64,000 bases of DNA, from positions 17,550,046 through 17,614,045 of the forward strand of contig NC_053400.1 in NCBI RefSeq assembly GCF_016859285.1. The letters run 5' to 3'. The DNA comes from Xiphias gladius. Taxonomy: Eukaryota > Chordata > Actinopteri > Istiophoriformes > Xiphiidae. Within the stretch, counting starts at the first letter, position 1. Each line of letters starts with the position of its first letter. Under the pieces are notes generated by a model. That model was not told the origin of the DNA. It saw only the letters and a program-made list of their open reading frames with translations, and searched no databases. Made by a program: the position numbers and the translations under genes. Shown here one piece after another: positions 1 through 64,000 of this stretch.

Positions 1-303
1 CATGCATACATACACACACATACACACACATGCATACATACACACATGCACACACATGCATGCATACACACAGGCATGCACACACACATACATACACATA
101 CACTCATACACATACACGCATATACACACACATACACACACACATATACACATATACACACACACACACGCATATACACACGTATATACATATACACACA
201 CCTATACATATACACATATATACACACCTATACACATACACAAACACACACCTATACACATACATACACATACACACATATACACACACATAAACATACA
301 CAT

Positions 304-344
<41 letters not shown>

Positions 345-345
345 C
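1..345. repeat. Compound (CA/TA)n microsatellite
   Basis: Dense CA/TA/CATA dinucleotide repeat with interruptions, ending in a pure CA tract at about 306-338. The long His/Thr/Tyr frames read from it are repeat artefacts. It touches the window edge, so its full length is unknown. Confidence 0.97.
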
Positions 346-1975
346 AAAGTGTTGAGGAAATTCAAATAATTGTTTGTTGGAAAATATACAGTCAAAATAA
401 AAAAGTCTTTAAAAAAAGAGTGTTTTTCAGCTACATAGCTCTATTTAAAAAGATGTCTGCCACTGTGATGTAACTACAGGAATACTACACAGAATCAAAA
501 TTTTTGTGAAAACTTGTGGAGATATGAAAATTAAAGATTATTCCTTCGGGTAAAAAAGTAAATTTGATTACAGTAAAACATTCAACAACTACTACTTAGA
601 GGAAAACATTTTACGAATTATCCTTAGGGTGTCTTGGATGTTCAGTACAAATTTCAACCCAATCCGGTGAAAAATAAGCAATTGATGAGGCTTAGAATAC
701 ACATACAAGGGATCACAAAAATAATGAAATTTAGCTCAGAAGGCCAAACTTCAAAAATTCACAACTAAAAAAGTATTTGAAGTAGAGCTGTAGGATTTTG
801 CAAGGTCCCATTAATTTAAGAGAAGTTTTCACATTAATTTTTTCAAGAAAATCCATTTTCCACTGGGAAATGTTGTGACTTCTGAGTTCACATGGAATAA
901 CCCCACAATTAAAAATAAAAGATCTCTTTTTGCCCAGCCTACTGGACTGACTAGCTATTTTGCTTCAGAGTAACATCCACTTCTTTGACAAAAACATCTC
1001 AAATAATCCACTTCTTCTGAATATTTAGTCTCAAACATCAAGTACTGTACAATTTCACAAATGCCCCACATAAGTACATAAGCAGAGGTAGACAATGGAA
1101 GCCACAGATAAGCCATAGATTCTGATGTCTGTGTAATGTAATGTGCTCAACTAAAGTAGACATTTTCCAAAGATTTTGTGTGACACACTCGGAAATCGTG
1201 GAAAGAATTAATGGTGACAAGGTCATATGCCTTCTTTAATATTTTTCTTTTGTCATCCCCTTAGGGTAACCATGAGTCTGCGGAGGAAATATTTAATCCG
1301 TCAAGGTTGTGTATTAAGATGTTTTCCCAGCTCTTCTAGCAGTTCAAATATTGTTATTGTGGTTTATCTGTGTGTTATTTAGTATTCGTTAAAACAGGAA
1401 ACCCAACCTTTACATTGTGTTCCTTCACTGATTTTGCACAGTAAGTTCAATGAAAATAGTCGACTCTCAGGACATCACACAGGAAATCAAAGCACCAAAA
1501 AGAAAATTTATGATTAAATCAATTGACACCATTTGGGGCAGGTCAGTGAATTATTCACAGACTCTGTGAGCGCATTTGTTAGAAACAATGAGTTTTATCT
1601 GTATGTAGAGCTTACAGCTATTAATCACATGATATCCCCACATGCACATCATGAGTTCTTTATTCATGTCCTTGCATGTTTTTCTGTTATTCGACAGCAC
1701 CAAGATTTGTCTGCAGATGACATCCCCACTGTTTGCTCTTCAACTCGATAAATCCATAAAACTAATTTATTTGTTTAATTTGGTTTATTCGAGGATTTTC
1801 AGTTATGATTTAGAGTGCATCATAGCACAGAGATGGCACTGGTGAAAGCTACAAATAATCTTCTAATTGCATCCAATTTGCATCATCAAAGGACTTGTCT
1901 CTTTCCTTGTTTGTTAAATCTCATGCATTTGACATCAGTGAACATTGCATAATTTTACAGAGAATCGAACATTCA
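346..1975. other. AT-rich non-coding stretch 3' of tcf25
   Basis: No exon, RNA gene or recognised repeat was found on either strand. The last coding exon of tcf25, expected downstream of the exon ending at 2864, was looked for here on the minus strand and not seen. Confidence 0.5.
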
Positions 1976-1976
<1 letters not shown>

Positions 1977-2044
<68 letters not shown>

Positions 2045-2045
2045 G
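1977..2045. repeat. (ATT)n trinucleotide microsatellite
   Basis: About 22 perfect ATT units followed by GTCATCATCATC. The following 2046-2480 has a repeat-like look but no family was recognised. Confidence 0.97.
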
Positions 2046-2562
2046 TCATCATCATCTACCTAACCTGTCGTGCAGTGACCACAGACCCTTTCCTCTGTTG
2101 GTAGCCGGGACTTCTTGTGTTTTCCAGTCTCAATGGATAGACTGTGGTCACGCAGTCTGTATTTGGTCAGGATCTTTCTCTGCTTTGTATCTTTGACAGT
2201 AAAGAGAGACTCTGCCAATTTATATTCACATTTTAGAGCCAGATAGCAATTAAGTTTGTTTTGAGTTTTGGTTTGATTCGTCCAATGTTGCAGATAGGCA
2301 TCTTTTGTTAATTCAATAATTTGGTTTACTCTGATTAGTGGTTGGAAATCAGTGCTGGTCTGAGGTCGAACAGTATTGGATGTTGTTTGATCAGTAAGTC
2401 TCAGTAACAGTTGACAGACAGGACTCTTAAGGGGTTTCAGTTTTGGGTGTGTAGCTAGTAGAATGTATTGGGGGCCTCAATTTGAGATGGAACCAAAACT
2501 TAAGTGTTCTTTTTTTAGTGTTTATGATCAATGGGTAATGGCATAATTCTCACATACTCCCT

Positions 2563-2785
2563 GGTCAAGGCAGATGGCTGCCCAAGGCCTGGTTCTGCTT
2601 GAGGTTTCTTCCCGGTAAAAAAAACAGTCTTTCCCTGCCACTGTTGCCATGTACTTGCTCATGGGGGAACGTTGGGTCTCTGTAAGCGATACTGTAAGTG
2701 AGTAAAGTCTTGGCCGGCTCTATATGAAAAGTGGCCTGAGATAACCTGTCATGAGTTGATGCTATATAAATAAAACTGACTTGAC
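2563..2785 (+). repeat. SINE-like / LINE-tail repeat, copy 1
   Basis: This resembles a second copy at 57791-57990. Both hold a shared block reading CTCTATATGAAAAGTG, then CTGAGATAACCT and GCTATATAA, and end in an A-rich tail with TGAAT- or TGACT-like units. This layout fits the 3' end of a short retroelement mobilised by target-primed reverse transcription. The exact family was not identified. It lies just 3' of tcf25 exon 17 on the opposite strand. Confidence 0.6.
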
Positions 2786-2863
2786 TCTTTTTGCTCCCTG
2801 CACTATACTACCTCTAATAGGTTCATTTTTCGAGACCTACCTGGCCTGATCCATGCAACTCAC

Positions 2864-5800
2864 CTGAAGGTTGAAATTTGGCAGCAAAGACCGGAAAAAC
2901 AGCGACAATGTACTCTCATTGGATGCACCAACATGCTGCCTATATACAGACACACAAATACACATCTCATTAAAGTGTAAAAGCAAATTGAGGATATAAA
3001 GCCAGTTGGATTGGTAACCACAATATTTGCACCTTCTTTGACTCTACTCTACTCTAGAATTTCATGTGCAGATGTATGGGTCCTCCATTACCTCTCTGGT
3101 CGGGTATATGATATCACTGATTCCAGTGGAGGTAGAGGGTCAAAACCCATCACAGGCTGAGTGGTCACCTCCTGAGGATATTAAAAAATGTGCAAGATTA
3201 GAGTCACTTCCTCAGGGGTGCATTAGTTCAGATACATGAATACTCCAGAGGTGATAAGCATTGTATTGATACGTTGCACTTCTTTAAAGCCAAATCCGGA
3301 ACAAAGCTATCAGGCAAAGTTTCACCAGCTTTGCAGTCCCAACCTCACTGGAGGCTTTATGAAAATCTTCTGTATTATTTTTCCCTGTATAATTTTCGAA
3401 TTAGAGACAAAAAAATCTGTGAAAATTGTGTGGTCCAGTCAATTCTCAATATATATAGAATATTTAGAATCTTTTAATATATCCTTTGACGAAACTAACC
3501 TACTGCTACAACTTTTAGTTTGCACTTGCACTATTTGCAGAATGATGGATGGCTTTGAGTTGTCTCAAACCAGACAAATCCCACAAGTTAATCACACTAC
3601 AAGAAATGTATGGCCTCTCTCTTTAATAGTAAAAAGGTGAGGTTGACCACAAAGCTGTTTGTCTAACTGCAGGTCTGGGATGGAGCACAGCAGGTATGTG
3701 TTACAGTTACGAAATACAGTAGCAACATTTTGTGTATGAAGCAATTACACTGAAGAAAAAAAAAAATGTATCTGTGAAAAAGTTCCTTTTCCCGTACTGG
3801 ATTGGACAGTTTAATTAACTGGTTGTTTTTAGGGATGCTCCTAACGACTCATTTCCCTCTCGGAAATCTAAATTTAGACTATTCGACTACTATAAAAGTA
3901 AGAAAACAGTCAGAAAAAAGTCAAAATTGCCAGGATGGGCTGCATTGCCTTATCAGGCCGAGCAGAATCACAGCGTCTGCAGGTAAACAATGTCATATTG
4001 GTATACCGATTGTGGCTAATGTTAGTAGTGTTAGCACCAGCAGCCTTCTCTCCTTGCAGGTAAACGTCCACATGCCTGAGCCGGTCGAGTGGTTATATGC
4101 CAGTTCATTCTGACACGGCCTAAATACAATCGTATTTTCATTGTCTACATCAAAACACTGCTAAATCACGCTGCTTTTACGAAGTGTCATCTGTGTCACT
4201 TTCTACATTGTTTGTTTACAACATCCAGGCATTAGGGGGGCAGACGGCTGCATAACATCTTAGAAGCAAGATTCAACTGGCATTGTAAATTTATACAATA
4301 TTAATAATTAAATTAACCGACTAGTATTTCTGGTGCTGACTAGTGAGTGTATCAATGTTTTATTGTTTAGTTGATTAATCATGCACATCCACTGTTGTGT
4401 GTTTGGAAATTATAAGAAAAAAGCCAAAGCCACATGTGGTAATAGTTATGGAGACTGAATCTTCAAGGTTGGCATCACTGACTTCTCAAATTTGATCCAC
4501 AGTTTTTGGGTAGCATGAAATCTGATTTGTAAATCATGAGGCATCAGAGCAAGCATCCATGAGAAGCCACATGTTTCTTGTAGTGAAATTATTAATTCAT
4601 TACTTTCCTCTAGCTCATTAGGATAATTGGAAAACCTTCCATAAGAAAATTAATAAGATTTTTTATTTATCTGAAGACTCACAATTAACACTGGAATCGT
4701 TAAAATCCGACTGATGCCGTTCACACATCCAGTCTTTATTGGTGAGTGGACTGAGGACACTGTGGAAACAGTGAAGTGTGTTAAAGTGTGGTTGCTGATC
4801 ATTTCTTACTAGCGGCAGACTTGAGGTGGCTTCCTTGATCTCAGAGAGGAGGACGTGGCGATGAATGTTTCTCGGTGCACTCTGGTACCTCTGCTTTCTC
4901 CTAGAACAGAGTGATGAAGGTGAAGGCTTTGGGAACAATTATCTCAATATTCAAGGCATTTGAAGTACAGTGATAAGACCCAGTTAAAGTCGCTAAAGCT
5001 TTTTCAAATGCACAATTTCTCAATATGTTAGCATGTTTGCTTCATTTACTATTTTTAGTTTGCTTTTCATTGGCATTAATGAATGTCTCTACTGCTGGGA
5101 AAACAAAGGTTGGCAGAAATGTGACTTATGGCTGCTGAGCTGGTCAGATCGTGCGATCTTACTTGTTTTGGCAATCCTCCACTAGATGGTCTTTGGCATC
5201 AACTCGATGCAGCACTTCCTTCACAGACTCTTCAAGCCAAAGCATCACTGCTGCCTCCCTCCACACATTGTAAGTCCTCCCAACATACAGAGCTGTCAGT
5301 TCAGCCAGGGCTGGGAGCTGTCTAGAGAAAGAGAGGGTAAAACGACTTTTTAAAAGGTAGGATTGAGGAGGTGGAGAAAACATAACAGAGAAGCAAAGTT
5401 GACACAAAAATAATTTATAGCAATAATATAATGTATTTGTTATAATTGAAGGCTATACAGTAGTGAATGAAAAATTAATTCCATGCTATATTAATATAAG
5501 TGTGTGGATTGCAATAAATGCGATAAATGCTGGATTATGCAATGCTTAAGAAAATAGACACAGCACACATTACCCTATCTGACTCTTTGGGCCAAAGAAA
5601 GCATGTGAGGTGACAGTGGCATCTGGCTGCACAGTGCACAGATCCAGTAGAGGCATCAAGACTGCAGAAAACAGATTTACAGCAATACAGGTAGGTGAAA
5701 ATACACTTTCACAACTTCCTTGGTGTTAATGGTAAGAAACCCCTACATTATAGAGATCAATTTAGTGAGCCATAAACAATGTGAAGAAATGACTGAAGGG

Positions 5801-8800
5801 TAATCATTCTACATATTCATATGCTGGTAAGTGGTTCCCTGTCTAACCTCCAGGGAACATGATGAGAGCGTTCTGTAGCATCTGGTCAGCTTTGCGTCTT
5901 TGTTTGTCACTCTCCTCAGGATCCATATCTTCCTGCTGACTGAGATGGTATTGGCAAAGTGCTGTGGAGAATGCAAAGTTTGGCAGCTGGGACAGATTTC
6001 TGTGCTCCTGAAATGCAAAAACAAACAATTTCTGTATCAGACTGAAAAGTTAACTTTGAAATTCAGTATAAAATCACATCTAAATACACATATATGCACA
6101 TGATGGCAATCTTTACCTCCCAGTCTTCATATAATTGGAGGAGAGACTGGTACTCTCTGGAACGCAGCATCAGGAAATCGATGAGCAGGAGCATGCAAAG
6201 TGGGTCAGAGTCTGTGTCCAAACTAATAAGAGTAGCAGACAAACCACAAGCAAATGATTACTACAGGCACTTGACCAAAAAAACAGGCAGACCAAATATC
6301 TGAATCCAAGCACAACTCAAGTCTCATCCCACACTCAGTGTGGAACATAAAAAACAAAAACTCTTAACCTTTCATAAACATTGCTTGATTCTTATAAGGC
6401 ACTGCTGTTCATAGTTGACATTCATTTTAAATTTTGATGTTTACACATTTGTGTGAAATAAATAACACATCAAAAACCACAAAGCATCAAAAAGGTCACT
6501 CTTCTGCTATTGGCTTTTAGTGTAAATTTTGAAGCTTAAGCCACTGATTGACGGAAGTAACCATATAGTGGCTTTTTTCCAAGTTGTCGGTCTCTTGTAC
6601 ACAAACTGCTACTGACAATGACATGAAATAAGTTAATATTGCTGGTTTCCTTGAATGCCCAGTACAATGTATTTAATCCTATCTGGGCATTGCATGATGA
6701 TACAGAATATAGTTTGTGTTCAAAAACCAAGGGAATAAAAATAAAATTATTCACTCTTCCCTCTAAAACAGTGGATTGACAGTGTTAATCATATCATACA
6801 GTATATATGTGAGACAGTTCTTTAAACAATGCTTTTTAAGATTCTGTTTTCAATCATTTTGCCATTTTAAGCAGTGATTCAATCACTGCTGGTTGGTGAG
6901 GGACAGCTGTCAGTTTTTATTCCCAAACTGCTGCCCTACAAAAGGACCAGACCATAGCTGTCATGAAGTCAGGAAGCCAGAGTTTGATGAAAATCCTAGA
7001 TAAGCATTGACCATTATATGGACAGGCTGTAAAGCTCAAGCTTTGGCAGACTGATGGAAGCAGTGTGTGGGATAACAGGCCTCTGAGTGTGTATAAAGCT
7101 TTATGTAATTGGTATCTGTACCAGCATGACATGGGAGGTATTATGTTGAGATATGAGATTTAAACACCTACACTGATTGTTTCTGGAATTTATTAGTACT
7201 GTAAATGTAAATTATTTTATCAATTAAATTATCATCATCACACACATTATCTTAGATTAGCCTGTATTTCACTGTCACTTTTAGACAGTATAATAAATGG
7301 GGAAAAACATTTGAATGCCTAAATTACAATTACCTCCTCGTGGTTGTATGCTTCTGCCAACCAGTCAAGTTGCAGTTTACATCCATGTCTGTCCAGACTC
7401 ATAAATTGTAATATACAGTCAGACCGAAAGTATTTGGACAGTTACACATTTTTTTGTTCTTCAGGTTCTCAGCTTCAGTAAATTTAATTTGAAATAAAAT
7501 AATGGATACTACATTAAATTGCCGAGTCTCAGCTTTAGTTTCAGTAGGTTTGCATCAGTACAGAAAGAACTTTGTGGGAGATATAGTCCTTTAAACAAAT
7601 TGCCCAAATTTCAGGGTTTCAAAAGTAATTGGACACTTTGCTACTAAATGTTTCTCGGTCAACTGTGTGTCGTTTCAACGTTAGTTCCTGCACAAAAAGA
7701 AAACTCACACGTGGCTCAAAGTTGACAGAGTTGAAAGTTGCAATTTAGATGTAGGTGGAGTCTCTTAATATGAGCAGTGAAGAAGTGACCATGCAAGTCA
7801 AGAAGGTAATTATGATGCTCATAAAAAGCAAAAATCTATCAGAGATATCAAAAGTAGTTAGTCTGCCAAAATCAGCAGTTGGGTACACTCTAAAAAAAGC
7901 AGGTGTGTACTGAAAAACTAGAAAATGACAACCTGGTAGACCGAGGAGCACAGATCTTGTGGAAGAGCAGAAAATCATTTGCACGGTGAAGAAAAACCCC
8001 TTTATGACTGCAGAGCAAGTCAAGAACACTCTCCAAGATGTAGGCGTATATGTTTCCTTGTCAATGATCAAGAGAAAGCTTCATGACCATAACTGCAGAG
8101 GATTCACCACAAGATGCAAACCCCTGGTAAACCTCAAAAACAGAAAGGCCAGGCTACAGTTCACAAAAACACACAAAAAGAAACCGGTAGAGTCCTGGAG
8201 TTCCCAAAGAGAGTCCCAAAGTTCTATGGACTGAAGAAACAAAAATCAGCCTCTATCAAAATGATGGAAAGAAGAAACTGTCTGAGAAAAAAGGAACAGC
8301 CCATGACTGAAAGCCACAACCGCATTTGTCAAACATGGTGGTGATTGTGTTATGGCTGAGGCATGTATGGCTGCCAATTGAACTGGTACACTGGCATTTA
8401 TGATTTCACTGCTGACAGGAGCAATAGGGTGAATGTAGAAGTATACAGGAGCATTCTGTGAGCTCAGATTCAGTCAACAGCATCACAACTCATTGGACGA
8501 CATTTCATCATTCAGCAGGACAACAAACTTAAACATACAGCGAGAGCAACCAAAGAGCTTTTCAGGGTGAAGCGGTGGAATATGCTTGACCAACTATGCT
8601 TAATAGTTGAGTTAACAGTCTCTGAAGAATATCTTCAGACTCTGAGGATTGCTCCCACTGGTTAATTTACTATTTTTGTTTAACTAGCAGGCCATGTGAT
8701 CCTATGTAATACTTTTTAATGTGATGTCAATGTGATTTTATGAACAGAGTACTGGTCAGTGATAATAGAGTAGATAAGTTAGTCATAAAGAGATCAGGGA

Positions 8801-11800
8801 CATATTGACTGTAACTGAGGTAAGAGCTATGTTATTGGTTTACCTTTAAATGGAGAAGCTTATGGGTTTTTCTGTATACATTACTTATAAAATTCTTACT
8901 GTTTCCCTTCAACTCTATAACTTTTCCTTTCCCAGAGCTCAAGCTTCTCCCTTTTTTACCTCAGGATCAGTTTGCAGTACTCCAAAGCCGTCCGTGGGCA
9001 TCCTCTCTTTTCCAGGAACATCATGTGCTTATAAAGAGCAAGATAAAATGCCCTGCAAACAGAAATTATTGAATAATTATATTCCTGAGTCCTTAAAACA
9101 GCATTTAGGTTATGAATGATAATTACGATCCAGCTGATGCCTCACAAAAGTGAGGAGTCTAACAAAAGCCAGAAAAGAGGAAAAAGGAGCAACCAACCTG
9201 TTTTCTGGTCTCAGATAATCAAGCCTGCTGGTACCTGAGGTAAGGCTGAATAAAGGGTGAAAAGCACACTCAAAGCTGTACAAGGCCCTTTCTTAAAAAA
9301 GAAAAAAAAAGCAAAGAAAGAAAGAAAGAAAGAAACATATGAGTAGTCATAGTTAAAAAATGAATTTCTTTCACTGAGAGAACAGTACACTGTGTAGCAT
9401 GTCTTTCTTCTCTGTCTTGTGTTAAAGTTAATAATAAATTAGACAGGAATGAAGACAAATGTCCTTTGTTAATGTATGCCTCTGGTCTTCTACATAAACT
9501 ATTTTAGCTGTCCAATCACAGAAAAGGCCTATGATAATAAACCCAGTATTGTGCTTTGCATGAGGCATGAACCTTGACTTTTTCCACAATGGCTGTTTTG
9601 TTGATTTACAGTTCACAAACACACTTTGACACTGAGTACTAAAATAACAACAATTATTTTGCCTAATAATGTGACAAAGAGTGGGAATCATCTGTGATTT
9701 GATTACAGTACTTTATGCATCTTAAACCAAACAACCAAAAAGCACCAAAACAAGCTATGAGATTGGCTCGAATTTTTGGATGTGCATGGTTATTATTTTA
9801 AATGGACTGATCACTGGGTTTCTTTAAAATTAAAAATGTACTTATTTCTATTTATTTTTCAGATTATTTCTCCATTATTTGCAAGCATGCCGCTTCCCAC
9901 TAAGCTATAGATAGTATATTTAATCAACATCTGAGAACTTTTATTAAAGAAAACTTGAGGAATTTGATTTGCTTGCCATTATGTTATTGCTTACCAACTA
10001 ACAAGAAAATATGTAAACAACAACATTATAAGTAACAGATTTGGTATGTGACTGATATTTTGTATGATGACGTGTAGTTCAATACATTTAACAGTGATAC
10101 AATTGAAATGCATTTATAATAGGAATACCAAATCATGCTGACTTTGTTGTAACATTAAAATGCTTAAAACTGGGCAAAGGGACAGATAGGGTCATGATGA
10201 AAAAACAGACTTGGACGAAAAAACTGCAGTCATGTTTTTTCATGTGTATGCCAAAATCTTGTGTCTATAAAAGCATAAAAGAAGGAGCATGTGTATTAAG
10301 CTGGCTACAATGGCAAAGCCAGACTTGCTACACTGAAGTTCAACAAATCTGATATTGATATTTATATACCAAGTAAGTCTCTTCTTGAGCCAGGAAAAAC
10401 TCAGCATTCAGCTCAAACCACTAATTTCTACGTTCAATATTTGGTCACTATCTTAAAGATAGAAATCTTCATCATAAACTTAATAAAACAAATAGTCTCT
10501 GTTTGCCTTCAAGCCACATACATTGATTGCACTTTAACCAGAGCCCCAGACTAACCTTTCCTCTGGTAGCATTGGTGCCACTAACTTTTTCAATTGGTTG
10601 CACCAGTGCATGTTTTGGTCGCACCCTTTTTTTGGTACAGCATGGTATTAATAAGTGACTTTGATTTCTGAGGAATAGTTGTCTTAATATTAATTTTCCT
10701 CCGTTGAGCGATTACTCTCATCTAACCTCTAAAAAGAAGTTACTGTTGTCATGCAACTTCAAAATTTCAAGCTTAACCTGGTAACAAGTTAAGAGTTGCC
10801 TGCAATGGATGGGCCACATTGCCCAAAATACACACACGGCATAACATTCCCCTCATACCAAACCATGGGTACTGCGTTAGCTATTATGGTAGAAAGTATT
10901 ACTCTGTCCTTTTCTATGGCTCAGTTGGTCTCTCCCTGCAGCCTGCACTCTCATTATCAGTTGTGTCTGAGTCGGGACCTCTCGTTGGCTCTCCCTCTCC
11001 ACCAGCCTCCTTCTCTCTCTCTCTCTGCATTTTGTTTTTTTAACATAATCAGCTATAGACCCCTTCATCTTTCGAGCAGCACAGTACCCTTGCCGGAGGG
11101 GCAACAACACAGTCTAATGATCGTCCTGTATCCGCACGAATGCGACCACGTGAAATTTTAACTCGCACACTCTCAAAAAATGGTCGCATATTCAACCATT
11201 TTGGATGCAGTCTGGACCCCTGTCTTGAACAGATTCTGGTAAAGTATAGTGAATCCCTGGGTATGATTCTAAAACCTGCTTATCAGTTTGGCTTCTGGCT
11301 CATTACTGGTACTGATATTACCCTAAACACATTTTCAGTCTTGTCTTTGGTTTAGAATTCATGTAATCTAAGGAAGGAGCCCTTGATCCTCACCAATGAG
11401 GTCCCTGGCCATCTCCTGATCCTCCTGTATGCGGCAGACATCAGAAAGCTGCAGCAAGGAGTCAATGTGGTAAGGGTTAAGTTGTAGCAGGGCCTGGAGG
11501 AAAAAAAAAAGGGACAATGGTCAAATTGACAGAGATGGACAAAGATACAAAGTCTGAATAAAGAAAATTCTTTCAACAGAAGAATGCTGATTACAATACA
11601 AGATATGGGTCAAAATTTAATAAAAATGCATCCACACTGATCATTTGGTGACACCTTCTCTGCAAGATCATAGATTTGATATTAGATTTTTTCCACACAT
11701 TTTCTGCGAGGCTGGTTTGTCAAAACATAGTTAAAACCCAATGAGGATATTTTAATTGCAGTTGTCTATTAAGCAGCGGGTGAATTTTTTTTTTTACCAC

Positions 11801-14800
11801 AATGTTGTTGGGATCCATGGACTCAACAGCATCCAGGAACTTGAACTGTACTTGTTGGTAGTCCCGACTGTGCTCAAAAGTGAAGTACTGAATGCCATCC
11901 TTTGAATGCAGCAAAGTCATTGAGATTCCTGTGGAGACGTCAAGCACCGTTAAAAACAACAACACAAGAAAGATGCAACAGGGTGATACAAGGTGATGAT
12001 ACAGTCCAGACCATAAATATTTGGACAGTTACACATTTGTTTTGTTCTTCAAACTCTGAGCTTAAGCACATTCAAGTTGAAATAACATAATGGATACTAC
12101 ATTAAAGTGCCAAGTCTCAGTTTTAATTTGAGCAGGTTTACGTCGATATTGCAATACAAGATATGGGTCAAAATTTTAAAAAATGCATCCACACTGATTC
12201 TTTGGTGACACCATCTCTGCAAAATTGTAGATCTGATTTTACATTTTTTTCACATATTTTCTGTCAGGTTGGTTTGTCAAAACATAGTTAAAACAAAATG
12301 AGGATATTTTAATTGCAGTTGTCCATTGAGGAGTGGGGGAATTTATTTAGTTGTTTTTTTTTTAAACCACAATGTTGGTGGGATCCACGGACTCAACAGC
12401 ATCCAGGATGTGTGGGGTGTGGCAGATATAGCCTTTCTGACACATGGTGCCCACAGCTTAGAGGTTCAAAAGTAATTGGACAGATACACATGCAGTCAAA
12501 CAAACTCATCATATTTGATATTTTGTGGAAAATCTTTTTAAGTCAATGACTGCCTGAAGTCTTTGGCCAACAGACATCCCGACACTTTGTATCTTCCCTG
12601 GTGATGCTCTCACAGAGCTTCACTGTAGCCAGCTACAGCTTTTGCTGTGACTTGAAAAACCCGTACGGGACTTGCTGTGCAGTCATAAATGGGTTTTTCT
12701 TCACCATGCAAATGATTTTCTGCTCATCCACAAGTTCTGTGCTACTCGGTTTACCAGCTCATTTGACATTTTCTAGTTTTCCTATACACACCTGCTTTTT
12801 AGAGTGTACCCAAATGCTGATTTCGTCAAAACAATTACCTCTGACATCTCTCACATAGATTTCTGCTTTTTATGTGCCTTATTATTATGTTCTTCCCTTG
12901 CATGGTCACCTCTCTACACCTCAAATTGACAGACAACTCCACCTCAATCTAAATGGCAACTCTCAATCAATTTTGAGAAAACGTGTGAGCTCTTTTGTGT
13001 GTGAACATTGAAACAACACAGCCAAGTGTAGCCAAGTGTCCAGTTATGTCTGAACCCATAAACTTTGGGCACTATGTGTTAAAAGGGGTAAAAAAACAAA
13101 ACAAAAACAAAAACAAATATGAATTATTACGTATTACATATTTCAGACCATGATTATTTGTTTTCTGTTTGCATTTTGTGCCTACCAACATTTGTTAACG
13201 GGACTCAAATAACTGTATATCATGGCTTCTCATGGTGTGCCATGGTTGATCAACGGAATCAATCACAGAGAGTTTTATAACAAGATGCAAGACAACCTAG
13301 ATATTAGCGTTGATGTTACACTGTTATAACATCATAGAGATGTTATGAGTGGTGACGTCAATAGTGTTAGAGTAACAGTTATAAGAAATTTCGGCAAAAT
13401 TTCTCAGCAAAATCAGTCAGCCAATGTCTGAAATACTGTACTTTGAGTGCCGATGAGGCTGGGTTTGCCACTTTAACAGCTACCTAAGGAGACATTTGTG
13501 GGAAAAAAATGAAACCCAACCATATCATTAACAACTCACAGAAAGATTACACAATGGTGACTTTCAGTGTAAACACAATGAGGCAGTTTTTATGATGACG
13601 TCAGTATAACAAAAGTAACATTCATCCTACAGAATACTTGGTAAAAATATTTAGTGCTACTACGGTAGTTTAAGGCTCTCACGATTGAAAAACCATTGCT
13701 CATGCTTCCTTCAGACTAAGTGCTTGGGGTTGTTTAGGTGCTAATCAGGTTGAATTATGTGTAATACACAGAATATATAAAGAACATTGAATTCCTATCA
13801 TTTGCTGTATGAAAGGCTGCATACTGATATGATAACTTAATGTCACTAAATGTGCTTATAAAATTTCATGAAACTGAATGTGAATTTACATGGAAAGCAG
13901 CATTTAAAGAGATTCTCTTCATTTGTGTGTGTATGCGTGTGTTTTGGTGTATAAATCTTAGACCAGTGGGCCAACACAAAGCTCAAAGAGTTTTCATTTT
14001 AACACAACATATCAAGAGAAAAACAGGGGTCAAGTGGGGTCAAACTAAATAATATTGTACATACTGTCTTTTTTGACTGTATTATTAGTCCAGCAGCTCA
14101 TTTTATCGACAGAGGACAATCATTAAAACTGACAAACAGTCCCTTTTAGCTTGAAATCATACATTTAAAAAAGTGCAAGCTATAATTCAGATGACTGTAA
14201 AGGAAAAGCCTACCTGGGCGGCTGAAGCGAGGCCAGCTGTCCTTGGGACTGGTCATCCAGGTGCTACGGTGAAACTGTCTGTTTCTCTGTCGGGGTCTGT
14301 GAAGAATAAATAAAACAAAACAAAAAAGTAGCACAAGAATATACTGAATACATACAGACAGAAGATCTGAGCCATCTAATTTCAAACAATCTCACAAAAT
14401 GTTTCCTTTTCTTTTACCTTTGATCCCCGAGAACGGCTCGAGCCCCAAAATATCTCTTCAGCTCCGTCTCTGGATTGAGATTCCTAATGAATTAACACAG
14501 AAAATAACAGGCTAATTGACAATGCGGATCAGTTGAGGAAAATATAGTCCAAGGAAAAAAATAGATCCTGTTTGATTTTGATGTTCTGGACATGTCAGTC
14601 CATGTCTGCTCTAGTTTCTACAACACTAATGCAAACAAATCAAAGCATATAGGGGCAATGTTGATAAGTTGACTGATAACCATATTGAACAAATAGTACA
14701 CATATGCTTACTTACTTAAGTAATTAATCATTATGATTCTGGCTGTCCGTCCAAGCTTCATAGATTGTGAATGCCACAAACCAAATGTACAAACCAAAAC

Positions 14801-17741
14801 AAAACTTTTTCTGCCTTTTTTGTTGTTAACATAGTCAACTTTTACATGTTTGACAGTATCTTCTGTCAATAAACAGGAATAATAGCAAATAAGGTTTCCA
14901 TGAAGGTTATATGAAAGCACATATCAGTGATTAACACTCAGTGGCTGTTAACTGAGTGCACATTAGGGACACTCCATCAGTGAAAAAATGGCAGAGCAGA
15001 GTTTTCACGTTTAACTTGGGCCATCCATCTTACCAACAGGTGAGTGAGCACGTGCTGTGACATCAAATGCTTTGCTTTCAACATAGATGATTTGCCTTTG
15101 ACAGGTAAATGAAATAGCCTTCTCTGGCATCACTATTTGGTAAGTTTAACCTTTGGTGAACCACGTTGATTCATCATGTGGTGTCAAGCGCCACCACATG
15201 GTGTTAATTAGGAAGCACAGAAATGTATATTATAGTACTGAACTGACCATTGACCAAGCACCTGTCAAGAGATATTTTAGCACTGCTACTCCAATAAACT
15301 GTTTCATGTATACTTGTGTTTGTTTTGAATATTTTAACTGTTTAAATTTATTAACACAATAATAATACAGTACACTAGAATCCAGAGTTGTATGTTTGTA
15401 AACGTACAAACTGATACTTCTATCACCACCCAAGTCAAGTCTGGCTGGTTAAAAAAATGAAGAAATATTTGTTTAAAAATCTGATCTGAATCTATATATT
15501 TTGTCTATATGAGAGATGCCGGTCTCCTCACCTGTGCTCCACATGTAGCACAGATCGTCTGTCAGAGCCTCCGCAATCTACATTTTGCAAACTCAGACCA
15601 TTGGGCTGCTCCAAGTTCTCCACCAATAAATCAATGTTATCATCTGGTGAAGCCTTCTGTAATCAGACAGAGAATTCATTAAAAAAAAAAAAAAACACAA
15701 GACAGTGAATTAAGTGTGACAACATTTAATTGTTGTTTAATTGCCAAAAGGAGCTACAGTTTTTTATATTGTGTATATACTTTCTGTCACTGAAGAATTA
15801 TTGTAAGACACTGTTTCATTCATATTGTCAGTAAAATTATTTTCATTATATGTAGCGGGTGCTAACAAAAATATTACTAATAAAGTGTCCATTAATTGTT
15901 GGAATAAAGGGTGGGTTATCATTTACATTTTACAGCCATCTTGCCAGAGCAGATATTGAATCCCTTCTAAATAAAACATACCTGTTCATCCTCTGATGTC
16001 ATTTTTGTCTTCTTCTTTTTCTTCTTCTTTTTAACTCTGTCTCCAGACAAAGACTGTTAAAGAAAAGAAAGATGGCAATTTGATATATGCAAAGATGCAC
16101 ATTTAGATCAGTAGAATATTTAAGCCAAATCAGAGGATCACAGAAAGACACCCTTCTCACTTTGCTTTATCTTTACCTTTGTAGATGTTTCCTGTTGCTT
16201 TTCTGGTTTGTCGATATCTGTGTTATCATTCTTTTCCATGCCACTTGTTTTATTTCCATCTGGTTTCTCTGCCTCTTCATTCGGTGAGATTTTCTCTGCC
16301 TCGTTGTCTACATCACATATCTAGGAACAATGTCAAATTGGCAAAGAAGTGTGTTGGGTAAAGCATTGCTGGATGTGAGTAAAAACCCCATACCTAGATG
16401 GATCACTGATAAAAACTTTACCCATTAGCAAGACAACAACATCTTTTCATAAAATTATGTAATGGTTACAACAAATCCAATACCAGCCGCTACTCATGGA
16501 CAAGATTTGTAAGTTCAAAATGGCAAGGTAAAGGATATAAAAACTCAATATTGTGAACCGCAGTTTGTGGGTGGTTTGTGATTGTGAATAAATTGTAAGC
16601 ATAGAGTTCAGATTTAAGCTCTTTATGAGTATGAGCTCTGAAAAAATATTTCTTTTAACTCATAATCATTAAAAGAGCTTACTGTTGAGATGAACAGTAC
16701 AACCTACGTCATATCTTTTACACTTAACCTGAACATAGAAAAAATTATTTTACATTACCAAAATATTCATTTGGCAAGGGATTTCAATTTCCCTTTAAGT
16801 CACAAACTTGATACAAAGTAAATCTTAGCTGGATATAATAAGGAGATGATATCTTTACTGTCTTGATTAACAGTGATCCTTGGCTTCATAAAAAGAAAGC
16901 AAATATAACTTAAGGACTGTTCAATTCAAATGTGTAACACTCTTTTTTATAGTTAAACATTTTATCACAACAAGTCTATCTGCACACTGCAATTCAAGCA
17001 TTACATTTTTGATATTATTTTATCAAAGGCATGAATGAGTCCACAATCCATTTGACTTTATTAATTTTGAACATCCACATCTGTCCAAAATTTGATCAGT
17101 GAACTCTCTTTACCTTAAAAATACAGAGAACTCTTGTAAACTGGAGCTGGAGGGATAAGTTGGATCCTGGGTAAACTTTTAGCTATATGTCTATTTTGTC
17201 TGATCATTTAAAGGCTAGTAAACATGCCTGTTGTACAGTACACTCACTTGACTTTTTTGTCAACGTTTTCTTAAAGCCGGTGCTCTGGGCTACTTTCCAG
17301 TGGTTATCTAATACAGTAGACACCTTGTTAGCAAACTTTAACCGAAAATATAATGTATGTGGAATAACTGCAGGGTTAAAGAAACTGAGAAATTAGCTAC
17401 CGACACGGGACTAGCCCGTGTTAGCAAGGGTTATCAACAGAGAGCTGGCTGTAAGCACATTACTAACGTTACGTTCAAAGTAGCTAACATGTAGTTGTAA
17501 AATTGTACCGTCGCCTTACCAGTTCATAGATGTTGCTGACGTTTTTCTGAGCCTTGTTTTTCTTTGCCTTTCGGTTGCTCTCTTTCCTGTCACACGGATG
17601 AGACACATTGGCCGCGTCCAGCTGCTCCTCCTCACCCTCAGCCTGCTCCTCCGGGCTGTCACTCAGAGTTAGCTCCCCGAGGTCTAGGGCCTCCTGACCC
17701 CGCTGTTTCCCTCTGAGCCTTCGCAGAGCCCGGGTTGACAT
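2864..17741 (-). CDS. tcf25: Transcription factor 25 (TCF25/NULP1), 17 coding exons, 3' end missing
   Basis: TCF25 is the vertebrate counterpart of yeast Rqc1, a cytosolic ribosome quality-control factor working with listerin on stalled nascent chains; it was first described as a nuclear bHLH-like protein. Exons in transcript order: 17741-17520, 16320-16177, 16053-15982, 15656-15532, 14483-14418, 14296-14214, 11928-11798, 11493-11394, 9291-9198, 9052-8960, 6222-6117, 6007-5848, 5661-5574, 5321-5163, 4900-4810, 3171-3092, 2939-2864. They total 1890 nt (630 codons) in one frame with GT-AG borders. The start matches the family N-terminus ([11 protein letters not shown]). Exon 3 (about residues 123-146) carries a run of seven lysines. 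Later family landmarks are [11 protein letters not shown] (exon 6), [11 protein letters not shown] (exon 11), [11 protein letters not shown] (exon 12), RNIHRHV (exon 15) and LFFRSLLPN (exon 17). The human protein is about 676 residues, so roughly 45-50 C-terminal residues are lacking; they are probably left of the window. Confidence 0.94.
3831..4390. mobile_element. hAT-like non-autonomous element
   Basis: Starts TAGGGATGCTCC and ends GCACATCC, imperfect inverted ends of the kind seen in hAT/Charlie-like elements, with TAGTCGA/GACTAG-type subterminal motifs. No transposase frame is visible. It lies in the tcf25 intron between exons 15 and 16. No clear 8-bp target duplication was found, so the borders are approximate. 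Confidence 0.5.
7414..8640 (+). mobile_element. Tc1-like IR/DR transposon fossil, copy 1
   Basis: The left inverted repeat has an outer direct repeat (AAAGTATTTGGACAGTTACA, from about 7427) and an inner direct repeat (TTCAAAAGTAATTGGACAC at 7618-7636), about 200 bp apart as in Sleeping Beauty-type elements. A decayed transposase N-terminus follows in plus orientation at about 7772-8340: a helix-turn-helix region and a [14 protein letters not shown] segment, with a stop codon and frame breaks. No right inverted repeat was found. It is inside the tcf25 intron between exons 10 and 11. Confidence 0.85.
7772..8340 (+). pseudogene. Tc1-like transposase remnant
   Basis: Frame fragments of the N-terminal DNA-binding part of a Tc1 transposase, including [20 protein letters not shown] and [13 protein letters not shown]. 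In-frame stops and a frame change near 8115 interrupt it, and the DDE catalytic part is not recognisable as an intact frame. It cannot encode an active enzyme. Confidence 0.8.
9295..9336. repeat. A-rich (GAAA)n microsatellite
   Basis: Interrupted A-run followed by several AAAG/GAAA units. It lies just upstream (in tcf25 orientation) of the exon 9 acceptor at 9292-9293, so on the transcript it forms the polypyrimidine tract of that acceptor. Confidence 0.9.
10540..11221. mobile_element. Non-autonomous DNA transposon-like repeat
   Basis: Ends are roughly inverted (CAGAGCCCCAGACTAAC at the left, AGTCTGGACCCCTG at the right). Subterminal GGTCGCACC / GCGACCA motifs also occur in inverted orientation. 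The interior holds a CT-rich patch around 10990-11035 and no credible coding frame. It sits in the tcf25 intron between exons 8 and 9. The family name is not certain. Confidence 0.5.
11590..11838. repeat. Source copy of a duplicated exon 7/intron segment
   Basis: This stretch covers the 3' part of tcf25 exon 7 (from CTGGATGCTGTTGAG on the minus strand) and about 208 bp of the following intron. It is repeated in the same orientation at 12148-12408 with many point differences. See the finding on host DNA captured in a transposon. Confidence 0.92.
12001..13075 (-). mobile_element. Tc1-like IR/DR transposon fossil, copy 2, interrupted by host DNA
   Basis: The left inverted repeat has an outer direct repeat at 12001-12035 and an inner one at 12465-12482 (TTCAAAAGTAATTGGACA). 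The right inverted repeat keeps only its inner repeat, at about 13037-13054. Transposase remnants read on the minus strand (about 12950-12660; for example [17 protein letters not shown]), close to copy 1. The outer-to-inner spacing is about 460 bp instead of about 200 bp because a 261-bp tcf25 segment is inserted at 12148-12408. It lies in the intron between exons 6 and 7. Confidence 0.8.
12148..12408. repeat. Duplicated tcf25 exon 7/intron segment (non-functional copy)
   Basis: Second copy of 11590-11838. On the minus strand it keeps 13 codons of exon 7 with two replacements (Met to Val and Asn to Thr). It begins inside the exon, so it has no acceptor. The donor is changed to GTTTAA, so it is unlikely to be spliced in. 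Confidence 0.92.
13076..14213. other. tcf25 intron, no feature seen
   Basis: AT-rich intron DNA between the Tc1 fossil and exon 6, with no gene or recognised repeat. Confidence 0.5.
16321..17519. other. tcf25 intron 1, no feature seen
   Basis: Unremarkable AT-rich first-intron DNA with no coding frame supported by splice context. Confidence 0.5.
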
Positions 17742-17842
17742 TATCCACTGCTCACGGGACACGTACAATTTAATATTCGTGATTAAATTCGTTTTTAGAT
17801 AGCTGACAGCCAGAGACGAACAGCGAAATGATGGTCAGTTCC

Positions 17843-17890
17843 ATTGGCCTTCTTCTTCTTCTTCCTTCTTTTTCTTCTTCTCCTTCTTCC
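17843..17890 (-). promoter_or_regulatory. tcf25 promoter-proximal CCAAT box and CTT/GAA tract
   Basis: About 100 nt upstream of the tcf25 start codon. It consists of an ATTGG (inverted CCAAT) at 17843-17847 followed by a (CTT)n-rich polypyrimidine run at 17848-17890. The position fits a promoter or 5' UTR element; function is inferred. Confidence 0.4.
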
Positions 17891-19022
17891 AAATGTTTCC
17901 GCGCTTCTGAATGTATTACTGCCCTCCATAGGATAGATGAAGAACAGCATCAATAACTATTCAATACGTCCGTTCATTATTTTACTTTGCTTTATCTTTT
18001 ACTCTAGGGGCAGGTAATAAATTTACAATTAAAATAACAATAAAACAGACAATATGCAAAAACAGAAAAAGAGAAGCTAAGTGATACATAAAGCCACTAA
18101 ACCGAGAACAGAGAGAAAAACACATAGTCACAAGAAAATAGTAACAGGAGGTATAGGTAGAACCTTCAAGACAGTAATATTCATACTTACACAGTCCAGG
18201 CATGTTTGCACTGTAACTGCTTTTCCGTTGGAAGATAATGAACATTTGACAATCTGTCAACCAACACATCTCCTTTACTGGTTTCAGGGCTACCCCATTT
18301 GCATAGCCCAGGTGGTTGATCACAGATGTTAGAACTTTTAACCAAAGCTCAAAAATGTCTTCTTCACGCTTACTTTTTCCACTTTTCTTACCAGTCCTCC
18401 TCAATTCTCCTTTTTATTTTGCCTCTGATTCTGCCAAGTGGTACAATAGCTATAGCTCCTGTCTTTAAGTTCTTAAAATGCTATAACTTCCTTTTACATT
18501 TTTATATTTGAATTGGGACAAATATGTTATTTAAACATATGTATTTACATGTTTCTACGTATTCTATTTCAAATTATTACGTCATTTTAAATAGACTTTT
18601 TTTTCTTTGCAGTTTGATATAGAAATTTGGATTAGAGTCTATTGTTTTTAATTCCCTTTAAAGTTTACACTGTTGATGTATTTTGAAACTGTTTCAGTCT
18701 GTGAATTGAGCTGTATAAATAAACTTATTTTACCTCACTTTGCCTAAAAATCTTATGCAACATCCAGTATTTACTGCTCCCCAAATCATCAGTCTGTTTG
18801 AAGTTCTCTCATGCAGCAGGAGGTGGCAGCATTAACTTGAGTAAAGCTGCTTGAACAAGATAGGCAGGTTTTTAAAAACTGTGTATTGTGTTTATTATTA
18901 GGTTAAAAGGTTGTGTACAAGATATTATATGAATTTAACTTGTAAATATTCATAAAAGACATTCATGTATAATGATAATAATGTAACTCCAATAAGTACA
19001 TACATTAGTGGTGTGTCTCACG
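17891..19022. other. Intergenic stretch between tcf25 and cyba
   Basis: Mostly AT-rich. A 140-codon minus-strand open frame at 17982-18404 matches no family I know and ends in hydrophobic low-complexity sequence. Nothing else is supported. Confidence 0.4.
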
Positions 19023-19127
19023 TTACAGCTCAACAAACTGAAATGAGGAAGTGGCATTGTACCTCTCTGATTTCCACACAGATTCCAGCTGCTTAACCAT
19101 TCGGCTGTGACCAACAAAAAGAAAACC
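19023..19127 (-). other. Exon-like open segment of unknown gene
   Basis: On the minus strand a good acceptor (TCTCATTTCTCAG) precedes 34 codons and a TAA. The translation begins GFLFVGHSRMVKQLESVWKS and looks protein-like in composition. No partner exon or gene was recognised, so it may be chance or the last exon of an unidentified transcript. Confidence 0.2.
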
Positions 19128-19434
19128 CTGAGAAATGAGAAAAGATATGACACAAATGCACTTAACTTGTCTGACAACTGGCATTAAGCCAGATATATGA
19201 TTGTACATTCTATCTATCATGAGCCAACTACAGATGGAAACTTTACAAACAATGCGGGTAAAAAAAAAAACACTTGAGATACACAAGGGAAATTCTAGTG
19301 TATTGAAATTCAGTGTTTGCGAAAGGGGGAAGTTGCAAATGTCCTTACTTAAAATAATTTTCCAAAAGAAACTTGTAAAATACCATGCATGAAAGTACAA
19401 ATGTAAGACAGATAGGTTCTACTGGTACAATGGA

Positions 19435-19440
19435 TTTATT
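19435..19440 (-). terminator. Candidate cyba polyadenylation signal
   Basis: AATAAA on the minus strand about 695 nt after the cyba stop codon, the most plausible signal before tcf25. It implies a 3' UTR of about 0.7 kb. Confidence 0.4.
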
Positions 19441-20133
19441 TAAAACACCTTAAAAGCACAGAGAAAAAAAAATTGAAATATGGTTAATATCAGCCTGATA
19501 CTGCCTAAAGATGTGTCAATTTAATCCTAGCAAACAGAACAGTGAACCCCTATAGTATTGTAATTAGTTGACTTCAAAAAATACTCAAATACAGAAGGGT
19601 TAACAAAAGTGTTATATACTTTATACAGTATATAATACATTGTGAGATCAATGCATGGCAACACAACACAACGGATGCAACTGAGTTTAAAATATATGGT
19701 GGCAGCAGCAGAAAACAGGTATTGGTTTGTACTTTTATCACAGCAGTAAATATACAACATACAGTCCTTTGACACGACAATATTTATATGTGGTTGCCAC
19801 TTAGCAGCTATAGCATTTACATTTATCTCCTATGTTTTTTGTTCAAAATTAAAATGTGATATTCACATTTACCCATCCTCCTTTGAATTCTCAGTTCTTG
19901 CTGAGAAACATTTTTCCTCTGTATTCAAGATATTTCTCTGCAGGTTGAGGTACAAAGGCATGGACCCGAAATGTTGTCCAGTCACTGGCTTCATCAAACT
20001 TCAGAAAACTATTAATTTGTCCAGAATCACAGAACCTGGTGACGTCCCGCTGTGACTGGTTTTGATCGATTGAATTGTACGAAGATCTCAGGGAGACATT
20101 GGAAGAGATACAGAGGATGGGGTACTGGACTGG

Positions 20134-22447
20134 TTACTCGTTGGCGGTAACAGATATGGGGTTATCATAGGCTGCTCCCTCCAGGTCCTCTGCCCGTTTC
20201 CTGCGCATCTCTGGAGGAGGTCTTGGAGGTGGATTCTGAGGAGGTTTCTTCATGCTTTCTGCTGGAGTTCGGATCTCCTTTTGTGGAAGAATGGGCTCCC
20301 AGTGTTCACCAAGAATAGCTGCCTATAAAAGCAAGAACATGACAAGGAATACAGGTCAGTAATGGTTGGCTACTGTAAGATCAAGTTAAGCGTGATTAAA
20401 ACATATGGTTAAAATCCCAACGACAATAATGGGATGTTGATTAACAGTGGCCCTTCTCCTGTACACTCACAGTTGTATGTATAATTATGATCAGATAAAC
20501 TGTGCAGCCTTGAAACATTTCCAACTGTTGTTGACACATTTAGAACTGCTGAAGAATTCAGCCACTCCCCTGAACATCACCTTTCATAACTATAGGGCCA
20601 CTTCTCAACAGAGTTACCTGTAATGACACAATCTCTTCCTTGTTACCATTTTCCTTGTTTCCATCCAATGGACACTTCCTGCCCCAGCTAGCAACTTTAT
20701 CAAAGTTGACAATATTTAACCTGCTAGACTGGACAATAATATGCTACCAACTTACCGCAAGGTAGATAAGGCTGGCAATACCGAGGCAGACACATCCGAG
20801 AACAGTGGCGAGCATAAAACCTCCAGGTACACAGAGTCTAAGAAAGGCCGAAAGACAGAATAAGATTTTGAGGACAAAAGACAGGTCGCTAGGCTCTTGT
20901 TGGAGTGACTGATTATCAATGGGAAGAATGCTGTTTAGCAAAGGAAAGTGGCAGATATGGTGAACTCACGCAGCATGTAAAAATGCTCTGACATAGTAGT
21001 TCCTTGTCAACGGCCCAAAAGCTTTTACACACACAGTGAAGCAGTACTGGCCCCTGAAGGAAAACAAGACACAGTAGTGAGCAATTCGCTTTGCTGACGA
21101 TCATCACAGTACGTGTCCATTAAACTAAAGCCCATATGCTGCAGAACCATTAAAGTATAAGACATCACTTACGTTCTCTCCACACTTTTGCCCTTGGACC
21201 TCTTGCTTCTGGGATACTCAAGAAGGCACACAAAAACTCCAGCAGCACTAGTTGACTGTCAAGGCTGTTTCATCTTACATGGTTCACTAAGTCACATAAT
21301 AACTCTGATAGGACATCAAAGTGCATTTCAATAAGCACCAGTGGCCCTGAAGAGGCTCAGCAGGTGTAGAGAAACGGATGAATGGACTGACTGTTTTTTG
21401 ATACAAAGGAGAATGTAGAATATGATACGAATTCAAGGGGGGGAAAAATGCCTCTGCCATGTTGTATTTTCATCAGTGTAAAAATATCATGGTTCTTGTA
21501 TCGAAATGGAGGAACATAAGGCCAGGTTTAAATAATAACTTGGCACATCATTGTGCTCAGCCTACTGTGTAATTTATCATATGTGTAAACACTCTCTTAG
21601 GTACGCCTACAGAAAGTATTTCAACTTCTAAAAATGCCATCAACACCATGTAGCTTGCAACTTTTAAATACTATAAATATGCATGTGGTTGATATGGGCA
21701 GTGGATTCAATTTACTTTCTCCCCTATATTTCACTTGCGTAAATCACATATGGTATTAAAAGACTGTCATATAAAGGCTAAATAAGAGCAGGAGAGTACA
21801 TAGCTGCAATTTCCTTCTGCACAGACTTCAGTTTTGGTTCAGAAATCTTACATTCATGATAGCAGATCTTAGAAGGACTCTGGAAAAAGGAAATTGAACA
21901 TTTCACATTGAGACAATTTAAATGTGTCTCTTCTTTAGATTAAACTCAGTTGTTCTGGTTTATGCCAAGTATAAGAGATACACAGCATAGGCAGCAAACT
22001 GCCAGCCCCTGAACTGTCCAGCCACTCCCACGACACCTCCAGTGAGGAGAACTGAAAGAAGGAAACAGGAAGATAGAATAAAAAAATTCAAAAAAAACAA
22101 CACACCTTTTATGACTCTACACTAAGATACAAGCCCATGTTAAATTGTGTATTGACTTGACTTTGAAATGCAGTTTAATTTCTAATGAAAAAAAACAATT
22201 ATCTGATGTTATAATGCTGTAATAAAAATCAATTAGTGGCATTTAATGTGTAACCAAACCGGCAGGTAAAAACGTAATTTCCTGTATAAATATTCTGTTT
22301 TAATTAAACTGCTCAGAGAGTTAATCGGACATTAATTTCTATGAATAAAATACCCCCCCCCCCACCCAGGACGAAGTTTTTCTACTCACTCAGTCCCGAA
22401 GCCAGAGCCTGCTCATTGGCCCACATCGCCCACTCTATTTTCCCCAT
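20134..22447 (-). CDS. cyba: Cytochrome b-245 alpha chain (p22phox)
   Basis: p22phox is the membrane partner that stabilises NOX1-4 catalytic subunits; in phagocytes it forms flavocytochrome b558 with NOX2. Exons in transcript order: 22447-22390, 22051-21982, 21247-21173, 21053-20970, 20837-20756, 20322-20134. Sum 558 nt, 185 residues (human 195). The start gives the near-invariant MGKIEWAMWANEQALASGL. Hydrophobic membrane stretches follow in exons 2-3 and 5 (GVFVCLLEYPR; GGFMLATVLGCVCLGIASLI). Exon 4 holds the conserved FGPLTRNYYVRA. The cytosolic tail (about residues 149-160, PPQNPPPRPPPE) is the proline-rich site bound by the p47phox tandem SH3 domains. The C-terminus reads NPISVTANE. Upstream of the start the DNA is GC-rich with several CpGs, which suggests a CpG-type promoter. 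It sits directly 3' of mvd in the same orientation, as in human. Confidence 0.97.
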
Positions 22448-22992
22448 CGCGCTCAGCTCGACTGAGACTCTGCAGACGACTGGACTCTCCGGAGAGCGAC
22501 TCACAACGTTAGTCGTGTCTACCAGGAAGTAGAAGTATTTACGAGGCGTGAGGCAGGGCCCACGTTGGCCAGGCCCCTTTTCAGCCTCCGCCGGCCGAGG
22601 GAACCGAACCAACCGGAAAGGTAAGCTAACGATCGAGCAAGTAGTGAATGTCATATATAACATTGGTTATATGGTTCAAGTCTAAACCCTTTCAAAGACT
22701 GTCCATAGATGAATAAATGACTTTTCTTTTTTTAATACATTTGGCTCTTAGGTCATTTTCCGAAGCACGCTGAGCTAAGAGACTTCTTAATATGCTGTCA
22801 GTTAGCAACGAAGCAATGTAGGGCAAATTGAGTATAAATTAATTACCATTTTTATTGGATTTTGCCCTGTCCCTGAAAAAACAGACATACAACACAATTA
22901 AAACAAAGCTGGAAATGTCATCTCAACTGTTAATACCATTTAAATGACTGCCCAAAAATCAAGCAACCTCATTTTTATTGACTAAAATATAT

Positions 22993-22998
22993 TTTATT
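22993..22998 (-). terminator. Candidate mvd polyadenylation signal
   Basis: AATAAA on the minus strand about 450 nt after the mvd stop and before the cyba promoter. Another candidate lies near 22852. Confidence 0.35.
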
Positions 22999-23449
22999 CA
23001 GTTTTAAAGAATGAGGTGAACACCGCTCAAGTTGGTACTGTATGTTTTCAAAGGGGATAATGACAACTAATCTTTAAAGTGACAATTTGATGTCAAATAA
23101 TTATAATAACCTCCTTAAACATACAGAGGTGAACGTGCTCAGGTGTATGACCAAACCCTCCAGTCACACTCCTTAACTGTAATACAATAACTGCCTCTAG
23201 ATATTGAGAAATGTGGAGAGCTTTGCAAAAAAATAGAAAAATAAAGTGTAATGCAAAGACTGGGAGACACACTAGTCCAGGTTAAAAAATGAAGGGAGAA
23301 ATATTAGCACCTATAATCGCAAAAGAGGTGCCTGGTTTTGCTGTGATCTGTAAAAACCTATTTACATATGTCAAATGCAAATTTCTATCTCTGCTGAATT
23401 GGCTTCATTATTGCTCCAAGGAACTTTGTTTCTTCGGGGCTGCAGGGCA

Positions 23450-27146
<3,697 letters not shown>

Positions 27147-27290
27147 AGCTGTGCATGTACACCGATGTTTGTAGTGATAAAAATGTACCGGAATAGTCTT
27201 AAATACACTGTTTCCGACTTCTCTCGTGTTTTGCAGGTTCACTGTCGCTAACTCAACCTTACGATAGCTTTTTTAGCGAGGTGTCTCGTC

Positions 27291-27371
27291 ATTGGCTGGT
27301 GTTGAACATGTGGCTAACGCCGCCGCCAACCAGAGGCGGGCCGTTCTGATGAAACGGACGAAATAGCCAAT
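27291..27371 (-). promoter_or_regulatory. mvd promoter with two CCAAT boxes and a GC box
   Basis: ATTGG at 27291-27295 and CCAAT at 27367-27371 lie about 145 and 225 nt upstream of the mvd start codon. A GC box-like AGGCGGG at 27334-27340 lies between them, inside a CpG-rich patch. NF-Y sites are known partners of SREBP in sterol-pathway promoters. A convincing sterol response element was not identified by eye. Confidence 0.55.
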
Positions 27372-27615
27372 GAGAAATCATCTGACCACGGTCGTCCGAA
27401 AAGGGAGCAAGGACAAAGACCGTCCCACAGCCGGCGTTTGGCTTCAGGGTAGAGTTAACTCAAGTCTACATGAATATTTATTATAATATAAAAGCCTGGA
27501 GTAGGGAAATAATTGTTAAATAAAAAAATCAAACTGACTGTAAATAATGTATTATATATCGACAGCTGCATAAAGATGTAAGTACGATTTAAACACTTAA
27601 ATTCAATGTGATACA

Positions 27616-28035
27616 CAGTGTTGGAAGTAATCAGGTACTTCAGAACAATTTTGAGGTTATTATACTTGAGTATTTCTATTTTATACTACTTACTACTTCT
27701 ACCATACATTCCATTACATTCATTTGGCAACTATACTATTTACACGCAATACATACAGTATGATGACCTCATTAAATATACAGTACTAAACATTAAACTA
27801 TCAGAATTACTACAAAAATGTCCTCTATCTTGACCAGTTACATTAAAATGCTGATAAATGCGTTAGTACTGATAATCCAGTAGTTAAACAATGGCAGGGG
27901 CGATTCTGTCTGCATAATGAGTTCTACTACTTTTGATACTTTAGGTACATGTCGAGGATAAGTTTTCATACTTTTATGTACGTAAATTTTTCAAATACAG
28001 GTACTTACCTTGTCATGAATAATGTTTACTTAAGG
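27616..28035. mobile_element. Teleost palindromic repeat (non-autonomous DNA element)
   Basis: Begins CAGTGTTGGAAGTAATCAGG, then ACTTGAGTATTT, ATTAAAATGCTGATAAATGC and TTTTGATACTTTAGGTACAT, and closes with inverted AAGT/ACTT-rich sequence. This is the arrangement of a very common teleost MITE. No coding capacity. It is intergenic between mvd and pdcd5. Confidence 0.65.
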
Positions 28036-28680
28036 GGTTTGAAAACCTCCACAACCTGTGATACAGTAACTGTTTACCCATATAGTTACTCCTTTTCCAC
28101 TTGGTAATACTGGGACAAAAGTAGTACAAAGTAATGATAAAGTTTAGAATAAAAAAGTTAATTAAAGTATCACTACATTGTAGAGTTTGTAAAATTGATG
28201 CCAGCTGCAGATAACTAATTCAGGGCAATTCAACAGTTATAAAAGTATTTCCTTTGGTTATTCAACTCTTGCTCATTATTATATGTTGATTGTGGAAACA
28301 ACGCTTGCATATTAGCTCTAGTGTGACTGGACTTATCACGGAGCATTTCTTACACATGAAAAATAAAGTCATGTTTCTCCTTCATTCTTTTTATTTTAAA
28401 AGTAGTCGGATACATTTGGCAATGGGTTAACTCCTGTTTCTGGAATGAAAACTAAACATTGAAATAGTTGATTCAGCAAAAATAGTTCATCATCCATACA
28501 GAAACAGTAAGTTAACTTTTCTGTGGTGGTGAGGATACAGTTTTTCTGTTCAACTCAGTGGAACAAAATTAATGTAAAAACCCAATATGGAAACCTTTTT
28601 AAAATGGTTGGACACTTCTTCAAATTATAATTGATCATTTTAGAAATGATTCACTAGAAAAACAAACGTGGATTCAAGGC
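28036..28680. other. Intergenic AT-rich DNA
   Basis: No gene or repeat recognised between the MITE and the presumed pdcd5 3' end. Confidence 0.4.
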
Positions 28681-28686
28681 TTTATT
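28681..28686 (-). terminator. Candidate pdcd5 polyadenylation signal
   Basis: AATAAA on the minus strand within an overlapping A/T run, about 560 nt after the pdcd5 stop codon. Confidence 0.35.
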
Positions 28687-29247
28687 TATTTTTATTTTTT
28701 GTAAACCTTTAAGATACATGTCAGCAAAAAGAAATATCCAAGTGCAATATCGAAGGCTAATGGGACGCTGGCCATGAATAGAAAAAAATGTATTGTTTTC
28801 ACTGAATAGTCTAGATAAATTCATCAGCAGCAGTATGTGTTGCATTTAGTCTAGCCTCATATGATTGAAGAACCGAAGTCAACCATGGTGAAATGAAAGA
28901 GAAAAGAATAACTACTGAGAAGGACTAGAGAAGTCACACAGTGCCCTGAGCTGTCAGGGGTGCAACACAAAAACTGCAAATTTGCAGCAACTTGACTGAA
29001 AAGAGGTCATGAAAGGAAACCTTATTCGACATTGTGTGAATTCTACCCCACACCACTTATGCCACAACGTCATCTTCACGTCTTTGTTTTTCCCTCTTGG
29101 TATGTAATTTCCAGAGACACACAGAAGCTAGTGTGGCAACCCAGGATTCAGCTAACAGGAAAATGCTGGTCAAAGAAACTATCAAGAGTCCCAGTAAAGC
29201 ATATCCTCTCCAGATTTCTTGGCTCATTCCAGGGCTCCCGTTTAAAC

Positions 29248-32028
29248 TTAGTAATCGTCCTCATCATCTGAATCCATCACCCTCTGTCTGTTGAACTGGC
29301 AGAGGATAAACAATGTCAGATGGACAAGAGACTGAAAACGAATCAAACATATGTGACATTTCAATGGAACTTACTTTAACAGTCATTTTTTTCTCCGTTT
29401 GCTGACTGACTTTTTCTAGGATCTCGATCAAGCCTGACTCCGAAATCTGACAAAAGATACAATCTGTTCATTGCACTGTTGCCATGTGTAAGAATATAAA
29501 CATACACCCACACATACAGTGCTTCAAGCATCAGATGTTATTTTCTTACCTTTCCTCCTAACTTCCCATAACGAGCCATTTGAATGAGATAGTTTTCAAC
29601 TGCATTGGCCTTCTCTGGCTTCACCAAAGCAAGATTGCTCACTAAAAAAAAAGAAAATAAGTGAACATGATTAATTTCCAAAGGGAGATTTCAAATGGAT
29701 GAAAGATAAATTTTAGGGCACACTTACATCTGGCACGGGCAGACTGGTCTAGGACTTGAGCCAATATAGAGTTTCTCATGTCTGTTTCTCTGTGAAAAAA
29801 AAGTAATAATATTCACACATCAGCTCGACACACTACCGTTTGGATTTGACTGATATCAGTAAAAATAAAATAGAGAAATACAAATATTAAACTGTCAGGC
29901 CACCATAGCAGCAGGTTAGTCGCACAACTAGTTTTGATATTATATAGTTCTCATTGCATTTCAAACATACTGTACTACACTGTATACTGTAATAGTAATC
30001 ATCTCGCAACAGTTTGTAGATATTTATTTGAGTTATGAAGAACTTTACAGACCTGTAGAGAAGTAAAGGAAGTGTATATAAGCAAATATTAATCACCATA
30101 CTTGTATGTATTTATGGTAATTACACATCTTACCTTTGTTTGGCCTCCTCTCCTTGCTGATTATTTGCAGCATCCTGAAAGAATATTTGAGACAGCACTG
30201 TCACATATTGGTTGAAGGATATGTACCCTAGTAAGGACAAGGGATTTCATACCAGCCAATATTCCATAACTTTGATAATAGCTTCACAAACTAAGTTAAT
30301 GACTGTCGAAATGAGTAACCCCATTTTAATGTCTGTATAGATATATTAGCTATATCTTAATCTTGATGAATAACACCAATATTCAAAGGAATATGGCAAG
30401 TTGCCATTTAAATGTTCTTTATAATGTTGCAGCCAATTCTGAATTCAGGTCTGTGAAATTTCTGGTTTGGTTCAAAAACTGAAATCTAAGGAAAAGGATT
30501 GATCAGGAGCCTTAAGCACTAGAACACAACCGCTACTGGATTACTGAGGCTGATACTGATGAAGTTGTCGGGGTTTACAAAATCGTATAACAATATATCA
30601 TCTAATAATCGTTTTAAAATAAGTGTGTAACATTAAAAAAGAGTTTTGAGAAGGACCCCTTAAATGTAGTCATTAAAGACTGTTTTAATACTATGTACAA
30701 GATATATACCAAGAAAGGTTCTGAGTGGGACACTTTAAATTTGAAAAACAAACTTGTTAGCACTCACTGGAGGACAAACTATGTAATGGTGGCACTGTTT
30801 CTAAATTACCTTCAAGTAGCAATGCAACTAATGATTATTTTTATTATCAATTAATCTGCAGATTATTTTCTCAATTAACTGAATAGTTGTTTTAAAATGT
30901 CAGAAAACTGTGAAAAGTGCCAGTTATAATTTGCCACAGCCCAAGATAGTGTCTTCACATGTCTTGTTTGTCTGTCAACAGTCCAAAACTCAAAGACATC
31001 AAGTTTACTATCATGTATGGCAGAGAAAAATACAAAATCCTCTCATTTGGAAAGCTGGAACCAGCAAATATTTGGCATTTTTTGCTTAAAAGATGACGAC
31101 TGACTAACTGATTAATCAACTAAGATTTGCAGCTCTAAATAAAATATATCTTAAGCCTTTCTTTACTCTGAACTCAATTTGTTTTTACTTATCGTTACTT
31201 ATATGTATACCTATAACTGTGTATCTGTGATAAGCTACTAATGGCTGAAACATTGGCCTGGTCAATTCATTAATCAGGCCATGCTGAGCATTGTGTGTAA
31301 GTTTGAGGTCCAGTTATGTGACAACATACTGTGTGTTCAGTAGGATGAAACCTGACAACACTGACTGAAATCTGCTTCAAAAAGCCAGGTTTTCATATTT
31401 TATTCCTATATGAGGCCAACATATGGTTTTATTATAATGTAAATATATATTCATCACTGTCTTACAGGAAAATAGTCACGTTTTCCTGATTTTATTTTTC
31501 AGTCTATTATGTACTAGAGAAACACTTAAGGAAACTGTCCTGCCTTCAGAAAACTACATAGTCTAAGAAAATACTCAACACCAACCAAGCCAGCCATTCT
31601 ATTGTCTACTTGTAAATTTGGCCAAGAATACGCTAAAATAGGTTAACTTTTTATAACTCGTTGTTCAGTTTTGCTCTGATAACGCTGTCATTATTGGAGC
31701 GCTGTCTCCCTTTGTCGATACAAAGCCAGCACTGAGCTGTTGTTGGTTATTACTGTGATTTACTTAGCTCACTGCCGAGTTAATTACAGTTTATTTACAT
31801 TGAGCACGGCTTTTATAAGAGAGCTTTGTGTGTTCCCTGTGTGTCAGCTAAATTGGTTGAATTGTTGCGACCGGTTTAGCTACACTAGCTAGCAGAACAC
31901 TGAACTCAGCATCTCCATATAAGGTGGGCACAAACACGCTCCCCAGCTAATGTGTTGCTTACCCCATGCTTTGCCTGTAGTTCCGCCATTCTTTGCCGCC
32001 TAATTGCCTCTAATTCGTCGTCTGCCAT
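29248..32028 (-). CDS. pdcd5: Programmed cell death protein 5
   Basis: PDCD5 is a small, conserved alpha-helical protein of the archaeal/eukaryotic dsDNA-binding family. It moves to the nucleus during apoptosis, binds the TIP60-p53 axis and associates with the CCT chaperonin. Exons in transcript order: 32028-31963, 30174-30134, 29789-29728, 29641-29550, 29446-29375, 29295-29248. Total 381 nt, 126 residues (human 125). The N-terminus starts [20 protein letters not shown]. The core includes [20 protein letters not shown] and [20 protein letters not shown], both highly conserved. The C-terminus is the typical acidic DSDDEDDY tail after FNRQRVM. The weakly conserved linker in exon 2 is glutamine and asparagine rich. 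It lies 3' of urah and 5' of mvd in the same orientation; no shared regulation is visible. Confidence 0.98.
30822..31139. mobile_element. hAT-like palindromic MITE in pdcd5 intron 1
   Basis: Starts TGCAACTAATGATTA...ATCAATTAATCTGCAGATTA and ends ACTGATTAATCAACTAAGATTTGCAGCTCTAAA, inverted ends rich in GATTAATC. The interior contains CCCAAGATAGTGTCTTCA and CAAAACTCAAAGACAT. This matches a very abundant teleost non-autonomous repeat. Confidence 0.7.
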
Positions 32029-32434
32029 GGTCTACGAAAGAAATATACACCCAAAAGACTGAAAAAGGATGAGATAGCGTACTAAAATGCACACTGAAGT
32101 CCCATCGGAGGCCAGGCCCTACCTAACGGAGGGGAGTGTAATGAACATCGATAAAGCTGATCCAACACCCGGGCTAAAGCAATCGAGCAAAGAGCCAGGT
32201 TCCCGAAAGGAAAAGAAGTGAGTGAACTCATACTGGACTAAAGATCTGTGAATTTGTGGAAACATATAAAATAAATGTTCATTATATAATCAGTTATATT
32301 ATTTTTCATATTATATACCGATTTATTTCACGTTTAGACCATAAGTAATTCTGTTAGGGATAGGGACTCCCTCATGTGCCATCTGACAGGAACTGTCGGG
32401 GTTATGTAGTTTCTTTTGAGAACAGAGTACATGT

Positions 32435-32470
32435 AATTTTTTTATTTTTTTTTATTTTTTTTTATTTAAT
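32435..32470. repeat. (T8-9 A)n A/T microsatellite
   Basis: Three imperfect units of a T-run ending in A, between pdcd5 and urah. Confidence 0.85.
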
Positions 32471-32699
32471 GGTTTTTATACACAGTGTCCATTTTAGTCA
32501 GTTATAGTTGTTATAAAATACAGGAAGTGTGCTGAGTTTTTGAAAAAGATGGATTCACATGCACTTTTAGAAAAGAAAAACATTTTACAGTAAACACCTT
32601 ATTTAATGAGTTAAAGAAAATATTGTATATCTTAATAACTTTGTAAAATAGGTGTTAAATATTACACTAGCATAAGTACAGTGCATATGAGTAATACTC

Positions 32700-32705
32700 T
32701 TTATT
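32700..32705 (-). terminator. Candidate urah polyadenylation signal
   Basis: AATAAA on the minus strand about 170 nt after the urah stop codon and before the pdcd5 start. Confidence 0.4.
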
Positions 32706-32871
32706 TAATAGCAAAAAGTTATATTGAATATAAAAAAATGTTTAAAATTGAATAATCATTCAACTGGATCATTGTGTGTTGTCAATGTAAATGCAGAGAG
32801 TTTCCCCTGCCTGTGGTGTGTAGGACAGCTGATAGATGGAGGTAGCCTCAGCAGTTCATCAGATTTGATGT

Positions 32872-34412
32872 CTAGCTCCCTCTGTACGTACTGTAAGAAA
32901 AACGAGTCAGGAGCAGAGGTACATGGTACTTTTGGCCAGGGTCATCGATAGTGAAGACAATCTGCAACAAAATAAACAATCAATTACAAGTTGACTGACT
33001 GATTGTCAAAATTATCAAGATGGTCAAGATGATTGATTAGTATCATATGCATAGAACAGGTTAAATGAGGATACAAATTCATTATTTACATAAATATGAT
33101 ACCACAACCTGCAAGTAAAGCAGCAGTACAGCTGAGGATGTTAAGATGTCTTCACAAAAGCCATTCCTCACCTCAACATAGGGGTAAAAGCAGGTTTCTC
33201 CAATACTTGCCCAGTACTGAGCAGTATCAAAACGTATTTTGTACACAGCCGAGGTAAACAGTTGTTTTGTGATGAGTCCTGGGCAACGTCCATCATCATT
33301 AGTGGTCCTGTTCAGACAGTGTAAAATTTAACATCTGTGAATTTAGATCTGAGTAATATTTGAGATTCTCAAATGATTATACTTTGTGATCTGTTTTTGA
33401 GGTTATTACCCTGTGTTTATCATTCTCCAGGCATTTGTGGAAGGGTCTTGTCGATACAGGCTGAGGGCCATGTTTGCTCCGGGGACTCCCATTGCAGTGT
33501 TCAGCACATGGGTGGTCAGAGGACTAGGTGAGCCTGCCATTGCTGTGCTCTACAGAACCGGAAGGTAAGACTTTGAATCGATCAGATTAAATTGGAAGGG
33601 GTCACATTAGACCACAATTCCACACATAGAGTACTGTTTTGACCAGTGGCAAATTTATATTCATTAAGGCCTACTTTTCTCAAATAAACATTGCGTTCAC
33701 ATGATTTTAATTATCTATGGCTGTTCATTCTAACTTGACAAGATAAACGCTTAAACATCCCATCTTAATATTATATAGGACGGCTCTATCAAAGTGCTCA
33801 GACAATCACCAAGAAAAACTAAGGTGACGGGACTGTTTTGATGTGTATGAATTTTAGTGTTGTGCTTTCTGCGTCCTTCATCCGTAATGAAAGGTGAGGC
33901 AAATAAGGACCAGAAAAAAAAAAAGAAAGATGAACAAGCAAATGGTGATTTATTATGTATAAATCTTCAGATAATCAAATAAATGACATGTAATTACCTC
34001 TAATAACTACAGTACATGGTAGTTGTTAATACTAATAATAAGACCTGATTGTAAAGTGTTGGTAAATAGAAATCCTGGATATAGGATATTATAATTATGT
34101 TACCAAACCAAATTTTAACGTTATTACATCAAATGATCTGTTAGTTCAGATACTGGACTGTTGGCTGCTGCTCCTCACTCATTTCTCACCTCTCAAAATA
34201 TATCTCCACAGCCCCAGAGTTCATTTAGTTGCTATATAATACGGTAATCAGTACAATTCAAATTACTGAATATTTAATGCTATAACACTCTACATATACC
34301 CAGTTTAATAAAAAAAATTACTAATTAATTCTATATTTATTACAAGTTTTGTGCTTACCTTAGTTTCAGGCAAAATATGACCCTGTATTTGCTGCAGCCT
34401 GTACGCACTCAT
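32872..34412 (-). CDS. urah: 5-hydroxyisourate hydrolase with PTS2 signal
   Basis: HIU hydrolase converts 5-hydroxyisourate, the product of urate oxidase, to OHCU on the way to S-allantoin. It is the enzyme ancestor of transthyretin and acts as a homotetramer in peroxisomes. Exons in transcript order: 34412-34359, 33549-33410, 33307-33172, 32961-32872. Total 420 nt, 139 residues. Exon 1 encodes [18 protein letters not shown], which contains a PTS2-type peroxisomal signal (R-L-x5-H-I, residues 5-13). Exon 2 has the first HIUase signature [17 protein letters not shown] with the active-site His. Exon 3 has [11 protein letters not shown] and the TCFYPYVE strand. Exon 4 ends [18 protein letters not shown], with the diagnostic C-terminal YRGS that separates HIUase from transthyretin. 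An alternative start at 33540 would give a cytosolic protein without PTS2. No inactivating change is seen. Confidence 0.97.
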
Positions 34413-35879
34413 GGGCACTGATGACTAAAATCCAAACTGGGTCAGCCCTTTTAACTGAGAAATGTAATTTTATGGTTTATTTAACAGCATCAGAGTTCTA
34501 TCACATTACCGTCACAAAGTTTTGCACACTGCCTTACTCAGTATGACATTCAGTAGACATGTTCTTATCTTTTTGTCAACAGAAGACCAGTTGTGCAAGA
34601 GGTCCTTTTGTCACAGTTGGCCTTCAGCACTTTGAACTTAGTGGAAATGGATGATCACAGCAGACTGCTCTGAGGCCAAGGCTCATGCAGATGAGCATAA
34701 CTGATGTTATTAAAAGGAACAAAGTCTTTTTTTATTTTCTGACACTAGTATTTTTGATTTCAGGGTTAATGAACTGTCAATATCCAACTTTAAACTTCCC
34801 ACTAGAATTATACAGATTATTTCACTGACAGACATGTGCTGTCATACCTCCCCCTACAACCCCCACCTCTTATTCTAATGCGAGTGTTCAGCAATAATAT
34901 TTTCAAATTTGAGTGATCCTTTGGGACTAAAAGTTGACAACAAATGTAACTGTGTATCATATTTAATAATGTTGACTATGAGGTACTCCTGTGGTTTCTT
35001 TTGATTCTCACATACCCAACTCTGGTATTTGGCACATGCTGGTCTTTTATCCCAGGACAGCAATGTGCTTCAAGGAGTCTAATGTGCATAGCTGATTATT
35101 ATATTATATGGTAAAATATTAAAAACTTTGAGCACGGCAGAAAATGGCTATAACTAGAGTTTTCAACTATATCCCACTGCCTTCATAAGTGACTTGAACT
35201 TGCTCAGGATAGGGGAGTTTGTCTTCAGTAAGTTAATTAGTCTTAACAATTAACATGAATTATTCAAAACCACATTTCCCCATGTGATTTGACCCAGTTT
35301 CTGTTTTTCAAAATTAAAAGACAATTGCACTTCTTCTTGCCTTCATCAGCAAGGAAACATTTGGTGAATAAAGCATAATGTACAGGAGAAGAGTTGTGCG
35401 ACATATCTTAATATTAATGGCCTTGCATTGAAGCTCACACTTGTCTGGACCTCACTTTTCATGCATTCTCAAAATAAGAAAGTAACAGTTTCTGTTTTTA
35501 TCAAATATTTTTCCAGTTAGGTAATGACCTAAAAGCTTTATATTATTTCCTGTTTCTTTCGACTCAATAATAACACATAAAGATCTTAAAGTCTGCTCAA
35601 AATGATATCTTCAGAGTTTATGCTACACCAAAATATTGTTTTAAGGATAATAAAAACCAACTCATGGTTGTTTTCTCGCTCTGTAGCCTTAACATCTCAG
35701 CTCTGTAAATCTGTCCTTTTCTCTCTCATTTATCTCTCTTAGGCTAAGCTGGCATTCAAGAGGGACAGCTGCTGGTGGAGAGGCTGCAGGTGGAATTGTC
35801 CTTTTTTTCAGACTTGTGTAAGACATATCTGATTTTGTGTCCATGTAGTGACTCAGCAGGAACCCGCCTCATTCTTTTA
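34413..35879. other. Intergenic region upstream of urah
   Basis: AT-rich DNA with no exon or RNA gene recognised. The last 150 bp may be 5' L2 sequence too decayed to call. Confidence 0.4.
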
Positions 35880-38032
35880 TGACTGACACCATCTAAAAGC
35901 TGCGTCCCGATCTCAGAGCTGCTGAGAGAAAATGGCATTAATCCAGTGACTCCGCTGGTTTCAAGGGGTTATCAGACACTCCTATCCTCCTTCTCATCCA
36001 GCATCAGTAATGCCAAAATTGCTTTTTACAATGATAAGATCAGCAGTATCAGAGACACTCGGAAATTATTTTCCACCTTCAAAACATTACTCAAACCTCC
36101 ACTACCTCAACCAGACGCAATCCTCTCAGCTGATATCTTTGCTTCCTTCTTTAACAAAAAAGTGGCGGCCATCAGTAGCCAATTCTCTGAACCACGAACA
36201 GACAACCAGTCTCTCCCCCAGTTAAGGGCACATCACTCTCCATGGTCAGACCTCTCACTGAGGGCAGCACAACGGCAAACAAAACATATAGCAATCCCAC
36301 TCTGATCTAATGCCTTTCTCTGGTCAATAGCTCACCACCTCCCTCATTCAGCCTTTTAGTTGATGGTAAGGAATCAAAAAATGTAACAGGCAGCAGTCCT
36401 ACTACAAGTCCTTCTCTGTCCCCCCAGGTCAATGGCGCATCACTTATCTCATTCACCCCTCTCACTGAGAGTGAGGTATCAAAACTCCTGAATGGTAGCC
36501 GTCCTATTACATGTGCTCTGGACCCCATTCCCACCAACCTCCTCCAAGCCATATTTCCCACCATTGTGCCAGCAATCACAATGCTTTGCTCCGCGAACAT
36601 TTCCATTCATATTTAAACAGACTCAGGTGACACCTCTGCTGAAAAGCCTCGACCCGTCTCAAGTTGAGAAGTATCGACCAGTTTCGTTACTTCCATTCTT
36701 ATGTAAGGCTATCGAAAGGGCAGTTTTCAAACAGGTCTCAGAATTCCCCTCACAGATTGACCTTGATCCAAATCAGTCAGGCTTTAGGAGCAGCAACTCC
36801 ACTGAAACAGCTCTGTTGTCTGGGACAGAAGCCCTAAGGGCAGCCACAGCTGTAGCTCAGTCCTTAGTCCTTATCTTGCTGGACACGGTGAAAACACTGC
36901 ATCCTGCTTTCTGTACTCTTCAATATGAGCATCTCAGGCAAAGCGTTTTCTTGATTTAAATCCAATCTCACTGGACATTCCTTCAATATGTCCTGGCATG
37001 GACATACGTCCTTATCCCATCCCCTCCCCACAGGGGTGCCCCAAGGCTCGGTGCTGGTGCCCATTCGCTTTGCACTATACACCACCTCCTTGGGTTCAGT
37101 TATGTGCTTCCATGGCTTCTCATATCACTGCTATGCAGACGACACCCACTTATACTTGTCATTATGGCCAGATGACCCCACAGTTTTAAAATGGATCTTG
37201 GCTTGTTTCTCAGACATATCCACATTGATGAAGGAATGCCACCTTCAACTAAACCTTTCTAAGACTGAACTCTTGCTTATCTCAGGTTCAACAATCTCTC
37301 CAAAACAATAACAACATCAAAATCGTCTCTTCATCTCTCAACCCAACTGAGGTCATGTGAAATCTGGTTGTGATGTTTGATGACCAGCTATCCTTCTTTG
37401 ACCATGTTGCATCTGTCTCCCGGTTTTCCACTCGCACTATAAAACATAAGAAAAACTACCTGACTCAGTTCACCACCCAAGTCTTGGTATAGGCCGTGGT
37501 TATCTCTCGGCTTGACTACTGCAATACCCATCGAGCAGGCCTCCCTTCTCGCACAGTGAAACCCTTGCAGATGGTCCAAAATGCAGCGGCATGTCTGGAT
37601 TTGATCAGCCTAAAAGGGCACATCACCCACTGTTCATTAACCTCCACTGGCTACCCACGGCTGCCTGTATCAAATTCAAGTCACTAATGCTTGCCTACAG
37701 ATTGACTTCTGAGTCTGCATCCATCTATTTGAACTCAATCATGCAGACTTATGCCTATTCTCGGCCACTCCGCTCCTCGGAGGAACATCATCTGTCATTG
37801 CCATCCCTGCACAAAAGATAGTTGCAGTCTAGATTTGTTTGTGGTTCCCCGTTGCTGGAACGAGCTAATAAATGTTATCAGAGCAGGCACTGTTTGTCTT
37901 ATTGAACAAATTTAGTGCTTAGTACTTACTTCAGGGTCTCCTACTGTACTGAAGCTTTATTGTTGTCCATTACTTGTAAGTTGCTTTGAATAAAAGCGCC
38001 TGCCAATTGAGTAAATGTAAATGTAAATGTAA
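35880..38032 (+). mobile_element. Decayed L2-type LINE, 5' truncated
   Basis: Fragments of the L2 ORF2 reading in order across several frames. They include LRAAERKWH (with an in-frame stop right after), DTRKLFSTFKTLL, YRPVSLLPF, LDPNQSGFRSSNSTETALL, GVPQGSVL, the RT catalytic box YADD at 37132-37143, and SRLDYCN near 37505. Part of the RT around the first catalytic aspartate is deleted near 36885-36960. The 3' end has the L2 hallmark TTGCTTTGAATAAAAGCG followed by an (AAATGT)n tail at about 38011-38032. Frameshifts, stops and deletions show it is inactive. Confidence 0.92.
37132..37143 (+). pseudogene. Reverse transcriptase YADD box of dead L2
   Basis: The catalytic motif sits in a 107-codon surviving frame (36988-37311) of the L2 element, preceded by GVPQGSV. 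The flanking frames are broken, so no active enzyme is encoded. Confidence 0.85.
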
Positions 38033-39475
38033 GTTTAATACTGAACTCCTTTCTTTTTTTTAATCAACTGTCTTTGGTAAATTAATTTCTTGACCTGTTG
38101 CTGACCTGCGTGGCTGCCATGTCGCTGGATTATGACACTGACAGAGGTTTAGAGTCCCTTTAGTGCTGCTTGGGTAGCGTGCTCTGGATGGAAAATGATG
38201 TAGTCTGAGTCCAGTTCATGTTGCTGATGATCGCACACAGTAGCCCTCAAAGAAATGCACACAGTACTAATGTGTGCTACTGTGTACAATCTCCTTACAG
38301 GTCAGACAAACCTTTGGTGAAATCATCTAAGCACTGAGGAAAAGATGTGTTGTAGGTTCAAAAATATATGTGATCACCTGATCTAGTGGTCCACTCTGTC
38401 TCCAAGCAAGCAAGGTGATATTTACCATAATCAGCCCACCTGTGGACTCCCCAGTTCAATTATCGTGTGATATAGTTGATTTTCACTATATATAATTTGC
38501 ACACTAAAGATCGGTGGCATATGTGGTCCAGTTTTCTGACATGAGCAATATGAAGTACTAGTTTTATGATTTCCTGATTTCACATGATTTCCATATGTTT
38601 GTTTCTCTTTCATTTGTTTCCTCTGTGTCTGTCTTAGTTTTTCAGAATAAAAACACACCACCATGAACTGCATTTAGAGTCAATATGAAAATACTTTTAC
38701 TACTGTGACAATGAGTATTTCCACTTGGATTATTTTAAGATTGCAACAAAAACATTTAACACCATAAGAATTATAATAACATCATATTTGTCTTCAAAGA
38801 AAAACATATGAGAAGTCCTAAAGCAAGATTAAAATCAGACAGCTTAACAATTACAGGAAAGTTTACAATAATACACAATATTACACACTGACCTGGACCT
38901 TTGCATGTCTTTAAGTGCCAAATACATCGGGGGAAGTGAGTTGCAACATCCCTCTAATACATTTACAGTAGAGAAACCACTTGTATTTCAATAGGTGTGA
39001 CATAACAAGGTCATTTTTATAACATTTCTTTCAGAGAGTTACACTCAGAAAAGTAGTATACTGAAACTTACAAGCAGAACACTCTTTTTCTCTCCTGAAT
39101 GATCAGTGTGATTATCCATTCTTTCAATCATTACTATAATTTACCGTGAATAGCTAAATTCTGATATATTAGAGGTATAGAATAAAGAGAAAGTATTAGT
39201 TAAGTGTCAAAAAAAAAAAACCCCCACTGTAAGATCAAATTTGAGAGTGTAAACATTTCTTTTGCTTTCACAGGTCAAAATACTTCCTCAGAGGGAATCT
39301 TTCATTTTAAAATTACATGGACACAATATTCCAGTTTTACTCTTATTCTGAAACTGAAAATAATATAAAAGTAAGCTGTTTTATATTGTTTGTGCATTAT
39401 CTAATAAAAGTCCTTCATAAACAGAAATTTCTTAATTATAAAAGACAAGAGTAAATACTTTAATTTTCCTTTAAT
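38033..39475. other. Intergenic AT-rich region
   Basis: Nothing recognised on either strand between the L2 tail and the 3' end of the RALY-like gene. Confidence 0.4.
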
Positions 39476-39481
39476 TTTATT
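39476..39481 (-). terminator. Candidate polyadenylation signal of the RALY-like gene
   Basis: AATAAA on the minus strand about 510 nt beyond the proposed stop codon. Confidence 0.3.
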
Positions 39482-39990
39482 CTTGCACTTCTAGCAAAAC
39501 CCTATGACTACACATAAATTAATACTGTATATATAGTCTGATACTAGCATATTCTGCCTGTTTTCAGAAGAAGACTTTAATGTGAATGAGATAAACTGGT
39601 AAGCTGGTTGCAAAATGTTTTAAGCAGAGAACTGTATTGTCTCATTTGGATTAATACTGGAATATTGGTGTTCGTGCAAACCAACTCATACAGTAGAATA
39701 GGTTAAATCCATGTTAAATTAACCTGCTTCCAGCTGTTCTTTATAATTACTTTCTCGGTAGGAACACTCCTTCTCACTCTCTCAGGCCAATCCTGTGTCA
39801 GTGTTTTTGTATTAATTTAAAGTACAGTCACAGAAACTGAGTTGCTGTGACACAGTTAAATGTATTGTGTTATCTGATATGTCCACCCAGTTGGGGAATG
39901 AAGATATGAGTGTTGGCTTGGTGGTTGTTGTTCTCTTCCTCAGTGTTTGGCACTTAATCCATGTCACCTACATCTTCTCATTTTCCTCCC

Positions 39991-42900
39991 TCATATTTCC
40001 TCCTCAGGGTCAGAGCTGTGGTTGCTCATCTGTGACAGACAGACAAACAGCGAGCCAGGACAGTGAGAGAATAAAACAGAGACATTTCATTGAAATGCAT
40101 CTCAGAATGACTAAGTAAAATTTCATTATGTAAGTATAAATTGATTTCACAGTAGTTGAGTCTCAGTAGTTGTTTCATGTCCACATGCCTGACAAGACAG
40201 AAACATCTGGTTGTCTGTGTAACTTTACAGCCAAAGAAAAATGTTCTTAAAATTAACTATAATTAAGTTTTAGAGTAAGAGGTAAGAATTTTTTATACTG
40301 TTTTTACATAAGGCAAATTAATATCTCTTTATCCACAAAGGGTGGCCCAGACAGACAAAGAACCACTGCTTCAATCAAATTAACAAAAACTGCTGCACCA
40401 ATTTTGGCCTTTGTCATGAATCTCAATAACATCACCAGAGACTGGTACCATGCTTTAAGGACAATAAAACCAGGAGGGCTGTACCTCACTGATGCACTTT
40501 TAAGTTATTCCTGAAAAAGTACAAATAATCTTATGGTGCATTTACCGTGTGGTGGTCGTCATCGGGCTCCCTCAGGTCAGAGCTCTCCCTGTGGATTCGA
40601 TGGCGGGAGCTGGGTGGAGAGAGGGAGGAGAGGGAGTGCTCTGGGCTGCTGGCTGACAGAGCGTAAGTGGAGCCAGCTGGACTGTCCTCTCTCAAGGGAG
40701 ACCCTACAACACAGAAGTGAACACATGGAGTTCAGGGAAAACGGTTTGGTTTGGCTCTTAGGTCGTGCTCCGTTTGGACATGTATGTGAAGAAAATACTT
40801 GTTTACTGTTGGTCAAAGACAAAAACATCTGTGCACATCCCACTGACTTTGTACTAGATGACAGAAAACAAGAGTTGGAGTGACAGGATGAAGGACAGAT
40901 GAAGAGATAGCCAGGGGGAAGTAAGAAATGGCAGGGCTAGATAGCGAGGGACAGGGGAATCAAATAGAGCCAGTGATAAATTAAAATGAAGATAAGCACT
41001 ATCAATCGCCCAAGGCCATTCAAAGCAGATAGGCGAACACACACATGCATACACACTTTTCTGCAGGTGTACATCCTCTTTTGTCGTTTTGTATATTCAG
41101 GCTGATGTTATGATAATGACCTGTAGGTTCAAGGTTAAAGCACTGTCTTTGTTTTTTTACAAGAAGTTTTTAGTTTAGTAGCGACTGAGGACAAAGTGCT
41201 TAGAAGAAGGCGGACTGCACCAAATGAATAGTATAAATTGTGTTTCAGTTTACAATCAGTTTAATTAAGATTGCAGTAAAAGCAATTTCCTCAGGAAGGA
41301 TAATAAAGCTTTGTGCTGTTTACTCCCTGAACTAGTAGTTAACGTATTGTGTTCAAACGCCCACATGAGGGCAGCAGCAGCTCTTACCTCCATGCACGCT
41401 GATCTGCTGTCATTCCCGGTCCCATGATGTATGTGTTTTCTAAAGCTTCATCAGTCAGTTACCTCAACCACACTGTTTGTTCACCATGTTCCATAATGTG
41501 CTCACAACCATAAATTCAGACACCCCTACTTTGATTCAACTTTTTTTTAAATCCTGACTGGAGGAAAATAATTGATTTGTCAGGTATAAAGGGAGTGGCT
41601 CCGCTGGTGCAGTGCATTCCCATCCCCCAGTCTCCCTGCGGCACAGATCCTGAATTTTTTTGATAAGGATTGTGACTGGTGGAGCTAATCATGCAAAAAT
41701 CTGGAAGTGGAATTTGGAAGTGGTATACCACTGGAGTCAGCCTTAAAATGTTTTTGATGTGCAAATAGATTATCTATCATTCAGTCTCACACCCACCTGC
41801 CTCCACTGTCTTCCTGAATGAGCTTCTCACCTTTGTGGTCATTCCTCTGTGTGTCCATCCTGTCAAGACTGTCAAGCAGCCCATCGATCTGTGTCTTTAT
41901 CAGAGTCAGCTCTTTTTTAATCACCTGCAACTCCTCCATGCCCACTGCAGGAACAAAGAGAGAGAAAACGTAAGGGACATTAGGAAATTACACAACCTGA
42001 AAATATCTTAAGAGAGAGCTTTAAAGGAAAAGCTCAGCATTTTGGGGAATAGACTCATTTACTCTGATGATTGATAACATTAATACCACTCTCATATCTG
42101 CATGCTTAATAGTGTATGTGTCTAGAGCGAGCAGCTGCTTAGCTTAGCTTAGAATAAAGACTGAAAACAGAGGGAAACACCTGGCATGGCTCTGTCCAAA
42201 GGGAGGGGGTTATGTGCCGGATTAATTCTTGGCGGAGAGCAGTGACCTTCTGGAGACATGTTGTAACCCTGAGATTCTGGGATGTCACTGTTTTTATGCT
42301 AAGCTTTACGCCAACTGTCTCCTGGCTCCAAGTTCATATTTGCCATGTAAAAATGAGAGTGGTATGAATCTTCTCATTTTATTGTCAGCAAGAAAGCGAA
42401 TGTGTATTTCTCAAAATGTCAAACTATTTCTTTTAAAAATATTAACATTATATCTGATGTTATGAACTACTTGAGCAGCATGTGCAGGATTTATTTGAGT
42501 TTCTGATTTACCACTCGGGCTCAGATTTTGGGGTCAAGCAGCCCTGGTTTGAATACAGGCAACTTCTCAAACTGCATTGATTGTTTCCTCAAAGCAGCAT
42601 CAGTGAAAAAGAGGAAACTGTTTCAAGACTTTTTTAACTTCAAATTCCCAGAGACTGTGTGTGTAAACTACACACAGCATATTTGGTCTGTGATCGCTTT
42701 ATACTGAAAGGATGAGAGGCAAAAGATCAAATGAGCCTAAAGCTTCCTGTGTATGAAGCACTGCATGGCTGCTTTTTATCAGAAGTATTTACTGTATTAA
42801 GCCTTTAAGTTTAAATGCAGAGAGCTTGACCATTGCATTCATGTGTTCACAGTGCGAAGCTGCAGCATTTGATGCAACCTAGAATAAAAACTAAAACAGA

Positions 42901-45592
42901 TGTATTTTTTACAAAACAGCTTTGAGCAGCTTTAGTTCAGTCAAATCTCACTTGCAGTCCAGTCATATTACTCACACTTGGCCGTGGTTGAACTAGTGGA
43001 ATGGGCTCTGGAGCTTTTGGAGTGGGTTCTGTCTCCACTACGTCTGTGCCCGGAGGAGTAGGTGGAGGAACGGGATCGCTTGGCCAGACTGGGTCCCAGG
43101 GGTGAAGGAGACAGGGATGCTGGCACACGCTGGTAGTCATACACCCTGGAAATTTGGTATATAAAATTTTTAAGACAACTCATCTTTAACGGACTGTGTT
43201 CATGCAGCTTGTTGTGTTTGTACTTATTTTGTGTGAAGGTGCTCTGAGATTTCAGGCCAACAAAGTGTTTGTCTGAAATTATGATGAAAGGGAATCTCCT
43301 CACAAGGAGCTGCAAACAATGTCATCAGCCACATATTGGAGAAAATGACTAAACTGAACATGTAGATGGACAGCAGAGATGATGATTAGGTACTTTAAGG
43401 TACTTTGAGCTGTCCATGGCCTCTGTTTCCTGTAAAGAAGTAAAGGACGAAGCTTTTAAAGTGTATGCTCAAAAGATCACCTTAATCTTCATCCAGACTG
43501 ATAAAGAGCATACTTAAAATAGGGCTGGGTATGTAACTTAATACTTTTTTGGTACAGAAAAATGCATCTGTAGTACAAGGTATCAAAAACTGTCAAGTAA
43601 AGAAAGCTAGAATCAAATCTGATTTGAAAGTCTGTTCAGATTATTATTCTTGTTTACTTATAGGACTCAATAAGATATAGGATATTTCATGACTTGAATC
43701 AAAATTTTGTGAATTTTAGACTATTTCACTTAGACAACGGTCTTGTATGGCCAATTGTATTTAACATTTTAGAGTTTGCTTTTGTTAAATGAAAAAATAG
43801 TTTTGTTAAATAAAACATATATTTCTTTAAGTAAGGTGTCGAAAATGCACCTCTGCCAAAACTTGGTATAATGTTGGCAGTGGCACTAATGTCAAAAAAA
43901 TTCAAATCTCACCCAGACCTAGTTCAAATAAGGAAGTGATACAAACTAGAAAATGACACTAAAGAAAATATATGTATACAATGAAGAAAACGAGCTGTTC
44001 AAGCGTCTCATAGATAAATATGGGTGTTTATATTCTATGTTCATTTTTCTTGTACTTTTTATCTCTGTTTCTCTCATTCTCTCATGCACTGGCGTTGCTT
44101 CGTCCCCATGGACAGCTCCATGTTTCTATCTGTCACTGAATGTAATTGGTTCTGTCAGGGCCAATCAATATCTCCCTGCCAAGCTAGTAGTGCTGTTGAC
44201 AGGAGGTGTATTACAGTCAAACTTTATAGTGGTTACAGAAACAACACTGTGTGTTTGTGCATGTGTGTGTTTCAATAGATATAGAGATTATGTGGTGATT
44301 CACTGACCCAATGACCAGGTGAAACCTAGCTAAAGGATCAAAACTAACCAATCATTACTGGGCAAGGCTGCAGGAAGGGTAGGACGTACGGCAAACAAAA
44401 TTTATATGTGATTTTACTAAGGTTTCTGACCACAGAATTTTTCTGGACACATTATAACTCTGTGTGGTAACAGCAATCCAACTGGATCTAATCACAATCT
44501 GGATCTATCTGGATGGAGGAAAGTCTGAGCACAACCTAAATGGTTTCTGCAAAGCCTGGAGAGGGAAAAGCTCCTCTGCTGTGTATCACAAGCCAGCAAC
44601 AGGGAGGCAAGCTGTCAGCTGCAAGGACTTTGAGTCTGACAGTAATGTAGATTTACTGATTGAGCTGTTAGCCAGTCAGTCAGAGGCAGCCCGGTTTACT
44701 GAAAGGTTTTCTCTGTTGTTTTCTGTTCTGTTATATTCTCTGAAGCCTCTCTACTTGATACAGATATTTCTGCACAGACTGTGTTCCTAGCACATCCACA
44801 GTACACACACAGGCACACATGTATCACAGTGTCACATTAGGATGAAGTGTATTAGGCCACCATAAGTGTGTAAGATTAGAGGCTTTGAGCATTGTCCATG
44901 TGGAGAGACACAGAGACCAAAGACTTATGGGAGTTTAAAGTCCTTTAGAGCAGTTTGCAGAGGCAGATAGACAATGTGTTGTTACACCGGCTTTGAAGTG
45001 TCATCTCAGAGAATGGTAGCTCAGACAATGAGAGACTGTAGACGAGTGAGGATTACAGAAAAGTGTGGGAGTGTGTGTGAGAGAGAGTGTTTGTCTCTAT
45101 GGATTAGACCCCACACGAAAAGCAGCTTTGTCAGCTCGAGCTGTTATCAGTGTGTTGAAAGACACTTTTCTTTCGTGTTAGCACAAGAGGACTGTGGACG
45201 AAGTCATTTCTCCCTTTCCCACACACTGATGTGCTCAGAAAGCAAACACAGAAACAAATATGCACACACATAGCATCCATACACTCCCACCCAGAGGCAA
45301 ACACGTGAGTACACACATAAATATCCAGACAATCCTGTACACTTCCATTCCCACTCACACACACACACACACACACACACACAGCTGTCAGCAGTGCTAG
45401 CCAACAGCATAGGGAATAATCATGTACTATGTGAAAAAAGACATTAAAATCAGTGGTGAGTGTTCCACCTTGAGCAAAGGCAGAGAAATGCAGAGCAAAG
45501 TAAACCAAATGAAAAAAAAAACAAAGAAAAGATGACAGTTAATACTAAGCATCGATATGTATGAGAAAGGCAATTGAATGGGGTGTATCTTC

Positions 45593-45691
<99 letters not shown>

Positions 45692-46782
45692 ATGTGTGTG
45701 TGTGTGAGTGAGTGTGTGTATACAATGTAACTGCCTGCTTTTATCCAGATATGCTGAGTGGAGCGTTTATGAGTGAGGCCTGGGGGATGTAGGAAGGTCC
45801 CTGAGCAACTGAAGTGGAGGACCAATAATACAGAGCTCAGTCTAACTACCTCATCCACGTAACCACTCTAACACATTGCAAACTAACCGAGTCCCAAACA
45901 ATATGCTAAATTTCAGTGACTTTAAGGGGCATTAGACTATAACCCTAACGTATGGTTGCTGTCAGTCTGTTCTGGTAGTGAGTTGCAACTGCAGATTTGC
46001 CTGCTCACTTGAAAAAGTGAATGAAGAAAAATAAAAAAAAATAAATGCTTCCATACGAGGGGTTAATGTAAAAGGATCTGAATCCTACGCTTCCGCCTTC
46101 ACAGTGACCACATCTCAACCCAGCACTATGGTAGATTTAGTGTTAGACATCACTCTTGGTCATTATCATCAAAACACAAAATGAGGGAATTTCTTTGGAG
46201 GGTTATCCCCCCAGTAGAGTACAGAAACTTGGAACTTGGAGAATCTGTGCCAGTAGGGAGCAATGAAGCTGTTCTAGCGCTACATTGCGACAGAAAAGCT
46301 TGATCTGTTGCCTTAAGCAAATTATCTTACTCAGACTGAGCTAAACACGTAAGATTTAGTTTGAATAAAAGTATCTTAGATTTTCACTGCGTCCTCAAAT
46401 GGTACTACACATCATGAATCCACATTCTAAATATGTTTAAGTGTGCAACTGTCTATGTATGTGGTAATATATATTTTGGGAGTATGCGTGCACATTGCTA
46501 TGTCTGAATGTGTGTGAATGCGACGAGTGAGCTCCTGGCTGTTGATTAGTAACGGGCAACATTGTAAGCAAAGACGGGATGACTGACAGTTGTGTGGCAG
46601 ACAGCGATGGGAAGAGGAGACATCAGGGATGAATATTCTGCTTTAGCCTCATCCTTTTTAGCCTCCTGTGACACACAGACAAGCAATAAGGTGTGTGATC
46701 TGCCTTGCATAGCTTTCTGACAGGAGCCTACCTGTCATAGTAGTCCTCGTGATAGCTGTCATAGTCCAGGTCGAACTCGGAT
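39991..46782 (-). CDS. hnRNP C/RALY-family RNA-binding protein (RALYL-like), 3' half
   Basis: Proteins of this family bind RNA through an N-terminal RRM and tetramerise through a basic leucine-zipper-like helix. Five exons join in one frame (532 nt): 46782-46732, 43145-42976, 41944-41831, 40703-40546, 40029-39991. The first reads SEFDLDYDSYHEDYYDR, then VYDYQRVP, matching the RALY/RALYL segment FDYDYYRDDFYNRLFDY. Next is a Ser/Arg-rich linker (KRSRSSTYSSGHRRSGDRT) that is more diverged. Exon 41944-41831 is the clearest family signature: GMEELQVIKKELTLIKTQID followed by LLDSLDRMD, the oligomerisation helix. The tail is Ser/Pro-rich and acidic, ending SDPEEEI. RRM exons were not found up to 64000, so at least 17 kb of intron would separate them. 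Closest to RALYL by memory of the family, but the paralogue is not settled, so no symbol is given. Confidence 0.8.
42021..42436. mobile_element. Palindromic teleost MITE next to a RALY-like exon
   Basis: The ends are inverted: AAAGGAAAAGCTCAGCATTTTG at the left against CAAAATGTCAAACTATTTCTTTT at the right, with further pairing between ACCACTCTCATATC and ATGAGAGTGGTAT. The interior has GCTTAGCTTAGCTTAG and CTGGCTCCAAGTTCATAT, typical of a very common teleost repeat. It lies about 77 nt upstream of the oligomerisation-helix exon. Confidence 0.75.
45354..45382. repeat. Short (CA)n tract
   Basis: About 13 CA units in the RALY-like intron. Confidence 0.95.
45597..45720. repeat. Long (TG)n microsatellite
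   Basis: About 94 bp of pure TG, then CATG and a second TG/AG-interrupted part. Confidence 0.97.
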
Positions 46783-47135
46783 CTGCCGGAGAGGTGGAGA
46801 GAGAGAGACAAACAAAGAGGTAGTTAGTAAAGTATTTGTCAAAACTACCTGATACACTATTACTCGGCTATCACATATTTCTCTTAACAAAGAGCAAGCT
46901 CGGTTGGTGTGTCAGTGTGTAAAGGATGTGTGGGTGTGTGTCTGTCTGTGTGTAAGTTGCAACTGAATCACTTCATCTGGAAAGAATACAGTGTTCATGC
47001 TCTCAAGCCAGCTGGAAAAAGACATTGGATTTGTTCTGCTGCAGCATCAAAGGTGGAAAATCCATAGAAATTGTCTCATGCTCCAACTGTATCACCCAAT
47101 AAACATCTCTATGTGTGAGCTTGGAAACTGTCAAG

Positions 47136-47138
<3 letters not shown>

Positions 47139-47210
<72 letters not shown>
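47139..47210. repeat. (GT)n microsatellite
   Basis: About 36 uninterrupted GT units. Confidence 0.98.
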
Positions 47211-47213
<3 letters not shown>

Positions 47214-49722
47214 AGACAGAGAGAATCAGAGGCAGGTAAGTGATGTGACAGGAGTGAACTTATATGGGCTGGTAGCTGGTGTGTACCTCTGGAACAAACC
47301 AGAGGAGGTGTAGGAGAGAAAAGTGACACTAAGCCAGAGCAAGATCACATTCTGGTGTGTCAGACCTCAGCATTCCTCCCTAATCCCCGCACAGAGTCGC
47401 TAATAATCCCTCCACGTTGCTCACGCTCCCTCTGTCTCTCTTTGTCTCTCCTGCTGACTCACTCCCTCTACCCGTCTTTATCATTCTTTCATTCATCTGT
47501 CATGCTTTCTCTTTGTTTAAACTGACCTCACTCTCTCCATTTGTCTCTCAACCAATCTTGCAGTTCATTCAATTGAATTCAAGAAATAAGAAAATAAATT
47601 ATGAGAAAGATTCCACCATGATGTTCTTGCATTGAAGATACGTACTGAATCAGCAAATCATAATGTTTTGATCACTTGTTCTTCTTCTGTGTATAACATA
47701 AACCTGCAATAACTGTTTATTTTTTGTTTTGTTTTTTTTTTCGGCCACTTTGGGCAGGCAGAAACAAGTTGTGAACACAACACTAACATATCACCTTATA
47801 AATTGATATGGCATATATGATACGGCGATTGTTAGCAAACTGTTGCTGATTTACATATCCAGCACTTACAGAGCAACATTATCATTCATTTGGAGTCATG
47901 TGTCTGTACACCTGGCAAATATAAGTCCAATATTCACTCTCTTGTAGCTCTGATTTTGGTCTCTACCAATTCCTGAGGGAAATATCTGGCTCTTTAGCAG
48001 CTAAATGCTCCACTATGTTCTCCAGCTAGTCGCTAACTGTGTCTGTCTGCTGTTTGGTGCTGGGCAGGTAGTGGACAGTGGGTTTTTTTTTTTTTTTCAG
48101 AGCTTCTTTTTTAAAAACAGTTGCCTGCTGCAGCCAAAAACTACACTCATTACAGCGGTGAGAACCAAGCCCAAGAACCAAGGGAGTAAACCTGTTGAAC
48201 AGAAAAACCAAAACAATTAGCTGAAAGACAGGAAAACCTCTGTAGAGCTGAGAGAAACTGCAAAGTCAAATGATATTTCTCTTTTAGTTTGTCACTAAGA
48301 GCAAGTCCTCTGTACCACAACTAGCCATGCGAACCATTGTTAGAAAAATAATTTTTTTAGCTGCTTTAAAGTAAGCAAATATGACAAACAACAGACACCA
48401 TACCATATATTACCATATATTCATATCCAAGTAACAGCCCATGTTTGACAAAATATTGACAAGAAATGTGTGATTTTGGAGAAAACTTCAGCATCTTTTG
48501 GGAAACTAACACACCCACAGCCCTTGCCATCTGCTTATCTGTCGCTCAGGGAGGTGGTTGTGGTTCCAGCTCATCTCCTCTTTGAGATCAGCAGCAGGGG
48601 ACTAACCTGAATACTTCTGCACAGTCAGAATTACACACATGTACAAATATACAAAGAATAAATCTGATATGGTTATGAGAAGCACAAACTTGCTTGTGTG
48701 GATCTGAAGTGTGGTCTTATTTTGGAGTTCACTGTAATCACGTCTCTTCCAGCGTTACTCTCATGGACTCTTCTCTTTCTCATACCAGCTGGTTTTCAGA
48801 GCTCAGGAGACAGGAAACCACAAAATAATTTAGAACAAGTGCTCGTGTTTGAGGTACACATTTGCCAAAAATGCAAAGCGTAATTTCAATCCAATTTAAA
48901 GATTGCCTTCTGTTATCCTGTTTGAAATGGAGGAGGTCTACATGTTGTTTTAGCTCACTTTGTCAAACCATTTAAAACATTGTGATAATTATGCATTTCA
49001 GGACACAACAGAAAGAAGGGTATTTCTGGTAAATCCGTCTTTTTCAACCTCTACCAGTTAAAGACACCCTGAGATGCACTAGGACAGAGGAAAACAGAAG
49101 CAGTAACTCCACAGCTCCTCAGCTGAGCTGAGGTTTCTGTTCTCCAAGTGAACTCAGCTTGAAGACAGGTAGAAAATAAAGGCTATTCTCCTAAATCCTT
49201 ACTGAGGGGGAACTAAGCTGCTGTTCACTATCTGCTTGTTTCTTTCACATTGGTGTTCACTGGTTTACCTTTATCACTGCACAATCTGTATGGCTCTGTG
49301 CCAGACAGAATAATTCATATTTGTTCAATCACTTCTTTCAGTAAAGACACTTTGTAACCTTTAGCTTTTTTTTTTTAATCATTGTTTCTCTATTATTTTA
49401 ATTTGGGTGTAGATTTTATACTTTTAAGTATTTCAATTCCCCTTTACTCTTTATATAAATCAGTTAGTTGTTACATAACCACTGAATGTTGAACTACAAA
49501 TACTTGGTTATTCATTTTGTAATAATAGTCGGGTCATTGAAAATGTCACCATGGTACAGTAATTGTATGACATAGCCAGGTATTTTCATGTGATTTAGTC
49601 AAGATAAATCTGTCTGAGGTAAGCACAGCTCATTTAGACTGTATTTACATCCACAGTGAGCAGCCAAGTGCCTGGGTCACTGTGTATTCTTAGCTGTTTA
49701 AATATGTCAGTGTGTCTATGTA

Positions 49723-49890
<168 letters not shown>

Positions 49891-50007
49891 CAGAGGAAGA
49901 TGGAGAGCAGGGTCACTAAAGGCTAATTAATTTCTTTTCATAATTTCTCAAGTGCCAAAGCAATCCATTAGACATGGCTGGCCATAAATCATCTCAGCCT
50001 CAATTTG

Positions 50008-50010
<3 letters not shown>

Positions 50011-50101
<91 letters not shown>
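50011..50101. repeat. (GT)n microsatellite
   Basis: About 45 GT units, only 120 bp from the preceding compound tract. Confidence 0.98.
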
Positions 50102-50104
<3 letters not shown>

Positions 50105-51599
50105 AGGCGTATTAGGCAAAGACGAGTTGCCTTTGGTGAACAAGGCATCCCAGAGATTTCCTCCAACATGCACACTCAACACCTACAAAAGGCAGTAAAC
50201 CATCAGTTTCACAGAATCAACTGAAAAACCTCAAAGGTGTGTGTGTGAGAGAGCGAGAGACTGGGTGAGGTGAATTATGAGAGATGTAGTTCAATTGGCT
50301 TAGACCCTTGACAGATGCAATTTAAATCTCAGTGACAATAAATCAAAGTGACATTTTATGTGAGATTCTTGTTTTCTTGATTGTGGTGACATCTTTGGTG
50401 ACAAATAATCATTGCATTTTTCATCCTAAACTTCTGTACAATCAGTTCACATCATTGTCAACAGCTCTTTCTTCACTTATCACACAGGATAGTTCAAATA
50501 ATATCGAAGTTAATACAGTATATACAAAATATTGAACACATAATGCAAAAGCATGTTTTATATCTGTATAATTACAGTACATCACTATGCCACAATATAT
50601 TGTCTCAACACAATACAGTGACTGCTTACAGTAATAACATAGACCTGTTGCTGAATTTACCCATAGATCTAAAGAGGAGCAGCTAAGTTTAGGCCCTACC
50701 CGAACTTCTTACTAAGTAGATTGCAGCTAAAAATAGCTAAATCCAGCCCAAATGAAGAGCCACACCTGCATCAATCTTTGGTACCTTTTTGTATTTAAAG
50801 GTATTTGAAGGTAAATGTTGAGTTTTGAATTGGAGACTTTCAATCTTTTCCTCTGCAGTAGCTAATGACAAATTCATCTGTCTTTATACATATACATATA
50901 CATTATGTTGCCACAGATTCATGACTGCGTGAAATTAGGTGTGCACATATACACACACCTACCTTCAGATATACTGTAATTACTCACACAATTCATGAAG
51001 CAGTGTGTGCATTGCACTTAAATTTCTCAGAATGAATGAAATACAGTGAAACCTTGGTGTCATTTGTCATAGTACAAAGCCATGTAAAGCAAGCTTGTCA
51101 CTGGAGAAGAAGGAATTACATAGTTCAAGTTACTTTATTTCAACGCCTATTAGTCACCCTCTCTCCTCCAAAAAATGTAGTGGTCACTTATTTACACAAC
51201 ACTTTTTATATAATGATTTGATGTAGGCGAAGGACAGACATGTTAAACCACTGTCTTGTGCTCCTTTGAGAATACGGATTTATTCTAACAGTAGAAGTCA
51301 TCCCTAAATCAGGTCTATGGGGTTCATGAATAGCCACATTAGATAGATTTCCAGATCATATAAAATGCAGGCGTGAGTATTGCTTTCATCACTAGTTGGG
51401 AACCACAAGGAGCAGAATATACTAAGCAGCATGTCGTTAAATTACATTGCTGTAATCCACAACTGGATTTGTTTCTATACAAAAAAAGCAAGCTTTTATT
51501 TTAACTAAAGCCTGATTTGAACATTTCTGGCATCTTTTAGTTGTAAAATCAAACAGACATGGTTGCAAACCTTGCTGCTTCCCTGTCCCAACGATCAAA

Positions 51600-51870
51600 T
51601 CCACCACAGGGCCACAGGGCTGTGAGCACCACATAGTCTTAACACCACGATTATTTCATTCATCTGACAAGAAAGACTTATCAGCACCACAGGATGAAAT
51701 GCTATCACCAACATACAGATGTGTTTGGGAACTATGCACATAAGAGACGAAATAATTAATACAAAGCAGTTTGACATGATTAACTGTATCAAACTGTTTT
51801 AATAAATCTATTAATATAGAGGCAAAATGTGTCCCGTGTAGGGGGACACCTTCCAGCAAGCACTGTGGCA
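51600..51870 (-). mobile_element. Possible LINE reverse-transcriptase fragment
   Basis: A minus-strand frame contains ILIDLLKQFDTVNH, resembling the first catalytic-aspartate region of non-LTR reverse transcriptases (LLDLSxAFDTVxH). The surrounding frames are broken. Confidence 0.45.
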
Positions 51871-52210
51871 ACAGATTTATGACCGCACATTAAGTCTCGT
51901 GTTATTTGTGTGCCAGCATTTTTAATAGTGGTAATATGCTCCTCATTGTGTTCCATAATATATCCATTGTTTTCACACATCACCTCTTGTTGCATTATTA
52001 GTCATATGAACAAATCCAGTCAGGCAGCGAATCATGTTGTGTTTACAATTGGTCATGTTCTCCCAAATGTGAATACAAAGATGGGTTTGTTGCTGTACTG
52101 ATGGTATGCCTGTTGCTACCAGTGAATCTGCTCTTCAAGTTTTGCTGCTGTTCATGCTTTTTCCTGTTAGGATATAATTCTAGGATGCGACATATTCTCT
52201 CCTTTAGAGT

Positions 52211-52475
52211 GCTGAGACATTAATCCACGCTGTGTCTTCAGGCCTAGATTACTGTAATTCTCTGTACGCTTACCTCGGCCAAGGAGTTGCAGTTTTTCCT
52301 TAGCTGGTTCAAACTAGCAAAGACAAAGCACAGGGAGCACATTACAACTGCACTGGCCTCTCTCCATTATCTACCTGAGGAGTTCAGAATTAAAAATAAA
52401 ATTGTGGTAATTACCTATCAAGTAGCACCACAGGGTGAAGTACCTGGGTACATTTCTAAATATCTTGGGCTTTGA
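52211..52475 (+). mobile_element. LINE 3' ORF fragment
   Basis: Plus-strand fragments GLDYCNSLYAYLG and then REHITTALASLHYLPEEFRI followed by ITYQ. They match the C-terminal region that follows the reverse transcriptase in L2/CR1-group LINEs. A stop and a frame change lie between the pieces. Confidence 0.75.
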
Positions 52476-55400
52476 TCCAAACAACTTAGGGAGACCATCA
52501 AATTTAATGGACATTTTCTAAAAATATCACAAGACTCGTTTTTTGTTCCTTCACCTTTCAGAGTGATGCTTTTCCTGTCTTTTTAAATTTATTCCTGGAT
52601 TAAATCTCATTTTTGATATTCTTTTGTGTCCGATACCACCCTGCCTCTCTGGGTTTGTGCGTAATGGTTTTAGAAGAGAAGCACTGTGAAATTTGTTTTG
52701 ACTACAGAAAAAAATCTTTATCACTTACTTACCTAAGATGGGTGTCTATGGACATATGGACTCAAACAATGCGTACACTGCAGACAGAGCAAGTAGTTCA
52801 TAATTCATTTTCCTATGCCCATATAGGAGCCACTATATCTTGAATCCTTAGACAAAAGTAAACGAATAATACCCAGATGAAGGTCTAGCAAATGTGATCT
52901 AACAGTGAAGTTCTGGTATGTCTTATGTTCTGACCAAGATCTGTGTGACCAAAAGCTTAGACAATAAATTAGGCTTTTGAAATAAAGGTAAGTGTGCGGA
53001 TCCTTTGACCTTTATTCATTTTTGCACTTCATACTTGTCGTATTGTGCAGTAGCTTTGGTAATACATTCTATTCAGCGAACACAGGAAAATAGCCAGCAG
53101 GAGGATAAATGCAAGAGATGCTGATAGGTTGGAAAATAGAAATAATGAGGAGGATATGGTGACTGACTGAATAACAGACCATGACACAAGCTGTTTATTA
53201 GCCTTTCCATGTTCCCTCTAGGTTTCATTGCCCCTTAAAGTCCCAGCAGTGACTCCCAGAGCTCCATATCTTTTGTGATAGAAAGGTAAAGGTCAAGAGA
53301 GGTTATTATATTGCGTATGTCAAAGTTGAACGCAATGAGACATGATAAAAATCCAGCTGATGAAACTTTAGGACAGACTAGACTGTGGAGTAGAAAACGT
53401 CCCAGACAGGCCCAGCTCACAGTAAATAACAACTCTTTAAAAGTTTTTGCAATTGTTTTAGAAGAGGTGAGTGTCAAGTGTCAACGGCAGCTCACAGTCA
53501 GTCTTTGACGGATTATTTCTGATTTCTTGTTCTAGAGTTCCTGCCTGTTACCTGCTAACCTCTTCTTGGCAATGCCCACCTTGCTTGCAGATTTTTTTGT
53601 GATCCGTATTGGAGTCCAGGTACCCGAACTGTTAAAGAACCATCTACAGTACGGTAAAAATTAAGTCTGTTTATTTTTATGATGTTTTGTATAATAGTAA
53701 TCATTATGTTAGAACTTGTTAATGACAATTTGCTTTTGTAATAAGTGGACTGTATAGCCAAAGCTGTTTTATTTGTCTTCATTTTTGCAATCTGATATCA
53801 TGAGGACAATAGCACTAATTTAGACAGTGATTTACCTGTTGAATAAACTATAGAATGTTTTCATGTACTGTGCACACACCTGCCAGAAAATGTAGAAAAT
53901 GTAAAGGAAATTAAATGTATCTTCATGGGAACTGGATAACCTCTGAAACATTTAGCACTGAGAATGTGTTCACTAGTCAACATGGCCCCCTGCTTAGTCT
54001 GAAATATACGGAAAACATAACAAGGCAGAAATTAGATTATCGTGTGTAAAAACTGTGCAAGTGGGATTTTTGATTTTTGCCCCACCATAAAAAAAAAAGA
54101 AGAGAAAACTACATTTGTGTTCATGGATTGACAATGAAGGGAGAGATGAAGAGAGAAAGAGAAGAAAGAGAGACCATGGGATGTTAAGGGGGAGTATGAT
54201 CAAGATGAAAGTATAGAAGCTTTGATGGGGGACGAGGGGAAGATGAAGGGAGTGCTGGCAGCTAGTTCTCCCTCTCAGACACTCTCTCAGGGCAGACTGA
54301 GCTAATTTACTCCCTCTTACCCTTTCATTTAATCACTGTCGCTGTTATTCTCTTCATTTCAATTACATTTATAATTTCTTCCTATGCCTTTCTTGTTTTT
54401 TTTTTAAATAAAATACACAAGTGATGCCCCATTACACTCATCTGCATTCACTACAAATATGTATATAAATACGTGCACATGGACACAGTATAATTACAAC
54501 AAAACTGTATACTATTTCAGATGGATGCATATCAATTATGTTATGGGTATGCCACAAAAAAAGATCATCAATCATCTCAAGTTGTTTCATATTAGTGACA
54601 TACATCAATTCCCTCTGATTGGGTTTTCATACACACAGAAAGACATATACTGTCAATCATACGGAATGTGTCAACTGTCAGAGACTTTTTTGTACTGGTT
54701 ACACTGTGGTAGCTACACTATCCCTTTGGTCCCTCTGGTTCCATTGCTGGCAATATAGCAAATCAATGCGCGAAACCACATTATGGTAATATTGGGTCTA
54801 CGGGATTTTTGTAATGAAGAGCCTTGATAGTTCCCTATGAAATTATTGACATTCCCATCTGGTTGTTTTCTCTATAAAATATTTCCCTCTTGAACTATCA
54901 TGGTATTTTTCAATATCACAGTATAACATTACCTACCCAAGTATAGGCTTTTATCCTTACTCCAACACACGCACACACAGCAGCTTTTACATCTCATCCT
55001 GAGGGAGAAGTAACATTTGACAAGGAGCATCTTTATTATTTCCGGAGAACCTGCTTAAACATGCAGCGATCACACACTCTGCTGCTTTAATCAATGACGT
55101 GCCAGAAAGTAGCTGATCAATAACACATCACCATGTAATCTGCTCCTTGACATCCATTACTGCTTGGCCCACCGGTCTGCATCATTTAGATATATTGTAT
55201 GCACTGCAGGGTGGTGATATACAGCTACAGGCTGGAGCACGAGAGGTAGTAGAGTAATGGCAACTCAAGCAGCTCATAAATTTATATCCCACATGCATCA
55301 AGGTCAAATAATGGCCTGAGAGCAATTTATTCAGTCTAAAAAATAGAGGTACATAGAAAAGGGTTATGTGTCAGATTGCGCTCATCGTTCCTCACTTGAG

Positions 55401-57403
55401 TTTAAGTAGGCCTGTATGGCAGACAGCCCTTTAGGTTTGACTGCAGTCACCATCAGAAAAAGGGGCGCAGAAGAGCATTGCATTGATAAAGAGGAGCTGG
55501 GGATCGCTGCTGCATCAATAAGGCACGGGAGCAGAGCTGGAGCCTAACAGGCAGTACGTATCACACAACAAGCATGCATCAGGGAACTGGAGACTCAACA
55601 GAGTGTTGCACAGGAGAAAGCTGTTTTCCTCTTTGGCTATTTGTCCATCAGAATGCATCCCTTATGTACCCTCATAGGTGTGCCAGAGCTCTCAAACAAG
55701 AGTGGATAAAGTGGAGGGGACAGGGAGGGTGAGGATGGGTGGAGTGGAGTGTTTGTTAAAGAGACAAGGAGGATGGGGACAGCGAGACGAATGAGTCAGA
55801 TTCTCCTACAGCTGTCAGGGTGTGGACATTCCTGACTGATGCAGTGGGCTTGTAGGATCAGCCAGGGCAGGGACGAGGCATGGCATAGCATGGTATGGTT
55901 ACTGTTTGATTAGCCAACCAGCTAACGAATGTCAGAGGTGTAAATAATGAGTCTCCTGAATCAGCCTGTGTTTTTAGCGTGCCAGAGAGCAGTGACAACT
56001 GATGGAAGCTCCGAAACACTAAAAAGAAAACAGAAATGTATCAGTGACAGCAAACACAGTGGTGTTGCAGATACAGCATGGAAGAGAGGAGGGGAGAGCC
56101 TTTCAATTGCTCTGGACTGTCTAAACAAAAGATTAACATAATCTGCATTTCAAATCAGAGGGTGTTACAGGTGTTTACTGTGATTAAAAGCTCAAAGAGC
56201 TTTTATATTAATTGCTCATTTAGCAATCTTGCAGGACAAGGCATAAATAAATGAATAATACCATAAATGTTTCTTGTCACGGAAAAAAACACTTCATATA
56301 ATCCAGCCTGATCAGGTGCTTGATTTGGCTGGCCTCTGTTTGACACAGAAATACAAAGCGAGGCTAAAAATAAAAAAAGATCACAGAGCCAAAAACTCCA
56401 ACCTATGAATCTGAATCACTAGAAGACATACAGTATAATCTAAATTTCTGATGTGTGTGTCTGTGCAACACTGAATTCTGTGTGAGTATACAGTATGTGG
56501 GTTTAGGTATGTCTGCACACTATAAATATGTGCATATGTAGATAAGTGTGGGTTTAGCTCCATGTGTATGCGCTGTAGAAACGTGTTCCCCTCAGTGCAG
56601 TAGCGTTGACAATGTGGCCAAATCCTCCTGGAGGCAGAGTGTTTGGAGAGGGATAAGTCCAATTCTTCTGCATGACTTAAGACCATCTGCACACAACTCA
56701 ACACATAACGGAATGAGCAAATGATGCTACTTTTTTTTTTTTAACAACTTTGACAAGGTCCTTTAATTTGGAGCTTGTTGTTAGAGCTCATGAAGAATGA
56801 AGAGTTGGAAAACAGGACTGGTTAACATGTCATCTACCTGTTAGTGATGCAGTGCATGTACTTCTTCATACATGTCTATTGTGGCTTCTCTCCTGTAGGG
56901 CCAACTGCCTTAGCTCGGTCCCACTCATCAAAAACTCTAGGCCTCACTGGGAGCAGTAATTGGACATTTCAGAGTTCACGATATTTAGTGCTAATTAGCA
57001 GCATTGCACAGCAGTAATGTGACGAGTGACATCCAGAGACCCCTCCCCCTCCACCCATTACCCGTAAAGAGCATGAGGAGCAAAGATATCAAGACACTTC
57101 CACTAACATGGATGACTACCCCCGTCAAAACCGACTTGGAGCACAAAGTTAAAAGGTTACCCGAGGATGGAGTAATTAATCCTTCCAGCCTTTTCAGCTC
57201 TGTCAAGCCCCTGCATCGTTTTCATCTCCTGAACTGTGCTGTTGTCCTGAAATTATTGAAGAATTAAAAGCTAAAAGTCATTTCAGCTCAATTGCATGAA
57301 GGGCAAAGCAGCATGGTTACACTGGGCTAAAATTAACTTCATGCTCGCTACCAAAAGGAAAATAAAAAAAGACAAGACACTGTCATAAAAATACCAAAGC
57401 TTT

Positions 57404-57421
57404 GAGTGTGTGTGTGTGTGT
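57404..57421. repeat. Short (GT)n tract
   Basis: About eight GT units. Confidence 0.9.
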
Positions 57422-57790
57422 AGTTAGACTTTGTCATCCTGCCAAACAAATCTAGTTCCCTCCTCGGACAGCAAGAGAGGATCTGAACATTTAGGAGATG
57501 TACAGAGCAAATAATAAGCTGCCATTCAGAAAGGCCCTCACGAGAGCTGTCCGTAGTTTTAACTGTGATCGACAGGACTGACATTTGCTTAGTCAAACTC
57601 AGACTGTAGTCTGCGATCCTCAATGGGCAAAACTTTAACCTCAGCTTACAGCAGCCATGCTCTGTCAACAACCTCCCTGTATCTGCCTCATTCCTGTTAA
57701 GATAGAGATTAAAAGAGGCAGAAAAATCAAAAGTGAAGAGACAAAGACGTGTTAAAGGAAAAGAGTGAGGCAAGTGTACCCAGTCAACCC

Positions 57791-57990
57791 AGCCGGTCGG
57801 GGCAGACGGCCGCCCACCACGAGCCAGATCCTGTTCAAGGTTTCTACCTGTTAAAAGGGAGATTTCCTTGCCACTGTCTCTGTAAATACAACTGTAAAGA
57901 GTACGGTCTAGACCTGCTCTATATGAAAAGTGCCCTGAGATAACCTCTGTTATGATTCGGCGCTATATAATAAAATTGAATTGAATTGAA
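57791..57990 (+). repeat. SINE-like / LINE-tail repeat, copy 2
   Basis: Same family as 2563-2785. It contains CTCTATATGAAAAGTGCCCT, ends GCTATATAATAAAATTG and has a short TGAAT-unit tail. The family is not named here; the shared blocks and tail suggest a retroposed short element. Confidence 0.65.
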
Positions 57991-59971
57991 AGTGTATGGC
58001 TTTAAGACACTGTGTTTGCTCAGCTCAGAGAAAAACTAAACGGTCTGGTGCTGCAGAGAAGGAGCCATTAGCAGAATTTTAAGGAGATCAAGAGTAATGC
58101 AGCAGAACTGAACAGTCTAAAAGACTTATACAAAGTATATAGAGAATGTATATAGATAGAAAACTGTGGGTATTACATAGAGTACCTTCACAGATAATGA
58201 ATATAGTAACATATATAGTGCTTCTGTATTTTTTTTTGTGACAACCAATCAGAGTTTTAGCTTTAAAGGATAATGGCATTTATGAGAAATACATTTTATG
58301 ACATAAATCTCTCTGCCACCAGTGTTTCTGTACCATTTATGCCATGCTAACAATCCCTTTAATATACATGTGTATGGTTGTATTAAGCCGTTGTGGGAAA
58401 TGTTTGCTAATTAATGAGCAGGACTGTCTGATGGCAGTATTGGATATTCAGTTTTTTTGCAGTGATGAACTACTTTGATTTAATTTTCTGGACTGGCTAC
58501 AAACAGACTCCTGCATACGTTGTTCAACAAATCCTCAGTTGATTTTCCAGAAAATTTATTATTTTATCTTATACAGTGTATTGATATTTTGAAATTTACA
58601 TATACCCTGATTATGATTTTTTTCTATATAGCCCACACCTGGACTGAACTGTTATGACAGAACACTGCAGAATAGGACGAATTTTTAAAGGCAGCGCAGT
58701 TGCATACAAAGGCAACAGAAAGACATGAGTGGGCGCAAATTCGCCCAGGGCAGGGCAAACTGAGGCTAAGATGCAACCATGCAAGTTAAAAATGCTTCAA
58801 CTTGAGCAAAAAATTCCTGCGTTTCCCGGGGCTTGATGAATCTGCTTCGTAAACACACAGGTACAAGAGGAAGAAGAGAGACTGGAGGGAAGTAACAGAA
58901 AGAACTGGGGTCAGATGTATAAATGATGTGTATGCACAAAAAACACGCAAATGTCAATTGCCACAGGTGCACGTGTGTCCTGTTCTGCAATGACTGAGAA
59001 TTATAAAACAGAACCGTGTGTATGCACAGCTTTACAAATCGAATGAAAAGAATGCATATACATTTTTTTGTTGTTGTTTTGTTCTTTTTAACCTTGAATC
59101 TACAGTTTTATACATGTAGCCCCTGGAGTTCATGTTGAGCTCTGAGTTCAGTCAGAGTCTGAGCTGAACACAAACACATACAGAAATACTCCCACACACA
59201 TGGTTGCTGTGTCCAGTGCGAGCTAGCTCACAGATCATTTCTGTATAATCTGTACATTGGATGTTTGGGGCAAATAAACAGGGACTGCACAAACGGTTCA
59301 GTGGTCAAATTTGCATGAATGACGCCAGGCAAAAATTCATTTTTCTCTCTGCCTCAACTGAACTTTAAAATGGCTGTTTTGGGCTTAAAAGTGAGCTCCA
59401 GGGTTCCCATTAAAATTATATTTAAGAAACAGTAACTGACAGCTGACGTTTCGCATGTAGTGGTGATAGTTAAGGTTTGTATTACAGCTAAAGGAATGAA
59501 TTTTGTCAACGGATGGTCCTCGTGCTGATAAAAACACCAGGATGCGGGCAGTTGTGTGGGTGTAATATTTGATCATTCATCAGAGGATATCACAGGTTAG
59601 ACTACAAGAATAAATGGAGTGTAAAACTCTAAAAAAAAAAAAGGGTCTGGCGTGTTTTTACTCAAGCCATCATTAGCCTAAGTTGGTCATCAGCGAGCTT
59701 GTGCACTGTGTCAAAAGGAAGGCCAAGCCACAACAGGGTGTCCTCTTAATGATCTGTCTTTGAATCACCAACTCTCTTTGTATCGGGGCAGTTGATTCTG
59801 GGGAGCTGCTGGTTTCCACCCCCTATGGCACTTTTTTAGATTCAAGAGATTTTTGAATGTAAATACAAACACCCTCGGAAAAACTATTTTTATTAGATTC
59901 AATAAAGGCCCAAGTTTTTTGAGAGGGACTACCATTAATTGGTATTGTAAGTGTATGCATGTATGTTTGCT

Positions 59972-60003
59972 CTGGGGTCACTGGGGGTCACTGGGGGTCA
60001 CTG
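59972..60003. repeat. 10-bp tandem repeat (CTGGGGGTCA)n
   Basis: Three near-perfect units of CTGGGGGTCA, G-rich on the plus strand. Confidence 0.9.
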
Positions 60004-61080
60004 ATATACTGTAGTATTCCTTAGGACATGCAGCCACTTGTACCAACGCACTCATACTTTTTCGTATACAAACACACACTCATCTTCACTCCCTCTGCTT
60101 GCCCCGCTAACCCCCATTACCTCCCTGTGCTGAGAGAGAGCTTTCCCAGTCCAGGCCACAAAAGAGGCTCTCCTGCTGCCTCCCAAACGCTGACATGCTC
60201 ACTCTTCTCCACTGCACTCCCTCGGTCTTTCGTTGCCTGTATTGCTCCCCTTACCCTATCTCCGTGTCATTCTGCAGCTCTCTCTCTCTCTTCATCAAAA
60301 TTAACTTTGAGTTAGTTTTCTGTGTGTTCTGGTTCCTGGTCGTGCTCTGCAAAGTTGCTGTCAGCTTCAAACTGATGACCAACACGGCGAAGAAAACTTA
60401 CAAAAAAACTACTAAGTCCACATTCTCTTAGAGACATAAATGGAAACACTGACCACTATACAGTAATCACAGCACACCGGAGTTTACAAAGATTACCAAA
60501 TCTCTTGAGTAGCAGCGAGTAGATTTTTCGAGTACACACATTCAATGGAAGCTGTGCCATGTGCATTAAGTGCTCCTACACTCCTGGACTGGATTTTCCA
60601 AAGGTTTCCAGAGATACTGTTTGGTAAAAGTCACTTTTGAACAATTGTTTATAAAGTTTTATTTTTTACTGGGCCTGAAGAGGCAGGTTGCTCCCTTAAG
60701 CTGATTGACTGTCTAAATGCAGGATGGTATTGATTGTCCTTCCTTGGGTTTCACACAGTCTTGCTGAGGACACATTAAATGTGTTATAAGTCATTAAGAG
60801 CTCCAGGCTTCAAATCTTACCTGTCTAACTTAAAATATATTGACATATTGTGCTCTGACAAACTTTTTATTTTTTGAGGTAGCCTCCAGGTGTGTACTGA
60901 TGCCTGGGCAGAGTGTGTGAGGGCTTGTGTGAGTGTGTTTGTTTACGTGCCTGTGTCTATGCGCGGTATACCCTCTCTGTACTGTGCTGAACACTGGGGA
61001 GCATGTGTCAGTATGCTTGTGTTAGGTACACGCAGAGACATTGAATCTGTGTGTGTTTGTCACTGTGTGTGTGGTTTGTG

Positions 61081-61196
<116 letters not shown>

Positions 61197-64000
61197 CTGG
61201 GAGCAGGCTCGTCCTCTTGCTGCCCCGGAGGCTCAGAGCCCATTTCCTGTTGTGCAGTGTGATAAGTTTCCCTGTCAGATCCTCCCAGCACCACTATATT
61301 TCTGATAAGCTCCACTGCGAGTTTTCCCGACCTCTGGCACAGAGATCAATTTGAGATTGATTCAGAATGCCCTGCTGGGCCGAGCTGGAAGATCAATTTG
61401 AGATGGATTGTTCACGCCAGGGGGCCAATGACACGCAGTGCAGTGCTCACTTGCTTCCCCTCCTTTGCTTTCTTCACCCCTCACTCTCCCTGAGTGTTGT
61501 TATTTCTTTCTCTCTCTGCATTTTTGTCTCCTATCTACTCCTCTCTCTTACAGTTGTTTCACACTTGTCCTCTGTACTGTTGTTACTCTGTATTGCACCC
61601 TATACGTTTTCACCCTTTTGCATCAATCCTTATTCATGCCTCCTCTTCTCCCTCTCCCTCCTGCTTCCCTTACTTTTCTCCTCCTAGCATAGAGTAGGCA
61701 GTAGGGATAGAGATGACTTCATTAGTAGAGGGACCAACCCCTGTAGAGTGATAAGCCTGCAGGACAGAAGAGATATTTATCTGGCCACAGAATATACGGA
61801 TACAAACTAACGAGCACACCCGTACACACTGACATGGCTAGCCAAACATCATATTTTCTCAGTTATGTGATCGCGGTTATTCGTGCCATCATGCCCTGAA
61901 CTACCGGTGTCACCACCGCAGGCTCATGACCTTATCTCCACAGAACATCATGTCTACAGCCACCATATCACTCTCTCTCTTTCTTCATAGCTCTCTCTCT
62001 ACCCACCCGTCTCCTATCTTCAGCTGTTCTCTGTTGTCTCAAAGGCTTCAGCGGTGGCCCTGAGACCAGCAGATGCACTCCCTTCCCTGCTCTGCACGGA
62101 GTGACCTTTTCCCCAGAAGTATATCCACCTCTGACTGAACTGACCTTTACCTACAGCACAGCCCCTGTCATGTCTCACAGGAATGGGCTGCAGACAGCAC
62201 ATCGTCTGTGCATCCATGCAGAGAGAAAGCCGACACAAGCACTGAGGAAAAGGTGGACAGAAAAATGAATAGTTAGTAATAGTGTAATGGATAGTTAGTG
62301 GGCTGTTTCTGGCCATGGCACAAGCAAAAACTTCCATTCAGGGTCCCCTAGTCACTCATTAAAGGCTAGCGTGTGAGGACGCAGTGGTGGAGGCTACAGG
62401 GTTCACTGAGCTGCAGACGGACTAGTGCGCACACAGTGTCATCCGAACATTTTTAAAGGCAAGTGTTTGTACTGCGGCTGTTCCAAATGGCCCCACTCAA
62501 AGGCAGGGTGAAAAGCCTGTCATCGTGGAGCGGGGTGAGACGCAATGAAACGTACAGATGGAGATAAGGGCACGCACTGATGGACAGTCTCTCCTCATTC
62601 GGTTGTACACACAGAAAGAGACAGAAGTAGTTGTGCTTAAGAGAGAATTTCAAACTCTGAGTATTTTTTCTCCTACTGGCCGGCCCCTCTGTGAAGTGGG
62701 CACTGAGTGTATGATTGTCGGTTCTGGTTACAAAAGTCACACAATATTGTTGGATTAAACAACCCAAATTCCAACACTGGAAAGGTGTGGGAAGTGGGGG
62801 GTTCAGCTGCTGTTAGATGATCTGACAAATGCTTTGTTTAAAGCATACTAATGCCTCACTTTATCAAACCTCTGCTACGGATGTTTTCTCTGTAGAGGAA
62901 CATTTTATTACAGTCTTTCTGATGTTAAAACAGTTGTTTACTCACAGCAGTTGTATAAAAATCCCTTTATACAATTAAGATAATGAAATAGGCGTATATG
63001 AAACAAAACACAAAATAAATCACTGTTGTGTCTGTGATCTTAATCAAAACCTTTTCAGGCATCAATAGACCAGATTAGGGACGGAGATTGCAAGTCTGCA
63101 GCTGCACACTCTCGGTCACTACAATCTAATTCCGCAAATCAAAAGGACTTTGTGACACGAAGAGCCATCATGGTTGTAAATATCTACATTTTTACCGGGG
63201 TAAATATCACTGTGCAACACATACATTTATATAATGCCATACTCAAATCTTGTTGAGCTGGGAATTAGCCGTGGTGTCAGACATCAACACACCCACACAC
63301 TGTGGGCCTAGATGGGTTTCGTCCTTGTTTTACAGTTAGTCATAAGAGCTGATTGGCCACGTTGTGTCTGACATGGCTAGAACAACGTTGCTACTCACAA
63401 AACGCTGATCTTTAGTCACACATGCCTGGAACTCTACCCACACTTCATTTAACTTCATTTTACCAAGGTGCAGACATAGGCAGAATGGTCTTGCTATTTG
63501 CAAAAAACAAAATGGCAAGAAATTCATCAGTGTGAACTGCAGTATACTCTGAGGTGCTTTTCAATATACAAAAAATGAACAACATAAACCAAAGTCATGC
63601 TACAGTGGGTGATTTTTCTTCTAACTGTATTTATGTTGTTTTATTAGTTTATTTTCTTAATATATATAAAAACAAACCAATATCAGGTACATGCTACGAT
63701 GACCTGTAGCCAAGTCAGCAAACATGTCAGGCACTAAGTTGCATCTATTTTATATGTTTATTTATGTGTTTTTCCAAGCAACAAAATGCTATTTTTGTTG
63801 CCTTAACAGTAAAAAATATGTGTAACAATATATTAATAAATAAATAAATCTACCTTTATGCGACTCTGTGTAATATGCGCCCCCTCTTTTTAAATAATGT
63901 TTATAACTGCCATTTAAAAAATGATCAAGATATTATGTGTGCAGATTTAGCTGTTGGTGGGCGTCACAACAGCTGGCAGTCAGCTGTGTTGTGACAATCA

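Follow-up and report, generated by a model that had tools for sequence, protein, structure and literature searches.

The window, a stretch of 64,000 nucleotides from Xiphias gladius (C1:17550046-17614045 in a genome of 690.8 Mb and 1298 contigs), carries the gene tcf25 on its minus strand together with two copies of one Tc1-like transposon family. The tcf25 exon of concern here, labelled exon 7 in an earlier description made from the letters alone (the sequence-only reading), occupies 11798-11928 on the minus strand and is recognised by a Pfam match and by its splice sites, an AG acceptor before it and a GT donor after it, both read from the sequence. The translation of 11798-11929 matches PF04910 (E 1.4e-7), the exon encoding the beginning of the Pfam Tcf25 domain, and all 7 matches to this profile in the genome fall at one locus, C1:17555177-17561929; among solved structures, the exon had no useful match (best E 0.84).

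Tc1/mariner elements of the IR/DR type have a TA beside a terminal CAGT, and an outer and an inner direct repeat in each terminal repeat; the left and right ends of the family consensus obtained here show TACAGT and both direct repeats. Copy 1 (7414-8640, plus strand), identified by alignment and Pfam, has an uninterrupted left terminal repeat and a decayed transposase region, in which the open piece 7929-8231 matches HTH_Tnp_Tc3_2 (E 1.3e-16), a Tc1-type transposase. Copy 2 lies on the minus strand in three parts: (i) the outer part of the right terminal repeat, beginning TACAGT, at 12000-12147 (85% identical to copy 1 and aligned with 20 and 29 family loci); (ii) the rest of the right end, including the inner direct repeat 12465-12482, at 12417-12646, delimited by genome search and alignment; and (iii) the 5' part, comprising the beginning of the transposase region and the left inner repeat, at 12669-13086 (76% identical to copy 1 8021-7588, reversed). 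Block by block, 12000-12139 corresponds to 7414-7551 of copy 1 (85%) and 12418-12482 to 7573-7635 (77%). The sequence-only reading was right to see a Tc1-like element here, but this extends to about 13086 rather than 13075, runs on the minus strand and has lost its left outer arm: nothing of it is present beyond 13086, and an outer-arm query matches within the window just at 12001 and 7415.

By alignment to copy 1, the 5' part alone remains of the copy 2 transposase. Between the right end and this part lies an internal deletion join (12647-12668), 22 unaligned bases that are spanned by 0/22 and 0/47 BLAST pieces from two sets of family loci, with right-end matches mostly stopping at 12646 and left-part matches mostly beginning at 12669. 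The deletion is large, is not seen in the other fetched copies and forms a second, separate repair scar in the same element. Copy 2 looks like a non-functional relic; its internal deletion and the lost left arm are losses separate from the event described below.

A tcf25 segment within the right terminal repeat of copy 2

Between the outer and inner parts of this terminal repeat lies a segment of 261 bp (12148-12408, plus strand) that is a copy, in direct orientation, of 249 bp at the tcf25 locus (11590-11838, plus strand). This donor segment consists of the last 41 nt of the exon and 208 bp of the downstream intron. As the sequence-only reading had claimed, the two align end to end on the same strand, with a BLAST identity of 85.1% over 262 columns when gaps are counted (297 bits) and of 89.9% over aligned bases (25 differences in 248), most indels falling beside a poly-T tract. 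They form a direct repeat with an offset of 558 bp, about 310 bp lying between them. In a nucleotide search of the own genome, which skips simple repeats and very common words, the insert matched two places at E values up to 10, namely itself and the donor (E 7.1e-79); the idea that it is a dispersed repeat or a multicopy pack element is accordingly unsupported.

The direction of copying is read from what the two segments have kept. In the insert, the exon part carries 2 changes in 41 nt, both altering an amino acid (M to V, N to T), and the intron part 23 changes in 207 aligned bases, which is the expectation if the copy alone drifts in its exon part and thus points from gene to transposon. 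Since the donor has Pfam support as an exon and carries splice sites, whereas the copy is decayed, we read the direction as tcf25 to transposon, and the opposite course is ruled out by the same donor exon. The proposal that a piece of host exon entered a transposon at close range therefore stands, the donor being about 310 bp away. Its wording, that the piece was "acquired by a transposon", is overstated: the element is truncated, part of its transposase region is lost, and only one loaded copy was found in the genome.

The copied exon end (12350-12376, minus strand) retains its GT, reading GTGGTTTAA where the exon has GTGGTAAAA; the next bases are TT in the insert and AA in the donor. This GT is a possible weak cryptic 5' splice site, placed in the intron upstream of the real exon. 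The insert looks inert. That it instead acts on the gene, being transcribed with tcf25 and offering an additional 5' splice site as well as a direct repeat at an offset of 558 bp, through which it would tune splicing or allow loss of the exon by recombination, we consider highly improbable.

Whether the insert belongs to copy 2 or to the family is decided by the other family copies. We fetched 20 loci through the outer arm and 29 through the right inner part, 49 loci at 48 places (L023 and L058 being the same element); these are best-scoring loci, since each search scored the best 40 of its candidates (of 573 and 890, and of 2002 in a third search described below), and they were picked for likeness to copy 2, which pulls their consensus towards it. 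The insert occurs in 0 of the 20 (E 1e-3) and 0 of the 29 (E 1e-4), hence in 0/49 of the fetched, best-scoring loci, and a family consensus containing the segment, a possibility set down beforehand, is ruled out. The distance between the outer and inner blocks (homologues of 12147 to 12417) is 12 nt in 15 of the 26 right-end copies in which it was measured and 7-19 nt in 8 more, the blocks overlapping or being shortened in the other 3; three of the 29 copies, having no adjacent outer block, were left out. The same distance is 269 nt in the window copy, that is, the insert and a few bases, so that the insert accounts for the wider spacing, as proposed. With one family right end as query, 40 long matches among 43 (one being the query itself) cross the region and cover about as much of the genome as of the query, among the best 40 of 2002 candidates, and are thus without an insert of this size. 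Because the outer and inner blocks neighbour each other across the family, those of copy 2 are parts of one terminal repeat: two independent insertions at 12001 and 12465 are ruled out, and the family copies show the empty site of a terminal repeat that existed before the insertion. Among the family copies examined, the insert is specific to copy 2.

Junctions and relative age

We read the joins by eye, the few bases concerned having been aligned differently by the program. The family sequence across the join site is GGTTTACATCAATATAGAAAGAACTGTGTGGGAGATATAG, and the site itself is ATCAATATAGAAAGAACTGTGTGGG, from which the window copy retains GTCGATAT(T) to the left of the insert and TGTGTGGG to its right; its joins read GGTTTACGTCGATATT (left) and CCAGGATGTGTGGGGTGTGGCAGATATAG (right). 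Between the breakpoints the element lost about 5-10 nt, the figure varying with the side to which shared bases are counted. The sequence-only reading had proposed looking for microhomology at both junctions, and some is found. At the left join, donor and element have AT in common; this becomes ATT should the precursor have carried ATATTG, a form seen in 3 of the 29 copies. Near the right join, GAACT is common to the donor (CCAGGAACTTG) and the element (AAAGAACTGTG); the copy is without the AC, so the strict match is GA with a 2-nt loss, and the 5-bp match requires a later loss of 2 nt. In 20,000 random joins, a match of at least 2 bp arose per junction with a frequency of 0.17, one of 3 bp with 0.065 and one of 5 bp with 0.008. 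Against such chance levels the microhomology is weak by itself; it agrees with template switching and is no proof of it.

The element sequence beside the right join contains an imperfect 7-bp tandem repeat seen by eye, GTGTGGG GTGTGGC (12410-12423). The 29-copy consensus has a single GTGTGGG, the second copy appearing in no row of the alignment, and the repeat may have arisen as a by-product of the repair that made the insert. A search for inverted repeats that could account for breakage at this position gave three weak pairs (14-16 nt, 81-93%), all of them away from the breakpoint; the remaining inner arms of copy 2 (12432-12482 and 13037-13086) pair at 78%, likewise away from it.

Copy 2 differs from the family consensus by K 0.121 (95% interval 0.096-0.148, 791 sites), a divergence that includes any differences the element already had on landing, and the intronic parts of donor and insert differ by K 0.132, or 0.066 per lineage (0.041-0.095). 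The ratio of capture to element divergence is 0.55 (0.33-0.84), with separate intervals in that analysis. For the right end only, set against the 29-copy consensus, the values are 0.094 (0.063-0.129) for the element and 0.065 (0.041-0.094) for the capture; here the intervals overlap, and the capture dates at or before the element's age in 8.5% of 3000 bootstraps. This timing could be biased by gene conversion between donor and insert, which would let the insert appear younger than it is. A previous estimate for copy 2, K 0.187, was dropped, having counted misaligned bases at the junction and the terminus. By point estimates, the element is older than the capture.

Among the sampled copies, the closest of 406 right-end pairs differ by K 0.047 and the next by 0.124. 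The closest pair (L047 and L052) lies on contig C7 about 67 kb apart, which suggests a local or segmental duplication rather than recent transposition. With a family copy as query, none beyond itself exceeds 92% identity among the best 40 of 2002 candidates; younger copies may exist among the candidates left unscored. The sampled Tc1-like family is old by these measures and looks inactive; the capture probably came after transposition, with the family largely or wholly silent by then.

Origin of the insert

From the donor, the direction of copying, the single copy in the own-genome search, the empty site in the fetched family copies and the structure of the junctions, we infer a break, a template switch and the following order of events. 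Long ago, a Tc1-like element would have entered the tcf25 intron that precedes the exon, and decayed there. Later, a break or a stalled replication fork would have affected its right terminal repeat at a point between the two direct repeats, outer and inner; the repairing strand would have switched to DNA about 310 bp away and copied some 250-260 bp comprising the end of the tcf25 exon and the intron next to it, before returning to the element a few bases past its exit point. The outcome would be a single-copy, direct-orientation templated insertion, Pack-TIR-like in kind. We favour this account, a break or stalled fork in an old element filled by a template switch to nearby DNA and hence transposition-independent gap filling in cis, with a probability of about 0.78.

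Tandem duplication of the 558 bp from 11590 to 12147, followed by a deletion of about 310 bp that took away the duplicate of the outer arm and of the remaining exon, would also yield the direct orientation and the observed order; the junction of the duplication would survive as the left join (12147 to 11590), and GAACT would supply the short direct repeat for the deletion. This course, however, needs two events to produce a near-clean insertion with about 5-10 nt lost, and no second outer arm is left behind, the outer arm matching only the two sites in the window given above. We regard it as the main rival, but as unlikely.

The sequence-only reading had spoken of excision or breakage, followed by gap repair with nearby chromosomal DNA as filler. 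Breakage fits what we find; excision by the transposase, with abortive repair, is not supported as the trigger. Filler from nearby DNA is known from the gap repair of P elements (PMC8277862), and the internal deletion of copy 2, unseen in the other fetched copies, is itself a feature of abortive gap repair. However, that deletion lies elsewhere in the element, at a distance of about 240 bp. When excision is followed by abortive repair, larger losses and breakpoints toward the termini are expected by the account in PMC8277862, whereas here the breakpoints are internal by about 150 nt and separated by about 5-10 nt, with the terminal repeat intact on both sides. The family copies, moreover, look old and the family inactive (all but one of the 406 right-end pairs have K of at least 0.124, and identities reach at most 92% among the best 40 of 2002 candidates). 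The likeness to P-element gap repair is in the nearby chromosomal filler; in the work described in PMC8277862 the transposase was artificially activated, and at our locus there is no sign of excision. A break or fork, a switch and a return explain the insert and its junctions in one event; excision is not needed, and we judge it very improbable. Lastly, capture elsewhere or earlier, with the loaded transposon then landing beside its donor, is scarcely credible: transposons can move captured DNA, as multicopy Pack-TIRs do (PMC8277862), but a single loaded copy was found in the genome, a landing so near the donor (about 310 bp) would have to be coincidental, and the capture appears younger than the element (less clearly so in the right-end analysis).

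Relation to known captures

Templated insertions made by microhomology-mediated template switching, FoSTeS/MMBIR or polymerase-theta end joining require no transposon. One study (PMC4423477) is said to concern rice transposons and filler DNA. The junctions described here fit FoSTeS/MMBIR and polymerase theta alike and cannot separate these pathways, whose templated insertions, the subject of PMC8421209, are similarly local, direct and two-junction, with short microhomology. Our literature searches on fish Tc1 capture and on P-element filler gave nothing that we judged closer than the Pack-TIRs of Tan et al. 2021 (Nat Commun 12:4280; PMC8277862). That survey reports 370 Pack-TIRs in 100 animal genomes, mostly single-copy, with 115 of them in TcMariner elements; among 281 unique cases, the donor is no more than 15 kb away in 56.9%, microhomology occurs at a breakpoint in 67.6%, and the breakpoint gap has a median of 4.6% of the element length. 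The distance of about 310 bp between our donor and insert agrees with the cis bias found there. Its authors favour transposition-independent gap filling. Their pipeline requires both element termini, a filter aimed at recent, unambiguous cases.

Against the Pack-TIR definitions given in PMC8277862, the locus reads as follows: (i) between parts of one TIR element (12000-12147 and 12417-12646) stand 261 bp of non-TE sequence, within the range of 100-5000 bp; (ii) there is one donor, hence a unique parent, of 249 bp for an insert of 261 bp, a length ratio of 105% where 80-120% is asked; (iii) of the two termini, the left outer arm is missing beyond 13086; (iv) identity is 89.9% over aligned bases in a non-BLAT alignment, next to a BLAT-based threshold of at least 90%; and (v) the Tc1-like copy 2 starts about 160 bp from the right end of the donor, where no TE is allowed within 100 bp of the parent. 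With the single-copy Pack-TIRs, as that source portrays them, our case shares non-TE sequence held as a single copy in an old element of TcMariner type, a cis donor well under 15 kb away, little element sequence lost and short microhomology; it differs from them in having its insert inside a single terminal repeat, in lacking the other terminus and in an identity just under 90%. The capture fits a Pack-TIR-like origin, and it stands outside the strict set of PMC8277862 because copy 2 lacks one of the two termini which the filter demands.

Taken together, copy 2 offers a readable example of an old transposon gaining host sequence, most likely by repair alone, in which a donor that is partly a constrained exon, some 310 bp away, establishes which way the copying went. 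The class for which 370 were reported in the survey cited (PMC8277862) gains one fish case by it, one that suggests that a filter on both termini misses older cases.
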